A program made the position numbers and the translations under genes. This document shows positions 1 to 64,000 of a stretch of DNA of 64,000 bases, one piece after another; position 1 is the first letter of the stretch; every line of letters starts with the position of its first letter. The notes under the pieces are model-generated. The model searched no databases. It was not told where the DNA came from and saw only the letters and a program-made list of their open reading frames with translations. Source of the DNA: Planctomycetota bacterium (GTDB lineage Bacteria; Planctomycetota; Phycisphaerae; Tepidisphaerales; Tepidisphaeraceae); contig JBCDCH010000003.1 of NCBI GenBank assembly GCA_039182125.1, positions 1 to 64,000 on the forward strand, written 5' to 3'.

Positions 1-3
1 CCG

Positions 4-37
4 AAAAACCCGAGGGGGGGGCGGGCACTCGCCCCCC
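4..37 (-). terminator. possible rho-independent terminator
   Basis: Read on the minus strand, an 8-bp G/C stem (arms 30-37 and 16-23, 6-nt loop) is followed after about seven bases by five Ts (4-8). It lies 46 bp past the stop of the small membrane gene ending at 83. The gap between stem and T-run makes it weaker than the other terminators here. Confidence 0.4.
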
Positions 38-82
38 GTCAATGCGCGTGTTTAAGGCGTGAAGAACGGATGTAAATGTTCT

Positions 83-337
83 TCAGTCGTGGTCTTTGTG
101 TAAGAACGTCACACCAACGGCCACCGCGGCCGGCACGACGCAGAGAAGCAGCGAGTAGTCGGACAGCGTCGGGTACAACCAAGTCGATCGGACTCCAAGC
201 AGGCTCGGCAGCCAGAACCAGCCTGTGATCGACACGAGTGCGACGACTAGGAACAGCACGCCCCGAAGGCGCGGAGCGACCGGGTCGATCGGCTGCTCAT
301 CCGCGTCCGTTGCTGCGTACTCAAGCGTCGGGGCCAT
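83..337 (-). CDS. small two-helix membrane protein, unknown function
   Basis: An 84-residue reading frame starting at ATG 337. A short polar, acidic N-terminus (about residues 1-27) leads into two hydrophobic segments (about 28-46 and 56-79) and a charged HKDHD tail, so it probably sits in the inner membrane as a hairpin. No family was recognised. The frame stays open upstream to a TTG at 415, but that start would lie inside the ppdK terminator, so the internal ATG is preferred; no clear Shine-Dalgarno sequence precedes it. It follows ppdK on the same strand but is separated by a strong terminator, so it is probably transcribed separately. Confidence 0.5.
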   Translation of the reverse strand: MAPTLEYAATDADEQPIDPVAPRLRGVLFLVVALVSITGWFWLPSLLGVRSTWLYPTLSDYSLLLCVVPAAVAVGVTFLHKDHD

Positions 338-412
338 CTGCACCAAGGGTAACCGACCCGCCACCGGCGTGGGCGTTATCCACCCGGCGAGCGGACTCTC
401 AAAGCGTCGGGA

Positions 413-455
413 CAAAAGCCCACGACCCGCGCCGTGGCCGACGCGGGTCGTGGGC
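413..455 (-). terminator. rho-independent terminator of ppdK
   Basis: A perfect 13-bp G/C-rich stem (arms 443-455 and 418-430, 12-nt loop) is followed directly on the minus strand by TTTT (417-414). It lies 24 bp beyond the ppdK stop codon. Confidence 0.85.
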
Positions 456-478
456 GTGTTGGCGAGTTTCCCTTGCGG

Positions 479-3184
<2,706 letters not shown>

Positions 3185-3220
3185 GGTCTTGGAGCTCCGA
3201 GGTGAGTTGAAATTCAAAGG

Positions 3221-3242
3221 AAAACCGCCCATTTCCGGCGGT
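3221..3242 (-). terminator. hairpin plus T-run in ppdK leader / end of flippase gene
   Basis: On the minus strand a 6-bp stem (3237-3242 with 3224-3229, 7-nt loop) is followed by TTTT. It lies downstream of the flippase stop (3279) but also inside the predicted 5' leader of ppdK, about 37 bases before its ATG. It could stop read-through from the flippase gene, act as a leader attenuator for ppdK, or be fortuitous. Confidence 0.4.
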
Positions 3243-3253
3243 CAAAGGTCCGG

Positions 3254-3282
3254 AATATAGAAGTCGCGCAACCCCGGTTCAA
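3254..3282 (-). promoter_or_regulatory. sigma70-like promoter for ppdK
   Basis: On the minus strand a -35 TTGAAC (3282-3277) is separated by exactly 17 bp from a -10 TATATT (3259-3254). Transcription would start near 3247, giving a leader of about 60 nt. The -35 box overlaps the last codons of the upstream flippase gene. Confidence 0.6.
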
Positions 3283-4829
3283 TCGGCCGACTTGTCCAAA
3301 TCCGCCGCTAACACCCGCAGGATGTACCACGGCATCCACACCACGCACCGCCCGGTCACCGCGACGAGCGTCCCGACGATCACGCCAGCCAGCCCGAAGC
3401 CCAGCAGCACCGCCGCCGTCGAGATCGCCGCGTTGAGCGCCCCGAACGCGATCACGCTGATCGCCAGCGCCTTGGCCCGGCCCATGCCCAGCAGTACCGA
3501 CCGGCCCACCGCGCCGCTGCCGCCGATGATCGTGTGGAGCAGCACGAACGGCAGGATGGCCCGGGTGGCCGGCAGGTCCTCGCCGAGCCAGAGCCGGAAG
3601 ACCAGCGGTGCCGCGAGCCAGACGACGACCGCCCCGGCCACCAGCAGCGCCACCGACGCCAACGTCCCCCGCACATACTGCCGCCGCACCGCGTCTCGAT
3701 CCCCGGCCGCATCCGCCAGCGCCGAGTACGGCAACACCACTGCCGCGATCCCCGATCCGACCAGCAACAACGCCGAGTCGAACATGACGGCAGGTGCATA
3801 TGTCTCGATACCGCCGGGGACGAAACGGTTGAGCAGGATGTAGTCGATCGGCGCGTAGAGGTAATCGGCCGCAGCGGCGAGGGTGGTGAAGCCGCCGAGG
3901 GTGAGGAGGCGGGCGATCGGTACTCGAATCCCAATCGCCGTCGAGAGTGAAACGAGCAATCGCAACCCAGCCCCGATCGCTTCGGCCACGAAGAGTGCGA
4001 ATCCGGCGTCACTCAGATTCCAGCGACCTGCCATCGACATCACGAGGACGATCGGCCACAGGAGCTCCGTGAGCGTCAGTATTGAGTTGTCGAGCCAGAG
4101 CCAGCCGCGGCTCTGCAGGAACCCGCTTGTCCAGTCCGTTCCCACGCGCAATGCCACGGCGAACGACAGCCACATGACCATCTGCTCCGCATGCCCGTAC
4201 CACACTCCCGATGTCACCGTGAGCTTGTGCCATTGGTGGAAACTCTCCGCGTAGACCATGCCGGCGATGCCGATCACGAAGATGATTGGGAATCCAAGCA
4301 GGGCCGGATGGAGGAGCACCGGGCGATGAATCGGCTCGCGTGGAGTGTCGTATTCCAACGCAATCGGGACCGCATTGCCCGAGGCTTCGCTGCGCTCAGC
4401 CTTCGGCGTCGAGTCGGCGCGGTCCGCGTCCAGGGATTCGCGTGGCTCATCCCTCGGCGTTGGGGTTGCGTTGGTGATCGATCCGGGGGAAGCCGAGGGA
4501 TGAGCGGAGCGAATCCCCGGGCCGGCGTCGGACGCGGTCTCCCCATCGATTGGCGACCGGCGAGAGCTTTCCTCCAAAGGCTCCCTCCGGTCGCCGCTCA
4601 ACGGTTCGACCTGCCGCGCCCGCTCCTCCGCCAACAACCGTAGCGTCGCCGGGCCGAGCCCCAATCCCGTCACGCGCAGAATGCCGATCGTGCTCCGCGC
4701 CAACGCCAACACCGCGAACGCTTCCGGGCCTAGCTGCCGCCAGACGATCGCGAACACCGCGGCCCAGCTCACGATCCGGCTCACGCTCAGCGCGTAGCTG
4801 CTGGCCAGATCGACGCCGAGCCGACTCAT
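3279..4829 (-). CDS. Wzx/MATE-like polysaccharide flippase (MOP superfamily)
   Basis: A 516-residue polytopic membrane protein. The N-terminus (residues 1-60, SYALSVSRIVSWAAVFAIVW then RQLGPEAFAVLALARS) matches the first two helices of polysaccharide-biosynthesis flippases, and the C-terminal half holds about nine further hydrophobic helices, ending in a charged ADLDKSAD tail. The expected role is moving a lipid-linked sugar across the inner membrane; the substrate is unknown. Residues about 70-160 form a hydrophilic Pro/Ser/Glu/Arg-rich insert with no predicted helix, partly encoded by a palindrome (4433-4517), which looks like a repetitive element absorbed in frame. The start ATG overlaps the stop of the 52-residue gene upstream (ATGA), indicating translational coupling. 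Confidence 0.75.
   Translation of the reverse strand: MSRLGVDLASSYALSVSRIVSWAAVFAIVWRQLGPEAFAVLALARSTIGILRVTGLGLGPATLRLLAEERARQVEPLSGDRREPLEESSRRSPIDGETASDAGPGIRSAHPSASPGSITNATPTPRDEPRESLDADRADSTPKAERSEASGNAVPIALEYDTPREPIHRPVLLHPALLGFPIIFVIGIAGMVYAESFHQWHKLTVTSGVWYGHAEQMVMWLSFAVALRVGTDWTSGFLQSRGWLWLDNSILTLTELLWPIVLVMSMAGRWNLSDAGFALFVAEAIGAGLRLLVSLSTAIGIRVPIARLLTLGGFTTLAAAADYLYAPIDYILLNRFVPGGIETYAPAVMFDSALLLVGSGIAAVVLPYSALADAAGDRDAVRRQYVRGTLASVALLVAGAVVVWLAAPLVFRLWLGEDLPATRAILPFVLLHTIIGGSGAVGRSVLLGMGRAKALAISVIAFGALNAAISTAAVLLGFGLAGVIVGTLVAVTGRCVVWMPWYILRVLAADLDKSAD
4433..4517. repeat. imperfect palindrome inside the flippase gene
   Basis: Arms of 26 nt (4433-4458 and 4492-4517) are reverse complements at 23 of 26 positions around a 33-nt spacer. 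A third, more diverged copy of the arm lies in direct orientation at about 4381-4408. The element is translated in frame as part of the disordered insert of the flippase. It resembles a REP-type repeat; whether it recurs in the genome cannot be seen here. Confidence 0.7.
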
Positions 4830-4984
4830 TCAGAAGTGACCTCGTCATTTATGACCTCGGCCGGAACGGTCTCGTCGACCTCCTCGGCCGCGATGAAGTT
4901 CGCGTACACCCACCACGCCGCACCGAGCACGAGCAGCAGAATCCCGAGCACTTGCCAGAAGTTGAGCTTCACGGACGCCAGCAT
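4826..4984 (-). CDS. 52-residue single-helix membrane protein coupled to flippase
   Basis: A short reading frame from ATG 4984 encodes 52 residues: a basic N-terminus (MLASVKLNFW), one hydrophobic helix (about residues 11-31, QVLGILLLVLGAAWWVYANF) and an acidic tail rich in Glu, Asp and Val. The topology fits a single-pass protein with the acidic tail outside. Its TGA overlaps the ATG of the flippase gene, the typical arrangement of coupled subunits, which is the main reason to believe it is real. No family was recognised. It could be an accessory peptide of the flippase. Its start lies 49 bp from the divergent helicase gene. Confidence 0.6.
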   Translation of the reverse strand: MLASVKLNFWQVLGILLLVLGAAWWVYANFIAAEEVDETVPAEVINDEVTSE

Positions 4985-5032
4985 ACCCGCGCAACCGAAA
5001 TTCGCACGCGGTTCATATACGATGCTTCACCC

Positions 5033-8000
5033 GTGAGTGAGACCATCGCCCAACAGCTCGAAGACGTCCGCCGCAAGCTGCTGGACCTGACCCGCCGCAA
5101 TCGGCTGCTCAACCACCGCGACAAGGGCCAGCGGACCTGTCGCGTCGTCCACGAACTGCCCCAGCAGGTCATCGAACGCCTGCTCGGCGGCAAGCGGTTC
5201 CAGTTCCTCTCCCGCGACGAGGCCCCCGAGGAAGTGGCCGACCTGCTCGACCCCTTCGACGATCCCGAGGACAACGAGGCGGACGCGCTTGCCTTCGATC
5301 TCGCCCCGATCCGCCGCGGCAAGGACGACCCGCAGAAGGACGACGCACTGCAAACCCTGCTCCCCGGCAAGGTGCTGCAGGACCGTTTGCTCAAGCTCAG
5401 CCGCGAGGCCGACGCCGCGCTGCGCGAGCAGGGGTACAACATCCTCTTCCTCACGCTTGGCGTCGTCGAATGGAAAGAGGACGACGATGATCCCGTCAGT
5501 CGCGCGCCGCTGTTGTTCATTCCCGTCGACCTGACCCGGCGGAACATCAACAGCCGCCACACGCTCCGCTGGCGCGGCGAGGACGTGATGGTCAACCCGT
5601 GCCTGATCGAACTCTGCAAGCGCGAGTTCGGCTTCGACCTGCCCGAGTTCGACGAGGAGACCGGCATCGGCCCGCTGCTCAAATCCGTCGGCGAACTGAT
5701 TCCGAAGGACAAGGGCTGGGCGTTGGAGAACGAAATCCACCTCGGCCTGTTCAGCTTCCAGAAGCTGCTCATGTGGCGCGACCTCGACCTCGAAGCCTGG
5801 CCCGACGGCAAGCTCGCGGAGCACAAGCTGATCCGCGTCTTCGCCGGCGATGAGCCGGCGGATGTGTCGGGTCAGATGCCCGATCCCGACAAGCTCGACG
5901 ACGAGATCCCACCGAGCGAAAACTTCCAGGTCATGGACGCCGACAGTTCACAGCAGTCGGCGATCATCGCGGCCAAGCGCGGCCTCGACCTCGTCATCGA
6001 CGGCCCGCCCGGCACCGGCAAGTCGCAAACCATCACCAACATCATCGCCGAGCTGCTGGCCGAGGGGAAGACGGTGCTCTTCGTCGCGGAGAAGTCCGCA
6101 GCGCTCAACGTCGTGAAGCGCCGCCTGGAAAAGGTCGGCCTCGGCGACTTCGCGCTCGAACTCCACTCGCACAAGACGAGCAAGAAGCTCGTGCTCGGCG
6201 AGCTGTCGCGCGTGCTCAACCAGCCGCCGGGCGAGGCTGCCGACAAGCGGCTCGACGGCTCGGAACTCCAAGCGGTGCGCGATCGGCTCAACGCTTACGC
6301 CCGGCAGCTGCACCGCACGATCGGTGCCCAGGAGATGAGCGTCTACGAAGCGATCGGCCGACTCGTTGAGCTCGCCGATGCGCCCGATGCGCGGGCGGAC
6401 TTGAAGAACGTCATGCAGTGGGATCGGCCGACCGTCGCGGCCGCGCTCGAACGACTCCGCACCATCGACACCCGCCTGCACCGCGTCGGCAATGTCAACG
6501 AGCACCCCTGGCGTGGCGTCGGCCTGACGTCGGTTGGTTTCCAGGACGTGCAGAAGCTCGGCGACGAAGCGACCACCGTCGCCGACACGATCGGGCAGAC
6601 GCTCGACACCACGGCGAAGCTCGCCGAACACCTCGGCACCGACACGCCACACAAACCCGCCGGCGTCCAGCAACTGCTCCGCGACGCCAAGACGCTGCTG
6701 GTCGCGCCCAAGGTCGACCCGCACCTGATCGACGACGCCCAACTCGCCGGCGTCCCCGCCGAGGTTGAGGAGATCGTCGGCCACCTGCGCCTGCGCAACG
6801 AGCTCAAGTCGCAGTGGAACAAGCAGCTCAAGCCTGACGCGGAAACGCAGGACTGGACCGACGTGTTGGATCGTCGCCGCAAGCACGGCGAGTCGTTCAC
6901 GCGGCTCTTCCGCCCGAGCTGGTACCGCGACAGCAAGCGGATGAAGCAGGCGTCTGTCACGTCATTGCCGCCGACGCCGCAGCAGATCAAGGTGCTGCAG
7001 GCGGTCGGTGAGAGTCGACGTGTGCGTGGCGAGATCGAAGCCGAAGCTGCCGCCATCAAGCCGTTGCTCGGCGACGTGTGGCAGGGCGTCGAAACCGAAC
7101 CCGACACGATCCTTGCGCACATCGACGCGCTGCGAAAAGTGTGGGCACTCGTCCAGCGCGGCGGGGCAACCATGGACGCGGCGAAGGCGGCTCTGAGCTC
7201 TGAGGGCCGGGAGATCCTGCGGCGTAAGACCGACCCCGCCAACGAAGCGGCCGAGGCGATGAACCAACGCCTCCGCGGCTTCTTCGACCAAACCCAGGCC
7301 GACCCGAAGACCTTCCTCGACGGCGAGTGGCTCGACGCCGACCTGCCGGCATTGAAGGAACGTCTCGCGAGCCTGCCACAACACGCCGACCGGCTGAGCG
7401 ACCTCGCTGATTTGAACAGTGCCCGCAATCAAGCCGGCGACGGCGTCGAAGCGCCCTTCCTCGGCTGGGCGCTCACCGAGGACTTACCCGAAGGCCAGCT
7501 CGCCGACATCTTCGAACGCCACTACCTGCGGCTCTGGCTCGAGACGGCGATGAAGCAGCTGCCGGCGTTGCACGGCTTCCGCGGCGCGGAGTTCCAACAG
7601 CTCACCGACCGCTTCCGCCAGCTTGACGTGCAATGGCTAGACGCCACGCGCGACCGACTCGCCGCCAAGGTCTCTGCACGAAAGCCCGACTACCGCCACA
7701 AAGCACAGAAGGCCAGCAAGCTCGGCACGCTCCAGGCCGAGGCGCGTAAGAAGTCGCGGCACATGCCGCTGCGCAAACTGCTCGACGTCTGCGGCGATGT
7801 GATCAAGGACGTGAAGCCGTGCTTCATGATGAGCCCGATCAGCGTCGCGCAGTACCTCAAGCCGGGCGCGATTGAGTTCGACGTGGTGATCTTCGACGAG
7901 GCGTCACAGATCGAGCCGGCCGATGCGTTCGGGGCGATCGCGCGGGGTAAGCAGCTCATCCTCGTCGGAGACGAGAAGCAGCTGCCGCCGACGAACTTCT

Positions 8001-9775
8001 TCTCGAAGATGGACGCCGGCAGCGAGTGGGACGACGAAGACGATGCGTACGTCGGGGCCGGCGATCTCGAGTCGATCCTCTCGCTCGGCATCGTGCGCCT
8101 GCCACACCGCAGCGGTCTACGTTGGCACTACCGCTCCAAGCACGCGTCACTCATCGGCTTTTCCAACCGCCACTTTTACGACGGCACGCTGCGCATTTTC
8201 CCCTCGCCCGACACCGACCGCCGCAACCTCGGCGTGACACTGCGCAAGTGCGAAGGCATCTACAAGCGAGGCCGCGGCCGCACCAACCCCGACGAAGCGA
8301 AGGCCGTCGCCGAGGCGGTGATCGAACACGCCCGCACCAAGCCCGAATGGTCCCTCGGCGTCGCCGCCCTGAACCTCCCGCAGCAGCAACAGATCCTGGA
8401 CGAGGTCGAAAAGCTTCGCCGCGAACTCAACGACAAGGAAGTCGAGAAGTTCTTCGCGCTGCACGAGGACGAGCCGTTCTTCGTGAAGAACCTTGAGAGC
8501 GTGCAGGGCGACGAGCGGGACGTGATCTACATCAGCGTCGCGTTCGGCCGGGACGAGGACGGCAAGATCAGCATGAACTTCGGCCCGCTCAACGCCGACG
8601 GCGGCTGGCGGCGGTTGAACGTGCTGGTCACGCGTGCCAAGCGGCGGTGTGTGGTGTTCAGCACGATCACGGCGGATGACTTTGCGAGCGACCTGACGGC
8701 TGAGGGGGTGATCGCGCTGCGGGACTACCTTTACTTCGCCGAGCACGGGCGGGCACCGAGCGAGTCGGAAGAGCGCGATCCTGAGGCGACCGTTGAGGCT
8801 GTCGTGGCGAAGGGGCTGGAAGAGAAGGGCTGGACGATTCGTCCGCGCGTCGGCGAAGAGGGCTTCGCCGTGCCGTTGGGCGTGGTCGATCCGAAGGACG
8901 ACGCGAAGTACCTCGCCGGCATCGAGTGCGATGGCCGCGTGTACGACCGTTGCCCAACAGCGCGCGATCGCGAACGGACCCGTCCGTCGGTGCTGAAGAT
9001 GCTCGGGTGGGACGTGCTGCGCTTGTGGAGTCCCGATGTGATGCGCGATCCCGACGAGGTGATCGACCGCATCGACGAACAGCTTCGCAAACCCGACCTC
9101 GCGTTGCATGACGACGCGGCTACCGAAGAAGCCACTCCCGAAGAACCAAGTAGCCCGGTTGCCACGCAACCGGAGGCCGAACCGACTCCCACCCCCGACG
9201 ACCCGCCCCTCACCCGCCCGTACACCCACAACCGCGGCAAGACCTACGGCGACGTCGAGGACCTCAAGGTCATGCCCCCGTCCGGGCTCGCGCGCCAGGT
9301 CCACTCCATACTCAAGTCCGAAGCCCCGATCCACCTCGACGACGCCGTCGCGGTGCTCGCTGACCGTTATCAGACCAAGCGTTCCAAGGGCGTGCGACGC
9401 TGCTTCAACCGCGGCCTGGAAAAGGTCCTCGACAAAGGCAAGGCCGTCATGCGCGGCAAGTTCATCTGGCTCGCCGAGGACGATCCGGACGCGATCGTCC
9501 CGCGCGATCGCGGGGCCGACGACTGTCCCGTGACCAATCCCAAGCGCATCCCGCCGCAGGAACTGGCCGCGGCCGTACGTATCGCCGTGGCCAGGGAATA
9601 CGGCGTTCCAGCCGACGCGCTGCCCACCGCCGCCGCCCGGCTCATGGGCTACGACCGCACCACCCGCACCGTCCGTGAGGCCTTTGCGGCGGTCGTCGAT
9701 CACATGGTCGAGCAGGGCGAACTGATGGCCGACGGTGAGTTCCTACAGCTTCGTCCGACCGACGGGGCGGACTGA
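5033..9775 (+). CDS. DUF4011 / SF1 helicase / Vsr-like nuclease / DUF3320 protein
   Basis: A 1,580-residue multidomain enzyme. Residues about 1-300 match DUF4011 (LLDLTRRNRLLNHRDKG). An SF1 helicase core follows: Walker A DGPPGTGKSQT at about 323, Walker B FDEASQ at about 955, motif III VGDEKQLPP, motif V VQGDERDVIYIS and motif VI NVLVTRAKRR at about 1,198. The spacer of some 600 residues between motifs Ia and II is usual for this family. At about 1,290-1,345 a PD-(D/E)XK/Vsr-like segment reads GIECDG, RDRERTR, GWDVLRLWS. A Thr/Pro-rich linker leads to DUF3320 (about 1,400-1,490) and a final small domain. DUF4011-helicase-Vsr is the architecture of HheA of the Hhe anti-phage system; DUF4011 helicases also occur alone. 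Start: GTG 5033, with TATACG at 5016-5021 suggesting a near-leaderless mRNA. Upstream in-frame starts overlap the opposite-strand genes. Confidence 0.92.
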   Translation: MSETIAQQLEDVRRKLLDLTRRNRLLNHRDKGQRTCRVVHELPQQVIERLLGGKRFQFLSRDEAPEEVADLLDPFDDPEDNEADALAFDLAPIRRGKDDPQKDDALQTLLPGKVLQDRLLKLSREADAALREQGYNILFLTLGVVEWKEDDDDPVSRAPLLFIPVDLTRRNINSRHTLRWRGEDVMVNPCLIELCKREFGFDLPEFDEETGIGPLLKSVGELIPKDKGWALENEIHLGLFSFQKLLMWRDLDLEAWPDGKLAEHKLIRVFAGDEPADVSGQMPDPDKLDDEIPPSENFQVMDADSSQQSAIIAAKRGLDLVIDGPPGTGKSQTITNIIAELLAEGKTVLFVAEKSAALNVVKRRLEKVGLGDFALELHSHKTSKKLVLGELSRVLNQPPGEAADKRLDGSELQAVRDRLNAYARQLHRTIGAQEMSVYEAIGRLVELADAPDARADLKNVMQWDRPTVAAALERLRTIDTRLHRVGNVNEHPWRGVGLTSVGFQDVQKLGDEATTVADTIGQTLDTTAKLAEHLGTDTPHKPAGVQQLLRDAKTLLVAPKVDPHLIDDAQLAGVPAEVEEIVGHLRLRNELKSQWNKQLKPDAETQDWTDVLDRRRKHGESFTRLFRPSWYRDSKRMKQASVTSLPPTPQQIKVLQAVGESRRVRGEIEAEAAAIKPLLGDVWQGVETEPDTILAHIDALRKVWALVQRGGATMDAAKAALSSEGREILRRKTDPANEAAEAMNQRLRGFFDQTQADPKTFLDGEWLDADLPALKERLASLPQHADRLSDLADLNSARNQAGDGVEAPFLGWALTEDLPEGQLADIFERHYLRLWLETAMKQLPALHGFRGAEFQQLTDRFRQLDVQWLDATRDRLAAKVSARKPDYRHKAQKASKLGTLQAEARKKSRHMPLRKLLDVCGDVIKDVKPCFMMSPISVAQYLKPGAIEFDVVIFDEASQIEPADAFGAIARGKQLILVGDEKQLPPTNFFSKMDAGSEWDDEDDAYVGAGDLESILSLGIVRLPHRSGLRWHYRSKHASLIGFSNRHFYDGTLRIFPSPDTDRRNLGVTLRKCEGIYKRGRGRTNPDEAKAVAEAVIEHARTKPEWSLGVAALNLPQQQQILDEVEKLRRELNDKEVEKFFALHEDEPFFVKNLESVQGDERDVIYISVAFGRDEDGKISMNFGPLNADGGWRRLNVLVTRAKRRCVVFSTITADDFASDLTAEGVIALRDYLYFAEHGRAPSESEERDPEATVEAVVAKGLEEKGWTIRPRVGEEGFAVPLGVVDPKDDAKYLAGIECDGRVYDRCPTARDRERTRPSVLKMLGWDVLRLWSPDVMRDPDEVIDRIDEQLRKPDLALHDDAATEEATPEEPSSPVATQPEAEPTPTPDDPPLTRPYTHNRGKTYGDVEDLKVMPPSGLARQVHSILKSEAPIHLDDAVAVLADRYQTKRSKGVRRCFNRGLEKVLDKGKAVMRGKFIWLAEDDPDAIVPRDRGADDCPVTNPKRIPPQELAAAVRIAVAREYGVPADALPTAAARLMGYDRTTRTVREAFAAVVDHMVEQGELMADGEFLQLRPTDGAD

Positions 9776-9901
9776 TTACCGGACGCAGTATCCGGCGGTT
9801 TGTGCCGGGATTTGGGGCTGTCCGAACTGAAATGGGTCGCCCGAAAATTCGATGCTCCCTGTATGGGCCGTGCCACGGGTGATCCGTGCGCCGCCCCCCG
9901 C

Positions 9902-9906
9902 AGGAG
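9902..9906 (+). promoter_or_regulatory. Shine-Dalgarno AGGAG fixing the start of the giant gene
   Basis: AGGAG is followed by a 5-nt spacer and GTG at 9912. The alternative in-frame ATG at 9852 has no such site, so the GTG start is preferred. Confidence 0.75.
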
Positions 9907-9911
9907 CGCAC

Positions 9912-12900
9912 GTGACCGATCCGAAACCAAGTAAGCCGACGACTACCCCGAAGTCCCTGACGGACGCCGCCGCTTCGGCCGCGCCTTCCGTGGACGGCCT
10001 GGCGATGCCCGCCGCGGGAGAGTTGCGCGCCGAGATGCTCGAGCAACGCATCCTGCTCAGCGGCAGTTGGTATGACGCCGACGGTGATCCGCAAGGTGGC
10101 GGGACTAGCGGCGCGGACGCCTACGGTGGCGACGGCGACGACGAACTCGCCGACGGCTTCGGCGGCGACGACACCCTTTTCGGTGGCCTCGGCGATGACA
10201 CCCTCGCGGGCAGCAGCGGCTTCGATCAACTCTCCGGCGACGGCGACTTGCGCCAACTGATCACCCGCACCAATACTTTCGACGACGCCAACAACGGCTG
10301 GGCCGGCTTCCACAACGACGATGCTGGCTTGGGCACCGACTTCGGTTGGCAAAGCGCCAACGTTGCCGGCGGTGACGCTGCCGGCGAAGGCGGTGGCCAC
10401 TTCTCACGCGCCGCCGAGGTCAACTGGTATGCTGACAGCGACATTGGCACACTCACCCTCGCCGATGATCTTGCATTCTCCACGAACCTTACCGTCGAGG
10501 GCTCGGTCACCCCCGACAACGAGGTGCAGCTGGGTTGGTTCGACGCAAAGGACAACTTCCTGGGCATCGAGGTCCGTGAGCCGGGATCAGGTGGCTTTCG
10601 CTTGTTTGTCGTCGCCGAGCATCCCGGCGGCGAGATCCAAAGCACCGTCATCGAGATCGCGGAAGACATCGACTTTACCGTCAACTACAGCTACGACGCA
10701 GCCACGACCACCGCGAGCGTTGAGGTGCGTAACGCATCGACCTCGGCACTGATCGGGCAGCAGTCGTTGAACATTTCCGGCTCCGGCATCAGCGGCGAGG
10801 CCTTCAACCGCTTCGGCCTTCGGGCCGACAATCTCGCCAGTGCCTCGGCGTCGCAGTCGATCGACCTGCGGATCGACGATGTTAGCTATACCGTCGCCAC
10901 CGAGGCGAACCACGGCGTCGGTGGTGCCGACAGCCTTAGCGGAGGCGATAACGATGACACGCTCTACGGCAATGCCGGCGACGACACGCTCGACGGCGAG
11001 GGTGGCAACGACTATCTCGTGGGTGACGCGCCCGATATTGCGAGGATTCTGCTGGACCATCCCGAACTGAGTTACAGCGTTGAGACCGGTAAGTTTTACA
11101 AGGTCGTGCTCAACGAGATGACCCGGGAAGAGATCGCGGCGAATCTTGATCAGTTCGATGTGGCCGGCATGTCGGCCAAACTCGCCCGCATCGAAAGCGC
11201 CGCAGAGAACGCGTTTCTAGCACAGTTGATCGCGGGCTCGGTGGCGGATGCATATATCGATGCGAGCGACGCGGACACCGAAGGCACATTCCTCGACGCC
11301 GACGGCAAACCGATCGTTTACAGCAACTGGGCTGGCGGCGCGCCCAACGCCGACACGACCGATCACGACTCGGCGGTCCTGAGCAGCGATGGTACCTGGT
11401 TTAACCAGACTAACTCCAAAGCCGACGACTTTATTCTTGAGTTCGACCCGGCCGACTTGCTCGGTGGCAACGATTCGCTTGTTGGCGGTGCCGACAACGA
11501 CACGCTCATCGGCAACGCCGGCGACGACACGCTCTCCGGCGGCGACGGCGACGACGTGCTGCTCGGCGATGGCATCGATGTTCAGGCGATCCTTGACGCC
11601 GACAGTTCGTTGGCATGGAACCCGGCGACAGGCAAGTTTTACCGGCTCGTCACGACGTTGGAGACCTTCGACGACGCGGTTGTACTCGCCTCCGAGGAAC
11701 AGGTTGCCGGCGTGCAGGGTCGGCTTGTCCAGATCCAGAGTGCTGATGAAAACGCGTTCGTTGACACGCTCGCCGGAACGAACAAGGTGTTCATCGGAGC
11801 AACCGACCGCTCGGACGAAGGGACGTTTCGCTGGACGGACGGTACCGCGCTGCGCTACGACAACTTTGTCACGCCTGCCGACAACGCCGGCGGCAACGAG
11901 CACGCGGTCGAGCTGCGCGATGGCGGCTCGTGGAACGATATCGATCCTTCCTTCCCCAGGGCTTACGTGGTCGAGTTCGACGTATCCGCGCAGGTTGTCG
12001 GTGATGACCAACTATCCGGGGGCGACGGGGCGGACACGCTCATGGGTGGGCTCGGCAACGACACGCTCACCGGTGGCGCAGGCGACGACCTGTTGGTCGG
12101 CGGCAACACGACCGACTCGCCTTCCAATCTCATCTCGGACAGCGGCTTCATTGGCTTGTCGGGCAACTACGACGCGGGCGAGAAAGTCGGCAACTGGCAG
12201 GTGGAATCCGGCGATATCAACGTGCGCGGCTTCTCGAGTCATCGCGCGCCCGGTGGGGGCATTGGTGTCGATCTCAACGGCCAGTCGTCGCCGGGGGCGA
12301 TCAGCCAGTCGTTCCCCACTGTTGTCGGTGAGACATACACGGTCAGGTACGCAATGGGCATGCACTCGCATGGCCCGGTACTTGACCGCACCATGGACGT
12401 CTCAGCGGGAGACAACGTCCATAGCGACACTTATGTCTATGAGAGTGACCTGGGGCACTCGAACTATGGCTGGGAGCCGCGATCCTTCTCGTTCACCGCG
12501 ACGGAAGATGTCACCACCCTGCGGTTCGCGAGCACGACGCCAAGCTCGCAAGGGCCGCATATCAGTGACGTTCAAGTCTTCGCGAACGACTCGGTCGAGA
12601 CGGCGGGTAACCTCGTGGTCGACGGGCAGTTCGGCCAAGACGCGAGAGAGGATGACACCGATTTTTCAGCCGGCGGCATGGTCGGTCGGTGGGACGTCGA
12701 CGGTGGCACGGTCACCATCCTCGGCGAAGACTGGGACCGCACGCCCGATGGCGGCCGCGCGCTCGATTTGTCCGACAATCCGGATACGCCGTCTGTCTCG
12801 CAAACGATCACGACGGAACCTGGCAAGACATACACGCTCTCGTTCGCCCTCTCGGGCAATTTCGTCGACGTGGCCGGCACTGGGGCGACCGTTGCCGTCA

Positions 12901-15900
12901 CCGCGGGCGACGTGGCGGACACGTTCGTCTACACGAAACCGACCGGCTACAGCCAGACCGATCTCAAGTGGGCCTCCCACACGCTCACGTTTACCGCCAC
13001 GTCGACGACGACGGACATTTCGTTCGCCAACAACGTCAGCGGTGACATAACCGGCCCGATCATCGGCGACATCCATGTCTACGAGCCGGTCAACAACGAC
13101 GTTGCCGTCTTCTCCGGCAACGCCGCCAACTACACCATCACCGACAACGGCGACGGAACCCACACCGTCACCGACAACGTCGGCACCGATGGCACCGACA
13201 CGCTCTACGGCATCGAGACGCTCGACTTCGCCGACGTGCGAATGGACCTCGCGGGCAACATACTGGCCTACAACGCGCCCGTGGCCGGCAGCGCGGGCGA
13301 CGACACGCTCGTCGCCGGCGAAGGGGACAACACGGTCTCCGGCGAGGGCGGCGATGATGTGATTCTTGGCGACGGGTACGACGTGCAGCCGCTGCTGAAC
13401 GCCGACCCAATGCTCAGTTGGAACCCTGAGACCGGCAAGCTGTATCGTCTGGTCACGGACCCCGCCACATACGAGGACGCCATTCTGGCCGCCCAGCAGA
13501 GTGAGGTGGCTGGCGTCAACGGGCGGTTGGTCCAGATTCAAAGCGCTCAGGAGAACGCGTTCGTCCATACGGTTGCGTCGGGGAACAGCGTTTTCATTGG
13601 CCTCCAAGACCTTTCCAACGAGGGCGACTTCCGTTGGACCGACGGGTCGACGCCGACGTTCGACAACTTCGTGTTGCCGCCAAACAACGCCGGTGACGAA
13701 GATGCCGTGGAGATGAGCGCCGGCGGAGACTGGAACGACGTCGATGTGAGCGTCATGCGTGCCTATGTCGTGGAATACGACTTGGCATCGGCGGCGATAG
13801 GTGACGATCAACTCGCCGGGGGCGATGGGGCCGACACGCTGTTCGGTGGCCTCGGTGCGGACACGCTCACCGGCGGTGCCGGCGATGATTTGCTCGTCGG
13901 TGGCAACACCACCGACAGTCCGGCGAACCTGATCGACAACGGTCAATTCCTCGAAACCTACACCGGCTCGGAGCAAATCCTTAGTGCCGGTGCGACTCTT
14001 GGGGCGTGGTCCGTCGACTCAGGCGAGATCAATTTTCGCGATGACAACTACCAGCGATCCCCCGGTGGCGGTTTTGCGGTCGATCTGAATGGCATGTCCA
14101 CCCCGGGTTCGATCAGCCAATCGTTCGAAACGATTCCCGGCCAAACGTACACGGTCAGTTACGCCATGGGCATGCTCGCACACACGCAAAGCGGTGACCG
14201 CACCATGGACGTTACCGCCGGGGACACGACGCATAGCGACACCTACGTTTACGACGGCTCCACGACCCACGGCAACTTTGCTTGGCAGCCACGCTCCTTC
14301 GAGTTCGTCGCGACTGACGAGGTCACAACATTGGCATTCGTTAGCACCAATGCTGGCGGCCAAGGCCCGCAGCTCGGCGACATCCGGGTCACCGCGAATA
14401 CCGGCACCGACACCGCCGTCTTCAGCGGCAACGCCACCAACTACACCGTTACCGACAATGGCGACGGTACCCACACCGTCACCGACAACGTCGGTACCGA
14501 TGGTACCGACACGCTCTACGGCATCGATCGCCTCGAGTTCGCCGATGCCCAGGCCGACATCGACGGGAACATTCTCGCCTATTACGACCCGACCGCCGGC
14601 GACGATCTTGTCACGCACACCGATGCGGGTGCGCCCGTAACGTACGTCTCGGCATCCGGCAGCGACACGTTCCGGTTCACCACGATCGGCAACTACGCCA
14701 GTAGCGTTCTCATCGAGGACGCGGACACCTACAACGCACGGATCGGCGGGAGCGTCGATGCCGGCCGAGTGTTGATCTCCGTTGACGGCACCGTGGCTGC
14801 GGAGCTCGACGGGTTCTCCGCTATCGAGGTCGTTGCCGCCCACGAGCAGGACACGCTTCAGTTTGCCAGCGACATTTCGGCGGGTTCGTTGACCGCGAGC
14901 GCGATCAGCTTCGACGACACCGGTCCGCAGAACACCGGTGCCGGCACCGGCCCGCTCGGTTACACGGCTTACGCGCCACAGGTCTCAGGCGTCACGATCG
15001 ACGGAGCGCTCGATGCGGCCTGGGCTGACGTGCCGACGTTCGCGATCGACAGCGTCGTTCAAGGCAGCGCGCCGGCCAACGCGGCGGACTTCGACGCCGA
15101 CTTCCGCGTCTCGTGGGACAGCACCAACGTCTACCTGATCGTGGACGTGTCCGACGATGCGATCGTCGGCGACTCGGGGTCGGCTTGGTACTACGACGAC
15201 ACGATCGAAGTCATGTTCGACATAGGGCATGACGCGGACGGTGCCTACGACGCGACCGACTTCCAGTTTTATTTCGGCGTCGCGGGCGAGACCTTCGGGG
15301 AGGCCAAGCACGGGGACGTCACCGGCGTTCAGTTCAACCGGACGACGGTCGCGGGCGGATATCTTGCCGAAATCGCGATCCCGTGGTCCACCCTCGGTAC
15401 GACGGCCGACGCCGGCAATGTCGAGGGCTTTGGCATACAGATCGACGACGACGATGACGGCGGCATTCGTGAACGTCAGGTTGCCTGGCACACGACCAGC
15501 GATCTGATGTGGAACGACACATCGCTGCTCGGTGATCTTCGGCTGGAGGACACGCCCGGCGATTCGACCGGTACCAGCAGCTCGGAGGTCATGTTCGGAT
15601 CGTCGGCGAACAACCAACTCACCGGCGGCGAGGGCGATGACTACATCACCGGCGGTGCTGGTGACGACACGCTCAAGGGTAATGGCGGGGACGATACACT
15701 CATCGGCGGAGACGGCTTCGACTACTTCGAGGTCGATTTCGGCAATGATGTGGTTGAAGGCGGAGGCGGTTTCGACGGTGTGCTCATCAACGGCCACTAC
15801 CGCGACCACGTCTTTACCGACAACGGCGACGGCACATACAGCATCAGCGGCCCGACCGGTGTCAAGACCGTGAGCAGTATCGAGTACTTCGACTTCGTCG

Positions 15901-18900
15901 ACGGACGTTACTCGCTGGCCGCCAACCCGGTCGAAGGCACGGCTTCCGACGATGTCATCAACGGTTCGAACAACCCCCAGACGATGATCGGCAACGCCGG
16001 CGATGACACGCTCATCGGTACCGCCGGCGATGACATCATCTACGGCGATTCCCGTATCACCACCGTCGTTGCCAACGAGAACTTCGAGTCCGGTGCAACT
16101 GGCTGGACTGACAATTCGACCTACAACCTGCTTGATGGGAATGGCATACTCGGCCGTTTCGGCGACTCCGGGGAGGCCCAGGCGGTCTCGAAGACCTTCA
16201 CTTTGCCGACCGACGCTCTTGAGGCCAAGGCCACGCTCGATCTCTGGGCGCTTGACAGCCACGACAACGGCGAGGACATCACTGTCTACGTCAACGACGT
16301 CGCTATCGGCACGTTCAATGTGGACAAATACGATGCCGGCTATCACGACACCGGCACCATCGGCAATGTCCGCTGGACCATTATCGCGACCGAGGAACAG
16401 GACCAGCATGGCGGAAACCTGGGCACCGATCCGTGGTGGAAAGATCAAAAGGCTCAGCTCACCATCGTCATTGACGATCCTGGCGCGGACTTGAAGCTGG
16501 GCTTCGGTGCGGACTTTAACGGTACGATCATCGACGAGTCCTATGGCGTCGACAACGTCGTCATTACCGCCGACACCGCCTCGGGTACGGGCGACGACAC
16601 CGCCGTCTTCAGTGGCAACTTCGCCGACTACACCGTCACTCACAATGCCAACGGAACGGTCACCGTGGACGGCCCCGATGGCGCTGACACTGTGGTCGGC
16701 GTCGAGACGTTCGTCTTCGATGACGGAGCGTACGACGTCGCCACTCAGACGATGGACGCAGCCCCGACGGATCTCGCGCTGTCCAGTGCGACCGTCGATG
16801 AGAACGCAACGCCTGGGACAACTGTTGGGACACTCACGCCGACCAACACCGACGGCACGGACACGCACACCTTTAGTCTCACCGATGACGCCGACGGCCG
16901 TTTCACGGTCGATCCCAACAGCGGCGTTGTTTCGACACTCGTTGCACTCGATCACGAAACCGCGGATAGCTACGACATCACCGCCCGCGTTGTTGATGCG
17001 GAGGGCAATGGATACGAGGAAACGTTCACGATCGCCGTCGCCGACATCAACGAAGCCCCGACATTGGATAACCCGCTGGTGGACCAGGGCGCCACGGAGG
17101 ACACGCCGTTCAGCTATCAGTTTGCGGCGAACTCCTTCAGCGATGTCGATTCGGGCGACACCATCACGTACGCCGCGACGTTGGCCAATGGTGACCCGCT
17201 GCCCAGTTGGCTGAGCTTCGATGCAAACACCCGCACGTTCACCGGTACGCCGGCCAACGGCGACGTCGGCACGGTCACCGTCCGTGTCACCGCTGAAGAC
17301 GGGAATGGCACAACTGTCAGCGACGATTTCGATCTGACCGTGGCCAACACCAACGACGCGCCCGACGCCCTCACGGTGACCCCGCCCAACCTCCTATCCA
17401 ACGGCAGCTTGGAGAGCGGCACGGCCGGGTGGGATCTCACCGGTAACGTCTTCCGCACCATGTCCCTTAATGGCGGCGGCTTCTCCAGCGATGGCGACTA
17501 TCGCTTAGTGTTCGGTGCCGGTAACAACGATGGCGGCGTGGCGGAAACGACTCTCCAAACCGTCCCCGGCAAAACCTACACGCTCTCGTTCGATTACGGT
17601 GCCAACTCTGCCGCCAACCTTCAATCTCTTGAAGTTCAGGCCATCGGTTCGACGACACTGCTTACCCAAACCGTCATCGACACCGGTTCCAACCCGATGA
17701 CCTACGAGCGGTACACGTACACGTTTACCGCAGACTCGGATCAGACGACGCTGCGCTTCGACGATGTGTCTGCCACAAGTGGTCAAACCGATGGCAACGT
17801 GGACAATGTGGTGGTCACCGCAAACGACCCGCTTGTCGTTGAGGAAGCAACCGGCGGTACCGTGGTTGCGACGGCCGACGCCACCGATCCCGACGTTGGC
17901 GACAGCATCACCTATTCACTCTTCGAAGACGCTGACGGCCGGTTCGAAATCGATCCGAACACTGGAGTCATCACCGTGGCTGCAGGGGCCGATCTGGACT
18001 TCGAATCCAGCCCGACGCATGACATCACCGTTCGTGCGACGGATTCGTCTTCGGCAACGCGTGACATGACCGTGACAGTCATGCTCGTCGACATCAACGA
18101 TGCCCCGACGCTCGACAACGCCTTGGCCGACCAGAACGCGACCGAGGACGCTCCGTTCAGCTACCAGTTTGCGGCCAACAGCTTCGGCGATGTCGATGCC
18201 GGCGACACGCTCGCCTACACCGCGACGTTGAGCAATGGCGATCCGCTGCCGGGCTGGCTGAGTTTCGATGACGCGACCCGCACCTTCACCGGCACGCCGC
18301 TCAACGACGATGTGGGCACGATCACCATCCGCGTGACGGCCGACGATGGCAACGGCGGCTCCATCACCGACGACTTCGACCTGGCGGTTGCGAACACCAA
18401 TGACGCGCCGACCGTGGACAACGCACTGGCCGATCAGTCGGCCACCGAAGACGCACCGTTTAGCTACCAGTTCGCGTCGAACGCTTTTGGTGACATCGAC
18501 GCCGGCGACACGCTCACTTACTCGGCGACGCTCGCCAACGGCGATCCGCTGCCGAGCTGGCTCAGCTTCGACGACGCGACACGCACGTTCACCGGCACGC
18601 CGGCGAATGATGACGTTGGCACCCTCACCGTGCGCGTCACCGCGGACGACGGCAACGGCGGCACGGTCACGGACGACTTCTCCGTCACTGTCACCAACAC
18701 CAACGACGCCCCAACGGTTGACAACGCACTTGTCGATCAGAACGCAACCGAGGACACCGCGTTCTCCTACCAGTTCGCCACTGGTAGCTTCGGCGATGTC
18801 GATGCTGGTGACACGCTCGCCTACACGGCGACGTTGTCCAACGGTGATCCGCTGCCGAACTGGCTGAGCTTCGATGACGCGACCCGCACGTTCAGCGGCA

Positions 18901-21900
18901 CGCCGGCCAATGACGACGTCGGCACGATCACCGTCCGCGTGACGGCGGAAGATGCGGCCGGTGCGACCGTGACCGATGACTTCGATCTCGTCGTCGCCAA
19001 CACCAACGACGCGCCGACACTCGATAATGCTCTGGCCGACCAGAATGCGACCGAGGATGCTCCGTTCAGCTACCAGTTCGCGACGAACTCCTTCGGTGAT
19101 ATCGATGCCGGTGACACGCTGACTTACGCCGCGACGCTGTCCAACGGTGATCCGCTGCCGAACTGGCTGAGCTTCGATGACGCGACACGCACGTTCACCG
19201 GCACGCCGCTCAACGACGACGTCGGCGCGATCACCATCCGCGTCACGGCCGACGACGGCAACGGCGGTTCCATCACCGATGATTTCACCGTCACTATTGC
19301 GAACACGAACGACGCCCCGACGGTCGACAGCGCGTTGGCCGACCAGAACGCGACCGAAGATAGCCCGTTCAGTTATCAGTTCGCCGCGAACTCCTTTGGC
19401 GATGTCGACGCCGGCGACACGCTTGTCTACACGGCGACGCTGAGCAACGGCGATCCGCTTTCGGGCTGGCTGAGCTTCGACGCCAACACGCGCACTTTCA
19501 GCGGCACGCCGACCAACGATGATGTCGGCGGCGTCACCGTGCGTGTCACCGCCGATGACGGCAACGGCGGCACGGTTAGCGACGACTTCACGGTCACGGT
19601 GACCAACACCAACGACGCACCCACCGTCGACGGTGCTTTGGCCGACCAAAACGCGACCGAGGACAGCCCGTTCAGCTACCAGTTCGCCGCGAACTCTTTT
19701 GGCGATGTTGATGCCGGCGACACGCTGACGTATGCCGCCACGCTCTCGAATGGCGATCCGTTGCCGTCGTGGCTGAGCTTCGACGCCAACACGCGTACGT
19801 TCACCGGCACGCCGGCCAACGACGATGTTGGCACGGTCACCGTCCGCGTCACCGCTGATGACGGCAACGGCGGTACCGTCACCGACGACTTCGACCTCGT
19901 TGTCGCCAACACCAACGACGCGCCGACCGTCGACAACGCGCTGGCGGACCAGGGCGCGACGGAAGATGTGGCATTTAGCTACCAGTTTGCCGCGAACTCC
20001 TTCGGCGATGTCGATGCTGGCGACTCGTTGACTTACGGTGCGACGCTTGCCAACGGTGACCCGCTGCCGTCGTGGCTGAGTTTCGACGCCAACACCCGCA
20101 CGTTCTCCGGCACGCCGCTCGAAGGCGACGACGGCACTTTCACCGTCCGAGTCACCACCACCGACGGAAGCGGGGCGGACACGGCCGACGACTTCGACAT
20201 CACCGTTGCTGCCGTCAACGACGCGCCCGATGCCGACGACGCGACGTTCGCCATCGACGAGTCGGCCGAGCCCGGTGCGACCGTTGGTACCGTCAGCGCC
20301 ACCGATGTTGATAGCACCTTCACTTTCGCGGTCACCTCGGGTAACGACGACGGCAAGTTCACCATCGATCCCAACACCGGTGTCATCACCACCGTTGATC
20401 GGCTCGACTACGAAGACACCACGCAGTACGTCCTGAACGTTCGCGTGACCGACACCGGCAGCGCGGTTGATGACGCGACGGTCACCATCAATGTCAACAA
20501 CATCGGTGACCGGACCATCACCGGCACCACCGGCGACGATCAACTCGTCAGCGGTGACGAGAACGACACGCTCGTCGGTTTGGCCGGCGATGACACGCTC
20601 ATCGGCGGCGATGGCGCGGACGTGGCCAACTACAGCGGCAACTATCGCGACTACGCCATCACCGATAATGGCGACGGCACCTTTACCGTCGATGGCCCGG
20701 ACGGAACCGACCTGGTACACACGGACGTCGAGACGCTCGCGTTCGATGACGGCACTTTCACGACGGTCGACAAGACGTTCCGCGGCACCGCTGGTAACGA
20801 CACGCTGATCGGCTCCGGCGACGGCGACACGATCGCGGCCGACGATGGCGATGACCTCATCACCGGCGGGGCGGGTGACGACTCGATCACCGGCGGCGGC
20901 GGGACCGACACGGCCGTCTTTGCCGGAGACTACGCCGACTACCTTGTCACCGACAACGGCGACGGCACCTTCACCGTCACGGGGCCCGATGGCGCCGACA
21001 CCGTGAGCAACGATGTCGAGACGCTCCGCTTCGACGACTACGACTACGCGACCGCCGACGGGTCGATCACGCTGACAGCCGGCGATGACATGTTCACCGG
21101 TGGCGACAGCGATGACAGCATCCTAGGCCTCGCGGGTGACGACACGCTCTCCGGCGGACGCGGCGACGACGTGCTTGATAGCGGCGACAACGACGATGTG
21201 CTCACGCCCGGCCTTGGGAATGACACAGTCATCGGCGGCGACGGTACCGACACCGTCGTCTTCGGCGGTCTCTTCGAGCACTACACGATCGCCGACAACG
21301 GCGACGGCACCCACACCATCACCGGGCCGACCGGCACCGCTGTCGTCCACGACGATGTCGAGAACCTCCAGTTTGCCGACGGCACGTTCGTCTTCGCCGA
21401 CAACCCCGCGACGGGTACGTCAGGCGACGACGCGCTCACCGGTAGCACGAACCCCGAGACGCTCATCGGCGAAACGGGGGATGACACGATCATCGCCGGT
21501 GATGCCGACGATGTGATTTACGGCGACGGTCGCACGGTCACCGTCGTCGCGAGCGAGGACTTCGAGTCCGGCGCGACAGGTTGGTCCGACAACACGACGA
21601 CAGTGTTGCCCAACGGAAACACAGTCCTCGGCAACTTTGGCGGCTCGGGTGGGGCCCAGGCGGTTTCGAAGACGTTCACGTTGCCGGGCGACGCCCAGCA
21701 GGCGACGGCGACGTTCGACGTTTGGCTGTTCGACAGCCATGACGCCGAGAATGTGACCGTCTTTGTGAACGACACAGCGGTGACGTTGCCGCGCTTCCGT
21801 CCGGACGATGCGGGGACCGTTCACACCGGCACCTCCGGCGGGATCTCGTGGACGTTGGTCGTCCCTGAAGAACTGGATCATGTCGCGTTCTCCGATACCA

Positions 21901-24900
21901 CGGATGTCTTCATGGACCGTCGCGGGGAAGTCACCCTCACCGTGGCCAATCCCGGCGATGATCTGAAGATCGGTTTCGGTTCTGATCTGAACGCGCCGCT
22001 CAATGACGAGTCCTATGGCATCGACAACCTCGCCATCACCGCCGCCACCACCAGTGGTAGTGGTGACGACCTGATCACCGGTGGCGCCGGCGACGACACC
22101 ATCCTCGGCGGTGGCGGTGACGATGCTGCCATCTTCTCGGGCAACTACGCCGACTACACCATCACCAACAACGTCGACGGTACTTACACCGTCGACGGCC
22201 CCGACGGGACCGACCTCGTGTTCGACGATGTCGAAGCGTTGGTCTTCGATGACGGCACGTTCATTCCCTCGGCCAATGGCTTTGCAGGCACCGATTCCGA
22301 CGACAGTCTCGTCGGTACGGCGGCCGATGAAACCATCGCCGGTTTCGGCGGGGATGACACGATCGTCGGTAACGGCGGCGACGACAACATCATCGGCGGC
22401 GACGGCACGGACAACGCCCAGTACAGCGGCGCCTGGGACGACTACACGGTCACCGACAACGGCGACGGCACGTTCACCGTCACCGACAATCGGCCCGGCA
22501 GCCCCGACGGCACCGACCAGATCGACAGTACCGTTGAGAACCTGGTTTTCACCAACGGCCGGCTTGACCTGACCACCGGTTACTTTGAGGACACCGCTGC
22601 CGATGACGACATCACGGGAACGAGCGGTGACGATGTCATTCTGGCTGACGCCGGCAACGACACCATCGATGGCGGTACCGGGGACGACGGTATCGGTGGT
22701 GGCGATGGCAATGACAGCATCGTCGGCGGCAGCGGTGATGACATACTGGACGGTGCCGAAGGGGATGACACGCTCGAAGGCGGAAGCAACGTCGATGTGC
22801 TTTCGGGCGATGCCGGTGCGGACCGGCTCGACGGTGGAAGTTCCAACGACACGTTGATCGGCGGTGCCGGGGACGACACGCTCATCGGTGGCGGCGGTAC
22901 CGATGATCGCGCTTACTACTTCGGCAACTTCGCTGACTACACGGTAACCAAAAACGGCGACGGCACCTACACCGTCGTCGATACCCGCCCGGGCAGCCCC
23001 GACGGCACCGATATCGTTCACGATGACGTGGAGTACCTCTACTTCAACGATGTCGCCTTCCGCACGTCCGACGACACGGTGGTCGATCAGTTCGACACCA
23101 ACACGCTCGTCGGCGGCGTCGGCGGCGATCGCATCGACGGCCAGTCCAACGACGACAGCATTCACGGCGGCCAGGGCAACGACACGTTGATCGGCGGCTC
23201 GTCCGATGACACCCTCGACGGCGGGGAAGGCGATGACGAGCTTTACGGCGATGCGGGCGACGACACATTGCTCGCCAGTGCTGGCAACGACACGCTCCAC
23301 GGCGGTAACAACAACGACGTCGCCGTCTACACCGGCAGCTACACCGACTACACCGTCACCCCCAATGGCGACGGCACCACGACCGTCACCGATAACCGGC
23401 CCGGCTCGCCCAACGGTACCGACACGGTCCACGACGACGTCGAAACGCTTCGCTTCGACGACGCCACCGTACGCACCAGCGACGGGGCATTGATCGACGA
23501 TGGCAGCGACGTGATCACCGGTACGTCCGGCGACGATCTGATCGACGGCGGCAACGGTGGCGACACGATCAACGGACTCGGCGGCAACGACACCATCGCG
23601 GGCGGTAGTGGTAGCGATGCCATCTACGGCGGTGCCGGCGACGACGACATCGACGGCGGCACCGGCGGCGACACGCTCGAAGGCGGTGCCGGTAACGACA
23701 CCATCGCCGGGGGCGACGGTACCGACTTCGCCGATTACTCCGGCAATTTCGCCGACTACAGCGTGACCAACAACGGCGATGGCACCTGGACCGTGACCGA
23801 CAACCGCCCCGGCAGCCCCGACGGGACCGACGCCATCCAGTCCGACGTCGAGCAGCTCCGCTTCGCCGACGCGTACTACGACATCGCCACCGACACGTTC
23901 ACCGACGGCTACAACACCAACGTACTCACCGGCGGGGATAGCGCCGAGCGAATCGACGGCGGTAACAGCGGCGACGCCATCACCGGCGGCGGCGGCGGTG
24001 ACACGCTCATCGGCGGTATTGGCAATGACACGCCCGCCGGCGAGGCCGGCGACGACGTGATCATCGGCGGCGACGGCGGTGGCGATGTCGCCGTGTACGC
24101 CGGTAACTTCGGCGCACACACCATCACCAATAACGGCGACGGCACCTACATCGTCGCCGGGCCCGAGGGCACCGACACCGTCCATGACGATGTCGAGACC
24201 ATCCGCTTCGCCGATGGCGATTTCACCACCGCCGACGACAGGTTCACCGCCACGACCGGAAACGACACGGTCGCCGGAACCGCCGGGGATGATCGCATCG
24301 CGCTGCTCGACGGTGACGACACCGTGCAGGGCGGCGGAGGTGCGGACACCCTCCTCGGTGGTGACGGTAACGACGTCGCCGTCTACGCCGGCAATCGCGC
24401 CGACTACACCGTCACCGATAACGGCGACGGCACCCTCACCGTCACCGACGATCGCTCCGGTTCGCCTGACGGCGTCGATACGGTCCACACCGACATCGAG
24501 ACCCTCCGCTTCGCCGATGCCGACTATGACGTGGCGACCGGTCATGTCACCGGTTTCGCCGGCAACGACACCATCACCGGCACCGCCGGCGACGACCGCA
24601 TCGAGACATTCGACGGGAACGACAGCGTCTTTGGCGCCGGCGGCGACGACACCCTCATCGGCGGCTCGGGCAATGACACCCTCGAAGGGGCAAGCGGTCG
24701 CGATGCCCTCGACGGTGGTACGGGCGACGACACCCTCGAAGGCGGCGGTGGGAACGACACCCTCGACGCCGGCGATGGCGACGACCGCGTCGACGGCGGT
24801 ACCGGCAACGACACCCTCGTTGGTGGCGCGGGTGACGATACCCTCATCGGCGGGGCCGGCGAAGACGACGTCTTCTACACCGGTGCATGGCACGAGTACG

Positions 24901-27900
24901 ACGTGAACGACAACGGCGACGGCACCTACACCGTTGTCGACAATCGCCCCGGCAGCCCCGACGGAACCGATTTGGTTCACGACGATGTCGAGCGACTCGT
25001 GTTCAGCAACGGCACGCTCGAACTCGCGACCGGTGCCTTCACCGGAACCGCCGGTAGTGAAAGCATCATCGGCACTGCGGCTGGTGAATATATCGATGGC
25101 CACCAAGGCAACGATACTATCGACGGTGGCGCTGGCGACGACACCATCACCGGCAGCAACGGCAAGGACAGCCACGATGGCGGCGATGGAACCGACACGA
25201 TCGACTACAGCTTTGTCGGTCCCAATACCGGGATGCACATCAATCTCGGTGCAGGTGAAATGGTGCATGATGGCTTCCGCGAAGACGTGATCAACTTCGA
25301 GAACGCCATCGCAACGCAGAACGATGACACGTTGACCGGCACCGCTGGCGATAACATCCTCGATGGTCGTGGCGGCGATGATCAGCTTTACGGCGGTACC
25401 GGTGACGACACCCTCATCGGTGGTGTGGGTGACGATACCGCCCACCTCACCGCCAACTTCGCCGATGTCACGATCACCGATAACGGCGATGGCACCTTCA
25501 CTGTCGACGGTCCTGACGGTACCGATGTCCTCGATGGCGTCGAAACCATCCAGTTCGCGGACGGAACTTACGATGTTGCCAGTGCCACGTTCGGAGGCAG
25601 CACCGGCGCGGACAACCTTGTTGGTGGCAATGCGGCGGATACTCTCGACGGCAACGCCGGCGACGACACACTTACCGGCGGCGCGGGTAACGATCTACTC
25701 ATCGGCGGCGATGGCAACGACGTCGCCACCTACGCCGGCAACTACCGTGACTACACGATCACCGACAACGGCGACGGCACCTACACCGTCACCGACAACG
25801 TCGGCACCGATGGCTCCGACACCGTCACCGACGACGTCGAAGTTCTTCAGTTCGCCGACGGTACCTACACCACCAACACCGGAACCTTCAACGGCACGAC
25901 CGGCGACGACTTGCTGGTCGGCAGCAGCGGCGGCGATACGATCCTTGGCCACGACGGCAACGACACGATCGACGGCGGAGCCAACGATGACCAGGTGACC
26001 GGCGGTGCCGGCGACGATGTGCTGCTCGACAGCAGCGGTTCGACCAACGACACCGCGCACTACTCGGGCAACTTCGCCGACTACACCGTGACCAACAACG
26101 GCGACGGCACTTACACCGTTACCGACAACCGTCCCGGCAGCCCCGACGGGACGGACACCGTCTCTGACGCGTTCGAACGGTTCATGTTCGCCGATGTGGC
26201 GTTCCGCACGGCCGACGACACGGTGATCGATGTCTACGACACGGACGTCCTTGCCGGCGGGGCGGGTGACGATCGGATCGATGGCGGCAGCGGTAACGAC
26301 ACCATCACCGGCGGCGCGGGCGACGACACGCTCATCAACGGCTCGGGTGCCGACACCTTCCAAGGTGGCGACAACACCGACACGGTTGTTTTTGCCGGTA
26401 ACATCGCTGACCACACCGTCACGGACAATGGCAATGGCACTTACGCCGTCACCGGGCCTAACGGCACCGACACCGTTCATGACGATGTCGAGATCCTCCA
26501 GTTCGACGATGCCACGCTGGCCCTCACGGATAACAAGATCACCGGCACCGCCGGCAACGATGACCTCACCGGTACCGGGGGTGACGAAGAACTCGACGGC
26601 GATGCTGGCGATGACACGCTTGCCGGTCTCGGTGGCGACGACACGCTCGTCGGCGGCGATGGCACGGATGTCGCCGTGTACGCCGGCAATTTCGCCGATT
26701 ACACCGTCGCCGACAACGGCGATGGCACACTGACCGTGACCGACAACCGCCCGGGTAGCCCGGACGGCACCGATACCGTCCACACCGACATTGAGATGCT
26801 CGAGTTCGCCGACGCCACCTACGACGTGGCCACCGCGACCTTCGAGGGTACCGGCGTCGGCGAAACGCTCACCGACAACGACGATGGACGCAACATCTTC
26901 GGCTCGGGCGGCGACGACACCATCGCGGGCAACGGCGGTGACGATTCCATCACCGGCGGTGCCGGTGACGACGTGCTCGACGGCGGCGCGGGTGCCGACA
27001 CTTTGCAGGGATGGGCGGATGACGATTCCATCACCGGCGGCACCGGCGACGACGTTCTCGACGGCAATGCCGGCCGTGACACGCTCCGCGGCGGTGACGG
27101 CAACGACGTGCTCTACGGCGGCGATGGCGACGACAGCCTCTTCGGTGACGCCGGCAATGACACGCTCTACGGCAGCCCCGGCAACGACACGCTCGAAGGT
27201 GGCGATGGTGACGATCTGTTGAGCGGCCGTGACGGCGACGATGTGCTCACCGGTGGTGCGGGCAACGACACGCTCCAGGGCGACGTCGGTGCCGACACGG
27301 GCGACGACATCGCCAACTACAGCGGCGACTACCGCGACTACGCCATCACCGACAACGGCGATGGTACCTTCACCGTCGCCGACAATCGCCCCGGCAGCCC
27401 CGACGGCACCGACCTCGTCTATGACACCGTCGAGACTCTCGTCTTCACGGACGGCACCTACACGACGGCCGACCAGACGTTCCGCGGCACCGCCGGTGCC
27501 GACGCCATGATCGGCTCGTCCGATGACGATCGCATCGATGCCGGTGCGGGTGATGACGGCATCGACGCGACCCTTGGCAACGACACCGCGCTAGGCAATG
27601 CCGGTGACGACACGATCGATGGCGGCCTTGGTGATGACCAACTTGACGGCGGGGCCGATGACGACTTGCTCATCGGCGGGGACGGCAACGACACCATCAT
27701 CGGCGGGGACGGCGACGATACCGCCGTCTTCACCGGGGACTTCCGTTTCTACACCGTCACCAACAACGGCGACGGCACCCTCACCGTCGACGGCCCCAAC
27801 GGCACCGACACGGTCCACACCGACGTCGAAACACTCGTCTTCGACGACGTGACCTACGATGTCGCGAGCGGTGCGTTCCGTGCCACCGAGTCCGGTGACA

Positions 27901-30900
27901 ACCTCACCGGCAGCGCCAACGACGAACGCATCGAACTCCTCGGCGATGACGACTACGTCAACGCCGAAGGCGGCGACGACACCGTCCTTGGCGGTAGCGG
28001 CGATGACACGATCGCTGGCTCCGACGGTGCTGACCAACTCTTCGGCGGCAGCGGGCAGGATCGGATCGACGGCGGCGAAGGCGATGATTATATCGACGGC
28101 GAAAGCCGCAGCGATACCCTCGTCGGCGGCAGCGGCAACGACACCCTCGTCGGCGGCGCTGGAAACGACACCGCCGTCTACACCGGCGACTGGGCCGACT
28201 ACACCGTCACCGACAACGGCGACGGCACCCTCACCGTCGCGGGTCCCGACGGTACCGATGTCGTCACCAACGACATCGAGCAGCTCCAGTTCGACGATGT
28301 CACCGTCGCGCTGGCCGATGCCGTCAACGACGCGCCGGTCGTCGATCATCCGATCGCCGATCAAGCGGCAACGGAAGATGTCCCGTTCAGCTTCCAGGTT
28401 CCGGCCAACGCGTTCAGCGATCCCGACGCGGGCGATGCGATCACGTACTCGGCCACGCTGAGCGACGGCAGCCCGCTGCCCGGTTGGCTGAGCTTCGACG
28501 CCAACACACGGACCTTCGCCGGCACTCCGACCAACAGCGATGTCGGTGCCGTGGACGTTCGCGTCACCGCCATCGACCTCGCCGGTGCGGCCGAGAGCGA
28601 TGTGTTCGCGCTGACCGTCGCCAACACCAACGACGCCCCGACGCTCGACAACGCGTTGGCCGATCAGGGCGCGACCGAGGATGCGGCGTTTAGCTACCAG
28701 TTCGCGTCGAACGCTTTTGGTGACATCGACGCCGGCGACACGCTCACCTACTCGGCAACGCTCACCAACGGCGATCCGCTGCCGAGTTGGCTCAGCTTCG
28801 ACGACGCGACACGCACGTTCACAGGCACGCCGGCGAATGTTGACGTTGGTACCCTCACCGTGCGCGTGACCGCCACGGACGGCAGCGGCGCGACGGCGAC
28901 CGACGACTTCGATCTCACCATCGCCAACGCCAACGACGCACCGGTTATCGATAACGGGCTCGCCGATCAAAGCGCAACGGAGGACGCGGCGTTCTCGTAT
29001 CAGTTTGCTTCCGATGCGTTTGGCGACCCCGACGTCGGCGACACGCTCACTTACGCGGCGACGCTCTCCAACGGCGATCCGTTGCCGAGCTGGCTGAGTT
29101 TCGACGATGCGACACGCACGTTCACCGGCACGCCGGTCAATGACGACGTCGGCGCGATCAACGTCCGCGTGACCGCGACCGACGGGGGCGGTGCGACGGT
29201 CACCGATGACTTCAGCCTCACCGTCGCGAACACCAACGACGCGCCGACGCTGGACAACGCACTCGTCGATCAGGCCGCGATCGAAGACGCCGCGTTCAGT
29301 TATCAGTTCGCATCCGACACGTTTGGCGACGTGGATGCGGGTGACACGCTGACTTATGCCGCGACCCTTGCCAACGGCGATCCGCTGCCGAACTGGCTGA
29401 GCTTCGATGACGCGACACGCACGTTCACCGGCATGCCGACCAACGACGACGTCGGTACGGTCACGATCCGTGTGACGGCGGACGATGGCAACGGCGGAAT
29501 CGCAACCGACGACTTCGATCTCACCGTTGCCAACACCAACGACGCCCCGACGCTCGACAACGCATTGGCGGATCAGAGCGCGACGGAGGACGTGGCGTTC
29601 AGCTACCAGTTCGCGGCGAACAGCTTCGGTGACGTGGATGCCGGCGACACGCTGACTTATGCCGCGACACTCGTGAACGGCGACCCGCTGCCGGCTTGGC
29701 TGAGCTTCGACGCGAACACCCGCACGTTCAGCGGGACGCCCGGGAACGGGGATGTCGGTGCCTTGGACGTTCGTGTCACCGCCACCGACGGCAGTGGTGA
29801 GACGGTCACCGACGATTTCGCTCTGACCGTGTCGAACGTCAACAACGCGCCGACCGATTTGGCGATCGACAACGACCAAGTGAGTGAGTCCGTCGCGCCT
29901 GGCACCCGCGTGGGAACGTTCACGGTCGCCGACATCGACGCGGCCGAGAATCACACGTTCGCATTGCTCGACGATGCCGACGGCCGGTTCACCATCGACG
30001 CCAACACGGGCGAACTCTTCGCCCAAGGGCCGTTCGACCACGAGACCGACACGCAGCACACCGTCCGCGTCGAGGTCGCCGACATCGCCGGCGCGACGTA
30101 TGCCGAGGACGTGATCATCGGCGTCACCGACAACGACGATCTGCCGACACTCTCGACCGTGGCAACGTTTGCCGCGACCGAAGACACCGGCCGGGCGTTG
30201 GCCTTCGCCGATCTCCTCGCCGCTTCGGACGCGTCCGATCCAGACGGCCCGATCGAAGGCTTCCTTATCGCGTCGATCGACGTGGGATCATTGCAGGTCA
30301 ACGGTACCGACGCGATCGCGGGCGTGACCGAGGTCCGTGCCGGTGACACGCTGGTCTGGACCGCGCCGTCGCACGCCGACGGCAACATCGCCGGCTTCCA
30401 GGTCCGTGCCATCGACGGGACGGGCAACCTCACCGACCCGGCCACCGTGGCGTTCGATGTCACGGCGGTTGCCGATGGGCCGACGATCACCGCGTCCGTG
30501 CCCTCGACGTCACCGGAAGACGCGAGCGTGCCGATCTCGATCGCCGTGGCCAGCGCCGACACCGACGGCAGCGAAACGCTTGCCGTGTCGATCGCCGGCG
30601 TGCCGACCGGCGCGACGCTCTCGGCCGGCGTTGATCAGGGCGGCGGCGTGTGGAGCGTCGATGTGGCCGATCTGTCCGGCCTGGCGTTCGAGCCTGCCGA
30701 CAACTTCAGCGGCCCGGTCCAACTCACGATCACCGCAACCGCCACCGAAGCCGCCAACGCCGACACGGCCACGTCGACGCAAACCCTCTCGTTCACCGTC
30801 GAGGGTGTCGCCGATGCCCCGACGCTGACGGTGTCCGACGCCTCGGGCGATGAGGACACGACGATCCCGCTGGCCATCGACGCCGGCCTGAACGACACCG

Positions 30901-32435
30901 ATGGCAGCGAAACGCTCGCGGTTCGCATCGCAGGCGTGCCCGCCGGTGCGACGCTCTCGGCCGGAGCCGACCTGGGCGGCGGAGCGTGGAGTCTCGCGCC
31001 CGAGGAGCTTGCCGGTTTGCGGTTCACACCCGCAGAGAACGCCAACGGTCCGGTCAATCTCATCGTCACCGCGACGAGCATCGAGGGCGACACCGGCTCG
31101 GTCGCGACGACCCAGTCGGCGCTGCTGGTCGATGTGGCACCGGTGAATGACGCCCCGACGGCACTGGCCCTCGACGGCGCCAGCGTTGCCGAGAACAGCC
31201 CGGTCGGCACCGTCGTCGGCCGAGTCACCGCCGGCGATATCGACTTTGCGACCGAGGCCGACGAGCGACTCACCTACACCCTGGTGGAGGGCGACCAACG
31301 CTTTGCGATCGATCCCGATACGGGTGAACTGACGACGCGCGTCGTGTTCAACCATGAGGTGACGCCGACCGCGACGGTCGTGGTTCGCGTCGCCGATGCG
31401 GCCGGTTCCGCGATCGTGCGTTCGTTCGTCATCGACGTCGAAGATCGGGCCGAAGTGCCGACCGATCTGCGGGTCGCGGCCGGTCCGCTACCCGAAGAAA
31501 CCGAGGTCGGCACGGTGGTGGGTCGAGCGTTCGCCGCCGATCCGGATGCGGGCGACGAGGTGCGCTTCGCGCTGGCCGACGACGCCGACGGCCGGTTCGC
31601 GATCGACCCGGTGACCGGGTTCGTGACGGTGCTCGATCCGACGCGTATCGACTTCGAGTCGGCCCCGTTCCACGACATCGTCGTCCGTGCGACGGACACG
31701 ACGGGACTCGCGTCCGAGGTGCGGTTCGAGGTGAAGCTCGAGGACTTGCCCGAGCCGATCGTGCCGGCGGAGCCGGTGTCGGTGTTTGAGCCGGTCCCGA
31801 CGGTCGAAGAGCCGCCCGTGTCGGTCGAGCCGACGGTCGGCGACGAGCCTGCCGCGTCCGAAGAACCCACTGACGCCGAGCCCGTGACCACCGAGCCGGC
31901 CGGCGATACTCCGGTTGCGCCCGCAAGTGCCCAGGAGCCCTCCGCCGAGGCGACCGGTACGGAAGCACCGTCATCCGCCGACTCGGCCATGGCACCGGAG
32001 ATGCCCCAGTCCATCGGCAACATGTTCGGCCATGTCGACGCGATCGAACTCGACGATGTCACCACCGTCGACACGAACTCGACCGACACGCCGAGCGTCG
32101 GTGACTACACGGTCCAACGGTCGCTCGCCGACGGCCTTGTCGGGCGCATCGGCACCGGCGGCGACGGCCCGCAGGTTGTCGAGTCGGCCGACCTTTGGGA
32201 GACGGCGTCCGAAACGCTCTACCTCCGCGAGGATCGCAATGTCGCGGAGGATGCGGTCGAGCGTTCCGAGGCCGAGTCCGGCAAGCAGCAGCGCGAGGAG
32301 CCGTACAAGTTCGGCGCGGGGCTCTGGCTCATGCTCCGCCAGATGGTCGGTGCGACGCCCAAGCAGGACGGCAGCCCGACGCTGCCGACCAACCCCCACG
32401 GCGCACGTGACGAGAACAGGCGGAAGTCCGCATAA
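9912..32435 (+). CDS. giant RTX / C-type lectin / Ig-like repeat surface protein
   Basis: One uninterrupted frame of 7,507 residues. Residues about 37-51 (ELRAEMLEQRILLSG) resemble the LEPR-XLL motif near the N-terminus of huge planctomycete exported proteins. RTX nonapeptides (GGxGxDxLx) follow at once. Next come three C-type-lectin-like domains (about 384-512, 565-695, 1,167-1,292; the last two with WND), three DUF642-like sandwiches (about 739-1,058 and 1,338-1,495), a CBM9/DOMON-like domain (about 1,686-1,880), a sandwich domain present twice (about 2,050 and 3,875), Ig-like units (2,382-2,482; 2,731-3,437; 6,141-6,645), a long RTX region (about 3,540-6,140), and cadherin-like repeats near the end. 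The tail is Pro/Glu/Thr-rich, then a short C-terminal region. Expected role: calcium-dependent surface adhesin or matrix protein binding glycans. No classical signal peptide, dockerin, PEP-CTERM tail or type I secretion genes are visible. Its stop lies 3 bp from the convergent algH stop. Confidence 0.95.
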   Translation: MTDPKPSKPTTTPKSLTDAAASAAPSVDGLAMPAAGELRAEMLEQRILLSGSWYDADGDPQGGGTSGADAYGGDGDDELADGFGGDDTLFGGLGDDTLAGSSGFDQLSGDGDLRQLITRTNTFDDANNGWAGFHNDDAGLGTDFGWQSANVAGGDAAGEGGGHFSRAAEVNWYADSDIGTLTLADDLAFSTNLTVEGSVTPDNEVQLGWFDAKDNFLGIEVREPGSGGFRLFVVAEHPGGEIQSTVIEIAEDIDFTVNYSYDAATTTASVEVRNASTSALIGQQSLNISGSGISGEAFNRFGLRADNLASASASQSIDLRIDDVSYTVATEANHGVGGADSLSGGDNDDTLYGNAGDDTLDGEGGNDYLVGDAPDIARILLDHPELSYSVETGKFYKVVLNEMTREEIAANLDQFDVAGMSAKLARIESAAENAFLAQLIAGSVADAYIDASDADTEGTFLDADGKPIVYSNWAGGAPNADTTDHDSAVLSSDGTWFNQTNSKADDFILEFDPADLLGGNDSLVGGADNDTLIGNAGDDTLSGGDGDDVLLGDGIDVQAILDADSSLAWNPATGKFYRLVTTLETFDDAVVLASEEQVAGVQGRLVQIQSADENAFVDTLAGTNKVFIGATDRSDEGTFRWTDGTALRYDNFVTPADNAGGNEHAVELRDGGSWNDIDPSFPRAYVVEFDVSAQVVGDDQLSGGDGADTLMGGLGNDTLTGGAGDDLLVGGNTTDSPSNLISDSGFIGLSGNYDAGEKVGNWQVESGDINVRGFSSHRAPGGGIGVDLNGQSSPGAISQSFPTVVGETYTVRYAMGMHSHGPVLDRTMDVSAGDNVHSDTYVYESDLGHSNYGWEPRSFSFTATEDVTTLRFASTTPSSQGPHISDVQVFANDSVETAGNLVVDGQFGQDAREDDTDFSAGGMVGRWDVDGGTVTILGEDWDRTPDGGRALDLSDNPDTPSVSQTITTEPGKTYTLSFALSGNFVDVAGTGATVAVTAGDVADTFVYTKPTGYSQTDLKWASHTLTFTATSTTTDISFANNVSGDITGPIIGDIHVYEPVNNDVAVFSGNAANYTITDNGDGTHTVTDNVGTDGTDTLYGIETLDFADVRMDLAGNILAYNAPVAGSAGDDTLVAGEGDNTVSGEGGDDVILGDGYDVQPLLNADPMLSWNPETGKLYRLVTDPATYEDAILAAQQSEVAGVNGRLVQIQSAQENAFVHTVASGNSVFIGLQDLSNEGDFRWTDGSTPTFDNFVLPPNNAGDEDAVEMSAGGDWNDVDVSVMRAYVVEYDLASAAIGDDQLAGGDGADTLFGGLGADTLTGGAGDDLLVGGNTTDSPANLIDNGQFLETYTGSEQILSAGATLGAWSVDSGEINFRDDNYQRSPGGGFAVDLNGMSTPGSISQSFETIPGQTYTVSYAMGMLAHTQSGDRTMDVTAGDTTHSDTYVYDGSTTHGNFAWQPRSFEFVATDEVTTLAFVSTNAGGQGPQLGDIRVTANTGTDTAVFSGNATNYTVTDNGDGTHTVTDNVGTDGTDTLYGIDRLEFADAQADIDGNILAYYDPTAGDDLVTHTDAGAPVTYVSASGSDTFRFTTIGNYASSVLIEDADTYNARIGGSVDAGRVLISVDGTVAAELDGFSAIEVVAAHEQDTLQFASDISAGSLTASAISFDDTGPQNTGAGTGPLGYTAYAPQVSGVTIDGALDAAWADVPTFAIDSVVQGSAPANAADFDADFRVSWDSTNVYLIVDVSDDAIVGDSGSAWYYDDTIEVMFDIGHDADGAYDATDFQFYFGVAGETFGEAKHGDVTGVQFNRTTVAGGYLAEIAIPWSTLGTTADAGNVEGFGIQIDDDDDGGIRERQVAWHTTSDLMWNDTSLLGDLRLEDTPGDSTGTSSSEVMFGSSANNQLTGGEGDDYITGGAGDDTLKGNGGDDTLIGGDGFDYFEVDFGNDVVEGGGGFDGVLINGHYRDHVFTDNGDGTYSISGPTGVKTVSSIEYFDFVDGRYSLAANPVEGTASDDVINGSNNPQTMIGNAGDDTLIGTAGDDIIYGDSRITTVVANENFESGATGWTDNSTYNLLDGNGILGRFGDSGEAQAVSKTFTLPTDALEAKATLDLWALDSHDNGEDITVYVNDVAIGTFNVDKYDAGYHDTGTIGNVRWTIIATEEQDQHGGNLGTDPWWKDQKAQLTIVIDDPGADLKLGFGADFNGTIIDESYGVDNVVITADTASGTGDDTAVFSGNFADYTVTHNANGTVTVDGPDGADTVVGVETFVFDDGAYDVATQTMDAAPTDLALSSATVDENATPGTTVGTLTPTNTDGTDTHTFSLTDDADGRFTVDPNSGVVSTLVALDHETADSYDITARVVDAEGNGYEETFTIAVADINEAPTLDNPLVDQGATEDTPFSYQFAANSFSDVDSGDTITYAATLANGDPLPSWLSFDANTRTFTGTPANGDVGTVTVRVTAEDGNGTTVSDDFDLTVANTNDAPDALTVTPPNLLSNGSLESGTAGWDLTGNVFRTMSLNGGGFSSDGDYRLVFGAGNNDGGVAETTLQTVPGKTYTLSFDYGANSAANLQSLEVQAIGSTTLLTQTVIDTGSNPMTYERYTYTFTADSDQTTLRFDDVSATSGQTDGNVDNVVVTANDPLVVEEATGGTVVATADATDPDVGDSITYSLFEDADGRFEIDPNTGVITVAAGADLDFESSPTHDITVRATDSSSATRDMTVTVMLVDINDAPTLDNALADQNATEDAPFSYQFAANSFGDVDAGDTLAYTATLSNGDPLPGWLSFDDATRTFTGTPLNDDVGTITIRVTADDGNGGSITDDFDLAVANTNDAPTVDNALADQSATEDAPFSYQFASNAFGDIDAGDTLTYSATLANGDPLPSWLSFDDATRTFTGTPANDDVGTLTVRVTADDGNGGTVTDDFSVTVTNTNDAPTVDNALVDQNATEDTAFSYQFATGSFGDVDAGDTLAYTATLSNGDPLPNWLSFDDATRTFSGTPANDDVGTITVRVTAEDAAGATVTDDFDLVVANTNDAPTLDNALADQNATEDAPFSYQFATNSFGDIDAGDTLTYAATLSNGDPLPNWLSFDDATRTFTGTPLNDDVGAITIRVTADDGNGGSITDDFTVTIANTNDAPTVDSALADQNATEDSPFSYQFAANSFGDVDAGDTLVYTATLSNGDPLSGWLSFDANTRTFSGTPTNDDVGGVTVRVTADDGNGGTVSDDFTVTVTNTNDAPTVDGALADQNATEDSPFSYQFAANSFGDVDAGDTLTYAATLSNGDPLPSWLSFDANTRTFTGTPANDDVGTVTVRVTADDGNGGTVTDDFDLVVANTNDAPTVDNALADQGATEDVAFSYQFAANSFGDVDAGDSLTYGATLANGDPLPSWLSFDANTRTFSGTPLEGDDGTFTVRVTTTDGSGADTADDFDITVAAVNDAPDADDATFAIDESAEPGATVGTVSATDVDSTFTFAVTSGNDDGKFTIDPNTGVITTVDRLDYEDTTQYVLNVRVTDTGSAVDDATVTINVNNIGDRTITGTTGDDQLVSGDENDTLVGLAGDDTLIGGDGADVANYSGNYRDYAITDNGDGTFTVDGPDGTDLVHTDVETLAFDDGTFTTVDKTFRGTAGNDTLIGSGDGDTIAADDGDDLITGGAGDDSITGGGGTDTAVFAGDYADYLVTDNGDGTFTVTGPDGADTVSNDVETLRFDDYDYATADGSITLTAGDDMFTGGDSDDSILGLAGDDTLSGGRGDDVLDSGDNDDVLTPGLGNDTVIGGDGTDTVVFGGLFEHYTIADNGDGTHTITGPTGTAVVHDDVENLQFADGTFVFADNPATGTSGDDALTGSTNPETLIGETGDDTIIAGDADDVIYGDGRTVTVVASEDFESGATGWSDNTTTVLPNGNTVLGNFGGSGGAQAVSKTFTLPGDAQQATATFDVWLFDSHDAENVTVFVNDTAVTLPRFRPDDAGTVHTGTSGGISWTLVVPEELDHVAFSDTTDVFMDRRGEVTLTVANPGDDLKIGFGSDLNAPLNDESYGIDNLAITAATTSGSGDDLITGGAGDDTILGGGGDDAAIFSGNYADYTITNNVDGTYTVDGPDGTDLVFDDVEALVFDDGTFIPSANGFAGTDSDDSLVGTAADETIAGFGGDDTIVGNGGDDNIIGGDGTDNAQYSGAWDDYTVTDNGDGTFTVTDNRPGSPDGTDQIDSTVENLVFTNGRLDLTTGYFEDTAADDDITGTSGDDVILADAGNDTIDGGTGDDGIGGGDGNDSIVGGSGDDILDGAEGDDTLEGGSNVDVLSGDAGADRLDGGSSNDTLIGGAGDDTLIGGGGTDDRAYYFGNFADYTVTKNGDGTYTVVDTRPGSPDGTDIVHDDVEYLYFNDVAFRTSDDTVVDQFDTNTLVGGVGGDRIDGQSNDDSIHGGQGNDTLIGGSSDDTLDGGEGDDELYGDAGDDTLLASAGNDTLHGGNNNDVAVYTGSYTDYTVTPNGDGTTTVTDNRPGSPNGTDTVHDDVETLRFDDATVRTSDGALIDDGSDVITGTSGDDLIDGGNGGDTINGLGGNDTIAGGSGSDAIYGGAGDDDIDGGTGGDTLEGGAGNDTIAGGDGTDFADYSGNFADYSVTNNGDGTWTVTDNRPGSPDGTDAIQSDVEQLRFADAYYDIATDTFTDGYNTNVLTGGDSAERIDGGNSGDAITGGGGGDTLIGGIGNDTPAGEAGDDVIIGGDGGGDVAVYAGNFGAHTITNNGDGTYIVAGPEGTDTVHDDVETIRFADGDFTTADDRFTATTGNDTVAGTAGDDRIALLDGDDTVQGGGGADTLLGGDGNDVAVYAGNRADYTVTDNGDGTLTVTDDRSGSPDGVDTVHTDIETLRFADADYDVATGHVTGFAGNDTITGTAGDDRIETFDGNDSVFGAGGDDTLIGGSGNDTLEGASGRDALDGGTGDDTLEGGGGNDTLDAGDGDDRVDGGTGNDTLVGGAGDDTLIGGAGEDDVFYTGAWHEYDVNDNGDGTYTVVDNRPGSPDGTDLVHDDVERLVFSNGTLELATGAFTGTAGSESIIGTAAGEYIDGHQGNDTIDGGAGDDTITGSNGKDSHDGGDGTDTIDYSFVGPNTGMHINLGAGEMVHDGFREDVINFENAIATQNDDTLTGTAGDNILDGRGGDDQLYGGTGDDTLIGGVGDDTAHLTANFADVTITDNGDGTFTVDGPDGTDVLDGVETIQFADGTYDVASATFGGSTGADNLVGGNAADTLDGNAGDDTLTGGAGNDLLIGGDGNDVATYAGNYRDYTITDNGDGTYTVTDNVGTDGSDTVTDDVEVLQFADGTYTTNTGTFNGTTGDDLLVGSSGGDTILGHDGNDTIDGGANDDQVTGGAGDDVLLDSSGSTNDTAHYSGNFADYTVTNNGDGTYTVTDNRPGSPDGTDTVSDAFERFMFADVAFRTADDTVIDVYDTDVLAGGAGDDRIDGGSGNDTITGGAGDDTLINGSGADTFQGGDNTDTVVFAGNIADHTVTDNGNGTYAVTGPNGTDTVHDDVEILQFDDATLALTDNKITGTAGNDDLTGTGGDEELDGDAGDDTLAGLGGDDTLVGGDGTDVAVYAGNFADYTVADNGDGTLTVTDNRPGSPDGTDTVHTDIEMLEFADATYDVATATFEGTGVGETLTDNDDGRNIFGSGGDDTIAGNGGDDSITGGAGDDVLDGGAGADTLQGWADDDSITGGTGDDVLDGNAGRDTLRGGDGNDVLYGGDGDDSLFGDAGNDTLYGSPGNDTLEGGDGDDLLSGRDGDDVLTGGAGNDTLQGDVGADTGDDIANYSGDYRDYAITDNGDGTFTVADNRPGSPDGTDLVYDTVETLVFTDGTYTTADQTFRGTAGADAMIGSSDDDRIDAGAGDDGIDATLGNDTALGNAGDDTIDGGLGDDQLDGGADDDLLIGGDGNDTIIGGDGDDTAVFTGDFRFYTVTNNGDGTLTVDGPNGTDTVHTDVETLVFDDVTYDVASGAFRATESGDNLTGSANDERIELLGDDDYVNAEGGDDTVLGGSGDDTIAGSDGADQLFGGSGQDRIDGGEGDDYIDGESRSDTLVGGSGNDTLVGGAGNDTAVYTGDWADYTVTDNGDGTLTVAGPDGTDVVTNDIEQLQFDDVTVALADAVNDAPVVDHPIADQAATEDVPFSFQVPANAFSDPDAGDAITYSATLSDGSPLPGWLSFDANTRTFAGTPTNSDVGAVDVRVTAIDLAGAAESDVFALTVANTNDAPTLDNALADQGATEDAAFSYQFASNAFGDIDAGDTLTYSATLTNGDPLPSWLSFDDATRTFTGTPANVDVGTLTVRVTATDGSGATATDDFDLTIANANDAPVIDNGLADQSATEDAAFSYQFASDAFGDPDVGDTLTYAATLSNGDPLPSWLSFDDATRTFTGTPVNDDVGAINVRVTATDGGGATVTDDFSLTVANTNDAPTLDNALVDQAAIEDAAFSYQFASDTFGDVDAGDTLTYAATLANGDPLPNWLSFDDATRTFTGMPTNDDVGTVTIRVTADDGNGGIATDDFDLTVANTNDAPTLDNALADQSATEDVAFSYQFAANSFGDVDAGDTLTYAATLVNGDPLPAWLSFDANTRTFSGTPGNGDVGALDVRVTATDGSGETVTDDFALTVSNVNNAPTDLAIDNDQVSESVAPGTRVGTFTVADIDAAENHTFALLDDADGRFTIDANTGELFAQGPFDHETDTQHTVRVEVADIAGATYAEDVIIGVTDNDDLPTLSTVATFAATEDTGRALAFADLLAASDASDPDGPIEGFLIASIDVGSLQVNGTDAIAGVTEVRAGDTLVWTAPSHADGNIAGFQVRAIDGTGNLTDPATVAFDVTAVADGPTITASVPSTSPEDASVPISIAVASADTDGSETLAVSIAGVPTGATLSAGVDQGGGVWSVDVADLSGLAFEPADNFSGPVQLTITATATEAANADTATSTQTLSFTVEGVADAPTLTVSDASGDEDTTIPLAIDAGLNDTDGSETLAVRIAGVPAGATLSAGADLGGGAWSLAPEELAGLRFTPAENANGPVNLIVTATSIEGDTGSVATTQSALLVDVAPVNDAPTALALDGASVAENSPVGTVVGRVTAGDIDFATEADERLTYTLVEGDQRFAIDPDTGELTTRVVFNHEVTPTATVVVRVADAAGSAIVRSFVIDVEDRAEVPTDLRVAAGPLPEETEVGTVVGRAFAADPDAGDEVRFALADDADGRFAIDPVTGFVTVLDPTRIDFESAPFHDIVVRATDTTGLASEVRFEVKLEDLPEPIVPAEPVSVFEPVPTVEEPPVSVEPTVGDEPAASEEPTDAEPVTTEPAGDTPVAPASAQEPSAEATGTEAPSSADSAMAPEMPQSIGNMFGHVDAIELDDVTTVDTNSTDTPSVGDYTVQRSLADGLVGRIGTGGDGPQVVESADLWETASETLYLREDRNVAEDAVERSEAESGKQQREEPYKFGAGLWLMLRQMVGATPKQDGSPTLPTNPHGARDENRRKSA
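11041..13800 (+). other. lectin and DUF642-like domain block of the giant gene
   Basis: Three lectin-like domains (about 11060-11446, 11605-11995, 13410-13786) alternate with short RTX runs and DUF642-like sandwiches. The second and third lectin domains are close paralogues (LVQIQSA.ENAF, then RWTDG, then WND). The first is divergent and has lost WND. The alternating order suggests duplication of a lectin-RTX-DUF642 cassette. Confidence 0.7.
18102..20222 (+). repeat. seven tandem 303-bp units (putative Ig-like domains)
   Basis: Units begin at 18102, 18405, 18708, 19011, 19314, 19617 and 19920 and each is exactly 303 bp (101 codons). Each encodes APT.DNALADQ.ATED then SYQFA, GDTLTYAATL, LPSWLSFD, RTFTGTP and VRVTADDGNG, a He_PIG/dystroglycan-like Ig fold. 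One further isolated unit of the same length lies at 17055-17357. Confidence 0.95.
20520..28331 (+). repeat. RTX calcium-binding array with 19 interspersed GN-ADYTVTDNGDGT modules
   Basis: Runs of GGxGxDxLx nonapeptides alternate with a module of about 45 residues built on GNFADYTVTDNGDGT, then a DG(P/NRPGSP)DGTDTV segment, then VETLRFDDG. I counted 19 such modules here and 4 more upstream (near 13111, 14431, 15785 and 16613). The nonapeptides are expected to bind calcium in parallel beta-rolls; the module is a common partner of RTX repeats. One DUF642-like/sandwich domain interrupts the array at about 21535-22040. Confidence 0.88.
28332..29846 (+). repeat. five further tandem 303-bp Ig-like units
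   Basis: Units start at 28332, 28635, 28938, 29241 and 29544, again all exactly 303 bp. They belong to the same family as the 18102-20222 array but are separated from it by 8.1 kb of RTX sequence. The first unit is the most diverged (FSFQVPANAF in place of FSYQFAANSF). Confidence 0.95.
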
Positions 32436-32438
32436 GGC

Positions 32439-32978
32439 TCAGTTCAGCCCCGGTTCGTCGGGGATGCGCTCGGGGTCGATGTATTGCTCGAGATGCAGCC
32501 GTGTGAGTAGACGCTGCCAAAGGTCGGGCGGCTCACGGAACACGTCGTCGGCTTTCGCGTCGGCGATGAGCCAGGCGTCTTCGGAGACCTCGTCTTCGAG
32601 CTGGGCCGGTCCCCAGCCGGCGTAGCCCGCGATGTACTTGCTCCGCGCGGGGTCCGAGCGCATGAGCCGTTCGATTTCCGCACGGTCGTTGGTGAACCTA
32701 ACGCCCTCGATCACATCATGGCCAATGGCGTTGTCGTCGTGCAGCACCGAGAGCAAGCCCGGACATGGTCCGCCCAAGTGCAACTGGCTCTCCAGCCCGT
32801 CGGCTGCCTCGACATCATCGTCCACCGCGTCGGCGACGGTCAACTCCATCGGCCGATTGACGATCAGGCCCAGCGCACCTTCGTCATCGTGCTGCACGAT
32901 GAGAATGACGCTGCGGTAGAAGTTCGGATCCCGCAGCGACGGGGCGGCGATGAGAAACTGACCGGCAAGCGAGGGCAC
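32439..32978 (-). CDS. AlgH/YqgE (UPF0301) family protein
   Basis: A 179-residue cytoplasmic protein of the AlgH/YqgE family, close to the usual length of about 185. Family hallmarks are the N-terminus SLAGQFLIAAPSLRDPNF, then SVILIVQHDDEGALGLIVNR, the LGGP segment, and the GYAGWGPAQLEDE motif near residue 118. The biochemical role of the family is not established; AlgH was first linked to alginate regulation in Pseudomonas. The start is a GTG at 32978. Its stop codon is only 3 bp from the stop of the giant gene, so the two genes converge with no room for a terminator between them. Upstream lies the bidirectional terminator at 32994-33020, so it probably has its own promoter. Confidence 0.9.
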   Translation of the reverse strand: MPSLAGQFLIAAPSLRDPNFYRSVILIVQHDDEGALGLIVNRPMELTVADAVDDDVEAADGLESQLHLGGPCPGLLSVLHDDNAIGHDVIEGVRFTNDRAEIERLMRSDPARSKYIAGYAGWGPAQLEDEVSEDAWLIADAKADDVFREPPDLWQRLLTRLHLEQYIDPERIPDEPGLN

Positions 32979-32993
32979 GCCCGATCATAACGA

Positions 32994-33020
32994 AAAGCCT
33001 GCGACGATGCCGCAGGCTTT
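32994..33020 (-). terminator. bidirectional terminator between algH-family and PEP-CTERM genes
   Basis: A perfect 10-bp stem (32994-33003 with 33011-33020, 7-nt loop) bears an AAAA/TTTT tract on its left side. On the minus strand it reads stem, then TTTTCG, 28 bp after the stop of the PEP-CTERM gene at 33048. Confidence 0.8.
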
Positions 33021-33047
33021 CCGTGGGATCAAGTTGGTCGACCGGCG

Positions 33048-33740
33048 TTACGCCGAGCGACGACGCAGCAGGCCGAGGCCCGCGACACCGAGCAGCGCGA
33101 TGCTGGCCGGCTCCGGGATGACGTTGCTCACGCCGGGCGTGTCGAGGCTGTCGTCACCGAAAGCGCCGGGGACGAACGTGAAGTCGCCGGTGATGTCCGG
33201 CGTGCGGAGCACCAGTGCGGCCGGGAACGTTCCGTCGGGACCGACGACCGGGCCGCCGCCGAAGAAGATGTCGGTGGTCGCATCACCGTCGGTCAGCGAA
33301 ACGGCGTCGAGGATGTTGCCGATGACGCTCGGGTCGTCGAGGACGCCGTCGTCGTCGGCGTCGAGATCGTCGCCGGCCAAGCCTTCGAAGTTGTCGGTGA
33401 TGATGAAGCTCACGGGCGAGCCGAAGAAGTCGGGGCCGCCGATCTGGTCGGCGACCGCATCATCGTCACCGCTGCTGAGAAGCCAGAAACCATCGGCGGG
33501 GATCGCGCCGGTCAGGGGCACCGCGAAGTCGACCTGACCGGGGGCAAACTCGGCACTGATGGCGAGAAGCGTCAGGCTGCTGAGGTCGGTGCCGGGCGTG
33601 CCGGCGATTTCAACGAAATTGCTCGTGTCATCCGAGCCACCTGGGCTGGAAATGCGAATCTCGTTGAGGACCTGCGCGGAAGCGACGGTCGAAACGGCGA
33701 GCACACCGGCCGAGGCCAGAAGAAGGGATTGCTTGTGCAT
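33048..33740 (-). CDS. PEP-CTERM exported protein (lamin-tail-like), paralogue 1
   Basis: A 230-residue secreted protein. Signal peptide MHKQSLLLASAGVLAVSTVASA is followed by VLNEIRISSPG, typical of lamin-tail-like domains in planctomycete exported proteins. Near residues 100-120 there is an Asp-rich DLDADDDGVLDD loop that could bind calcium. The C-terminus is a PEP-CTERM sorting signal: IPEPAS, the hydrophobic IALLGVAGLGLL, then RRRSA; such proteins are processed by an exosortase, not seen in this window. ATG 33740 is preferred over upstream starts because it begins the signal peptide and GGAGA lies about 11 bases upstream. A TATTCT about 70 bases upstream could be a -10 box. It is about 1.2 kb from a paralogue, with a terminator on each side. 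Confidence 0.88.
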   Translation of the reverse strand: MHKQSLLLASAGVLAVSTVASAQVLNEIRISSPGGSDDTSNFVEIAGTPGTDLSSLTLLAISAEFAPGQVDFAVPLTGAIPADGFWLLSSGDDDAVADQIGGPDFFGSPVSFIITDNFEGLAGDDLDADDDGVLDDPSVIGNILDAVSLTDGDATTDIFFGGGPVVGPDGTFPAALVLRTPDITGDFTFVPGAFGDDSLDTPGVSNVIPEPASIALLGVAGLGLLRRRSA

Positions 33741-33878
33741 GGGGGATATTTCTCCGGGATTTTGTCGGGCGACACGTGCTCGGGACATCCGCTCACGCGT
33801 TGGCGAAAGAATAGCCACATCCGGGGCCGGTGAGAATGAAGAACTGGTAAAGGTTGATGTGGGGCGTGGGGGAATAGG

Positions 33879-33904
33879 AAAAGCCGCCGGTTTGTACCGA
33901 CGGC
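33879..33904 (-). terminator. rho-independent terminator after second PEP-CTERM gene
   Basis: A 9-bp stem (33896-33904 with 33883-33891, 4-nt loop) is followed on the minus strand by TTTT. The one non-Watson-Crick pair is a G-U wobble only on the minus strand, which fits termination of the gene ending at 33935. Confidence 0.75.
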
Positions 33905-33934
33905 CGTTCCTGATTTGGGGGTTTGTTCAAAGCG

Positions 33935-34717
33935 TTACGCCGAGCGACGACGCAGCAGGCCGAGGCCCGCGACGCCGAGCAGGCCGAGGCTGGCGGGCTC
34001 GGGGATGACGCCGACCGACGGGTTGACTTCGCCAAAGGTCGGGGTGACCGGATCGAAGCCGAGGCTCGCGATCTCGAACGTGTTGCCGTCCTGATCGAAG
34101 ATCAGCTCCCCGGCCGGGTCGTTGACCGCGAGGATCGTGCTCGGGTTGGCACCGTCACGGAAAACCAGACCCGGCTCGTCGCCGGTGAACGCGAAGTCGA
34201 CGCCACCGAGCTCCGCGCCATAAACCGGCTCATCATCGGCGTCGGAAATGCCGATAGCGTCGAAGATGGTGCCGAACGCGCTGAGGTCATCAACGAAGCC
34301 GTCATCGTCGGTGTCGATGTCGGTTGGGACGCCGCCGGCTGCCGGGTCGGTCGCCGAGCCACCGTCCTCATTGAAGCCGGTGAAGGTGTCGGTGAGCAGA
34401 AGGGTGAAGCTGGGGTTCTCCAAGTCGCCGATTTCGACGAGCAGGAGTCCGTTGGCGTCGAACGTGCCGGAGATCGGTTCGATGTCGTCGTCCGGGCCGG
34501 AGTTGCTGATCACGCCGGGTGCGCCGGGGTCACTCTCGATGCTGATGAGGAAACCGTCGAAGGTTTCCCCGGGGGTGCCGAGCAGTTCGATGACCTGGGT
34601 GGCGGCGTCGGCGCCCACCTGGTTCGGCTCGAACTCATTGATGAGCACTTGCGCCGAGGCGGCGGAGGTCATGGCGGTGGCCGCGATGGCGGCAGCGAAA
34701 AGGTTGGTCTTACGCAT
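33935..34717 (-). CDS. PEP-CTERM exported protein (lamin-tail-like), paralogue 2
   Basis: A 260-residue secreted protein. Signal peptide MRKTNLFAAAIAATAMTSAASA is followed by VLINEFEPNQVG, a lamin-tail-like beginning. An Asp-rich DIDTDDDGFVDD loop followed by SAFGTIFDAIGISD aligns with the same place in the paralogue at 33048. The C-terminus is PEP-CTERM: IPEPAS, LGLLGVAGLGLL, RRRSA, almost identical to the paralogue. ATG 34717 fits the signal peptide and has GGGAG 10 bases upstream; the open frame beyond it is spurious. The mature domains are clearly diverged while the sorting tail is conserved, so the pair looks like an old tandem duplication. Substrate and partners are unknown. Confidence 0.87.
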   Translation of the reverse strand: MRKTNLFAAAIAATAMTSAASAQVLINEFEPNQVGADAATQVIELLGTPGETFDGFLISIESDPGAPGVISNSGPDDDIEPISGTFDANGLLLVEIGDLENPSFTLLLTDTFTGFNEDGGSATDPAAGGVPTDIDTDDDGFVDDLSAFGTIFDAIGISDADDEPVYGAELGGVDFAFTGDEPGLVFRDGANPSTILAVNDPAGELIFDQDGNTFEIASLGFDPVTPTFGEVNPSVGVIPEPASLGLLGVAGLGLLRRRSA

Positions 34718-34977
34718 GGTGTCGTTTCTCCCGCTCGCGGTTGGCGAGCGTCTTGATTTGGCGGAGTGCTCAACCGACACCACGCGGTGCCGAATTCGTG
34801 TTCGCCTGTGACGACCACGCCCACCGGGCCGCGTCGCAACCTCCTCATCGAACACGGCACCCCGTTTACGGGTGCCTCGCACTCACTCTCCTGTCTCCGG
34901 GTGGAAACATATCGGTGCCCTGATCAGGCCGATTGAGCGTTGCGTGAATGGGTTGGCAATGTCGCGCGATGAACCGG

Positions 34978-36126
34978 CTAAGGAATCGTGAAGTACCCAC
35001 GACCCACGCCGACGATCGCGCCGGCGAGGATGAGCCACGTCGCGTTGGGCTTCTTCCAGAGCAACAGCCCGAGCGCCGCCGCGGCGATGGTGATCGCGAG
35101 CCAATCCGTCCGCACCGTGCCGGCCAACCGCACGGCGACCAGTGCGATGAGCCCGACAACCGCAGCATTCATCGCCGCAAGCGCCGACGACGCCAGCCGG
35201 TGACGCCGCATCTTCTCCAACACTGGACCGAACACCGCCACGAGGATGAGCGCCGGCGCGAACATCGCCGCCGTCGCGAGCAGGGCGGCGGTGATCGGGT
35301 CCATCCCCGGCGTTTGCGCACCGATGAGGTAGCCGACGAACGTGCTGGTCGTCAGCAACGGCCCCGGCGTGGTCTGGCCGATGGCGATCGCGTCGAGGAG
35401 TTGCGTTTCGGTGAGCCAGCCGAGGTTGCGGACCAGGCCGGTGTCGAGGTAGCTCACCAGCACGTACCCCGAGCCGAAGAGCGTACCGCCGACGATGAGC
35501 ATGAACGTCGCGAGCTTGAGCAGCGTCGGCTCGTCGGTGACCACCGGAAGCGTCGCCGGCAACGCCACCGCCAACGTCGGCAACTTCGCATGTGCCACGC
35601 CCAGCGCCGCCGCGACGGCCAGCACCGCGATCTCCGGCTGCACCGGCGACCCGGTCAACAGCCAAGCCCCCGGCAACGCCAACACGGCCACCCCGATATG
35701 AAACGCCGACCGGCACGAAGTCTGAGCGAACCGCACCCCGGCATTGACGATGATCGCCAGCACCACCGGCGCGATGCCCGCCATGATCGCTTCAAGCCAC
35801 GGCCGAAACTCGCCCTGCTGTCCCGCGACGTACAACCACGCCAGCGGCAGGATGATCAGCACCGCCGGCCCGATGAAGCACGCCCCGGCCACGACCAGCC
35901 CCGGCAGCCCGCCCCGCAGCCAGCCCATGTGGATCGCCAGTTCCGTCGAGTTGGGCCCCGGCACGACCTGCACCGCCGCGACAGCGTCGAGGAAGTGCTG
36001 CCGGTCGAGCCATTTTCGCTTCTCGACGAGCTCGTCCTCCATCATCGCGACGTGCGCTGCTGGGCCGCCGAAGGCGAGGAACCCGAGCTTGGTGAAAACC
36101 GTGGCGATCTCCCGCAAATAAGCCAT
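34978..36126 (-). CDS. chrA: ChrA-family chromate transporter
   Basis: A 382-residue inner-membrane protein of the chromate ion transporter (CHR) family, full length with two homologous halves. The N-terminal half starts FTKLGFLAFGGPAAHVAMME and carries VQVVPGPNSTELAIHMGW. The C-terminal half repeats the pattern as LFGSGYVLVSYL and AIGQTTPGPLLTTSTFVGYL. Family members export chromate and some lack that activity, so the substrate is inferred. The start ATG 36126 is divergent from the TetR-type regulator at 36202 across a 75-bp gap, so the regulator may control it. There is no adjacent chrB or other metal-resistance gene. Confidence 0.9.
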   Translation of the reverse strand: MAYLREIATVFTKLGFLAFGGPAAHVAMMEDELVEKRKWLDRQHFLDAVAAVQVVPGPNSTELAIHMGWLRGGLPGLVVAGACFIGPAVLIILPLAWLYVAGQQGEFRPWLEAIMAGIAPVVLAIIVNAGVRFAQTSCRSAFHIGVAVLALPGAWLLTGSPVQPEIAVLAVAAALGVAHAKLPTLAVALPATLPVVTDEPTLLKLATFMLIVGGTLFGSGYVLVSYLDTGLVRNLGWLTETQLLDAIAIGQTTPGPLLTTSTFVGYLIGAQTPGMDPITAALLATAAMFAPALILVAVFGPVLEKMRRHRLASSALAAMNAAVVGLIALVAVRLAGTVRTDWLAITIAAAALGLLLWKKPNATWLILAGAIVGVGRGYFTIP

Positions 36127-36201
36127 CGATCCGCACGGTAGCCCGCTGACGGCGTGGAATACGCGCCCTTAGTCCCGCCGAACGCATACGCTGTCCGTGG
36201 A

Positions 36202-36831
36202 GTGACTGCCACGGTCGATCACAACTCGACACACGACACCCGCGTCCGACTTCTCGACGCGGCGGGGAAGGTCTTCGCCGAGCACGGCTTCGAGCAGGCG
36301 ACCATCCGCGACATCTGCGCCATCGCCGCGGCCAACGTGGCCAGCGTCAAGTACCACTTCGGTGGCAAGACCGAACTCTACCGCGCGACCATGCGCCACT
36401 TCCGCGCCACCGCCGAGGAGCGCATCCCAGAGTCCGCGCCGCCCGACGCCGAGCCTGCCGAACGCCTGCGGGCCTACATCCGCCGCGCGATCTACCTCAT
36501 CCTCGACCAGGGCCCCGAATCGGTCCACGGCCGGCTCATGGCCTGGGAAATGACCAAGCCGACGCCCGCCCTCGACGACCACGTCGAGGAAGTCGTGCGC
36601 CCGATGGCCGGCGAACTGCGCGAGATCGTGCTCGCCCTGAGCCCCGGCCTCGACGAGCAAGCCGCCCGCGCGATGATGGGCTCGATCATCGGCCAGGTGC
36701 TCTTCTACAAGCACAGCCGCCCGGTGCTGGAAAAACTCTTCCCCGGCCAACCCACCGACGCCGAAGCCTTCGAACGCCTCGCCGAACACATCACCAGCTT
36801 CAGCCTGCGGGGGCTGGGGGTGGAGGGGTAG
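36202..36831 (+). CDS. TetR/AcrR-family regulator, CerR-like C-terminus
   Basis: A transcriptional repressor-type protein of about 209 residues. The N-terminal helix-turn-helix is clear (RVRLLDAAGKVFAEHGFEQA, TIRDICAIAAANVASVKYHFGGKTELY, residues about 10-60). The ligand-binding half contains PAERLRAYIRRAIYLILDQG and MMGSIIGQVLFYKHSRPVLEKL, resembling the DUF1956/CerR type. GTG 36202 is chosen because it leaves a normal short N-terminus; the open frame continues to 36154. No Shine-Dalgarno sequence is obvious. It faces chrA across 75 bp and probably regulates it or itself; no operator palindrome could be settled by eye. The usual HlyD/ABC efflux partners of CerR-like regulators are absent downstream. 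Confidence 0.85.
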   Translation: MTATVDHNSTHDTRVRLLDAAGKVFAEHGFEQATIRDICAIAAANVASVKYHFGGKTELYRATMRHFRATAEERIPESAPPDAEPAERLRAYIRRAIYLILDQGPESVHGRLMAWEMTKPTPALDDHVEEVVRPMAGELREIVLALSPGLDEQAARAMMGSIIGQVLFYKHSRPVLEKLFPGQPTDAEAFERLAEHITSFSLRGLGVEG

Positions 36832-36902
36832 GAACGTTCCTTGTGCCGCTACTTCAGTGGGTAAAAGAATGCAGTAGCATTGGGCAACAGCGAAGTTTGT
36901 GA

Positions 36903-37829
36903 CTAATCGTCGATTAGTGCGGCAGCCATCTCGTTATCCGAGACAACACGGGGGCCATCCTCAACAATTTTTCTCGATCCAAGACGGCGATCGAGGACAC
37001 CCACACGTCCTGCCGGTACTTCGATCCCAAGAACATCATCAGTGAGGGACATGGAGTGATACTCTGTGACTGCGGCATGGAAAATAGTATCGTCAGCTTT
37101 CCACACCGAGATTTCACGAACAAGGCCCGGCACTTGTTTGAAATCACCAACACCGAAATTTTCAAAATGATAGATGATGCTAAGGCGGTTGTCGTCAATG
37201 TTGACGGATGAGATGCGAACAAAATCGCCCCCAGCAACTATATCTACATTTGCGGTTACGGTTGTGTTTTCGTAGCGAAAGAGAAGGACGGCACTCTCGG
37301 AGGTAATCGACTCGATCTGCCAGTTCTCGTACGGAGGATATCCCTTTTTGTGGTTTAGGGCAAAAGGTAGAGAAAAGCCGATGACTTGCGGCGCTGCAGA
37401 GGGGCGTCCGATGAAGAACGCATAATCATACCCGCCGCCATGGCTAGGTTGAAGATATTCTGACCGCTCTCCTGTGTTGCAAGTAGCCCACATGAAGCTA
37501 GGATCAACAAAATCATTTGATCGCGCGAGATCGGGGAGTCCGCGGCCTTCCACTTTCCAAGAAAATCGTGTTGATGAATGCCAGAGATGAGATTCGCCAC
37601 CGCTTAGGGCGGAGATAGATTGCTGTGCATCGAGCGATAGCAGCTGCCGGATGGATTTGGCTTCGCGTGCATCAGCAGAAACGTCTTGTGACAAGACCCC
37701 AAAGGATGCTTCGCAACGAACACTTACGTTAGCTAGTTCGCTTAATCGCTGTCGAAATACTTCGGGCGAAGCTTCGGCCGGCGGAGTAGCGAAGACAATC
37801 GTAGCAACGAGATGTAATAGAACATTCAT
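36903..37829 (-). CDS. exported protein of unknown function (third gene of AT-rich operon)
   Basis: A 308-residue protein with a signal peptide (MNVLLHLVATIVFATPPAEA). The mature part has no recognised domain. It has Trp- and Tyr-rich stretches (SHLWHSSTRFSWKVEG, HGGGYDYAFFIG) and alternating hydrophobic strands later on (SIIYHFENFGVGDF), suggesting a beta-rich periplasmic protein, perhaps of the outer-membrane lipoprotein carrier type, though no motif supports that. It lies 15 bp after the Cys-rich gene and is the last gene of the operon. Base composition is clearly AT-richer than the flanking genes (about 38% G+C in 37141-37200). No terminator is evident in the 70 bp after its stop. Confidence 0.75.
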   Translation of the reverse strand: MNVLLHLVATIVFATPPAEASPEVFRQRLSELANVSVRCEASFGVLSQDVSADAREAKSIRQLLSLDAQQSISALSGGESHLWHSSTRFSWKVEGRGLPDLARSNDFVDPSFMWATCNTGERSEYLQPSHGGGYDYAFFIGRPSAAPQVIGFSLPFALNHKKGYPPYENWQIESITSESAVLLFRYENTTVTANVDIVAGGDFVRISSVNIDDNRLSIIYHFENFGVGDFKQVPGLVREISVWKADDTIFHAAVTEYHSMSLTDDVLGIEVPAGRVGVLDRRLGSRKIVEDGPRVVSDNEMAAALIDD

Positions 37830-37844
37830 GGGCCAAATAGGTGT

Positions 37845-38237
37845 TTATTGTGCCACATCGCCGTAACAATTCGAGGGACTCGTTTTGATCAGCGGATCAA
37901 GAGCATTGTGCGGATTTTCACACTCACCTAAAGGATTTTTGTTCATAAAGTATATTCTTCTTGCACACGCGATCTCTGGATCATTTACGTTAACTGCGGC
38001 ATCGCAGTCACTGTCGATTTCATCGTGAGGTTCGCACTGCACGTAATTGATAGGGTCGTCTTTCGCAAACCAAGGCCCGACCGGATAGCACTCGTCTATC
38101 GCACAATCAGATAATTGGCAAACAAACCTTAGCTCTGCGATCGGGCCGTCACTCGGAAGTCTAAATTGGCCGAACGTTATCGCTGCTGCTCCGCAGGCTA
38201 GCAGAGCAAGAGTTGATGGTATGATCAAGCGTGTCAT
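37845..38237 (-). CDS. small cysteine-rich exported protein (second gene of AT-rich operon)
   Basis: A 130-residue protein with an N-terminal export signal (MTRLIIPSTLALLACGAAA); LLAC could be a lipobox, or cleavage may occur after the Ala-rich stretch. The mature part has eight cysteines in a short Asp/Pro/Asn-rich sequence (FVCQLSDCAIDEC, VQCEPHDE, DSDCDA, IACARR, GECENP, SNCYG), so it is probably disulphide-bonded and extracytoplasmic. No family was recognised. It lies 25 bp after the DUF1573 lipoprotein gene and 15 bp before the next exported protein, so the three are almost certainly co-transcribed. Confidence 0.75.
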   Translation of the reverse strand: MTRLIIPSTLALLACGAAAITFGQFRLPSDGPIAELRFVCQLSDCAIDECYPVGPWFAKDDPINYVQCEPHDEIDSDCDAAVNVNDPEIACARRIYFMNKNPLGECENPHNALDPLIKTSPSNCYGDVAQ

Positions 38238-38262
38238 TATGTGCTCCGTGAAAGTTGGATGA

Positions 38263-38970
38263 TTACCGGTGTAGTGAAATCACATGTCCAAAAAGAACAA
38301 GTTCATGCCGACCGTTGGGAAGGCCGTTTAAATCGACCTGAATAGAGACTACGGCTCTATCTCCTGATCTTTCCCGGGGTACATCTAATATGGGGTAGTT
38401 TCCGTCCCACTTGATTTTTGACGGGATCTGATCGCGTATTTCGATAGGGCAAACCACGGTCAATGTTGTTGATGTTAAGCCCGATTGTGCATTGATCGCC
38501 ATTGGAACAATGTCGATCAATGGTGCAACAACATCCATGACAATGGGTAATGAGTAGACGGCTTGCTGGAATTCACCTAGTTCCACGGAGATTCGGAGGG
38601 TTCGTTGAGTGACACCGAGGTCTCTACTCGCGGGGTTCGCTAATATGTCAAACTGTGTGTCTTCACCAGGAGCCAACTCAACTGGCAATGCCTGGGTCGG
38701 TGTTGTTACGCACCCACAATCGGATTCAGCACCAAGCACGCTGATCGTTGCATCGGATGTATTGGTTATGTTTACACCTGTCGAGGATCTCTTGCCGCCT
38801 GTGATGATGCCGAAATCAATCACATGTGGCTCGAATACCAAATCATCTTGAACAGGCTGAGACACCTCGATGAAGCTTGTGCTTGGTGTAATCTCTTGTT
38901 CCTCTTCGCATCCGACAATGGTAGGCACGAATGCCAATAAGCATGCGAAAAAGAAACCAGTTCTATGCAT
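38263..38970 (-). CDS. DUF1573-type lipoprotein (first gene of AT-rich operon)
   Basis: A 235-residue lipoprotein. Signal peptide MHRTGFFFACLLAFVPTIVGC ends in a lipobox (VGC). The mature part has a DUF1573/HYDIN-like Ig domain: FEPHVIDFGIITGGKRSSTG, VNITNTSDATISVLGAESDC, GCVTTP, LAPGEDTQFDI and the TLRISVE strand. A second beta-rich half follows. DUF1573 proteins are abundant in planctomycetes and Bacteroidetes; their function is not established. ATG 38970 is chosen because it begins the lipoprotein signal peptide. It is 103 bp downstream of the dnaE stop on the same strand and leads a three-gene AT-rich operon. Confidence 0.82.
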   Translation of the reverse strand: MHRTGFFFACLLAFVPTIVGCEEEQEITPSTSFIEVSQPVQDDLVFEPHVIDFGIITGGKRSSTGVNITNTSDATISVLGAESDCGCVTTPTQALPVELAPGEDTQFDILANPASRDLGVTQRTLRISVELGEFQQAVYSLPIVMDVVAPLIDIVPMAINAQSGLTSTTLTVVCPIEIRDQIPSKIKWDGNYPILDVPRERSGDRAVVSIQVDLNGLPNGRHELVLFGHVISLHR

Positions 38971-39073
38971 TGTATCGGCAAGGTAACAATCCCCTCGCGT
39001 GGTTGCAATGGCAAACTCAGAAATACCCGTATCGGCCGGGACTGTTTTGGCTGTTTCCAGGGATGGTCGCAAG

Positions 39074-42000
39074 TTAAGCAGGGTGGGCAATACTCGTCTC
39101 ACCCTCGAACATCCGCTGCTGTTGTCGCTCCTTCGCTTTCCGGCGGCGGTCGCCTTCGCCGAAGAACTGGACGTTGCCTTTGCCGAGGAGCGTTTCGAGC
39201 TTGGCTTGCAGGGCGGGGCTGGGGATGACGCCGAGCTTTTTGTCGAGCTTGACGATGACTTGGCCGGTGCCGTTGCGCGGGTGGCTTGTGTAGACGTCGA
39301 CGCGGCCTTTGTTTTCCATCAGGACCGGCTTGAGGTCGTGGACCACCGCCGGCGGGTGCTTCTCCGCGTCGAACTTCAGGATCACCAGCTGCGTGAGCTT
39401 TCGGCAGGCCTCCTCGATCGGCAGGACTTCCTGCACGATCAGGCACGGCGTTTCGCGGCGGCGGTCGATGGTGGCGCTCACGAAGACGGACGTGTCCTTG
39501 GTGATGACGCCGGGGTACTTCTCTTCGGCCTCGGCGTAGGCGTCGGCGAAGACCATGCCGTCGATCTTGCCGTCGAGATCTTCGAGTTCGATGATGGCCC
39601 ATTTCATGCCGGCGGACCGGCCGGACTTGCCGACCTTGGGGCGGACGACGTTGATCATGCCGCCGACCCAGACGGGGCTGCCCTCGGGGAGCTTGTCGAT
39701 GTCGGCGATCGTCGCGGTGGCGAAGCTGTCGAGCGAGGCCTTGTGCTCCTGCAGCGGGTGGGATGAGACGTAGAAGCCGAGCAGGTCTTTCTCGAGTTGG
39801 AGCAGTTCGGACTTTTGGAGCTCTTTCATCTTCGGCAGCGCGACGGCGGGGGCGTCCTCGGTGGCCTCGCCGCCGCCGAAGAGGTTGGACTGGCCGGAGC
39901 GCTTGTCCTGCTGGGCTTGTTGGCCCATCTCGACGGCGCGTTCGACGGAGGCGAGTTGGGCGGCGCGGGTGCCGTCGGTGTTGGAGAACGCGCCGCACTT
40001 GATTAGCGCTTCGACCGTCGACTTCCCCGCGGCCCGCAGGTCCACGCGGTCGCAGAAGTCGAACAGGTCGGTGTAGTCCTTCTCCTTGCGACCCTCGATG
40101 ACGGCGTCGACGGCCTTCTCGCCGACACCCTTGATCGCGCCCAGGCCGAAGCGAATCACTTCTTCGGTTTCATTCTTCCCCACCTTGCGTTTGGTGGGCG
40201 TGAAGTCCTTGCCGGATAGGTTGACGTCCGGCGGCAGCACCGCGATGCCCGTCCCGCCGGCGGCGTTCTTCATGCGTCGGCATTCGTCGAGGTACTCGAT
40301 CGCCTTCTCGGTGTTGTGCGCTTCGAAGGTGAGCAGGGCGGCCATGTACTCGGTCGGGTGGTACGCCTTCATGTAGGCCGTCTGGTAGGCGACCATGGCG
40401 TAGCGGGAGGAGTGCGACTTGTTGAAGCCGTAGCCGCCGAACTTGAGAATGAGTTCGAACACTTCCTCGGCCTTGTCCTTGGCCAGACCGCGTTGTTCCG
40501 CGCCTTCGATGAACTGCGGGCGGAAAGCGTCGATGATCTCCTTCTTCTTCTTGGAGATCGCCTTGATCATCTTGTACGCCTTGGCCAACTCGACGCCGCC
40601 GAGCTGGTTGAAGATCTGCATGACCTGTTCCTGATAGACCATGATGCCGTAGGTCTCTTCGAGGATGGCGTCCATGACCGGGTGGACGGTGGGGACCTGC
40701 TGCCGGCCGTGCTTGCGGTCGCAGTAGTCCGGGATCAGCTCCATCGGCCCGGGTCGGTAGAGCGCGTTGGCGGCGATGAGGTCTTCGAGGCGATCGGGCT
40801 GCATCTTCATGAGCAGGTCCTGCATGCCGCCGGACTCGAACTGGAAGATGCCGCGCGTCTCGCCGCGGCAGAAAACGGCCAGCACATGAGGGTCGTCGTA
40901 GGGAATCGCCTCGATGTCGATCTCGATGCCCTTGGTCTGCTTCACGAGATCGACCGAACGCGTGAGGATGGTGAGGGTGCGCAGGCCGAGGAAGTCCATC
41001 TTGAGCAGGCCGCATTTCTCGGCGGTCGGCCCTTCGAACTGGGTGAGCACGTTCCCGTCGCGATCCGTGTAGAGCGGCACCAGCGTGTCCAGCGGCTGGT
41101 CGGCGACGATCACGCCTGCGGCATGGCAGCCCGCGTTGCGGTTCATGCCTTCGAGCTTCCTGGCGATTTCGATGACCTTGCCGATGTTGCGGTCGTTGTT
41201 GATCAGGTCCTTGAGTTCGCCGGAGGACTTGATGGCCTTGTCGAGGGTCATGCCCGGAACGCCGGGGATGAGCTTGGTGAGCTTGTCGATGTCGGCCAGC
41301 GGCACGCCCATGACCCGGCCGACGTCCTTGCAGGCAGCCTTCGCGGCGAGGGTGCCGAAGGTGATGATCTGCGCGACGTGGCCGTACTTCTCGCGGACGT
41401 ACTCGATGACCTTGCCCCGGCCGTTCATGCAGATGTCGATGTCGATATCCGGGAACTCATTACGGCTCGGGTCCATGAACCGCTCGAAGAGCAACCCGAA
41501 CTCCAGCGGGTCGACATTGCACAGCCCCAGCAGGTACCCCACGATCGTCCCGACACCAGAGCCACGAGCGCCGACCGGGATGCCATGCTCCCGGGCGTAG
41601 TTGCAGAAGTCCCAGACGATCAGGAAGTACGACGCGAAGCCCTTGCCGACGATGACGGTGAGTTCTTTCTCCAGGCGTTCGCGGACTTCGGGGGCGACGT
41701 CGGTGGTGCCGTAGCGCCACTTCAGGCCGTCTTCGCAGAGCTGGCGGAGGTAGATCTCGTCGGCCTTGAGCTGCGAGACGTCGGTGTTGTCCGGCTCATT
41801 CGCAAGGGCGGGGACGTCGCTTCGGAGGATGCTGTTGTCGACCTGGTAGACTGGGGCGTAGGTTCTGCCAAAGTCGAGCTCGATGTCGCACAGCTGCGCG
41901 ATGCGGTTGGTGTTGTCGGCGGCTTCGGGGAACTCCGCGAACGCCTCGACCATCTCGTCGGGGCCCTTGAGGTAGAGCTCCTTGGAGTAGGTCATCCGCG

Positions 42001-42700
42001 TTTCGTCGGTGACCATCTTGCCCATGCTGATGCAGCAGAGGCAGTCGTGGGCGTAGTGGTCTTCGCGGGTGAGGTAGTGGACGTCGTTGGTACCAACGAG
42101 GCCGACGCCGAGCTTACCGGCCAGCTCGGCCAGTTCGGGGTTCACCTGGTCCTGCTCGGGGATGGCATTCTTCTGGACCTCGATGAAGAAACGGTCGGGG
42201 CCGAAGATGTCGAGATAGGTTTCCGCCATCGCCTTGGCGGATTTCATGTCTTTCTTCAAAAACGCTCCGGCCACCTCACCGCCGAGACATGCCGACGTGC
42301 AGATCAGTCCTTCGGAGAACTCACGCAAGATCGCCTTGTCGATACGCGCCTTGTAGTGGAAGCCCTCGGTGTAACTGAGCGTGGAAAGCTTGAGCAGGTT
42401 GCGGTAGCCGGTGAGGTTCTGGGCGAGCAGCAGCAGATGAAAGCAGTCGTCCTTCTGCTTGCGCGTCTTGTCCGCCATCGACGTCGGCGACATGTACGCC
42501 TCGATCCCGAGGATGGGCTTGATGTCATGCGCCCGGCACGTGTCGTAGAAGTCGATCGCCCCGAACATTGCCCCGTGGTCCGTGATCGCGAGGCTATCCA
42601 TGCCCAAGTCTTTGGTGCGCTTCACCAGGTCCTTGACCTTGCAGGCCCCGTCGAGCATCGAGTAGTGGGTGTGGACGTGGAGATGGGTGAAGGACGACAT
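39074..42700 (-). CDS. dnaE: DNA polymerase III alpha subunit
   Basis: The replicative polymerase catalytic subunit, 1,208 residues, normal for DnaE1. Order: N-terminal PHP domain (FTHLHVHTHYSMLDGA, ITDHGAMFG), palm with the catalytic pair in PDIDIDICMNGRGKVIEYV (about residue 418) and the third Asp in LLKMDFLGLRTL, fingers (GYGFNKSHSSRYAMVAYQTA), tandem helix-hairpin-helix region, and a C-terminal OB-fold (VGGMINVVRPKVGKSGR). A usually conserved FC after DIDID is replaced by ICMNGRGK, a common variant. It starts at ATG 42700 and diverges from polX across a 145-bp gap filled by a palindrome. No convincing terminator was seen before the downstream AT-rich operon. Confidence 0.97.
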   Translation of the reverse strand: MSSFTHLHVHTHYSMLDGACKVKDLVKRTKDLGMDSLAITDHGAMFGAIDFYDTCRAHDIKPILGIEAYMSPTSMADKTRKQKDDCFHLLLLAQNLTGYRNLLKLSTLSYTEGFHYKARIDKAILREFSEGLICTSACLGGEVAGAFLKKDMKSAKAMAETYLDIFGPDRFFIEVQKNAIPEQDQVNPELAELAGKLGVGLVGTNDVHYLTREDHYAHDCLCCISMGKMVTDETRMTYSKELYLKGPDEMVEAFAEFPEAADNTNRIAQLCDIELDFGRTYAPVYQVDNSILRSDVPALANEPDNTDVSQLKADEIYLRQLCEDGLKWRYGTTDVAPEVRERLEKELTVIVGKGFASYFLIVWDFCNYAREHGIPVGARGSGVGTIVGYLLGLCNVDPLEFGLLFERFMDPSRNEFPDIDIDICMNGRGKVIEYVREKYGHVAQIITFGTLAAKAACKDVGRVMGVPLADIDKLTKLIPGVPGMTLDKAIKSSGELKDLINNDRNIGKVIEIARKLEGMNRNAGCHAAGVIVADQPLDTLVPLYTDRDGNVLTQFEGPTAEKCGLLKMDFLGLRTLTILTRSVDLVKQTKGIEIDIEAIPYDDPHVLAVFCRGETRGIFQFESGGMQDLLMKMQPDRLEDLIAANALYRPGPMELIPDYCDRKHGRQQVPTVHPVMDAILEETYGIMVYQEQVMQIFNQLGGVELAKAYKMIKAISKKKKEIIDAFRPQFIEGAEQRGLAKDKAEEVFELILKFGGYGFNKSHSSRYAMVAYQTAYMKAYHPTEYMAALLTFEAHNTEKAIEYLDECRRMKNAAGGTGIAVLPPDVNLSGKDFTPTKRKVGKNETEEVIRFGLGAIKGVGEKAVDAVIEGRKEKDYTDLFDFCDRVDLRAAGKSTVEALIKCGAFSNTDGTRAAQLASVERAVEMGQQAQQDKRSGQSNLFGGGEATEDAPAVALPKMKELQKSELLQLEKDLLGFYVSSHPLQEHKASLDSFATATIADIDKLPEGSPVWVGGMINVVRPKVGKSGRSAGMKWAIIELEDLDGKIDGMVFADAYAEAEEKYPGVITKDTSVFVSATIDRRRETPCLIVQEVLPIEEACRKLTQLVILKFDAEKHPPAVVHDLKPVLMENKGRVDVYTSHPRNGTGQVIVKLDKKLGVIPSPALQAKLETLLGKGNVQFFGEGDRRRKAKERQQQRMFEGETSIAHPA

Positions 42701-42731
42701 CGTCGCAGTTTAGGTGGCTGTTCGAAAATGC

Positions 42732-42829
42732 CGAATGACGAGTGCCCGAATGACGAACGCTCCACAGCATGTCCCGCTTTCGGATTTCGACATTCGGCTT
42801 CCATTCGTCATTCGGGCACTCGTCATTCG
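42732..42829. repeat. REP-like palindrome in the dnaE/polX divergent promoter region
   Basis: A perfect 26-bp inverted repeat (42732-42757 and 42804-42829, spacer 46 bp) is built from ATTCGTCATTCGGG-type heptads. It occupies most of the 145 bp between the divergent starts of dnaE (42700) and polX (42846), so both promoters must lie in or next to it. I associate this motif family with recurrent intergenic elements in planctomycetes. Confidence 0.85.
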
Positions 42830-42845
42830 TCCTTACCATCGCCCC

Positions 42846-44627
42846 ATGTCCAAAAACGCCGAGCTGGCCAAGCTCTTTGAGACCGCCGCGAAGATTCTCG
42901 ATCTGAAGAACGACAACCCGTTCAAAGCCATCGCGTTCAACAAGGTCGCCCGGCTGCTCAAGGACGGCGACGTCGACGCGGAGAAGGCTTACGCCGACGG
43001 TAAGCTCGAGAAGACCAAGGGCATCGGCGGCAGCAGTGCGGACATGATCCGCGAGTACCTCGACACCGGAAAGTCCACCGACTTCGAGGAACTCAAGGCG
43101 AGCATACCCGAGGGCCTGATACCGATGTTCGACCTGCCGGGCATGGGCCCCAAGACGATCAAGCTGCTCTGGGACGAACGCAACATCACCAGCATCGGCA
43201 AGCTCAGTACCGCCATCGAGCGCGGCAAGCTCAAGGGCGTCAAAGGCATCGGCCCCAAGAAGATCGAAGGCTTCAAGGACGCGATCGCCATGGCCAAGCG
43301 CGGCGGCGAGCGGCGGGGCATCTGGAAGGTACTCGCCGTCGCCGACGAGTTGCTCGAAGCGGGCCGCGGCTTGGAAGGCGTGCTCGAAGCCGAGGCGGCC
43401 GGGTCCCTGCGGCGGCGGCGCGAGACGGTGAAGGACGTCGACCTGATCGCACGCGTCGCCGATGATGCCGACGGCTCCGCGATCACCGCCGCCTTCGCGA
43501 AGCTCGACGTCGTGAAGAAGGTGCTGGTCCAGGGCCCGACCAAGTGCAGCGTGCTCGTCGGCGACGACCTGCAGGTCGACTTGCGGATTATTCCCGAGAA
43601 GCATTACGGCGCGGCCCTCATCCACTTCACCGGCAGCAAGGAACACAACGTCGCCTTGCGTGGTATCGCCAACGACAAGGGCCTGACGCTCAACGACTGG
43701 GGCCTGTACGAAACGAAGAAGTGGGAGAAGGCCGACCGTAAGCCGGGCCTGCCGCCGGCGGACGTTGAGCCGGTGGCGTCGGCGAATGAGGGGGACGTGT
43801 ACGCCGCGCTGGACATGACATGGATCGCGCCGGAGCTGCGCGAGGATCGCGGCGAGGTGCAGAAAGCGCAGGCCGATGAGCTCCCCGACCTGCTCGAACT
43901 CAAGGACCTGCGCGGCGACCTGCACACCCACACCGTCGCCTCCGACGGCCGTGCCACGATCGAGGAGATGGCCGAGGCCGCCAAGGCGTTGGGCCACAAG
44001 TACCTCGCCATCACCGACCACTCCAAGAGCAGCGTCATCGCCAACGGCCTCGACGCCGACCGCCTGCTCCACCACATCGACACCATCCACGAGATCAACA
44101 AGAAGATCGACGGCATCGAAATGCTCGCCGGTAGCGAGGTCGACATCCTCGCCGACGGCACGCTCGACTACCCCGACGACGTCCTCGAAAAGCTCGACTG
44201 GGTCGTCGCCTCCCCGCACACCGCGCTCAAGCAGGACCGTGCCAAAGCCACCGCGCGGATCATCGCCGCGATCGAGAACCCCAACGTCTGCGTCATCGGC
44301 CACCCGACCGGGCGGTACATCAACAAGCGCGAGGGCTTGCCGCTCGACTTGGACGCGGTGTTCGAGGCGTGCAAGGCGACCGGTTGTGCGCTGGAGATCA
44401 ACGCGAGCTATCCGCGTCTTGACCTCGGTGACGTCCCCGCGCGAAAAGCCGCCGCGGCCGGGGTGATGCTCGTCATCAACACCGACGCCCACGGCACCGA
44501 CGGACTCTCGGGTTTGCAGCCCGGCATCGACGTCGCCCGCCGCGCCGGTTTGGAGAAGAAGCACGTGCTCAACACGCGCACGTGGAAGCAACTCAAGGTT
44601 TGGCTCGATAAGAAGCGCGGCCGATAG
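42846..44627 (+). CDS. polX: DNA polymerase X family with C-terminal PHP domain
   Basis: A 593-residue repair polymerase. N-terminal 8-kDa-like and helix-hairpin-helix regions (LPGMGPKTIKLLWDE, VKGIGPKKIEGFKDA) precede the polymerase X palm: AAGSLRRRRETVKDVDLI carries the first two catalytic Asp and LQVDLRII the third. The C-terminal PHP phosphoesterase (about residue 358 on) is complete: GDLHTHTVASDGR, ITDHSKS, EVDILADGTLDY, VASPH, GHPTGR, NTDAHG. In characterised bacterial PolX the PHP domain gives 3'-5' exonuclease and AP-endonuclease activity for base-excision repair. ATG 42846 is chosen because the family N-terminus (MSKNAELAKLFETAAKIL) begins there; upstream codons come from the palindrome. 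Palindromes flank the gene on both sides. Confidence 0.95.
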   Translation: MSKNAELAKLFETAAKILDLKNDNPFKAIAFNKVARLLKDGDVDAEKAYADGKLEKTKGIGGSSADMIREYLDTGKSTDFEELKASIPEGLIPMFDLPGMGPKTIKLLWDERNITSIGKLSTAIERGKLKGVKGIGPKKIEGFKDAIAMAKRGGERRGIWKVLAVADELLEAGRGLEGVLEAEAAGSLRRRRETVKDVDLIARVADDADGSAITAAFAKLDVVKKVLVQGPTKCSVLVGDDLQVDLRIIPEKHYGAALIHFTGSKEHNVALRGIANDKGLTLNDWGLYETKKWEKADRKPGLPPADVEPVASANEGDVYAALDMTWIAPELREDRGEVQKAQADELPDLLELKDLRGDLHTHTVASDGRATIEEMAEAAKALGHKYLAITDHSKSSVIANGLDADRLLHHIDTIHEINKKIDGIEMLAGSEVDILADGTLDYPDDVLEKLDWVVASPHTALKQDRAKATARIIAAIENPNVCVIGHPTGRYINKREGLPLDLDAVFEACKATGCALEINASYPRLDLGDVPARKAAAAGVMLVINTDAHGTDGLSGLQPGIDVARRAGLEKKHVLNTRTWKQLKVWLDKKRGR

Positions 44628-44634
44628 CGCGCCC

Positions 44635-44710
44635 AACGCCCATGGCTTCAGCCGTGGGTCCGCGCCGACGCGTTCGCGGTTGCCGACCCACGCCTGAAGG
44701 CGTGGGCGTT
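44635..44710. repeat. palindromic double-hairpin repeat after polX
   Basis: Arms of 26 nt (44635-44660 and 44685-44710) match as reverse complements at 23 of 26 positions around a 24-nt spacer. Each arm is itself a hairpin (CCCATGGCT/AGCCGTGGG and CCCACGCCT/AGGCGTGGG). It begins 8 bp after the polX stop and may help termination on the plus strand, though no T-run follows. Confidence 0.8.
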
Positions 44711-44736
44711 CGAGCGCGAATCAAAACTGCGCAAAC

Positions 44737-44773
44737 AAAAACGGTTCGAGGGGGAGCCACTTCCCTCGAACCG
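44737..44773 (-). terminator. rho-independent terminator of the galU operon
   Basis: A perfect 11-bp stem (44763-44773 with 44742-44752, 10-nt loop) is followed on the minus strand by TTTTTGTTTG. It lies about 100 bp past the galU stop at 44874. Confidence 0.88.
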
Positions 44774-44873
44774 CAAGTTCATCACCGTTGGGTGATTGAA
44801 CACCTTTGGTGATGTCATGAATGTAACGCGATGATGCGTTCGGTCAACTGTTTGTCGGCGTTTCGCGCGCGGC

Positions 44874-45731
44874 TCATCCACCGAAAAGTTCGCGCGCCAA
44901 CGGCGCGATGCGCTCGCGCATCTGCTGGTCACGCGCCGCGTAGATCAGGTTGGTCTCGAGCCAGTCGGTCGGGTTGCCGATGTCGTGGCGTTGTGCCTCG
45001 AGAACGACGCCATGCACCGGCTCGATATTGCACAGGCGTTGCAACGCATCGGTGAGTTGGATCTCGCCGTCGGCGCCGGGTTTGGTGTCTTCGAGCAGCG
45101 GGAAGATCGTCGGCGAAAGCAGGTACCGCGCGGCGATGGCGAGGTCGCTCGGAGCCGCATCTGGAGCGGGTTTTTCCACGAACCCGCTCACGCGCATCGT
45201 CGCGTGATCAACCATCTCGCCGGCCGCGATGCCGTAGCGACCCACGCGATCGGTCGGCACGCGCTCCAGGCCGACGACGCTGCCGCCGAGGCGCTTCTGG
45301 GCTTCGATCAGTTGCGTCGCCGGCGCGGTGCCGCCGGAGAAGATCGTGTCGCCAAGCGCGCAGATGAAAGGCTCCTCGCCGACGTGCCGCTTGCCCTGGA
45401 GCACCGCGTGTCCGAGCCCGAGTTGCTCGCGCTGACGCACCGAAAAAACTTGCACCCGCTCCATCAACGCGTCCACCGATGCGACGAACGCGCGCTTGCC
45501 TTTTTCGTCGAGTCGGCGTTCGAGTTCGCCGCGCCGGTCGAAGTGATCCTCGATCGCCTTCTTGTCGTCGCTGACCACGAGCAGCACGTCGTCACACCCG
45601 GCGTCGGCGAGTTCTTGCACGACGTACTGGATCACCGGCACGTTGAGCACCGGCAACATCTCCTTGGGCACCGCCTTCGCGGCGGGCAGCATGCGCGTCC
45701 CGAAGCCGGCGGCGGGGATGAGCGTCTTCAT
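44874..45731 (-). CDS. galU: UTP--sugar-1-phosphate uridylyltransferase (GalU type)
   Basis: Forms UDP-glucose (or a related UDP-sugar) from the sugar 1-phosphate and UTP. The 285-residue product is of normal length. The nucleotide loop MKTLIPAAGFGTRMLPAAKAVPKEMLP is at the N-terminus, followed by VLNVPVIQYVVQELADAG, QREQLGLGHAVL, the metal-binding CALGDTIF segment, GFVEKP and DGEIQLTDAL. ATG 45731 overlaps the stop of the GHMP kinase gene upstream by 4 bp, so the two are translationally coupled. Neighbouring with a glucuronokinase-like enzyme makes glucuronate-1-phosphate a plausible substrate besides glucose-1-phosphate; sequence alone cannot decide. A strong terminator follows. Confidence 0.93.
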   Translation of the reverse strand: MKTLIPAAGFGTRMLPAAKAVPKEMLPVLNVPVIQYVVQELADAGCDDVLLVVSDDKKAIEDHFDRRGELERRLDEKGKRAFVASVDALMERVQVFSVRQREQLGLGHAVLQGKRHVGEEPFICALGDTIFSGGTAPATQLIEAQKRLGGSVVGLERVPTDRVGRYGIAAGEMVDHATMRVSGFVEKPAPDAAPSDLAIAARYLLSPTIFPLLEDTKPGADGEIQLTDALQRLCNIEPVHGVVLEAQRHDIGNPTDWLETNLIYAARDQQMRERIAPLARELFGG

Positions 45732-46762
45732 GACTGGGCCTCCGCGAAGATCGTCGGCTTGAACGTGGTGCAGCCGATGCCGGCGAGCGCGTTTTTCGCG
45801 GCGGCGTACTCGGCGTCGTTGCGGTAGACGCCGACGATCGCACCGCCGCTGCCGGCGAACTTGGCGCTCACGCCGGCGGCGCGGGCGGTGTCGATCATGC
45901 GTTGGTTCTCCGGGGCGATGGACATGATCTTCTTGCGGATGTCGAAGTTGGCGTTGGTCACTTCGTGGAGTTCGTCGACGTCGCCAGCGAGTAGCGCGGC
46001 GCGGCCACGGTCGGTCAGGTCGCGCAGGTCGGTCATGGCCTGCACCACGTCCTTCTCGCCCGCCTCCCATGCGGCCCGCAGGTTGCGGTGGGCGACGTCG
46101 CTCACCTCGGCACGCTCGGCGTCGAAGGCGACATAGATCGGCGGCTGCACCTCCGGCGTCAGCGACTCGTAACGACCGCCGCCGGTCTCCTCGACGAGCT
46201 TGCGGTCGAAGTCCATGAACACAATCCCCTCGTACGTCTGCACCACGCGGTCCTGCAGCCCCGCGGCGATGTGCAGCTCCTTGGTTTCGGTTTCGAGGGC
46301 AACGGTCGGCATCTGCGACATCGGGATCATCACGCCGTAGAACTTCTCAAGGGCGCGGAGCGTGGCGACGACGATCGCGCTGCTGCCCGAGAGGCCGACG
46401 AGGCGGGGGATGTCGGTCGTGAAGGCGAGTTTGAAGTTGCCGCGCCCGGCGAGGTCGTGCCCTGCGGCGTCGGCCCACGTGTGGAACCTCGCGACGGCCG
46501 CTTTCATGAGCCGAAGCGCGCCGTAGTAGCCCATGAGTTTCGTGTGGCGCAGGAACTCGTCGACCGAGTCGTGGTCGCACAGGTCGGCCGGGCTCGGCTC
46601 GATGGTGAGCCGCTCGGCCGGCGTGAGCGTGGCGGTCACGCCGAAGTCGCGGACGATGATCGAGATCGTCTTGCCGAAGTAGCCGTCCGACGGATTGCCG
46701 ACCAGCCCGGCGCGGGCGAAGGCTCTAGTTTGGATCGCTTGAGGCATCGGTTTCGACAACAT
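45728..46762 (-). CDS. GHMP kinase, glucuronokinase-like
   Basis: A sugar 1-kinase of the GHMP superfamily, about 344 residues. The N-terminus AFARAGLVGNPSDGYFGKTI closely follows plant glucuronokinase (GLVGNPSDVYFGRTI). The ATP-binding GHMP motif is PRLVGLSGSSAIVVATLRAL (about residues 130-150), and the C-terminal glycine motif is AKFAGSGGAIVGV. The probable reaction is phosphorylation of glucuronate (or a similar sugar) at C1, feeding the coupled GalU-type enzyme. Two starts are possible, ATG 46762 and ATG 46747, neither with a clear Shine-Dalgarno sequence; both overlap the end of the upstream membrane-protein gene. Alternative substrates such as galacturonate, arabinose or heptose cannot be excluded. 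Confidence 0.85.
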   Translation of the reverse strand: MLSKPMPQAIQTRAFARAGLVGNPSDGYFGKTISIIVRDFGVTATLTPAERLTIEPSPADLCDHDSVDEFLRHTKLMGYYGALRLMKAAVARFHTWADAAGHDLAGRGNFKLAFTTDIPRLVGLSGSSAIVVATLRALEKFYGVMIPMSQMPTVALETETKELHIAAGLQDRVVQTYEGIVFMDFDRKLVEETGGGRYESLTPEVQPPIYVAFDAERAEVSDVAHRNLRAAWEAGEKDVVQAMTDLRDLTDRGRAALLAGDVDELHEVTNANFDIRKKIMSIAPENQRMIDTARAAGVSAKFAGSGGAIVGVYRNDAEYAAAKNALAGIGCTTFKPTIFAEAQS

Positions 46763-48494
46763 ACACCGCCCACCGTCGGTCGCCAGAGACGAACGCGGCC
46801 GACTCGCCGTCGGTCGGCGGCGCGACGACAAAGTCGGCGTCGTAGTCCGTGGCAACGCCGCGTAGTTCGTGCAGCGGGCGCGTTCGGTAGCGCTGGTCCA
46901 TCCACGAGAGCTTTTCCGGCAACGTGCCGGGCACCGTGGTCAGGTCGTCGATCGCCAACACGTCCTGCAACGCGTTGCGCCAGGTTCGCATCTCGCCCGA
47001 GAGTTGCGGGACATGCTTGAACGTCACGACGGCGGCCCGCCGGGCATCGAGGCGAAAGGCGGTGTTGCCCGGTGGCACGACGAACACCGCGTCGGCCGGC
47101 GTGTTGGTTTGGGCCCATGCGGCGACTTCGCGCAGGGCGGGGTCGCCGGGCTTCTCGGCGGTGCCGTTCCAGCCGAGCGTTGCCACCATCAACGCCAGCC
47201 CCGGCAACGCGAACCACCAACGCCCCAGCGCGATCGGCAAACCGGCGGCGATGCACGCAAGCACCGTCCAACCGGTGAGCACGTGATCTTCGGGGACGAT
47301 GCCGGTGAACAGCGAGACAAGTCCGATGGCCGGAACACCACCGGCGATGAACCACGCGCCGCGCCGGTCCCACGCCGTTGTCCGGCTGGACGAGTCTCGC
47401 CCACGGTTCAAAGCGGCGACGAGCCAGACGCTCGCCGCGACGCAGAGGATCAACTTCGGGAAGACGCTGAAGCGCCAAAGTGACATTTGAATGAGCGTGC
47501 CGCTGGTCCAGAAGATCCCCGCCCCGAGCAAAGCGATGAGCAACACCGCCAGCGTTGCGTACACCAAGGCCGAGCCACGTCGCCAGGCGATGGTTCGTGG
47601 CACGATCTTCCAAGCCCGCCATGCCAGCGGGATCGGTGCGAGGAAGGTGATCCACATCACCACCGGCCAGGAGACGGGGTGGTAGTGGTGGGGGTGGCGC
47701 AGTTTGACGTACAGGTCGACGTACTCGTCGAGCGGGATGCGCAGGTCGTCGGTCTGGGCCTTGCCGATCAGTGCGGGGATGATGTTGAGCAGGCACGGCC
47801 CCCATGCCGCGAGTGTCGCCCAGGCGAGCGGTCGCCAGTCACCCCGGGCAAACCCCAACCGCCACACGAGGTAAATCCCCCACGCGCCAACCCCGACGAC
47901 CGCGTAGTTCAGATGCCACACCCCGGCAAATCCCACGCACAGCCCGGCCGCGACATCCCGCCGAATCAGCCAATACGAAACTCCCCACAGCAATGCCACC
48001 GCCGCGACGTTGCTCGGCAGAAACGCGCTGTCCTGCAGGAACGCGTAGAACCCGAGCCCGAACCCGCCGAGCAGCGCGTGATACAGCAACACGCTCACGA
48101 TGTACGTCGCGACGCCACCCCGATATAGCCGCACGATCCGCCACCATGCAATGTGCAACAAAACGACGGTCGCGAGGTGTGCAATAAAGAAGGCGGGCAC
48201 CTCGATACCCAGCCGCATGACCGCAGCGGCGAAGTACGAAAACAGCCAGTGATATTGCAACGTGTTGGCGGTCCACCAGTCATTTTGCAGCAACGCCGGA
48301 TCGTTGATTCGCAGGGCGTCGAGCAGGTAGACCTGGTGGTTGCTCAGCCCGAACTGATAGCCGCGGACCGCGTAGGAAACGAAGACGCCGAACGCGATCA
48401 CGGCAACGGTTTGGAGCGGGACACGACGCAAGGTGGGCGGCGATCGTAGCCGATGCCGCCGAGAAACGTTGACCCCGGTCCCCGACCAGCGCAT
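46725..48494 (-). CDS. polytopic membrane protein, DUF6798-like
   Basis: About 589 residues with some 11-12 hydrophobic helices and a C-terminal soluble domain of about 130 residues. The first helix begins at PLQTVAVIAFGVFVSYAVRG, followed by a polar loop (LSNHQVYLLDALRINDPALL) of the kind seen in planctomycete membrane proteins with DUF6798 and in GT-C-type glycosyltransferases. The C-terminal part has AWAQTNTPADAVFVVPPG. A role in polysaccharide or lipid-sugar transfer is plausible given overlap with sugar-activation genes downstream, but no catalytic motif was identified. The start is uncertain: ATG 48494 is given, the frame opens to 48515, and a TTG just before the first helix is also possible. 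Confidence 0.7.
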   Translation of the reverse strand: MRWSGTGVNVSRRHRLRSPPTLRRVPLQTVAVIAFGVFVSYAVRGYQFGLSNHQVYLLDALRINDPALLQNDWWTANTLQYHWLFSYFAAAVMRLGIEVPAFFIAHLATVVLLHIAWWRIVRLYRGGVATYIVSVLLYHALLGGFGLGFYAFLQDSAFLPSNVAAVALLWGVSYWLIRRDVAAGLCVGFAGVWHLNYAVVGVGAWGIYLVWRLGFARGDWRPLAWATLAAWGPCLLNIIPALIGKAQTDDLRIPLDEYVDLYVKLRHPHHYHPVSWPVVMWITFLAPIPLAWRAWKIVPRTIAWRRGSALVYATLAVLLIALLGAGIFWTSGTLIQMSLWRFSVFPKLILCVAASVWLVAALNRGRDSSSRTTAWDRRGAWFIAGGVPAIGLVSLFTGIVPEDHVLTGWTVLACIAAGLPIALGRWWFALPGLALMVATLGWNGTAEKPGDPALREVAAWAQTNTPADAVFVVPPGNTAFRLDARRAAVVTFKHVPQLSGEMRTWRNALQDVLAIDDLTTVPGTLPEKLSWMDQRYRTRPLHELRGVATDYDADFVVAPPTDGESAAFVSGDRRWAVYVVETDASSDPN

Positions 48495-48526
48495 GCTTAT
48501 TGGCACACCTCGCACGGGAGCGGAAC

Positions 48527-48886
48527 ATGGCCGATCAACCGAAGAACACCGACGAGAAAACTCACGGCAGCACCGCGACGGCCGCCCGGCCCGAAAGTAC
48601 CCACAAGCTCGAAAAACTCCCGCCGTACAACGTCGTTCTCCTCGACGACGCGTCGCACACTTACGAGTACGTTATCGAGATGCTCGCCGGCCTGTTCGGC
48701 TACAACGAAGTGAAGGGCTTCCAACTCGCCAAGCGGGTCGACAGCGAAGGCCGCGCGATCGTTGCGACGATGCACAGGGAGAAGGCCGAGTTGAAGGTTG
48801 CACAAATCGAAGCCTTCGGCCTCGACCCGCGCATCCCCACGTGCAAGAGCGGAATGAAAGCGTTCATCGAGCCGGCGGAGGGGTAG
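48527..48886 (+). CDS. clpS: ATP-dependent Clp protease adaptor ClpS
   Basis: A 119-residue adaptor that delivers N-degron substrates to ClpA/ClpC. The core starts after a flexible polar N-terminus of about 30 residues, as usual: KLPPYNVVLLDDASHTYEYV, IEMLAGLFGYNEVKGFQLAK, VDSEGRAIVATMHREKAELK. The Asn-Asp-type acidic patch and the VLLDD segment are present. ATG 48527 is supported by GGGAG 7 bases upstream (48516-48520); the frame upstream of it is spurious. It is divergent from the membrane-protein gene, and its 3' end overlaps the convergent DMT transporter by 23 bp. No clpA or clpC is nearby. Confidence 0.95.
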   Translation: MADQPKNTDEKTHGSTATAARPESTHKLEKLPPYNVVLLDDASHTYEYVIEMLAGLFGYNEVKGFQLAKRVDSEGRAIVATMHREKAELKVAQIEAFGLDPRIPTCKSGMKAFIEPAEG

Positions 48887-49727
48887 CGGGTTCGCGTCCC
48901 GTCGCGGCAAGCCCGGCGGCGAAGAGCAACACCGTGCCGCCGATGATCGTGCCGACGGTCATCGCCTCGCCGTGGAACGCCCAGACGAGCGTCGGATTGA
49001 GCACCGGCTCGATGAGCACGATCAGGGCCGCCGCAACCGGGACGACCGTGCGGATGCCGTGCTGGAACAGCACATACGGGATCGCCATCTGCACCACGCC
49101 GACGCCGAGGATGAACACGGTCACCGCGACGCCCGGCATCGCGTCGACGCCGGCCGCGATCGGTAACAGCACCGCCGCACTCCCCGCGTTGTTGAGCAAC
49201 ACGATCTTGAACGCATCCACCGGCCCGTCCGTCACTGCATCGATCCGCTCCAGCAGGAAGATCACACTGCCGTAGGCGAGCCCGCTAGCCGTGCCGAGTA
49301 GCAGCGGCGTGAAGTCGCTTGGCACGCCATCGGCGAACACCATCACACCCACGCCGACCACCGCGGCGATCAGGCCGAACCGAACGTTTCGGCGCAGCGT
49401 CCGGCCTACCAGGGCGTACCCAAGCAAGGCACACACCACCGGCCCGACGTATTGCAGCAGAATTCCTTGCGCCGCCGTGCCAACGGTCATCGCCGCGATC
49501 AACGTCCCGACCATGACCGTGTGTGCCACGACGCACGTCCCCATGACCGATCCGCGTGGCCAACCGCCGTTGCGTAGCGCCATGGGCAGCAACACCAACG
49601 CCGCCCCGAGTGACCTCAACCCCGCGAACCACAACGGCGGCGCATCGGCCAACTTCACCGCGATGCCCGACAATGACCACATCACCCCGGCAAGCAACAA
49701 CAGGAGAATGCCGGTGCGCCGGGACAT
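48864..49727 (-). CDS. EamA/DMT-superfamily transporter
   Basis: A 287-residue inner-membrane protein with about ten transmembrane helices in two EamA repeats. The first begins GILLLLLAGVMWSLSGIAVK and contains ALRSLGAALVLL-type spacing; the second begins around LLGTASGLAYGSVIFLLERI and includes VPVAAALIVLIEPVLNPTLV, the signature of the second repeat. Members export amino acids, nucleobases or metabolites; the substrate cannot be told. Its last 23 bp overlap the end of clpS on the opposite strand. ATG 49727 directly precedes the first helix. Confidence 0.88.
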   Translation of the reverse strand: MSRRTGILLLLLAGVMWSLSGIAVKLADAPPLWFAGLRSLGAALVLLPMALRNGGWPRGSVMGTCVVAHTVMVGTLIAAMTVGTAAQGILLQYVGPVVCALLGYALVGRTLRRNVRFGLIAAVVGVGVMVFADGVPSDFTPLLLGTASGLAYGSVIFLLERIDAVTDGPVDAFKIVLLNNAGSAAVLLPIAAGVDAMPGVAVTVFILGVGVVQMAIPYVLFQHGIRTVVPVAAALIVLIEPVLNPTLVWAFHGEAMTVGTIIGGTVLLFAAGLAATGREPATPPPAR

Positions 49728-49796
49728 GGACAGTGAGCTTACAGCCGCGCCGTGGTTTGAACGACGGATGTGGGCCGGCGCTTACTTGCCGGGCGC

Positions 49797-50384
49797 TTAC
49801 TTCTCGAAGTCCGGCGTGCTCGGCATCGTGGTCGGCTGCGTTGCCGGTCCGGTGGCGGGCTGGGTCGAGGTGTCCTTGCCCATCGTCGGGGCTTCGTCGG
49901 TCGCCGGGGTTGCCGCCGGGGCCGTCGTCGGACTGTCCTTGCTCATTTCCGGGGCGGCGTCTTTGCTCATCTCGACCTGCGGGGTCGCTTCGGCGGCATC
50001 GGCCCGTGCGGCTTCGGCGGCCTTGGCCGCTTCCGCCTTACGCTTCTCGGCGTCGGCTTTTGCCTTGGCCGCGGCGTCCGCTTTGGCTTTCGCGTTGGCG
50101 GCTTCACGTTCGGCCTGAGCCTTCGCGGCGGCTGCCTCGGACTCACGCTCGGCTTTCGCCACCGCCTCGGCACGCTCGGCGCGGGCTTTCGCCGCCGCAA
50201 GCTCCGACTCCCGCGCGATCCGGTCGGCCTGCTCCTTTTCGAGCTGTGCCGCGAGCCGGTCCCGCTCGTCCTTGACCGCTTCGGCCGAAACGTCGTCGCT
50301 CGACTTGGCGCAGCCGGCGAGGCCAACGCTCAGGGCAGCGATACCGACGGCATTCAACAAGGTCTTCACTTTTTTCGAGGTCAT
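49797..50384 (-). CDS. coiled-coil lipoprotein with TQP-rich tail
   Basis: A 195-residue lipoprotein: signal peptide with lipobox LAGC at about residues 22-25, then an Ala/Lys/Glu/Arg heptad region (about 35-125, e.g. ERDRLAAQLEKEQADRIARE) expected to form a long coiled coil, then a Met-Ser-Lys-Asp repeat and a Thr/Pro/Gln-rich tail (PATGPATQPTTMP) ending PDFEK. It is probably anchored in the outer or inner membrane facing the periplasm, as a structural or envelope-spanning spacer. The ATG at 50384 begins the lipoprotein signal peptide. It lies 7 bp after the ankyrin-repeat gene, so the two form an operon divergent from the sigma-factor gene. Confidence 0.8.
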   Translation of the reverse strand: MTSKKVKTLLNAVGIAALSVGLAGCAKSSDDVSAEAVKDERDRLAAQLEKEQADRIARESELAAAKARAERAEAVAKAERESEAAAAKAQAEREAANAKAKADAAAKAKADAEKRKAEAAKAAEAARADAAEATPQVEMSKDAAPEMSKDSPTTAPAATPATDEAPTMGKDTSTQPATGPATQPTTMPSTPDFEK

Positions 50385-50391
50385 ACCGCAA

Positions 50392-50961
50392 TCATCGCGA
50401 TTGCACGCGGGACCGCAATGCTGAACTGACTTGATGCCGATCGCTGCGTTGCCGGTCGGCTGCCTGCAACTGAGCGGCGAGGGCATGATCGCCTCTGGCC
50501 CGTGCCAAGTCGAGCGGGCGTTGGCGTGAGCTGGCCGGGTTGGGGTCTGCCCCTGCGTCGAGCAACGCGCGGGCGGCGGCAGGGGAACCGCTGCGACACG
50601 CCAACACCAAGGCCGTGTTTCCGTCGGACCCGGCTGCGTCGACCGATGCCCCTTGTGCGAGTAGTCGGCGGATCAGGTCGGGCCGATCGGCCCGCGCCGC
50701 CAGCATCAACGGCGTCATCCCGAACACCACCGGCCGGTCCAGCACGGCCGAACCGCCCAACGCCACAAGCGCGTCTTCGAAAGCCGTCATGCCTGGTATG
50801 TGCGCGGCCTCCTCCGCACGCAGCATTGCGACGATCTCGTCGTGTACGTTCGCCTGTCGTTGTGCCAGCACTTGCCCAAGGAAAATCGCTGTCAGAACAA
50901 GCAACAGCCCCCAAATGCCAACGCACTGGCGAAACACCGGCTTCATGTGCTCATGGGTCAT
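50392..50961 (-). CDS. membrane-anchored ankyrin-repeat protein
   Basis: About 189 residues. One hydrophobic N-terminal helix (GIWGLLLVLTAIFLGQVLA, about residues 15-33) acts as anchor or signal. Two to three ankyrin repeats follow, e.g. FGMTPLMLAARADRPDLIRR then LLAQGASVDAAGSDGNTALV then ALLDAGADPNPASSRQRPLD, expected to mediate protein-protein contacts. ATG 50961 or ATG 50946 may be the start. It is 7 bp upstream of the coiled-coil lipoprotein gene and starts 102 bp from the divergent sigma-factor gene, so it may be a target or partner of that sigma factor. Confidence 0.75.
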   Translation of the reverse strand: MTHEHMKPVFRQCVGIWGLLLVLTAIFLGQVLAQRQANVHDEIVAMLRAEEAAHIPGMTAFEDALVALGGSAVLDRPVVFGMTPLMLAARADRPDLIRRLLAQGASVDAAGSDGNTALVLACRSGSPAAARALLDAGADPNPASSRQRPLDLARARGDHALAAQLQAADRQRSDRHQVSSALRSRVQSR

Positions 50962-51063
50962 GCCCCTGAAACGTCGGACTCCGGGCACTTTTGCGAGATT
51001 TCCGGATTTTTTTGATCGTCGGTGCCAATTTTTCGGATGCGGGCGTCTTAGGTCTAAGCAGCG

Positions 51064-52581
51064 ATGCCACGAAATCGGTCCCGGGCCATGCAATCAACGT
51101 CAAAGCCAGCGCTGGATGAGCCGGGCGTGCGGGATTGGTACGCGCTCATCGAACACCAACGGCCCCTGGTCGCATCGGTCTGCCAACGCTGGCTGAGCGA
51201 TCCGAACGATGTGGATGACGCGATCCAGCAGACGTTCCTGCGATTCTGGCAGCATCGTCAACGCGTCCACGGTCGCCTCGAAGCGTGGCTCGCGGCGACG
51301 GCCCGGAGTGTGTCGGTTGATCTGATCCGCCGCGAGGTGCGTGAGCGGGATCGGCGGGTGAAGGTCGCCGGTGAAGCCGACGTGCATCGCAGTGCCGCGT
51401 TCACCAGGGAGCTCGCGCGGAATCAGTTGCCGGCGGCGTTGCGTGTGCTCCCGGACAACGATGCCGAGTTGCTGCGGCGCCGGTTTCTGAGTCGGGAACC
51501 GCTGCGCGTGTTGGCGGATTGGGCACGGGTCGACGTATCCACGATGAGTCGACGGGTGACTGCGGTTTTGGAGCGGCTCGCGTCGGTTCTGCGGGAGATG
51601 GGCGTGTTCGACGCGGATGTCGTCACCGTGGCCTCGATCTTCGACGATGCCGTTCATCTCGCGTCGGCGTTGTGGTGCAATGTCCACGTTGAGCCGGACG
51701 GTTTGCGTATGGCCGCCAGTTGGGAGGGGTTGCTGCAGGATGTAGCGGCTAACGCCGTGTATCTCCCGGGTTGGTCTCGGCCGATACGTGCCGGCGTGTT
51801 CGTCGGTTGGGGCACGATCAGCCGTCAGAGTTCGATGATGCGCATGATCGTTCCGCCGGAGTGGCAGGTGAGCATCAGCAAATACGTCGAGCGCGGTCCG
51901 GTGGAACTGGTCGGGCTGATCGAGCCCGGCACGAGCGACAAGGGGCCGGTCGAAGCAACGCTGCGCGACTACGAGCTCAATGCCGGGCTGATCGATGCGA
52001 CCGACGCGGAGGCGCTGCGGACGCTGGACGTGATCTCGTTGGGCTTTGACCTGATGACATCGGCCGCCGTGCTACGCGCGGTTTGCGATGCCGTTCAGAG
52101 TGGTGTCGGATTACACAACGAAGGTTACATTGGCCTCGATACGATCCCCGCGAACAATCCGGACTTGCGAGCGGTCTTTCTCTCGGCAAGTGACGTGACG
52201 GATTTTCACAGCACGCCGCATGGTTTGCCCGTGCCTCTGCGGGTGGTCGGGCGGCATCCTGCGGTGCCATCGGTGGTCGAACGGGATCGCACGGCCAGTG
52301 CCTGCGGCCCGGTTTATCAGCCGCGGGCCGATGCGACCACGGTTTTGCGGAAGAACCTGCAACGGCTCAAGGCGACCCATCCCAACGCCCCAGCGACGGT
52401 GCCGGCGCTGGTGTGCGGTGAACTCGGCTCGGGGCGGGTCGTCGTCAATAGCCTGCAAAACAATGAAATCCTTGTCGATCTGTCCGCATTGGACGGTCCG
52501 GCGCTGGTGCTCGACCTGCTGCGGTGGCTCGCCGAGCCGCGTCGCAAAAGCACCGATGGCGACGGGGCCGCCGATCCCTAG
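51064..52581 (+). CDS. ECF sigma factor fused to a ThuA/GATase-like C-terminal domain
   Basis: 505 residues. Region 2 is clear (residues about 28-95: [52 protein letters not shown]) and so is region 4 (about 115-180: [40 protein letters not shown]). Some 320 extra residues follow. They contain a Rossmann-like strand-helix pattern ([40 protein letters not shown]) and a late [20 protein letters not shown], reminiscent of ThuA or glutamine-amidotransferase-like folds; that assignment is tentative. The extension may sense a ligand and control the sigma module in place of a separate anti-sigma factor. ATG 51064 has TTAGG about 11 bases upstream. acnA begins 10 bp after the stop. Confidence 0.82.
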
Positions 52582-52591
52582 GATCGGGCGT

Positions 52592-55501
52592 ATGAGCCAA
52601 TCTGCCGCACAAGCCGTCTATTTGAACGCCGACCACAATCCGCTCGGGAGCCGCAAGACGTTGACCAGCGGGGGGCGGGAGTTGACGTATTTCGACATTG
52701 GGGTGCTCGGAGACGTGTCGAAGCTGCCGTTCTCGATCAAGGTCTTGCTCGAAGCGGCACTACGGAACATGGACGGGTTCGAGGTGGACGAGGACGCGGT
52801 GCGGGCGCTGGCGGCGTGGAGTCCGACGGGCGAAGCGACCGAGGTGCCGTTCAAGCCGGCGCGGGTGATTTTGCAGGACTTCACCGGCGTGCCGTGCGTG
52901 GTGGATCTGGCGGCGATGCGGTCGGCGATGAAGCGGGCCGGCGGCGATCCGCAGAAAATCAATCCGTTGGTGCCGGTGGACCTTGTCATCGACCACTCGG
53001 TGCAGGTCGACGAGTATGCCAACCCGCTGGCGCTGGTGAAGAATGCGCAGATCGAGTTCGAACGGAACCGGGAACGGTACGAGTTCCTGAAGTGGGGGCA
53101 GAAGGCGTTCGACAACTTCGGCGTGACCCCGCCGAGCATCGGCATCGTGCACCAGGTGAACCTCGAACATCTCGCCGGCGTGGTCTTGGAGCAGGGCGGC
53201 GTCGCGATGCCCGACAGCCTCGTCGGTACCGACTCGCACACGACGATGATCAACGGCTTGGGCGTGCTGGGCTGGGGCGTGGGCGGCATCGAAGCCGAGG
53301 CGGCGATGCTCGGGCAGCCGACGTACATGCTCACCCCCGAGGTCGTTGGCATGAAGCTCACCGGCGAACTGCCCGAAGGCGCGACCGCAACGGACCTTGT
53401 CCTGCGTGTCACGGAGATCCTCCGCGGCCACGGCGTGGTCGGGAAGTTCGTCGAGTTCTTCGGCCCCGGCATGAAGCACATGTCCGTCGCCGACCGCGCG
53501 ACCATCGCCAACATGGCCCCCGAGTACGGGGCGACGATGGGCTTCTTCCCTGTTGACGAGAAGACGCTCGACTACCTGCGTCTGACCGGCCGCGAGGAGT
53601 CGCAGATCGAACTCGTCGAGGCGTACACGAAAGCGAACCACCTTTGGTGCGACAGCGATTGCGAGCCGGTGTTCACGGACCTGCTGGAGCTTGACCTCGG
53701 CACGATCACGCCGAGTGTCGCCGGCCCGCGCCGTCCGCAGGACCGCATCGAACTCACGCAAACGCGCAGCAGCTTCCGCAGCGTGCTCATGGACGATTTC
53801 GGCCAGAACCTCGACGGCCAAGTCCCGCGGCTCGATCGCTGGGCGACCGATGGCCCGGTACACAGCGACATCAGCGCCGACGCTGCCGATGCGGCCCAGC
53901 ACGCCGACGAAAAGCCGAGCGTTGTCGGCAGTGCGCTCCAGGCCGTCGCCGACACCGCCGCGTCCGTTGCCGGGGCCATCGAGCAGAAGCTGCACCCCAA
54001 GGACGGCCTTCAACACGGCGACATCGTCATCGCCGCGATCACGTCCTGCACCAACACGAGCAACCCGAGCGTGATGGTCGCCGCGGGTTTGGTCGCGCAG
54101 AAAGCCAACGCGCTGGGTCTGAAGGTGCCGAGCTTTGTCAAAACGTCGCTCGCGCCCGGCAGCCGCGTTGTGACCGACTACCTGGAGAAGTCCGGCCTGC
54201 AAACCGAGCTCGACAACCTCGGTTTCAACACCGTCGGCTACGGCTGCACGACCTGCATCGGCAACTCCGGCCCGCTGCCGGAACACATCAGCCGTGAGAT
54301 CGAGGCCAACGACCTCGTCGCGTGCAGCGTGCTCTCGGGCAACCGCAACTTCGAGGGTCGGATCAACCCACACGTCAAAGCGAACTACCTTGCGAGCCCG
54401 CCGCTGGTCGTGGCGTTTGCGTTGGCCGGGAGCATGGACGTCGATCTCACCGACGAGCCGATCCAGAACGTCGACGGCCGCGACATCTACCTCAAGGACA
54501 TCTGGCCCACGCAGGCCGAGATCGAGGAGACCGTCGCCAAGTGCATCACGCCCGAGATGTTCCGCGCTCAGTACACCGGCGTCGCCGACAAGAACGAAGA
54601 CTGGAACAAGATCCCCGTCAAGGGCGGCGAGCTGTTCGAGTGGGACGAAAAGAGCACGTACGTGCAGGAGCCGCCGTTCTTCGTGGACCTCGGTGCCGAG
54701 CCGGAGCCGATCAAGCCGATCAAGGGCGCGAAGGTGCTCGTGAAGGTCGGCGACAGCGTCACGACCGACCACATTAGTCCCGCTGGCGCGATCAAGACCG
54801 ACAGCCCCGCGGGCAAGTACCTCATCGACAACGGCGTGCCGCGCAGCATGTTCAACAGCTTCGGCGCACGCCGCGGCAACGACCGCGTCATGGTCCGCGG
54901 CACCTTTGCCAACATCCGCCTCAAGAACCAACTCGCCCTCGGCACCGAGGGCGGCTGGACCAAGTACATGGGCGATGGCGACCTACCCGCCGGCACCGTC
55001 ACCACCACCGGCGACGACGGCGACTACCCGAGCATCTTCGACGCCGCCCGCGCCTATGGCGTGGCCAACACGTCCGATCCCGACATTGCCCCGACCGCCG
55101 GCGCGACGCCGCTGGTCGTGCTCAGCGGCAAGGACTACGGCATGGGCAGCAGCCGCGACTGGGCGGCCAAGGGGACGATCCTGTTGGGCGTGAAGGCCGT
55201 CATCGCCGAGAGCTTCGAGCGCATCCACCGCTCCAATCTCGTCGGCATGGGCGTGCTGCCGTTGACGTACGCCGAGGGCCAGTCCGCCGACACGATCGGC
55301 CTCGACGGCACCGAAACCTTCGACATCGCCGTCGACGACAACCTCAAGGCCCGCCAAACCGTCCACGTCACCGCGACCCGCGTCGACGGCACGACGATGC
55401 AGTTCGATACCGTCTGCCGCGTCGATACTCCCGTGGAAGTCGAGTACTACCGCAACGGCGGCATCCTCCAAACGGTGCTACGCCGGTTGATGAAGAACTG
55501 A
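52592..55501 (+). CDS. acnA: aconitate hydratase A
   Basis: Interconverts citrate and isocitrate in the TCA cycle; cytoplasmic [4Fe-4S] enzyme, 969 residues. Motifs in order: [19 protein letters not shown], the [20 protein letters not shown] loop, cluster cysteines in [11 protein letters not shown] and [14 protein letters not shown], then the swivel domain with DHISPAG and [13 protein letters not shown]. It is about 60-70 residues longer than usual: an Ala/Asp-rich insertion (about residues 425-470, with [20 protein letters not shown]) precedes the cluster cysteines. ATG 52592 is the family start, with AGGA about 10 bases upstream, 10 bp after the sigma-factor gene stop. The frame upstream overlaps that gene and is spurious. 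Co-transcription with the sigma factor is likely. Confidence 0.97.
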
Positions 55502-55674
55502 CCGATGTTGGGTAAGCGACGATGGCTGACACGTCGAAGATTTCGGCGTTGACCGACCGAGGCGGCCGCTGGGGCGAGGATGCGGTGAGCCGTTCTTTGA
55601 TCGATTCGAATAGCTCGTGAGTGACGGTGCATCTTCGGCTTAGCCGCCGGTCCGAAGGTTGATACACTCGTGCG

Positions 55675-56181
55675 ATGCTTCGCTCGCTGATCTGTTTGCC
55701 GTTGCTGTTTCTATTTGCCCTTGCCCCGCTGGACGTTTCGGACACTGACGCGCTTCTTGAGAAGGTCGATGACCGTGTTACCGTCGAGGGGATGGTTGAG
55801 CATGCGGCGTGGAGTCGTAGCGGAAAGGTCATGAACATCCGCTTCAAGGATGTCGGGGAGAAGGGCTTCATGGCGGCGCTGTTCGAGCGGCAGCGGGAGA
55901 AGTTCGACGAAGCGTTCGACGGAGACGTCGCCAAGGCGATCGCCGGCAGGCGCGTTCGCATCACGGGGAAGCTCGTGCTTTATGGTGGCCACATCGAGGA
56001 ACTTAAGGGCCGGCCCGAGATCATCCTGCGCGATCCCGACCAACTTGAGATCGTCAAACCGGATAGTCCGACATCTCGGCCCGCCGACGACGAGGAAGAA
56101 CCCGACGCACCGTCCACTCAGCCGTCGGAGACCGAAGGAACCAAGAAGGGGTTGAAGCTCAACAACGAAAGCGATCAGTAA
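55675..56181 (+). CDS. exported OB-fold-like protein with acidic TQP tail
   Basis: A 168-residue protein with a signal peptide (MLRSLICLPLLFLFALAPLD). The core (about residues 28-125) has the strand pattern of a small OB-fold: DDRVTVEGMVEHAAWS, GKVMNIRFKDVGEKGFMAAL, GRRVRITGKLVLYGGHIEEL, PEIILRDPDQLEIV. Similar exported OB domains are found in many bacteria, without a fixed function. A Pro/Glu/Asp-rich tail with STQP follows. The next gene, a CPBP protease, starts 1 bp after its stop, so they are co-transcribed. The preceding 170 bp after acnA holds no convincing gene. Confidence 0.75.
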   Translation: MLRSLICLPLLFLFALAPLDVSDTDALLEKVDDRVTVEGMVEHAAWSRSGKVMNIRFKDVGEKGFMAALFERQREKFDEAFDGDVAKAIAGRRVRITGKLVLYGGHIEELKGRPEIILRDPDQLEIVKPDSPTSRPADDEEEPDAPSTQPSETEGTKKGLKLNNESDQ

Positions 56182-56182
56182 C

Positions 56183-57112
56183 GTGACGCCGATGTTCGCA
56201 GCGGCCGCGCTGGCTTCGTCGGGGGTGGCCTCACCGGTCGATCAGGGAACCGCGTTGCTGGTGATGTTCGCTTTCACGGGCCTGCTCACGGCCGGCATTG
56301 TTGTCTTGGCGGTCGGGTTGGGCTTGCTTCGATGGAAGGGCGTCCTGCTCGGTACACGTCAGCCCGAGCGCAACGAAGCACCGATCCGTTGGGCGTTGTT
56401 CGGCATCGGCCTGTTCGTGTGGTTCTTCGCCCAACTCGCGGCCGTCGGGATTGTCGTCGCCTTCGTCGGCGGCGTGGAAGAGATGCAGGAGGCGATCCAG
56501 GAGATACGCTACCTGCTCGCGGTGAGTGTCGGCCCCTGGCTGGTCATCATCCCGGTCGTGGCGTTGGCGGGCGTGTTGCTTCCGCTCAAGCCGTGGCATC
56601 GACTCGGGTGGAAGCCGATCGGGTTCGCGCACGGCGCACTGTCGGTGCCCATGATCATCCCGGTGGTGTTGTTTGTCACCATGGGTACGCAACTCGTGCG
56701 GTACCACCTTGGTGCGTCGCTGGACGAGTCCCATCCGCTGCTCGCCGGCCTGGAAACCGACTGGTTGTTGGTGGCCGGGATGTTCCTTGGTGTCGGGTTG
56801 CTCGTGCCGATCGCGGAGGAGATCGCGTTTCGTGGGCTGCTGCAGGGGGCGCTCGGGGCCGGGCTGACGCGTTTGGCTGATCCGATGAAGGAGGCGGGCA
56901 TGCGGTGGCTGGCGATCCTCATCAGCTCGCTGGTTTTCGCGGTGATTCATCCGTTCTTTTCCTGGCCGGCGATCTTCACGCTCTCGATCCTGCTCGGCTA
57001 CGCCTACGACCGGTCCGGTTCGATCTGGACGCCGATCGTCGGGCACGCGGCGTTCAACACGTTCAACCTCTCGTTGGCCGTCTTGCTGCTCTATGCCGAC
57101 GTGCCCGCGTAG
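56183..57112 (+). CDS. CPBP-family intramembrane protease
   Basis: A 309-residue membrane protein (start GTG 56183; ATG 56192 is a close alternative). About eight hydrophobic helices. The CPBP/Abi catalytic motifs are in the C-terminal half: LVPIAEEIAFRGLLQGAL (EExxxR), the His helix SLVFAVIHPFFSWPAIFTLS, and PIVGHAAFNTFNLSLA (HxxxN). Such proteins are Rce1-like glutamic endopeptidases; the substrate is unknown. It follows the OB-fold gene after 1 bp and precedes tyrS by 12 bp, so it sits in an operon of unrelated housekeeping function. Confidence 0.9.
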   Translation: MTPMFAAAALASSGVASPVDQGTALLVMFAFTGLLTAGIVVLAVGLGLLRWKGVLLGTRQPERNEAPIRWALFGIGLFVWFFAQLAAVGIVVAFVGGVEEMQEAIQEIRYLLAVSVGPWLVIIPVVALAGVLLPLKPWHRLGWKPIGFAHGALSVPMIIPVVLFVTMGTQLVRYHLGASLDESHPLLAGLETDWLLVAGMFLGVGLLVPIAEEIAFRGLLQGALGAGLTRLADPMKEAGMRWLAILISSLVFAVIHPFFSWPAIFTLSILLGYAYDRSGSIWTPIVGHAAFNTFNLSLAVLLLYADVPA

Positions 57113-57124
57113 CATGCCGGTCCC

Positions 57125-58285
57125 ATGAGCCCGGCCGATCAAATCGAAACCCTCCGCCGCCGCTGCGAGCGCATCGTTTCCGAAGACGAGCTGATCAAGA
57201 AGCTCGGGTACGCCGCGAAGTCGGGCAAACAGCTCCGCGTGAAGCTCGGCATGGACCCAACCGCGCCGGACGTGACGCTGGGCCACTGCGTGCCGCTCAA
57301 GGTCATCCGCCAGTTCCAGGACTGGGGCCACAAGGCCGTGCTGATCATCGGGGACGCGACCGCCGCCGTCGGTGATCCGACCGGCGTGAACACGACGCGG
57401 CCGCTTTTGAGCCCCGAGCAGATCGCCGCCAACGCCGAGACGTACATCGCCCAGGTCGGCAAGGTCTTGCGCACCGACGATGATGCCCTCGAAGTCCGCC
57501 GCAACAGCGAATGGCTCGGGCAAATGGACCTGACGCAACTCATCAAACTCGCCGCAAGAAAGACCGTCGCGCAGGTGCTGGAGCGTGATGACTTCAAGCA
57601 GCGCTACGAGAGCAACACGCCGATCGGTCTGCACGAGTTTATCTACCCGTTGCTGCAGGGTTGGGACAGCGTCGCGATCGACGCTGACATCGAGTTCGGC
57701 GGGAACGACCAACTGTTCAACAACCTCGTCGGTCGCGACTTCCAACAGCAAGAGGGCAAGGCCCCGCAGGTCGTGATCGTCACGCCGCTTCTGGTCGGCA
57801 CCGACGGGGCGCTGAAGATGTCCAAGTCCAAGGGCAACTACATCGCCGTTACCGACCCCCCTGGCGGCGACGGCGGCATGTTCGGCAAGGTCATGTCGCT
57901 GCCCGACGAGCTGATGGCGCAGTACTTCACGCTGCTGACCGAGTCCGAGCAACACGACGGCGAGTCGCCGCGCGATGCGAAGGTACGCCTGGCCAAGCTG
58001 ATCGTCACCGAGTTCCACGACGCTGCCGCGGCCGACGACGCCGAGAAGCAGTTCATGACCGCCACCCACGGCGGCATCCCCGACGACATCCCCACCGCCT
58101 CGGCCACCGGCAACATCCTCGACGTCCTCGTCAAAGTCGGCTTCTGCAGGAGCAAGGGCGAAGCCAGACGAAAGATCAACGAAGGCGGCGTCCGTGTGGA
58201 TGGCGAGAAGGTCGCCGACATCGACGCGACCGTGAGTGGTGGCGTTTTGCAGTTGGGGAAGAAGAAGTTTGTGAGACTCGGCTGA
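57125..58285 (+). CDS. tyrS: tyrosyl-tRNA synthetase
   Basis: Charges tRNA-Tyr. 386 residues, normal for the TyrRZ-type branch. The class I signatures are TLGHCVPLK (HIGH variant) with upstream KLGMDPTAPD, and KMSKSKGNY. IEFGGNDQLFNNLVGRDFQQ forms the tyrosine-pocket region. A C-terminal S4 RNA-binding domain reads SKGEARRKINEGGVRVDGEK. ATG 57125 follows the CPBP gene by 12 bp. It is complete; no T-box or other leader was found, and the short spacing argues for transcription from upstream. Confidence 0.97.
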   Translation: MSPADQIETLRRRCERIVSEDELIKKLGYAAKSGKQLRVKLGMDPTAPDVTLGHCVPLKVIRQFQDWGHKAVLIIGDATAAVGDPTGVNTTRPLLSPEQIAANAETYIAQVGKVLRTDDDALEVRRNSEWLGQMDLTQLIKLAARKTVAQVLERDDFKQRYESNTPIGLHEFIYPLLQGWDSVAIDADIEFGGNDQLFNNLVGRDFQQQEGKAPQVVIVTPLLVGTDGALKMSKSKGNYIAVTDPPGGDGGMFGKVMSLPDELMAQYFTLLTESEQHDGESPRDAKVRLAKLIVTEFHDAAAADDAEKQFMTATHGGIPDDIPTASATGNILDVLVKVGFCRSKGEARRKINEGGVRVDGEKVADIDATVSGGVLQLGKKKFVRLG

Positions 58286-58351
58286 AGCTGCGATTCGATG
58301 GTGTGCCGCTGATATATTTGGGTCGGACGTCACTGATGAGGAGTGCGGCCG

Positions 58352-58822
58352 ATGAAATCGACAGAAGTCAGCGAACTGGTTTCCAAAGCCGACAGTGTGA
58401 TCGCCCGATTCATGGCGCGGACGGGTCACGGCGTTGAGCGGCTCATGCTCGGAGGATTGTTCGTTTGGTTTGGCACGCTCAAGGTCTTCGGCGAAGTGTC
58501 GGCCACGAGCATCGTGGCCAAGACGGTTTACATCGGCCGGCCCGAGGTGACGGTTCCGTTGCTCGGGGCGTGGGAAGTGATGATCGGCATATGCCTTTGG
58601 TTTCACGCGATGCTTCGGATCGCAATCGGTTTGCTCGTGATCCGGCTCATGGGAACGATCATCGCCTTCGTCGCTGCGCCGACCGATGTGATTTTCCATC
58701 ACGTGCCATGGGCGCCGACGATTCAGGGGCAATATCTGGTCAAGGACGTGTGCCTGCTCGGGGCCGCCTTGGTCATTGGTGGGACCGTTCGGCATCGACA
58801 CCGGAAGAAAGGCGTCCATTGA
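58352..58822 (+). CDS. small DoxX-like membrane protein
   Basis: 156 residues with about four hydrophobic helices: GVERLMLGGLFVWFGTLKVF, VPLLGAWEVMIGICLWFHAM, IAIGLLVIRLMGTIIAFVAA and VKDVCLLGAALVIGGTV, ending in a basic RHRHRKKG tail. The pattern RLMLGGLFVWFGTLK with G-KVFG resembles DoxX/DUF417-type small quinone- or redox-associated membrane proteins; the match is weak. ATG 58352 is chosen over GTG 58343 because AGGAG lies 8 bases upstream. It follows tyrS after about 66 bp and could be in the same operon. Confidence 0.7.
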   Translation: MKSTEVSELVSKADSVIARFMARTGHGVERLMLGGLFVWFGTLKVFGEVSATSIVAKTVYIGRPEVTVPLLGAWEVMIGICLWFHAMLRIAIGLLVIRLMGTIIAFVAAPTDVIFHHVPWAPTIQGQYLVKDVCLLGAALVIGGTVRHRHRKKGVH

Positions 58823-58937
58823 CGAAGCGTCGGAATGTGACCGACCATTGCATTTTGTGACGCTGCTTAGGCGTGGTGCGGTTCGAAGAGCATTCGTGGG
58901 CGTTGTTCGGACTGGTTGATTTTGTTACAACCTGACC

Positions 58938-60197
58938 GTGAGGTTTACTTTGCTTGCGCTGTTGCTTGTAGCCGTGGTCGGTTGCACGCGCGGTCCGCGC
59001 GTGCCTGACCTGGGCGGGATCTACAACGAGGCCGCGCAGGAACTCTCGGGCACACCTGATCGAAATCCGGTCATCGTGATCCCCGGCATCCTCGGCTCGC
59101 GGCTCGAAACGCCGGACGGGCAGGTCGTCTGGGGGCAGTTTGGCAGAGGTAGCGTCAATCCGCGGACCGAAGAAGGCATTGCGCTCATGTCCCTGCCCGC
59201 TGACGGGTCCGACGACGGTGTCCGTGCGGTCGGCGTGATCGACCGTTTCAGCCTCAATCTGTGGGGCGGCTTGGGTTTCCAACAGGCGGCGTATGAAAAC
59301 CTGCTCAAGACGCTTGGCGTTGGCGGTTACATCGACCGCGACATGAATTACAACCCGAGTGATAGTGTCGACTACGGCGAGGAGCATTTCACCTGCTTCC
59401 AGTTTCCCTACGACTGGCGGCGTGAGTTGAGCGAGTCGGCGATCGCGCTGCATGCATTCATCGAGACCGAGCGCGAGGTCGTGCGCCGACGGCGTATCGG
59501 GCTGTTCGGTGCCGAGGCGGTCGAAGCGGCGGGGCCGATCAAGTTCGATGTCGTCGCCCACAGCATGGGCGGGCTGGTGCTGCGGTACTACTTGATGTAC
59601 GGCCCGACGCCGCTGGACGAGGTGCCGGATACGCCGACCTGGGCGGGGGCGAAGTACATCGACAAGGCGATCTTCGTCGGCACGCCGCACGGCGGGAGTG
59701 TCGAGGCGTTACGGACGCTGATCGAGGGCAAACGATTCGCGCCGATCCTTCCGCATTACCCGGCCCGCGTGCTCCAGTCCTACCCGTCGATGTTCCAACT
59801 CGTACCGACGCACGAGTTGTGGCGCATTCCCGTCGGGGCACGCAAGGATGCCTTGCCTTTGGAAACGCTCGAGCGGCATGTGGACATGGCCGAACGATTC
59901 CATGCGGCGATCCGTGTCGAGGCCGATCCTCCCGCGAACCTGCGACAATATCTCTTCGTCGCGGACGCCATCCAGACCGCCGACAAGCTCGGCCCCGACC
60001 TGCGGACGGTCGCCAGTGCCCCCGGTGACCAGACCGTTACCCGTGATGCGGCCATCCTCGATCGCGACCCGGGGCCGCTGCTGGACAGTCCCATTCCCTG
60101 GGACCGAATCCAGTTCCTGCACACCGATCACCTCGGCATGACGCAGGACCCGGGGTTCACCGACAACATGCTGTTTCTTTTACTCATCCAAAAGTGA
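58938..60197 (+). CDS. lecithin:cholesterol acyltransferase-like lipoprotein
   Basis: A 419-residue alpha/beta hydrolase lipoprotein. Signal peptide with lipobox VVGC at residues 13-16; the enzyme domain starts NPVIVIPGILGSRLETPDG, typical of LCAT/PDAT-type acyltransferases and lipases. FPYDWRRELSESA is the conserved YDWR segment; the nucleophile elbow is VVAHSMGGLVLRYYL (Ser about residue 208); IFVGTPHGGSVEAL, a late Asp in ASAPGDQTVT and a His near HTDHLGM complete the expected triad. Probably acts on phospholipids or lipids in the envelope. The start is GTG 58938 without a clear Shine-Dalgarno sequence. It is 52 bp upstream of the flavin/Fe-S gene and probably co-transcribed. Confidence 0.88.
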   Translation: MRFTLLALLLVAVVGCTRGPRVPDLGGIYNEAAQELSGTPDRNPVIVIPGILGSRLETPDGQVVWGQFGRGSVNPRTEEGIALMSLPADGSDDGVRAVGVIDRFSLNLWGGLGFQQAAYENLLKTLGVGGYIDRDMNYNPSDSVDYGEEHFTCFQFPYDWRRELSESAIALHAFIETEREVVRRRRIGLFGAEAVEAAGPIKFDVVAHSMGGLVLRYYLMYGPTPLDEVPDTPTWAGAKYIDKAIFVGTPHGGSVEALRTLIEGKRFAPILPHYPARVLQSYPSMFQLVPTHELWRIPVGARKDALPLETLERHVDMAERFHAAIRVEADPPANLRQYLFVADAIQTADKLGPDLRTVASAPGDQTVTRDAAILDRDPGPLLDSPIPWDRIQFLHTDHLGMTQDPGFTDNMLFLLLIQK

Positions 60198-60249
60198 TAT
60201 GGACGTCCGGTGATTGCGGGAGGATGGTGCAGTTTTACGTGACACGCAC

Positions 60250-62742
60250 ATGAACCCCATCGCCGCATATACCAACTGGCTCCACACGCGCTGGCCCGCC
60301 GGGAAGCCCGAGAAGCTTCCGATCGCTGACGAGAGAGGCCGGACCAACGTCAAGGGCCTGTACATCGTTGGCGACCTCACCGGGATTCCGCTGCTCAAGC
60401 TCAGCGCCAACGCCGGTGTCAACGCCGTGCGCGAGATCGCCGAGGAACTCAAGGGCGAATCGGCGCAGGACGGCGTGCTCGACGTGGCCATCATCGGCGG
60501 CGGTACCTCCGGCTTCGCTGCGGCGACCGAGTGCGAAGAACTCGGCCTGAAGTACTGCGTCTTCGAAGCGAGCAAGCCGTTCTCGACGATCAAGGACTTC
60601 CCCAAGGGCAAGCCGATCTTCACCTATCCGACCGACACGCCCATCGAGGGGCGGATCTCGCTGCACGAGAAGTCGGACATCAAGGAAGGGCTCATCGAAG
60701 ACCTCGAGGAGCAGACCGTCGACACCGGGCTCAAGTGGGTCAAGGGCAACGTCACGCACATCGAGAAGGGCAGCCCGCTGACGGTGGTGCTCGGCAAGAA
60801 GGCCGAGACGCCCGAGAACGTCCATCTCAACGGCACCGGCTTCGTCACCGAAGGCGAAAAGATCAAGGCCAAGCGGGTCATCGTCGGCATCGGCCGCAGC
60901 GGCAACTACCGCTCCCTCGGCGTCCCCGGTGAGGGCATGACCGAAAAGGTCAGCCACCGCCTGCACGACCCGGCCGACTACTGCGGCAAGAACATTCTCA
61001 TCGTCGGCGGCGGCGACAGCGCGCTCGAGACCGCCATCGCCCTGACCAAGTGCGGTGCCGACGTGACGCTCAGCTATCGCAAGCCCGAGTTCAACCGGCC
61101 CAAGCCCGAGAACGCCGAGACCATCGCCGTTCTGGCCCAGAATCCCGAGGCCGAGGTCGGCGTCGAGCAATCCTCCGATCCGCGTCAGTCCAGCAGTGTC
61201 GGCGAATGGATGAAGGACGACGGCGGTTCACCCCCACCGAACATCGAGGCCAAGGGCACGCTCAAGCTGCTCATGAACTCCGATGTCACCGATATCCGAC
61301 AGGACGCGGTCGACATCAAGCTCAAGGACAACGGCGAAACCACGACGGTCGAGAACGATCAAGTTTTCCTGATGATCGGCCGTGAAGCCCCGCTTGGCTT
61401 CTTCCGCAAGTCCGGCGTGCGCATCCGCGGGGAGCGGACGCTTTGGTGGTGGACGTCGCTGATCCTGTTCCTCACCTTCTGCATGTGGATGTACCACTGG
61501 AAGGCGGGCAAGGGTCTGCTCGGCTTCGAGGCACTTGCCCCGGATGCGTGGCCTGGCTGGCTCGTCTGGGAACCGAGCGCGACCTGGCAAGCGGTCACCG
61601 GTTTATTCGCCGCGCCGTTCACCAACTACTTTCGCGCCGACGACACGCTCGGCGGCGTCATCGTCAACTCGATGGGTAGCCGGTCGTTCTATTACTCGCT
61701 CGCCTACTCGTTGTGCGTCGTCATCTTCGGCATCGACCGGATCATGCGCCGCAAGACGCCTTACGTGAAGGTACAGACCTACTCACTGATGGCGATCCAG
61801 GTGATCCCGTTGTTCCTGTTGCCGGAGATCATCCTGCCGTACATGGGCGCGACCGGCTGGTTCGACGGTGGGCCGCTGGGCTGGATCGCGGATCAGTTGT
61901 TCCCCGGCGGGTCCTACTGGCGGGCATACGGGTTGATCCTGGCGTGGCCGTTGATGGCGTGGAACTGGTTCACCGGCGATCCGATCTGGGGCTGGCTCAT
62001 TCTCGGCTTCGTGCAGACGTTCATGATCATCCCGGCGATGGTCTACTACCTCGGCAAGGGCAGCTACTGCGGGTGGGTCTGCTCCTGCGGCGCGCTCGCC
62101 GAGACGCTCGGCGACCGTCACCGCGAGAAGATGCCGCACGGGCCGTTCTGGAATCGGTTCAACATGGTCGGCCAGGCGATCCTCGCCTTCTCGCTAATCA
62201 TCATGGCCTTCCGCCTGATCGGCTGGCTGGCCGCTGGCAAGCTCATCCCCGGTGTCGAGGTCGGCTGGCTCATGTGGGCCGAGGACGGTTACGAGTGGCT
62301 CGCCAACAAGGCGCCGCTCATCAGCTTCGCGTGGTTCGTCGATTTGCTGTGGGCGGGCGTGCTGGGTGTCGGGCTGTACTTCTGGTTCTCCGGTCGATTC
62401 TGGTGCCGGTTCGCCTGTCCGCTGGCCGCGTTGATGCACATCTATCACCGCTTCGGCCAGTTCGCGATCATCCCTGACAAGAAGAAGTGCATCAGTTGCA
62501 ACGTCTGCACCAGCGTGTGCCACCAGGGCATCGACATCATGAGCTTCGCCAACAAAGGCCGGCCGATGCGTGATCCCGAGTGCGTAAGATGCAGTGCCTG
62601 CGTGCAGATGTGCCCGACCGGCGTGCTGAGCTTCGGACGTGTGAACAAGGACGGCGTGACCATCGCCGTCGACGGGCTGGCCGCCTCGCCGGTGCGGATG
62701 AAGGAAACCCAACTGACGGTCAACGGAAAGGCATTGTCATGA
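60250..62742 (+). CDS. NAD(P)H:FAD oxidoreductase fused to membrane [4Fe-4S] module
   Basis: 830 residues. Residues about 45-75 (GLYIVGDLTGIPLLKLSANA) look like the end of a flavin reductase domain placed first. A thioredoxin-reductase/YpdA-like FAD domain follows (VAIIGGGTSGFAAATECEEL, FEASKPFSTIKDFP), then an NAD(P)-binding fold (ILIVGGGDSALETAIALTKC), then FLMIGREAPLGFFRKSG. From about residue 395 there are six or more hydrophobic helices, with CGWVCSCGALAE and WCRFACPLAA loops as in NapH/NosR/CcoG proteins, and finally two ferredoxin clusters, CISCNVCTSVCHQG and CVRCSACVQMCPTG. It probably carries electrons from NAD(P)H through flavin and Fe-S centres at the membrane; the acceptor is unknown. 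The start is ATG 60250; the only GGAGG is 26 bp upstream. Its TGA overlaps the ATG of the DUF547 gene. Confidence 0.85.
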   Translation: MNPIAAYTNWLHTRWPAGKPEKLPIADERGRTNVKGLYIVGDLTGIPLLKLSANAGVNAVREIAEELKGESAQDGVLDVAIIGGGTSGFAAATECEELGLKYCVFEASKPFSTIKDFPKGKPIFTYPTDTPIEGRISLHEKSDIKEGLIEDLEEQTVDTGLKWVKGNVTHIEKGSPLTVVLGKKAETPENVHLNGTGFVTEGEKIKAKRVIVGIGRSGNYRSLGVPGEGMTEKVSHRLHDPADYCGKNILIVGGGDSALETAIALTKCGADVTLSYRKPEFNRPKPENAETIAVLAQNPEAEVGVEQSSDPRQSSSVGEWMKDDGGSPPPNIEAKGTLKLLMNSDVTDIRQDAVDIKLKDNGETTTVENDQVFLMIGREAPLGFFRKSGVRIRGERTLWWWTSLILFLTFCMWMYHWKAGKGLLGFEALAPDAWPGWLVWEPSATWQAVTGLFAAPFTNYFRADDTLGGVIVNSMGSRSFYYSLAYSLCVVIFGIDRIMRRKTPYVKVQTYSLMAIQVIPLFLLPEIILPYMGATGWFDGGPLGWIADQLFPGGSYWRAYGLILAWPLMAWNWFTGDPIWGWLILGFVQTFMIIPAMVYYLGKGSYCGWVCSCGALAETLGDRHREKMPHGPFWNRFNMVGQAILAFSLIIMAFRLIGWLAAGKLIPGVEVGWLMWAEDGYEWLANKAPLISFAWFVDLLWAGVLGVGLYFWFSGRFWCRFACPLAALMHIYHRFGQFAIIPDKKKCISCNVCTSVCHQGIDIMSFANKGRPMRDPECVRCSACVQMCPTGVLSFGRVNKDGVTIAVDGLAASPVRMKETQLTVNGKALS

Positions 62743-63680
62743 GTACCGCAAACCACTACGGAAAAGCCGGCTGGATCGCAGCCATCATCGTCAGCGTCGT
62801 CGTAACTTTCGTCGGCACGTTGCTGTTCGCGCAGAGCGTCTGGAGCCACAATCAAGGTCCGACCGCGGGCGCCAAGCCGACGACCAATCCCGCGACGCAG
62901 CCGGCGACCCAGCCCGGTGCCGGGTCCGCCGAAGCGACCGCGATGATGGGCGGTCCCAATGACACGCTCGTCTCCACCGCCGCCGGTAAGATCGCCGGCG
63001 TCGGCAGCTTCGACGGCACCATGGATGTCGATCACTCCGCGTTCCATGACCTGCTCCAAGCCCACGTCGACAACGAACGTGTCGACTACGCCGCGCTCAA
63101 CGGCGGGGCCGAGCGCCAGAAGTTCGATGCTTATCTCGACATGATGAGCAAGGTCGACATCGACGCGCTCTCCGAGGCCGAACGGCTCGCATATTGGATC
63201 AATCTCTACAACGCGTCGATGATCGAGGCGGTGTTGCTCGAATATCCCGTCGATCACGTCGAGAACGATCTCGGTTTCGGCGTGTTCAAGAAGCAGTTCA
63301 TCGAAACCACCAAGGGCACCATGAGCCTCGACGACATCGAGCACGCGACGATTCGCGAGCAGTGGGACGAGCCCCGCATCCACGCCGCACTGGTTTGCGG
63401 CGCGATCAGTTGTCCGCCACTGGCCGACACGGCTTTCACCGCCGAAAATGTCGACGCGCTCTTGGAGAAGAACTTCACGCAGTGGATCAACGGTGCCCGC
63501 AACGAGTTCGATCACGCGGGCAAGAGGGCCAAGCTCTCGAGCATCTTCAGCTGGTACGGCGTCGATTTCGGTGACTCGAACGCCGACACGCTGGCTTACA
63601 TCAACAAATACCTCGACCAGGACATCACTGGCTACAGCGTTGAATTCCTCGACTACGACTGGTCGCTTAACACCCAATGA
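62739..63680 (+). CDS. DUF547 protein, membrane-anchored and periplasmic
   Basis: A 313-residue protein. A single hydrophobic helix (GWIAAIIVSVVVTFVGTLLF, about residues 11-30) anchors it, then a Thr/Pro/Gln/Ala-rich linker (about 43-62). The DUF547 domain follows: FHDLLQAHVDNERVDYAALN, AYWINLYNASMIEAVLLEYP, RIHAALVCGAISCPPLADTA and FSWYGVDFG. DUF547 proteins have an uncharacterised cysteine-protease-like or transglutaminase-like signature (here ALVCGAISCPPL). ATG 62739 overlaps the stop of the flavin/Fe-S gene by 4 bp (ATGA), so the two products are made together; a DsbA-like gene follows after 33 bp. It may accept electrons or act as a periplasmic partner of the redox module. Confidence 0.88.
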   Translation: MSTANHYGKAGWIAAIIVSVVVTFVGTLLFAQSVWSHNQGPTAGAKPTTNPATQPATQPGAGSAEATAMMGGPNDTLVSTAAGKIAGVGSFDGTMDVDHSAFHDLLQAHVDNERVDYAALNGGAERQKFDAYLDMMSKVDIDALSEAERLAYWINLYNASMIEAVLLEYPVDHVENDLGFGVFKKQFIETTKGTMSLDDIEHATIREQWDEPRIHAALVCGAISCPPLADTAFTAENVDALLEKNFTQWINGARNEFDHAGKRAKLSSIFSWYGVDFGDSNADTLAYINKYLDQDITGYSVEFLDYDWSLNTQ

Positions 63681-63713
63681 TCGCCGCGTGCGACACGTCG
63701 CCTAGGGTTGAGC

Positions 63714-64000
63714 ATGCTTGATGAGGCCAAGCCGCAACTTGTTCATCCGGTCTGCAACGAGGATCACGTCAAAGGCGCAAAGGATGCGGTCGTCACCATC
63801 GTCGAATATGGCGACTACGAGTGTCCATCGTGTGCCAACGCGATACCGGTGCTCGACAGACTGATCGAGGACTTTCACGACCAGCTCTGCGTGGCGTTTC
63901 GGCATTTCCCGATGAACAGCGTCCACGCTCACGCCGGGGTCGCTGCCGAGGCCGCCGAGTGCGCCGCCGCTCAAGGTAAGTTCTGGGAGATGCACCACCT
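63714..64000 (+). CDS. DsbA/thioredoxin-like protein (cut by window end)
   Basis: Partial gene: about 95 codons are present before the window ends. The sequence has VTIVEYGDYECPSCANAIPV, with the active-site CPSC, then LCVAFRHFPMNSVHAHAGVA, typical of DsbA-family thioredoxin folds (Thioredoxin_4 type). No signal peptide is visible, so the visible part may be cytoplasmic or the protein may be a domain of a larger one; C-terminal fusion partners cannot be seen. ATG 63714 has AGGG about 6 bases upstream. It lies 33 bp after the DUF547 gene and is likely in the same operon as the flavin/Fe-S oxidoreductase. Confidence 0.85.
   Translation, partial: MLDEAKPQLVHPVCNEDHVKGAKDAVVTIVEYGDYECPSCANAIPVLDRLIEDFHDQLCVAFRHFPMNSVHAHAGVAAEAAECAAAQGKFWEMHH

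Follow-up and report, generated by a model that had tools for sequence, protein, structure and literature searches.

Introduction

TrxR-type ferredoxin-NADP reductases have no redox-active cysteine and use ferredoxin as their natural partner, and NapH has been described as a quinol dehydrogenase subunit. To our knowledge, steps in the synthesis of arsenosugars and arsenolipids are, apart from those of ArsM and ArsS, largely unassigned. CcoG, a membrane Fe-S protein, is a metal-ion reductase (PMC7558416); Cys14 of the bacillithiol disulfide reductase YpdA is catalytic (PMC6591457); and ArsS acts in arsenosugar synthesis by radical-SAM adenosylation of arsenic (PMC12159101, PMC8552651).

Here we describe a gene in the window (the whole 64,000-nucleotide stretch of DNA analyzed) that joins an NAD(P)H-flavin module to Fe-S clusters and represents a real, widespread and so far unnamed membrane enzyme family. 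In the literature that we searched, mostly openly accessible, we found no description of the permuted fusion, of bacterial DUF547 or of a TIGR04282/83 cluster. Our best reading is that an ArsM-ArsS-DUF547 system uses either of two interchangeable redox modules for NAD(P)H, and that the fusion is one of them.

Results

A conserved fusion with DUF547 as its most frequent neighbor

The features of the locus are collected in Table 1. An earlier note on this DNA had described a YpdA-like FAD/NAD(P) module joined to NapH-like membrane Fe-S clusters in one polypeptide, followed by overlapping DUF547 and closely spaced DsbA-like genes. The fusion is confirmed by the open reading frame, profile matches and family conservation, and the spacing by the coordinates: the fusion's TGA (62740-62742) overlaps the DUF547 ATG (62739), and the DsbA-like ATG at 63714 lies 33 bp past the DUF547 stop. 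An in-frame TTG at 60214 is a possible alternative start for the fusion, and the DsbA-like reading frame (182 aa; L004:5715-6263) extends beyond the window end to 64259.

Table 1. Positions of the genes, domains and motifs discussed in the text.
Feature	Position	Strand	Basis
Fusion gene, 830 aa from ATG: permuted FAD/NAD(P) part, then membrane Fe-S part	60250..62742	+	Full-length conserved family; 76-row alignment A1
Second FAD-binding (GD) motif, residues 31-52, TNVKGLYIVGDLTGIPLLKLS; usually C-terminal, N-terminal here	60340..60405	+	hhalign, phmmer
FAD (GGGTSG) + NAD(P) (GGGDSALE) Rossmann modules, residues 76-392	60475..61425	+	hhalign, VIA-align
Membrane part: six hydrophobic segments; in addition, residues ~556-575 are weakly hydrophobic and may be re-entrant	61435..62385	+	Family-mean hydropathy, K/R counts per loop; helices in model
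CGWVCSC, NapH-like membrane Fe-S motif (C607, C611, C613)	62068..62088	+	Invariant 76/76; Fer4_5
CRFACP, CX3CP motif (C719, C723)	62404..62421	+	Invariant 76/76
Dicluster ferredoxin, two CX2CX2CX3C sets (C747-C757, C778-C788)	62488..62613	+	Fer4 families; invariant 76/76
DUF547 protein, 313 aa, N-terminal hydrophobic anchor; R213 H215 C220 C225 P226 W272 invariant	62739..63680	+	PF04784; alignment A2; model pLDDT 83
DsbA-like CPSC protein without signal peptide; adjacent, not judged a system member	63714..64000, on to 64259	+	Thioredoxin_4; neighbor nowhere else

The fusion belongs to a conserved full-length family of 81 loci from many phyla (46-59% identity). Because the 80 loci besides this one keep it end to end, and because 13 cysteines are invariant in the 76-row family alignment, it is not a chance open reading frame. 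Its most frequent neighbor is DUF547, which occurs on either side at 17 of the 81 loci. On a fusion tree of 94 rows (27 of them DUF547-positive) this adjacency changes 21 times and is therefore not one inherited arrangement, so that the coupling of these two genes proposed earlier is supported; adjacency to ArsS changes 10 times on the same tree (13 ArsS-positive rows). Further frequent neighbors, ordinary by eye, are a glutamate-dehydrogenase-like gene (10 loci), histidine-kinase-like genes and sigma factors.

The DUF547 protein matches PF04784 at 90.5 bits (gathering cut-off 27), is predicted to be exported, and contributes two invariant cysteines to alignment A2. Searching the PDB by fold with its model gave no match (best E 1.8), and the sole profile match among PDB sequences was a chance one; these results do not in themselves imply a new fold. 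The DsbA-like protein matches Thioredoxin_4 at 74 bits. It begins MLDEAKPQLVHPVC, where no export signal was found, and is unlikely to be periplasmic because an N-terminal hydrophobic segment is absent; thus, of the two marks of a periplasmic DsbA, an export signal and a CxxC motif, it has the second alone. The earlier note had counted this gene as a third partner. It adjoins the fusion in no other locus and its product has no signal, and we rejected it as a part of the system.

A circularly permuted flavin module lacking thiol cysteines

The Rossmann modules of the fusion, one for FAD and one for NAD(P), are of the YpdA type: residues 76-392 align to residues 60-328 of YpdA-like proteins (hhalign, probability 100), and VIA-align places the fusion model on residues 2-271 of the 324 in YpdA (7a76) with a Z of 19. 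The missing end of the domain is found at the other terminus of the module. Fusion residues 31-52 align to residues 343-364 of YpdA-like proteins (hhalign), residues 25-67 match glutathione reductase 313-352 (phmmer), and G41, D42, G45, P47, L48, L49 and K50 are invariant across the family. The flavin module is circularly permuted, its displaced C-terminal segment forming the N-terminal part of the fusion. This permutation was absent from the earlier description.

At position 87, equivalent to Cys14 of YpdA (GGGPCG), the 76 aligned proteins have Ser (66), Ala (9) or Gly (1), and no redox-active CxxC or CxxxxC is conserved in residues 1-395, where such a motif occurs in just 3 of the 76 rows. 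These observations speak against a thiol as the electron acceptor, and we rejected disulfide reductase activity since no redox-active cysteine of YpdA or TrxR is kept. For the same reason, the module resembles a ferredoxin-NADP reductase rather than a thiol reductase.

Redox centers predicted on the cytoplasmic side

The membrane half matches TIGR02163 (NapH/MauN) at 48.8 bits (E 6.7e-13), below the cut-off of 213, and, like that family, has CX3CP-type motifs and, toward its C-terminus, a pair of [4Fe-4S] motifs, predicted to face the cytoplasm. The matches listed in fold searches with the fusion model were taken up by the flavin domain, and the structural comparison therefore covers the flavin half. 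The six hydrophobic segments show a clear positive-inside pattern (K/R per loop, family-wide); by this rule, on which the sidedness rests, the FAD, the CX3CxC and CX3CP motifs and the dicluster ferredoxin are all predicted to be cytoplasmic, and the fusion has no periplasmic redox cofactor domain.

The earlier note had suggested that electrons from NAD(P)H pass through the membrane and reach a thiol step in the periplasm, DsbA-like or DUF547-dependent, and the adjacency of the three genes here and the invariant cysteine pair of the exported DUF547 fit this idea. However, a direct relay to the periplasm is unsupported because the redox centers of the fusion are predicted on the opposite side of the membrane from DUF547; adding to this the unexported, unconserved DsbA-like neighbor and the flavin module devoid of a thiol-active cysteine, we consider such a step very improbable.

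Association with arsenosugar genes

Across genomes the fusion goes with ArsS (TIGR04167). In Fisher tests, which ignore phylogeny, ArsS occurs in 26 of 34 fusion-positive against 66 of 260 (25%) fusion-negative Planctomycetota genomes (p 1e-8), and in 8 of 11 against 8 of 230 (3.5%) Verrucomicrobiota genomes (p 8e-9; p 1e-5 after removal of three genomes already known from earlier fusion loci). The two genes are often less than 5 kb apart in fusion-positive genomes. Linkage within 8 kb, for which chance is ~0.4%, was seen for fusion and ArsS in 10 of 26 cases, for fusion and DUF547 in 9 of 22, and for ArsS and DUF547 in 20 of 61; one family, f22, accounts for five of the ten Planctomycetota cases of fusion-ArsS linkage, and in the one of these inspected (L177) unrelated genes lie between the linked partners. 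Operon-like clusters also hold ArsM, TIGR04282-like and other glycosyltransferases. In the source genome the window's fusion (contig C3) is not physically linked to ArsS, as it is in other genomes; contig C71 carries ArsS (381 bits, cut-off 300) together with ArsM (NF038099, 523 bits, cut-off 400) and another DUF547 gene. The mainly openly accessible literature on ArsM-ArsS that we searched names neither the fusion nor DUF547 as a component.

ArsS is absent from 8 of the 34 Planctomycetota and 3 of the 11 Verrucomicrobiota fusion-positive genomes, some of which are incomplete drafts. Such genomes, together with the NapH kinship of the membrane half, would suit a NapH-like enzyme of the respiratory membrane, an NAD(P)H:quinone or a quinol:NAD(P) oxidoreductase, whose link to ArsS clusters is indirect. 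We regard this as improbable, as it leaves unexplained both the ArsS/DUF547 linkage and the alternation, inside those clusters, with the module described next.

Alternation with a MerA-like module

ArsS clusters without the fusion often have in its stead a MerA-like FAD oxidoreductase (NF004991) and TVP38. Among 92 ArsS-positive genomes, 24 have the fusion only, 41 the MerA-like gene only and 2 both (p 1.4e-6 by a Fisher test that ignores phylogeny, with the two genes tending toward different families), such that the two modules are nearly exclusive. In L154 an apparent MerA-like neighbor, on the opposite strand and past transhydrogenase-like genes, lies some seven genes away from the fusion; we did not regard it as belonging to the cluster, although it is still included in the count of MerA-like neighbors. 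Neither this alternation nor the ArsS/ArsM context could have been seen from the window by the earlier note.

This substitution bears on a further alternative, in which the dicluster ferredoxin at the C-terminal end of the fusion supplies single electrons that reduce the radical-SAM cluster in ArsS. The predicted cytoplasmic location of that end and the linkage to a radical-SAM enzyme are in keeping with such a role, but NAD(P)H by itself is a poor donor for reducing a radical-SAM cluster, and the substitute in sister clusters is a dithiol flavoprotein without Fe-S, from which low-potential single electrons are not expected; we think it quite unlikely.

DUF547 also occurs with a MerA-like gene in genomes lacking ArsS (G046, G071, G086, G131 and others), so that the substrate of the DUF547-redox unit may be wider, and fusion-DUF547 pairs without ArsS are found in G256, G132 and G101. 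These cases could mean that a membrane NAD(P)H reductase forms with DUF547 a unit for a general envelope or metalloid/sulfur step, repeatedly recruited into arsenosugar clusters. This appears unlikely, given that each part is strongly associated with ArsS genome-wide and that the predictions put DUF547 and the redox enzyme on different sides of the membrane.

Discussion

A probable role in organo-arsenic metabolism

From their genomic associations, the fusion and DUF547 probably serve organo-arsenic metabolism. We judge the chances to be evenly balanced that the fusion works as an NAD(P)H-flavin/Fe-S reductase, anchored in the membrane and facing the cytoplasm, which together with exported DUF547 provides the redox half of an ArsM-ArsS system of the arsenosugar type. 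As to electron flow, we infer that electrons would most likely pass from NAD(P)H to FAD, to the ferredoxin-type [4Fe-4S] clusters, to the membrane CX3CxC/CX3CP site and on to an acceptor, most likely a pentavalent (methyl)arsenical intermediate to be made trivalent for ArsM/ArsS. An arsenical is favored because a MerA-like FAD disulfide oxidoreductase and TVP38 fill the same place in sister clusters, and because the relative CcoG reduces metal ions. More specifically, and only tentatively, the fusion may represent membrane organoarsenical reductases of a hitherto undescribed family, in which a permuted NAD(P)H flavoprotein is joined to a NapH-like Fe-S module. Together with DUF547, such a reductase would be an unrecognized component of bacterial arsenosugar/arsenolipid synthesis, interchangeable with the MerA-like/TVP38 pair.

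The data point to DUF547 and to a membrane NAD(P)H reductase, which comes in two non-orthologous forms, as two further candidate components across many uncultured phyla, making the later arsenosugar/arsenolipid steps directly testable. If true, this would be the first bacterial pathway for DUF547, a family of unknown function. The fusion itself is mechanistically unusual: a FAD/NAD(P) reductase with a natural circular permutation, in one polypeptide with its likely electron acceptor.

Comparison with known systems

YpdA/Bdr (TIGR04018; PDB 7a76, 7a7b) is the best sequence and fold match of the flavin module, from which the fusion differs in its permuted part order, the absence of Cys14 in 76 of 76 rows and the attached membrane Fe-S module. 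TrxR-type ferredoxin-NADP reductases (PDB 3ab1, 6gar, 6gas) also match in fold, but those are soluble, unpermuted and not fused to their ferredoxin. With NapH/MauN (TIGR02163), CcoG and NosR the fusion has in common CX3CP-type motifs, a multispanning membrane part and a C-terminal dicluster ferredoxin, whereas it has an NAD(P)H flavin module of its own and its gene context differs. The arsenosugar genes ArsM-ArsS (NF038099, TIGR04167) are its genomic partners, in the source genome as well. Beside ArsS, ArsM and DUF547, the MerA-like NF004991 protein with TVP38/TMEM64 takes the same place as the fusion; unlike the fusion, it is unpermuted, retains the CxxxxC redox disulfide (GGDCLNVGCVPSK), carries no Fe-S, and has as its membrane partner a separate TVP38-like protein or domain.

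Architecture of the fusion protein

The contig holding the window (C3) belongs to a 4.1-Mb draft genome. As the earlier note had claimed, open reading frame coordinates and domain searches place a flavin/Fe-S fusion, an overlapping DUF547 gene and a DsbA-like gene together; in these searches the fusion protein is not spanned end to end by any NCBIfam or Pfam model. A structure model of the fusion is fair overall (mean pLDDT 82, pTM 0.80), with the ferredoxin end modelled poorly; that of the DUF547 protein (pLDDT 83) has a confidently predicted core, and a Foldseek search of it against the PDB gave no match (best E 1.8). A relative of the LCAT-like hydrolase also adjoins the fusion at locus L073, as do relatives of the unnamed protein at L005, L019, L022 and L035; a gene similar-looking to the latter stands between DUF547 and ArsS at L195.

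Features of the fusion locus and related loci (plain coordinates are window positions; L004 is the fusion's own locus, L165 lies on contig C71 of the same genome)
Feature	Coordinates	Strand	Remarks
LCAT-like hydrolase	58938-60197		directly upstream of fusion
Fusion gene, 830 aa	60250-62742	+	Pyr_redox_3/2, Fer4_5, Fer4 dicluster in domain searches
DUF547 gene	62739-63680	+	PF04784 in domain search; overlaps fusion gene
DsbA-like gene	63714-64259	+	Thioredoxin_4 in domain search; cut by window end
Unnamed protein, secreted-looking	L004:6260-7024		just past window end; no Pfam match
ArsS, ArsM, second DUF547	L165:9638-12822		compact group
DUF547 fused to glycosyltransferase 2 domain	L173:3345-5582		

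The flavin module is circularly permuted relative to YpdA-like proteins. Fusion residues 76-392 align, in order, onto residues 60-328 of ordinary YpdA-like proteins, and in structural alignment model residues 75-394 match YpdA 2-271, the last ~50 YpdA residues being unmatched in order. The terminal FAD-binding motif, which follows the aligned core in YpdA-like proteins (343-364), occupies residues 31-52 of the fusion, N-terminal to all else; phmmer provides independent support (fusion 25-67 against glutathione reductase 313-352), and the displaced motif is found in 76/76 aligned members. The catalytic cysteine of YpdA is Cys14 (PMC6591457). Since all 76 members have Ser, Ala or Gly at the matching position, and share no conserved CxxC in the flavin module, thiol chemistry in this module is not supported, and from family knowledge we infer FNR-like chemistry. 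The alignment contains 13 invariant cysteines, every one in the membrane/Fe-S half.

The fusion has six hydrophobic segments. Judged by the pattern of K+R-rich loops (the FAD side, 495-508, 600-638 and 712-746) and K+R-poor loops (419-477, 535-557 and 661-692), the FAD, CX3CxC, CX3CP and both ferredoxin motifs are predicted to be cytoplasmic, assuming that a weakly hydrophobic stretch at ~556-575, which appears broken in the structure model, does not cross the membrane; a crossing would change the sides. Most DUF547 proteins adjoining the fusion start with a signal peptide or anchor. The predicted cytoplasmic position of all redox centres speaks against the earlier suggestion of electron transfer across the membrane to a periplasmic thiol or DUF547-dependent step.

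Distribution and genomic neighbourhood

Scanning one genome per species yielded 146 fusion relatives, of which the best 80 matched over essentially the full length at 46-59% identity and came from Planctomycetota, Verrucomicrobiota, Myxococcota, Desulfobacterota, Gemmatimonadota, Latescibacterota, Acidobacteriota and others. The distribution is patchy, because only 5/26 genomes of the taxonomic family to which the window's genome belongs carry a full-length fusion and only 34/294 genomes of the Planctomycetota sample have one.

Based on gene calls from a simple codon model made for this work, 17/81 loci have DUF547 no more than three genes away from the fusion, upstream or downstream, with more such cases in whole-genome loci; across both sets, a DsbA-like neighbour occurs at the window's own locus only. 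Of the proposed three-gene linkage, the DUF547 part thus recurs and the DsbA-like part does not. When the neighbours are mapped onto a tree with 94 fusions, 21 changes are counted for the 27 fusions that adjoin DUF547 and 10 for the 13 that adjoin ArsS, which means that both adjacencies have been repeatedly gained or lost (parsimony does not separate the two) and that there is no single frozen arrangement.

At several fusion loci the neighbours are a radical-SAM and a methyltransferase gene, named by NCBIfam as ArsS (TIGR04167) and ArsM-like (ArsS chemistry is described in PMC12159101 and PMC8552651). ArsS is present in 26/34 fusion-bearing versus 66/260 other Planctomycetota genomes (294 in total), and in 8/11 versus 8/230 of 241 Verrucomicrobiota, a result that stands without three genomes met earlier via loci chosen for this work. 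On one contig and within 8 kb, fusion and ArsS are paired in 10/26 genomes, fusion and DUF547 in 9/22, and ArsS and DUF547 in 20/61. The clusters at L173 (TIGR04282-like, glycosyltransferases, DUF547, ArsS, ArsM, fusion), at L154 (ArsS, ArsM, fusion, DUF547) and at L178, L179, L194 and L195 in Verrucomicrobiota look operon-like. In ArsS clusters L173, L181, L182, L187, L188 and L190, DUF547 forms part of a larger protein, joined in L173 to a glycosyltransferase 2 domain or else to a TVP38-like part, suggesting a link to membranes or glycans. A PiT-type transporter gene adjoins ArsS/ArsM at L187, L188, L190 and L180 and might serve arsenate import.

In the window's own genome, ArsS, ArsM (above the arsenosugar ArsM cut-off) and a second DUF547 are grouped on contig C71, in a neighbourhood that has neither the fusion nor a close MerA-like gene, whereas C3 carries the fusion and the DUF547 that belongs to it; the window therefore probably holds the separated redox half of this system.

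Proposed function and comparison with known enzymes

Fusion-free ArsS clusters, viewed by eye at loci chosen for ArsS-DUF547 linkage, often carry an NF004991 FAD oxidoreductase (MerA-like, CxxxxC) and a TVP38/TMEM64-like protein (assigned by eye), the latter sometimes fused to DUF547. The two enzymes occur together in 2 of the 92 ArsS-bearing Planctomycetota genomes; 24 have the fusion only, 41 the MerA-like enzyme only and 25 neither (exclusion p 1.4e-6, in a test that ignores phylogeny), a pattern that looks like non-orthologous replacement.

Beyond the parts of the fusion, its predicted sidedness and its genomic associations, which are shown here by computation, electrons would pass from NAD(P)H through FAD and Fe-S to an acceptor. 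We favour a pentavalent arsenical, which the fusion would reduce, on two grounds: a MerA-like reductase substitutes for the fusion, and CcoG, a related protein, is a metal-ion reductase (PMC7558416). Donation of electrons to the ArsS cluster and reaction with quinone are less likely alternatives. Another is a wider role of the DUF547-redox unit: the pair exists beyond arsenosugar clusters, since DUF547 adjoins the MerA-like gene in ArsS-lacking Planctomycetota (G046, G071, G086, G131, G292 and G300).

The fusion shares with YpdA the order of the Rossmann core, but its terminal FAD-binding segment has moved to the N-terminus and the catalytic Cys14 is missing; the MerA-like NF004991 enzyme carries CxxxxC, whereas the flavin module of the fusion is without a conserved CxxC.
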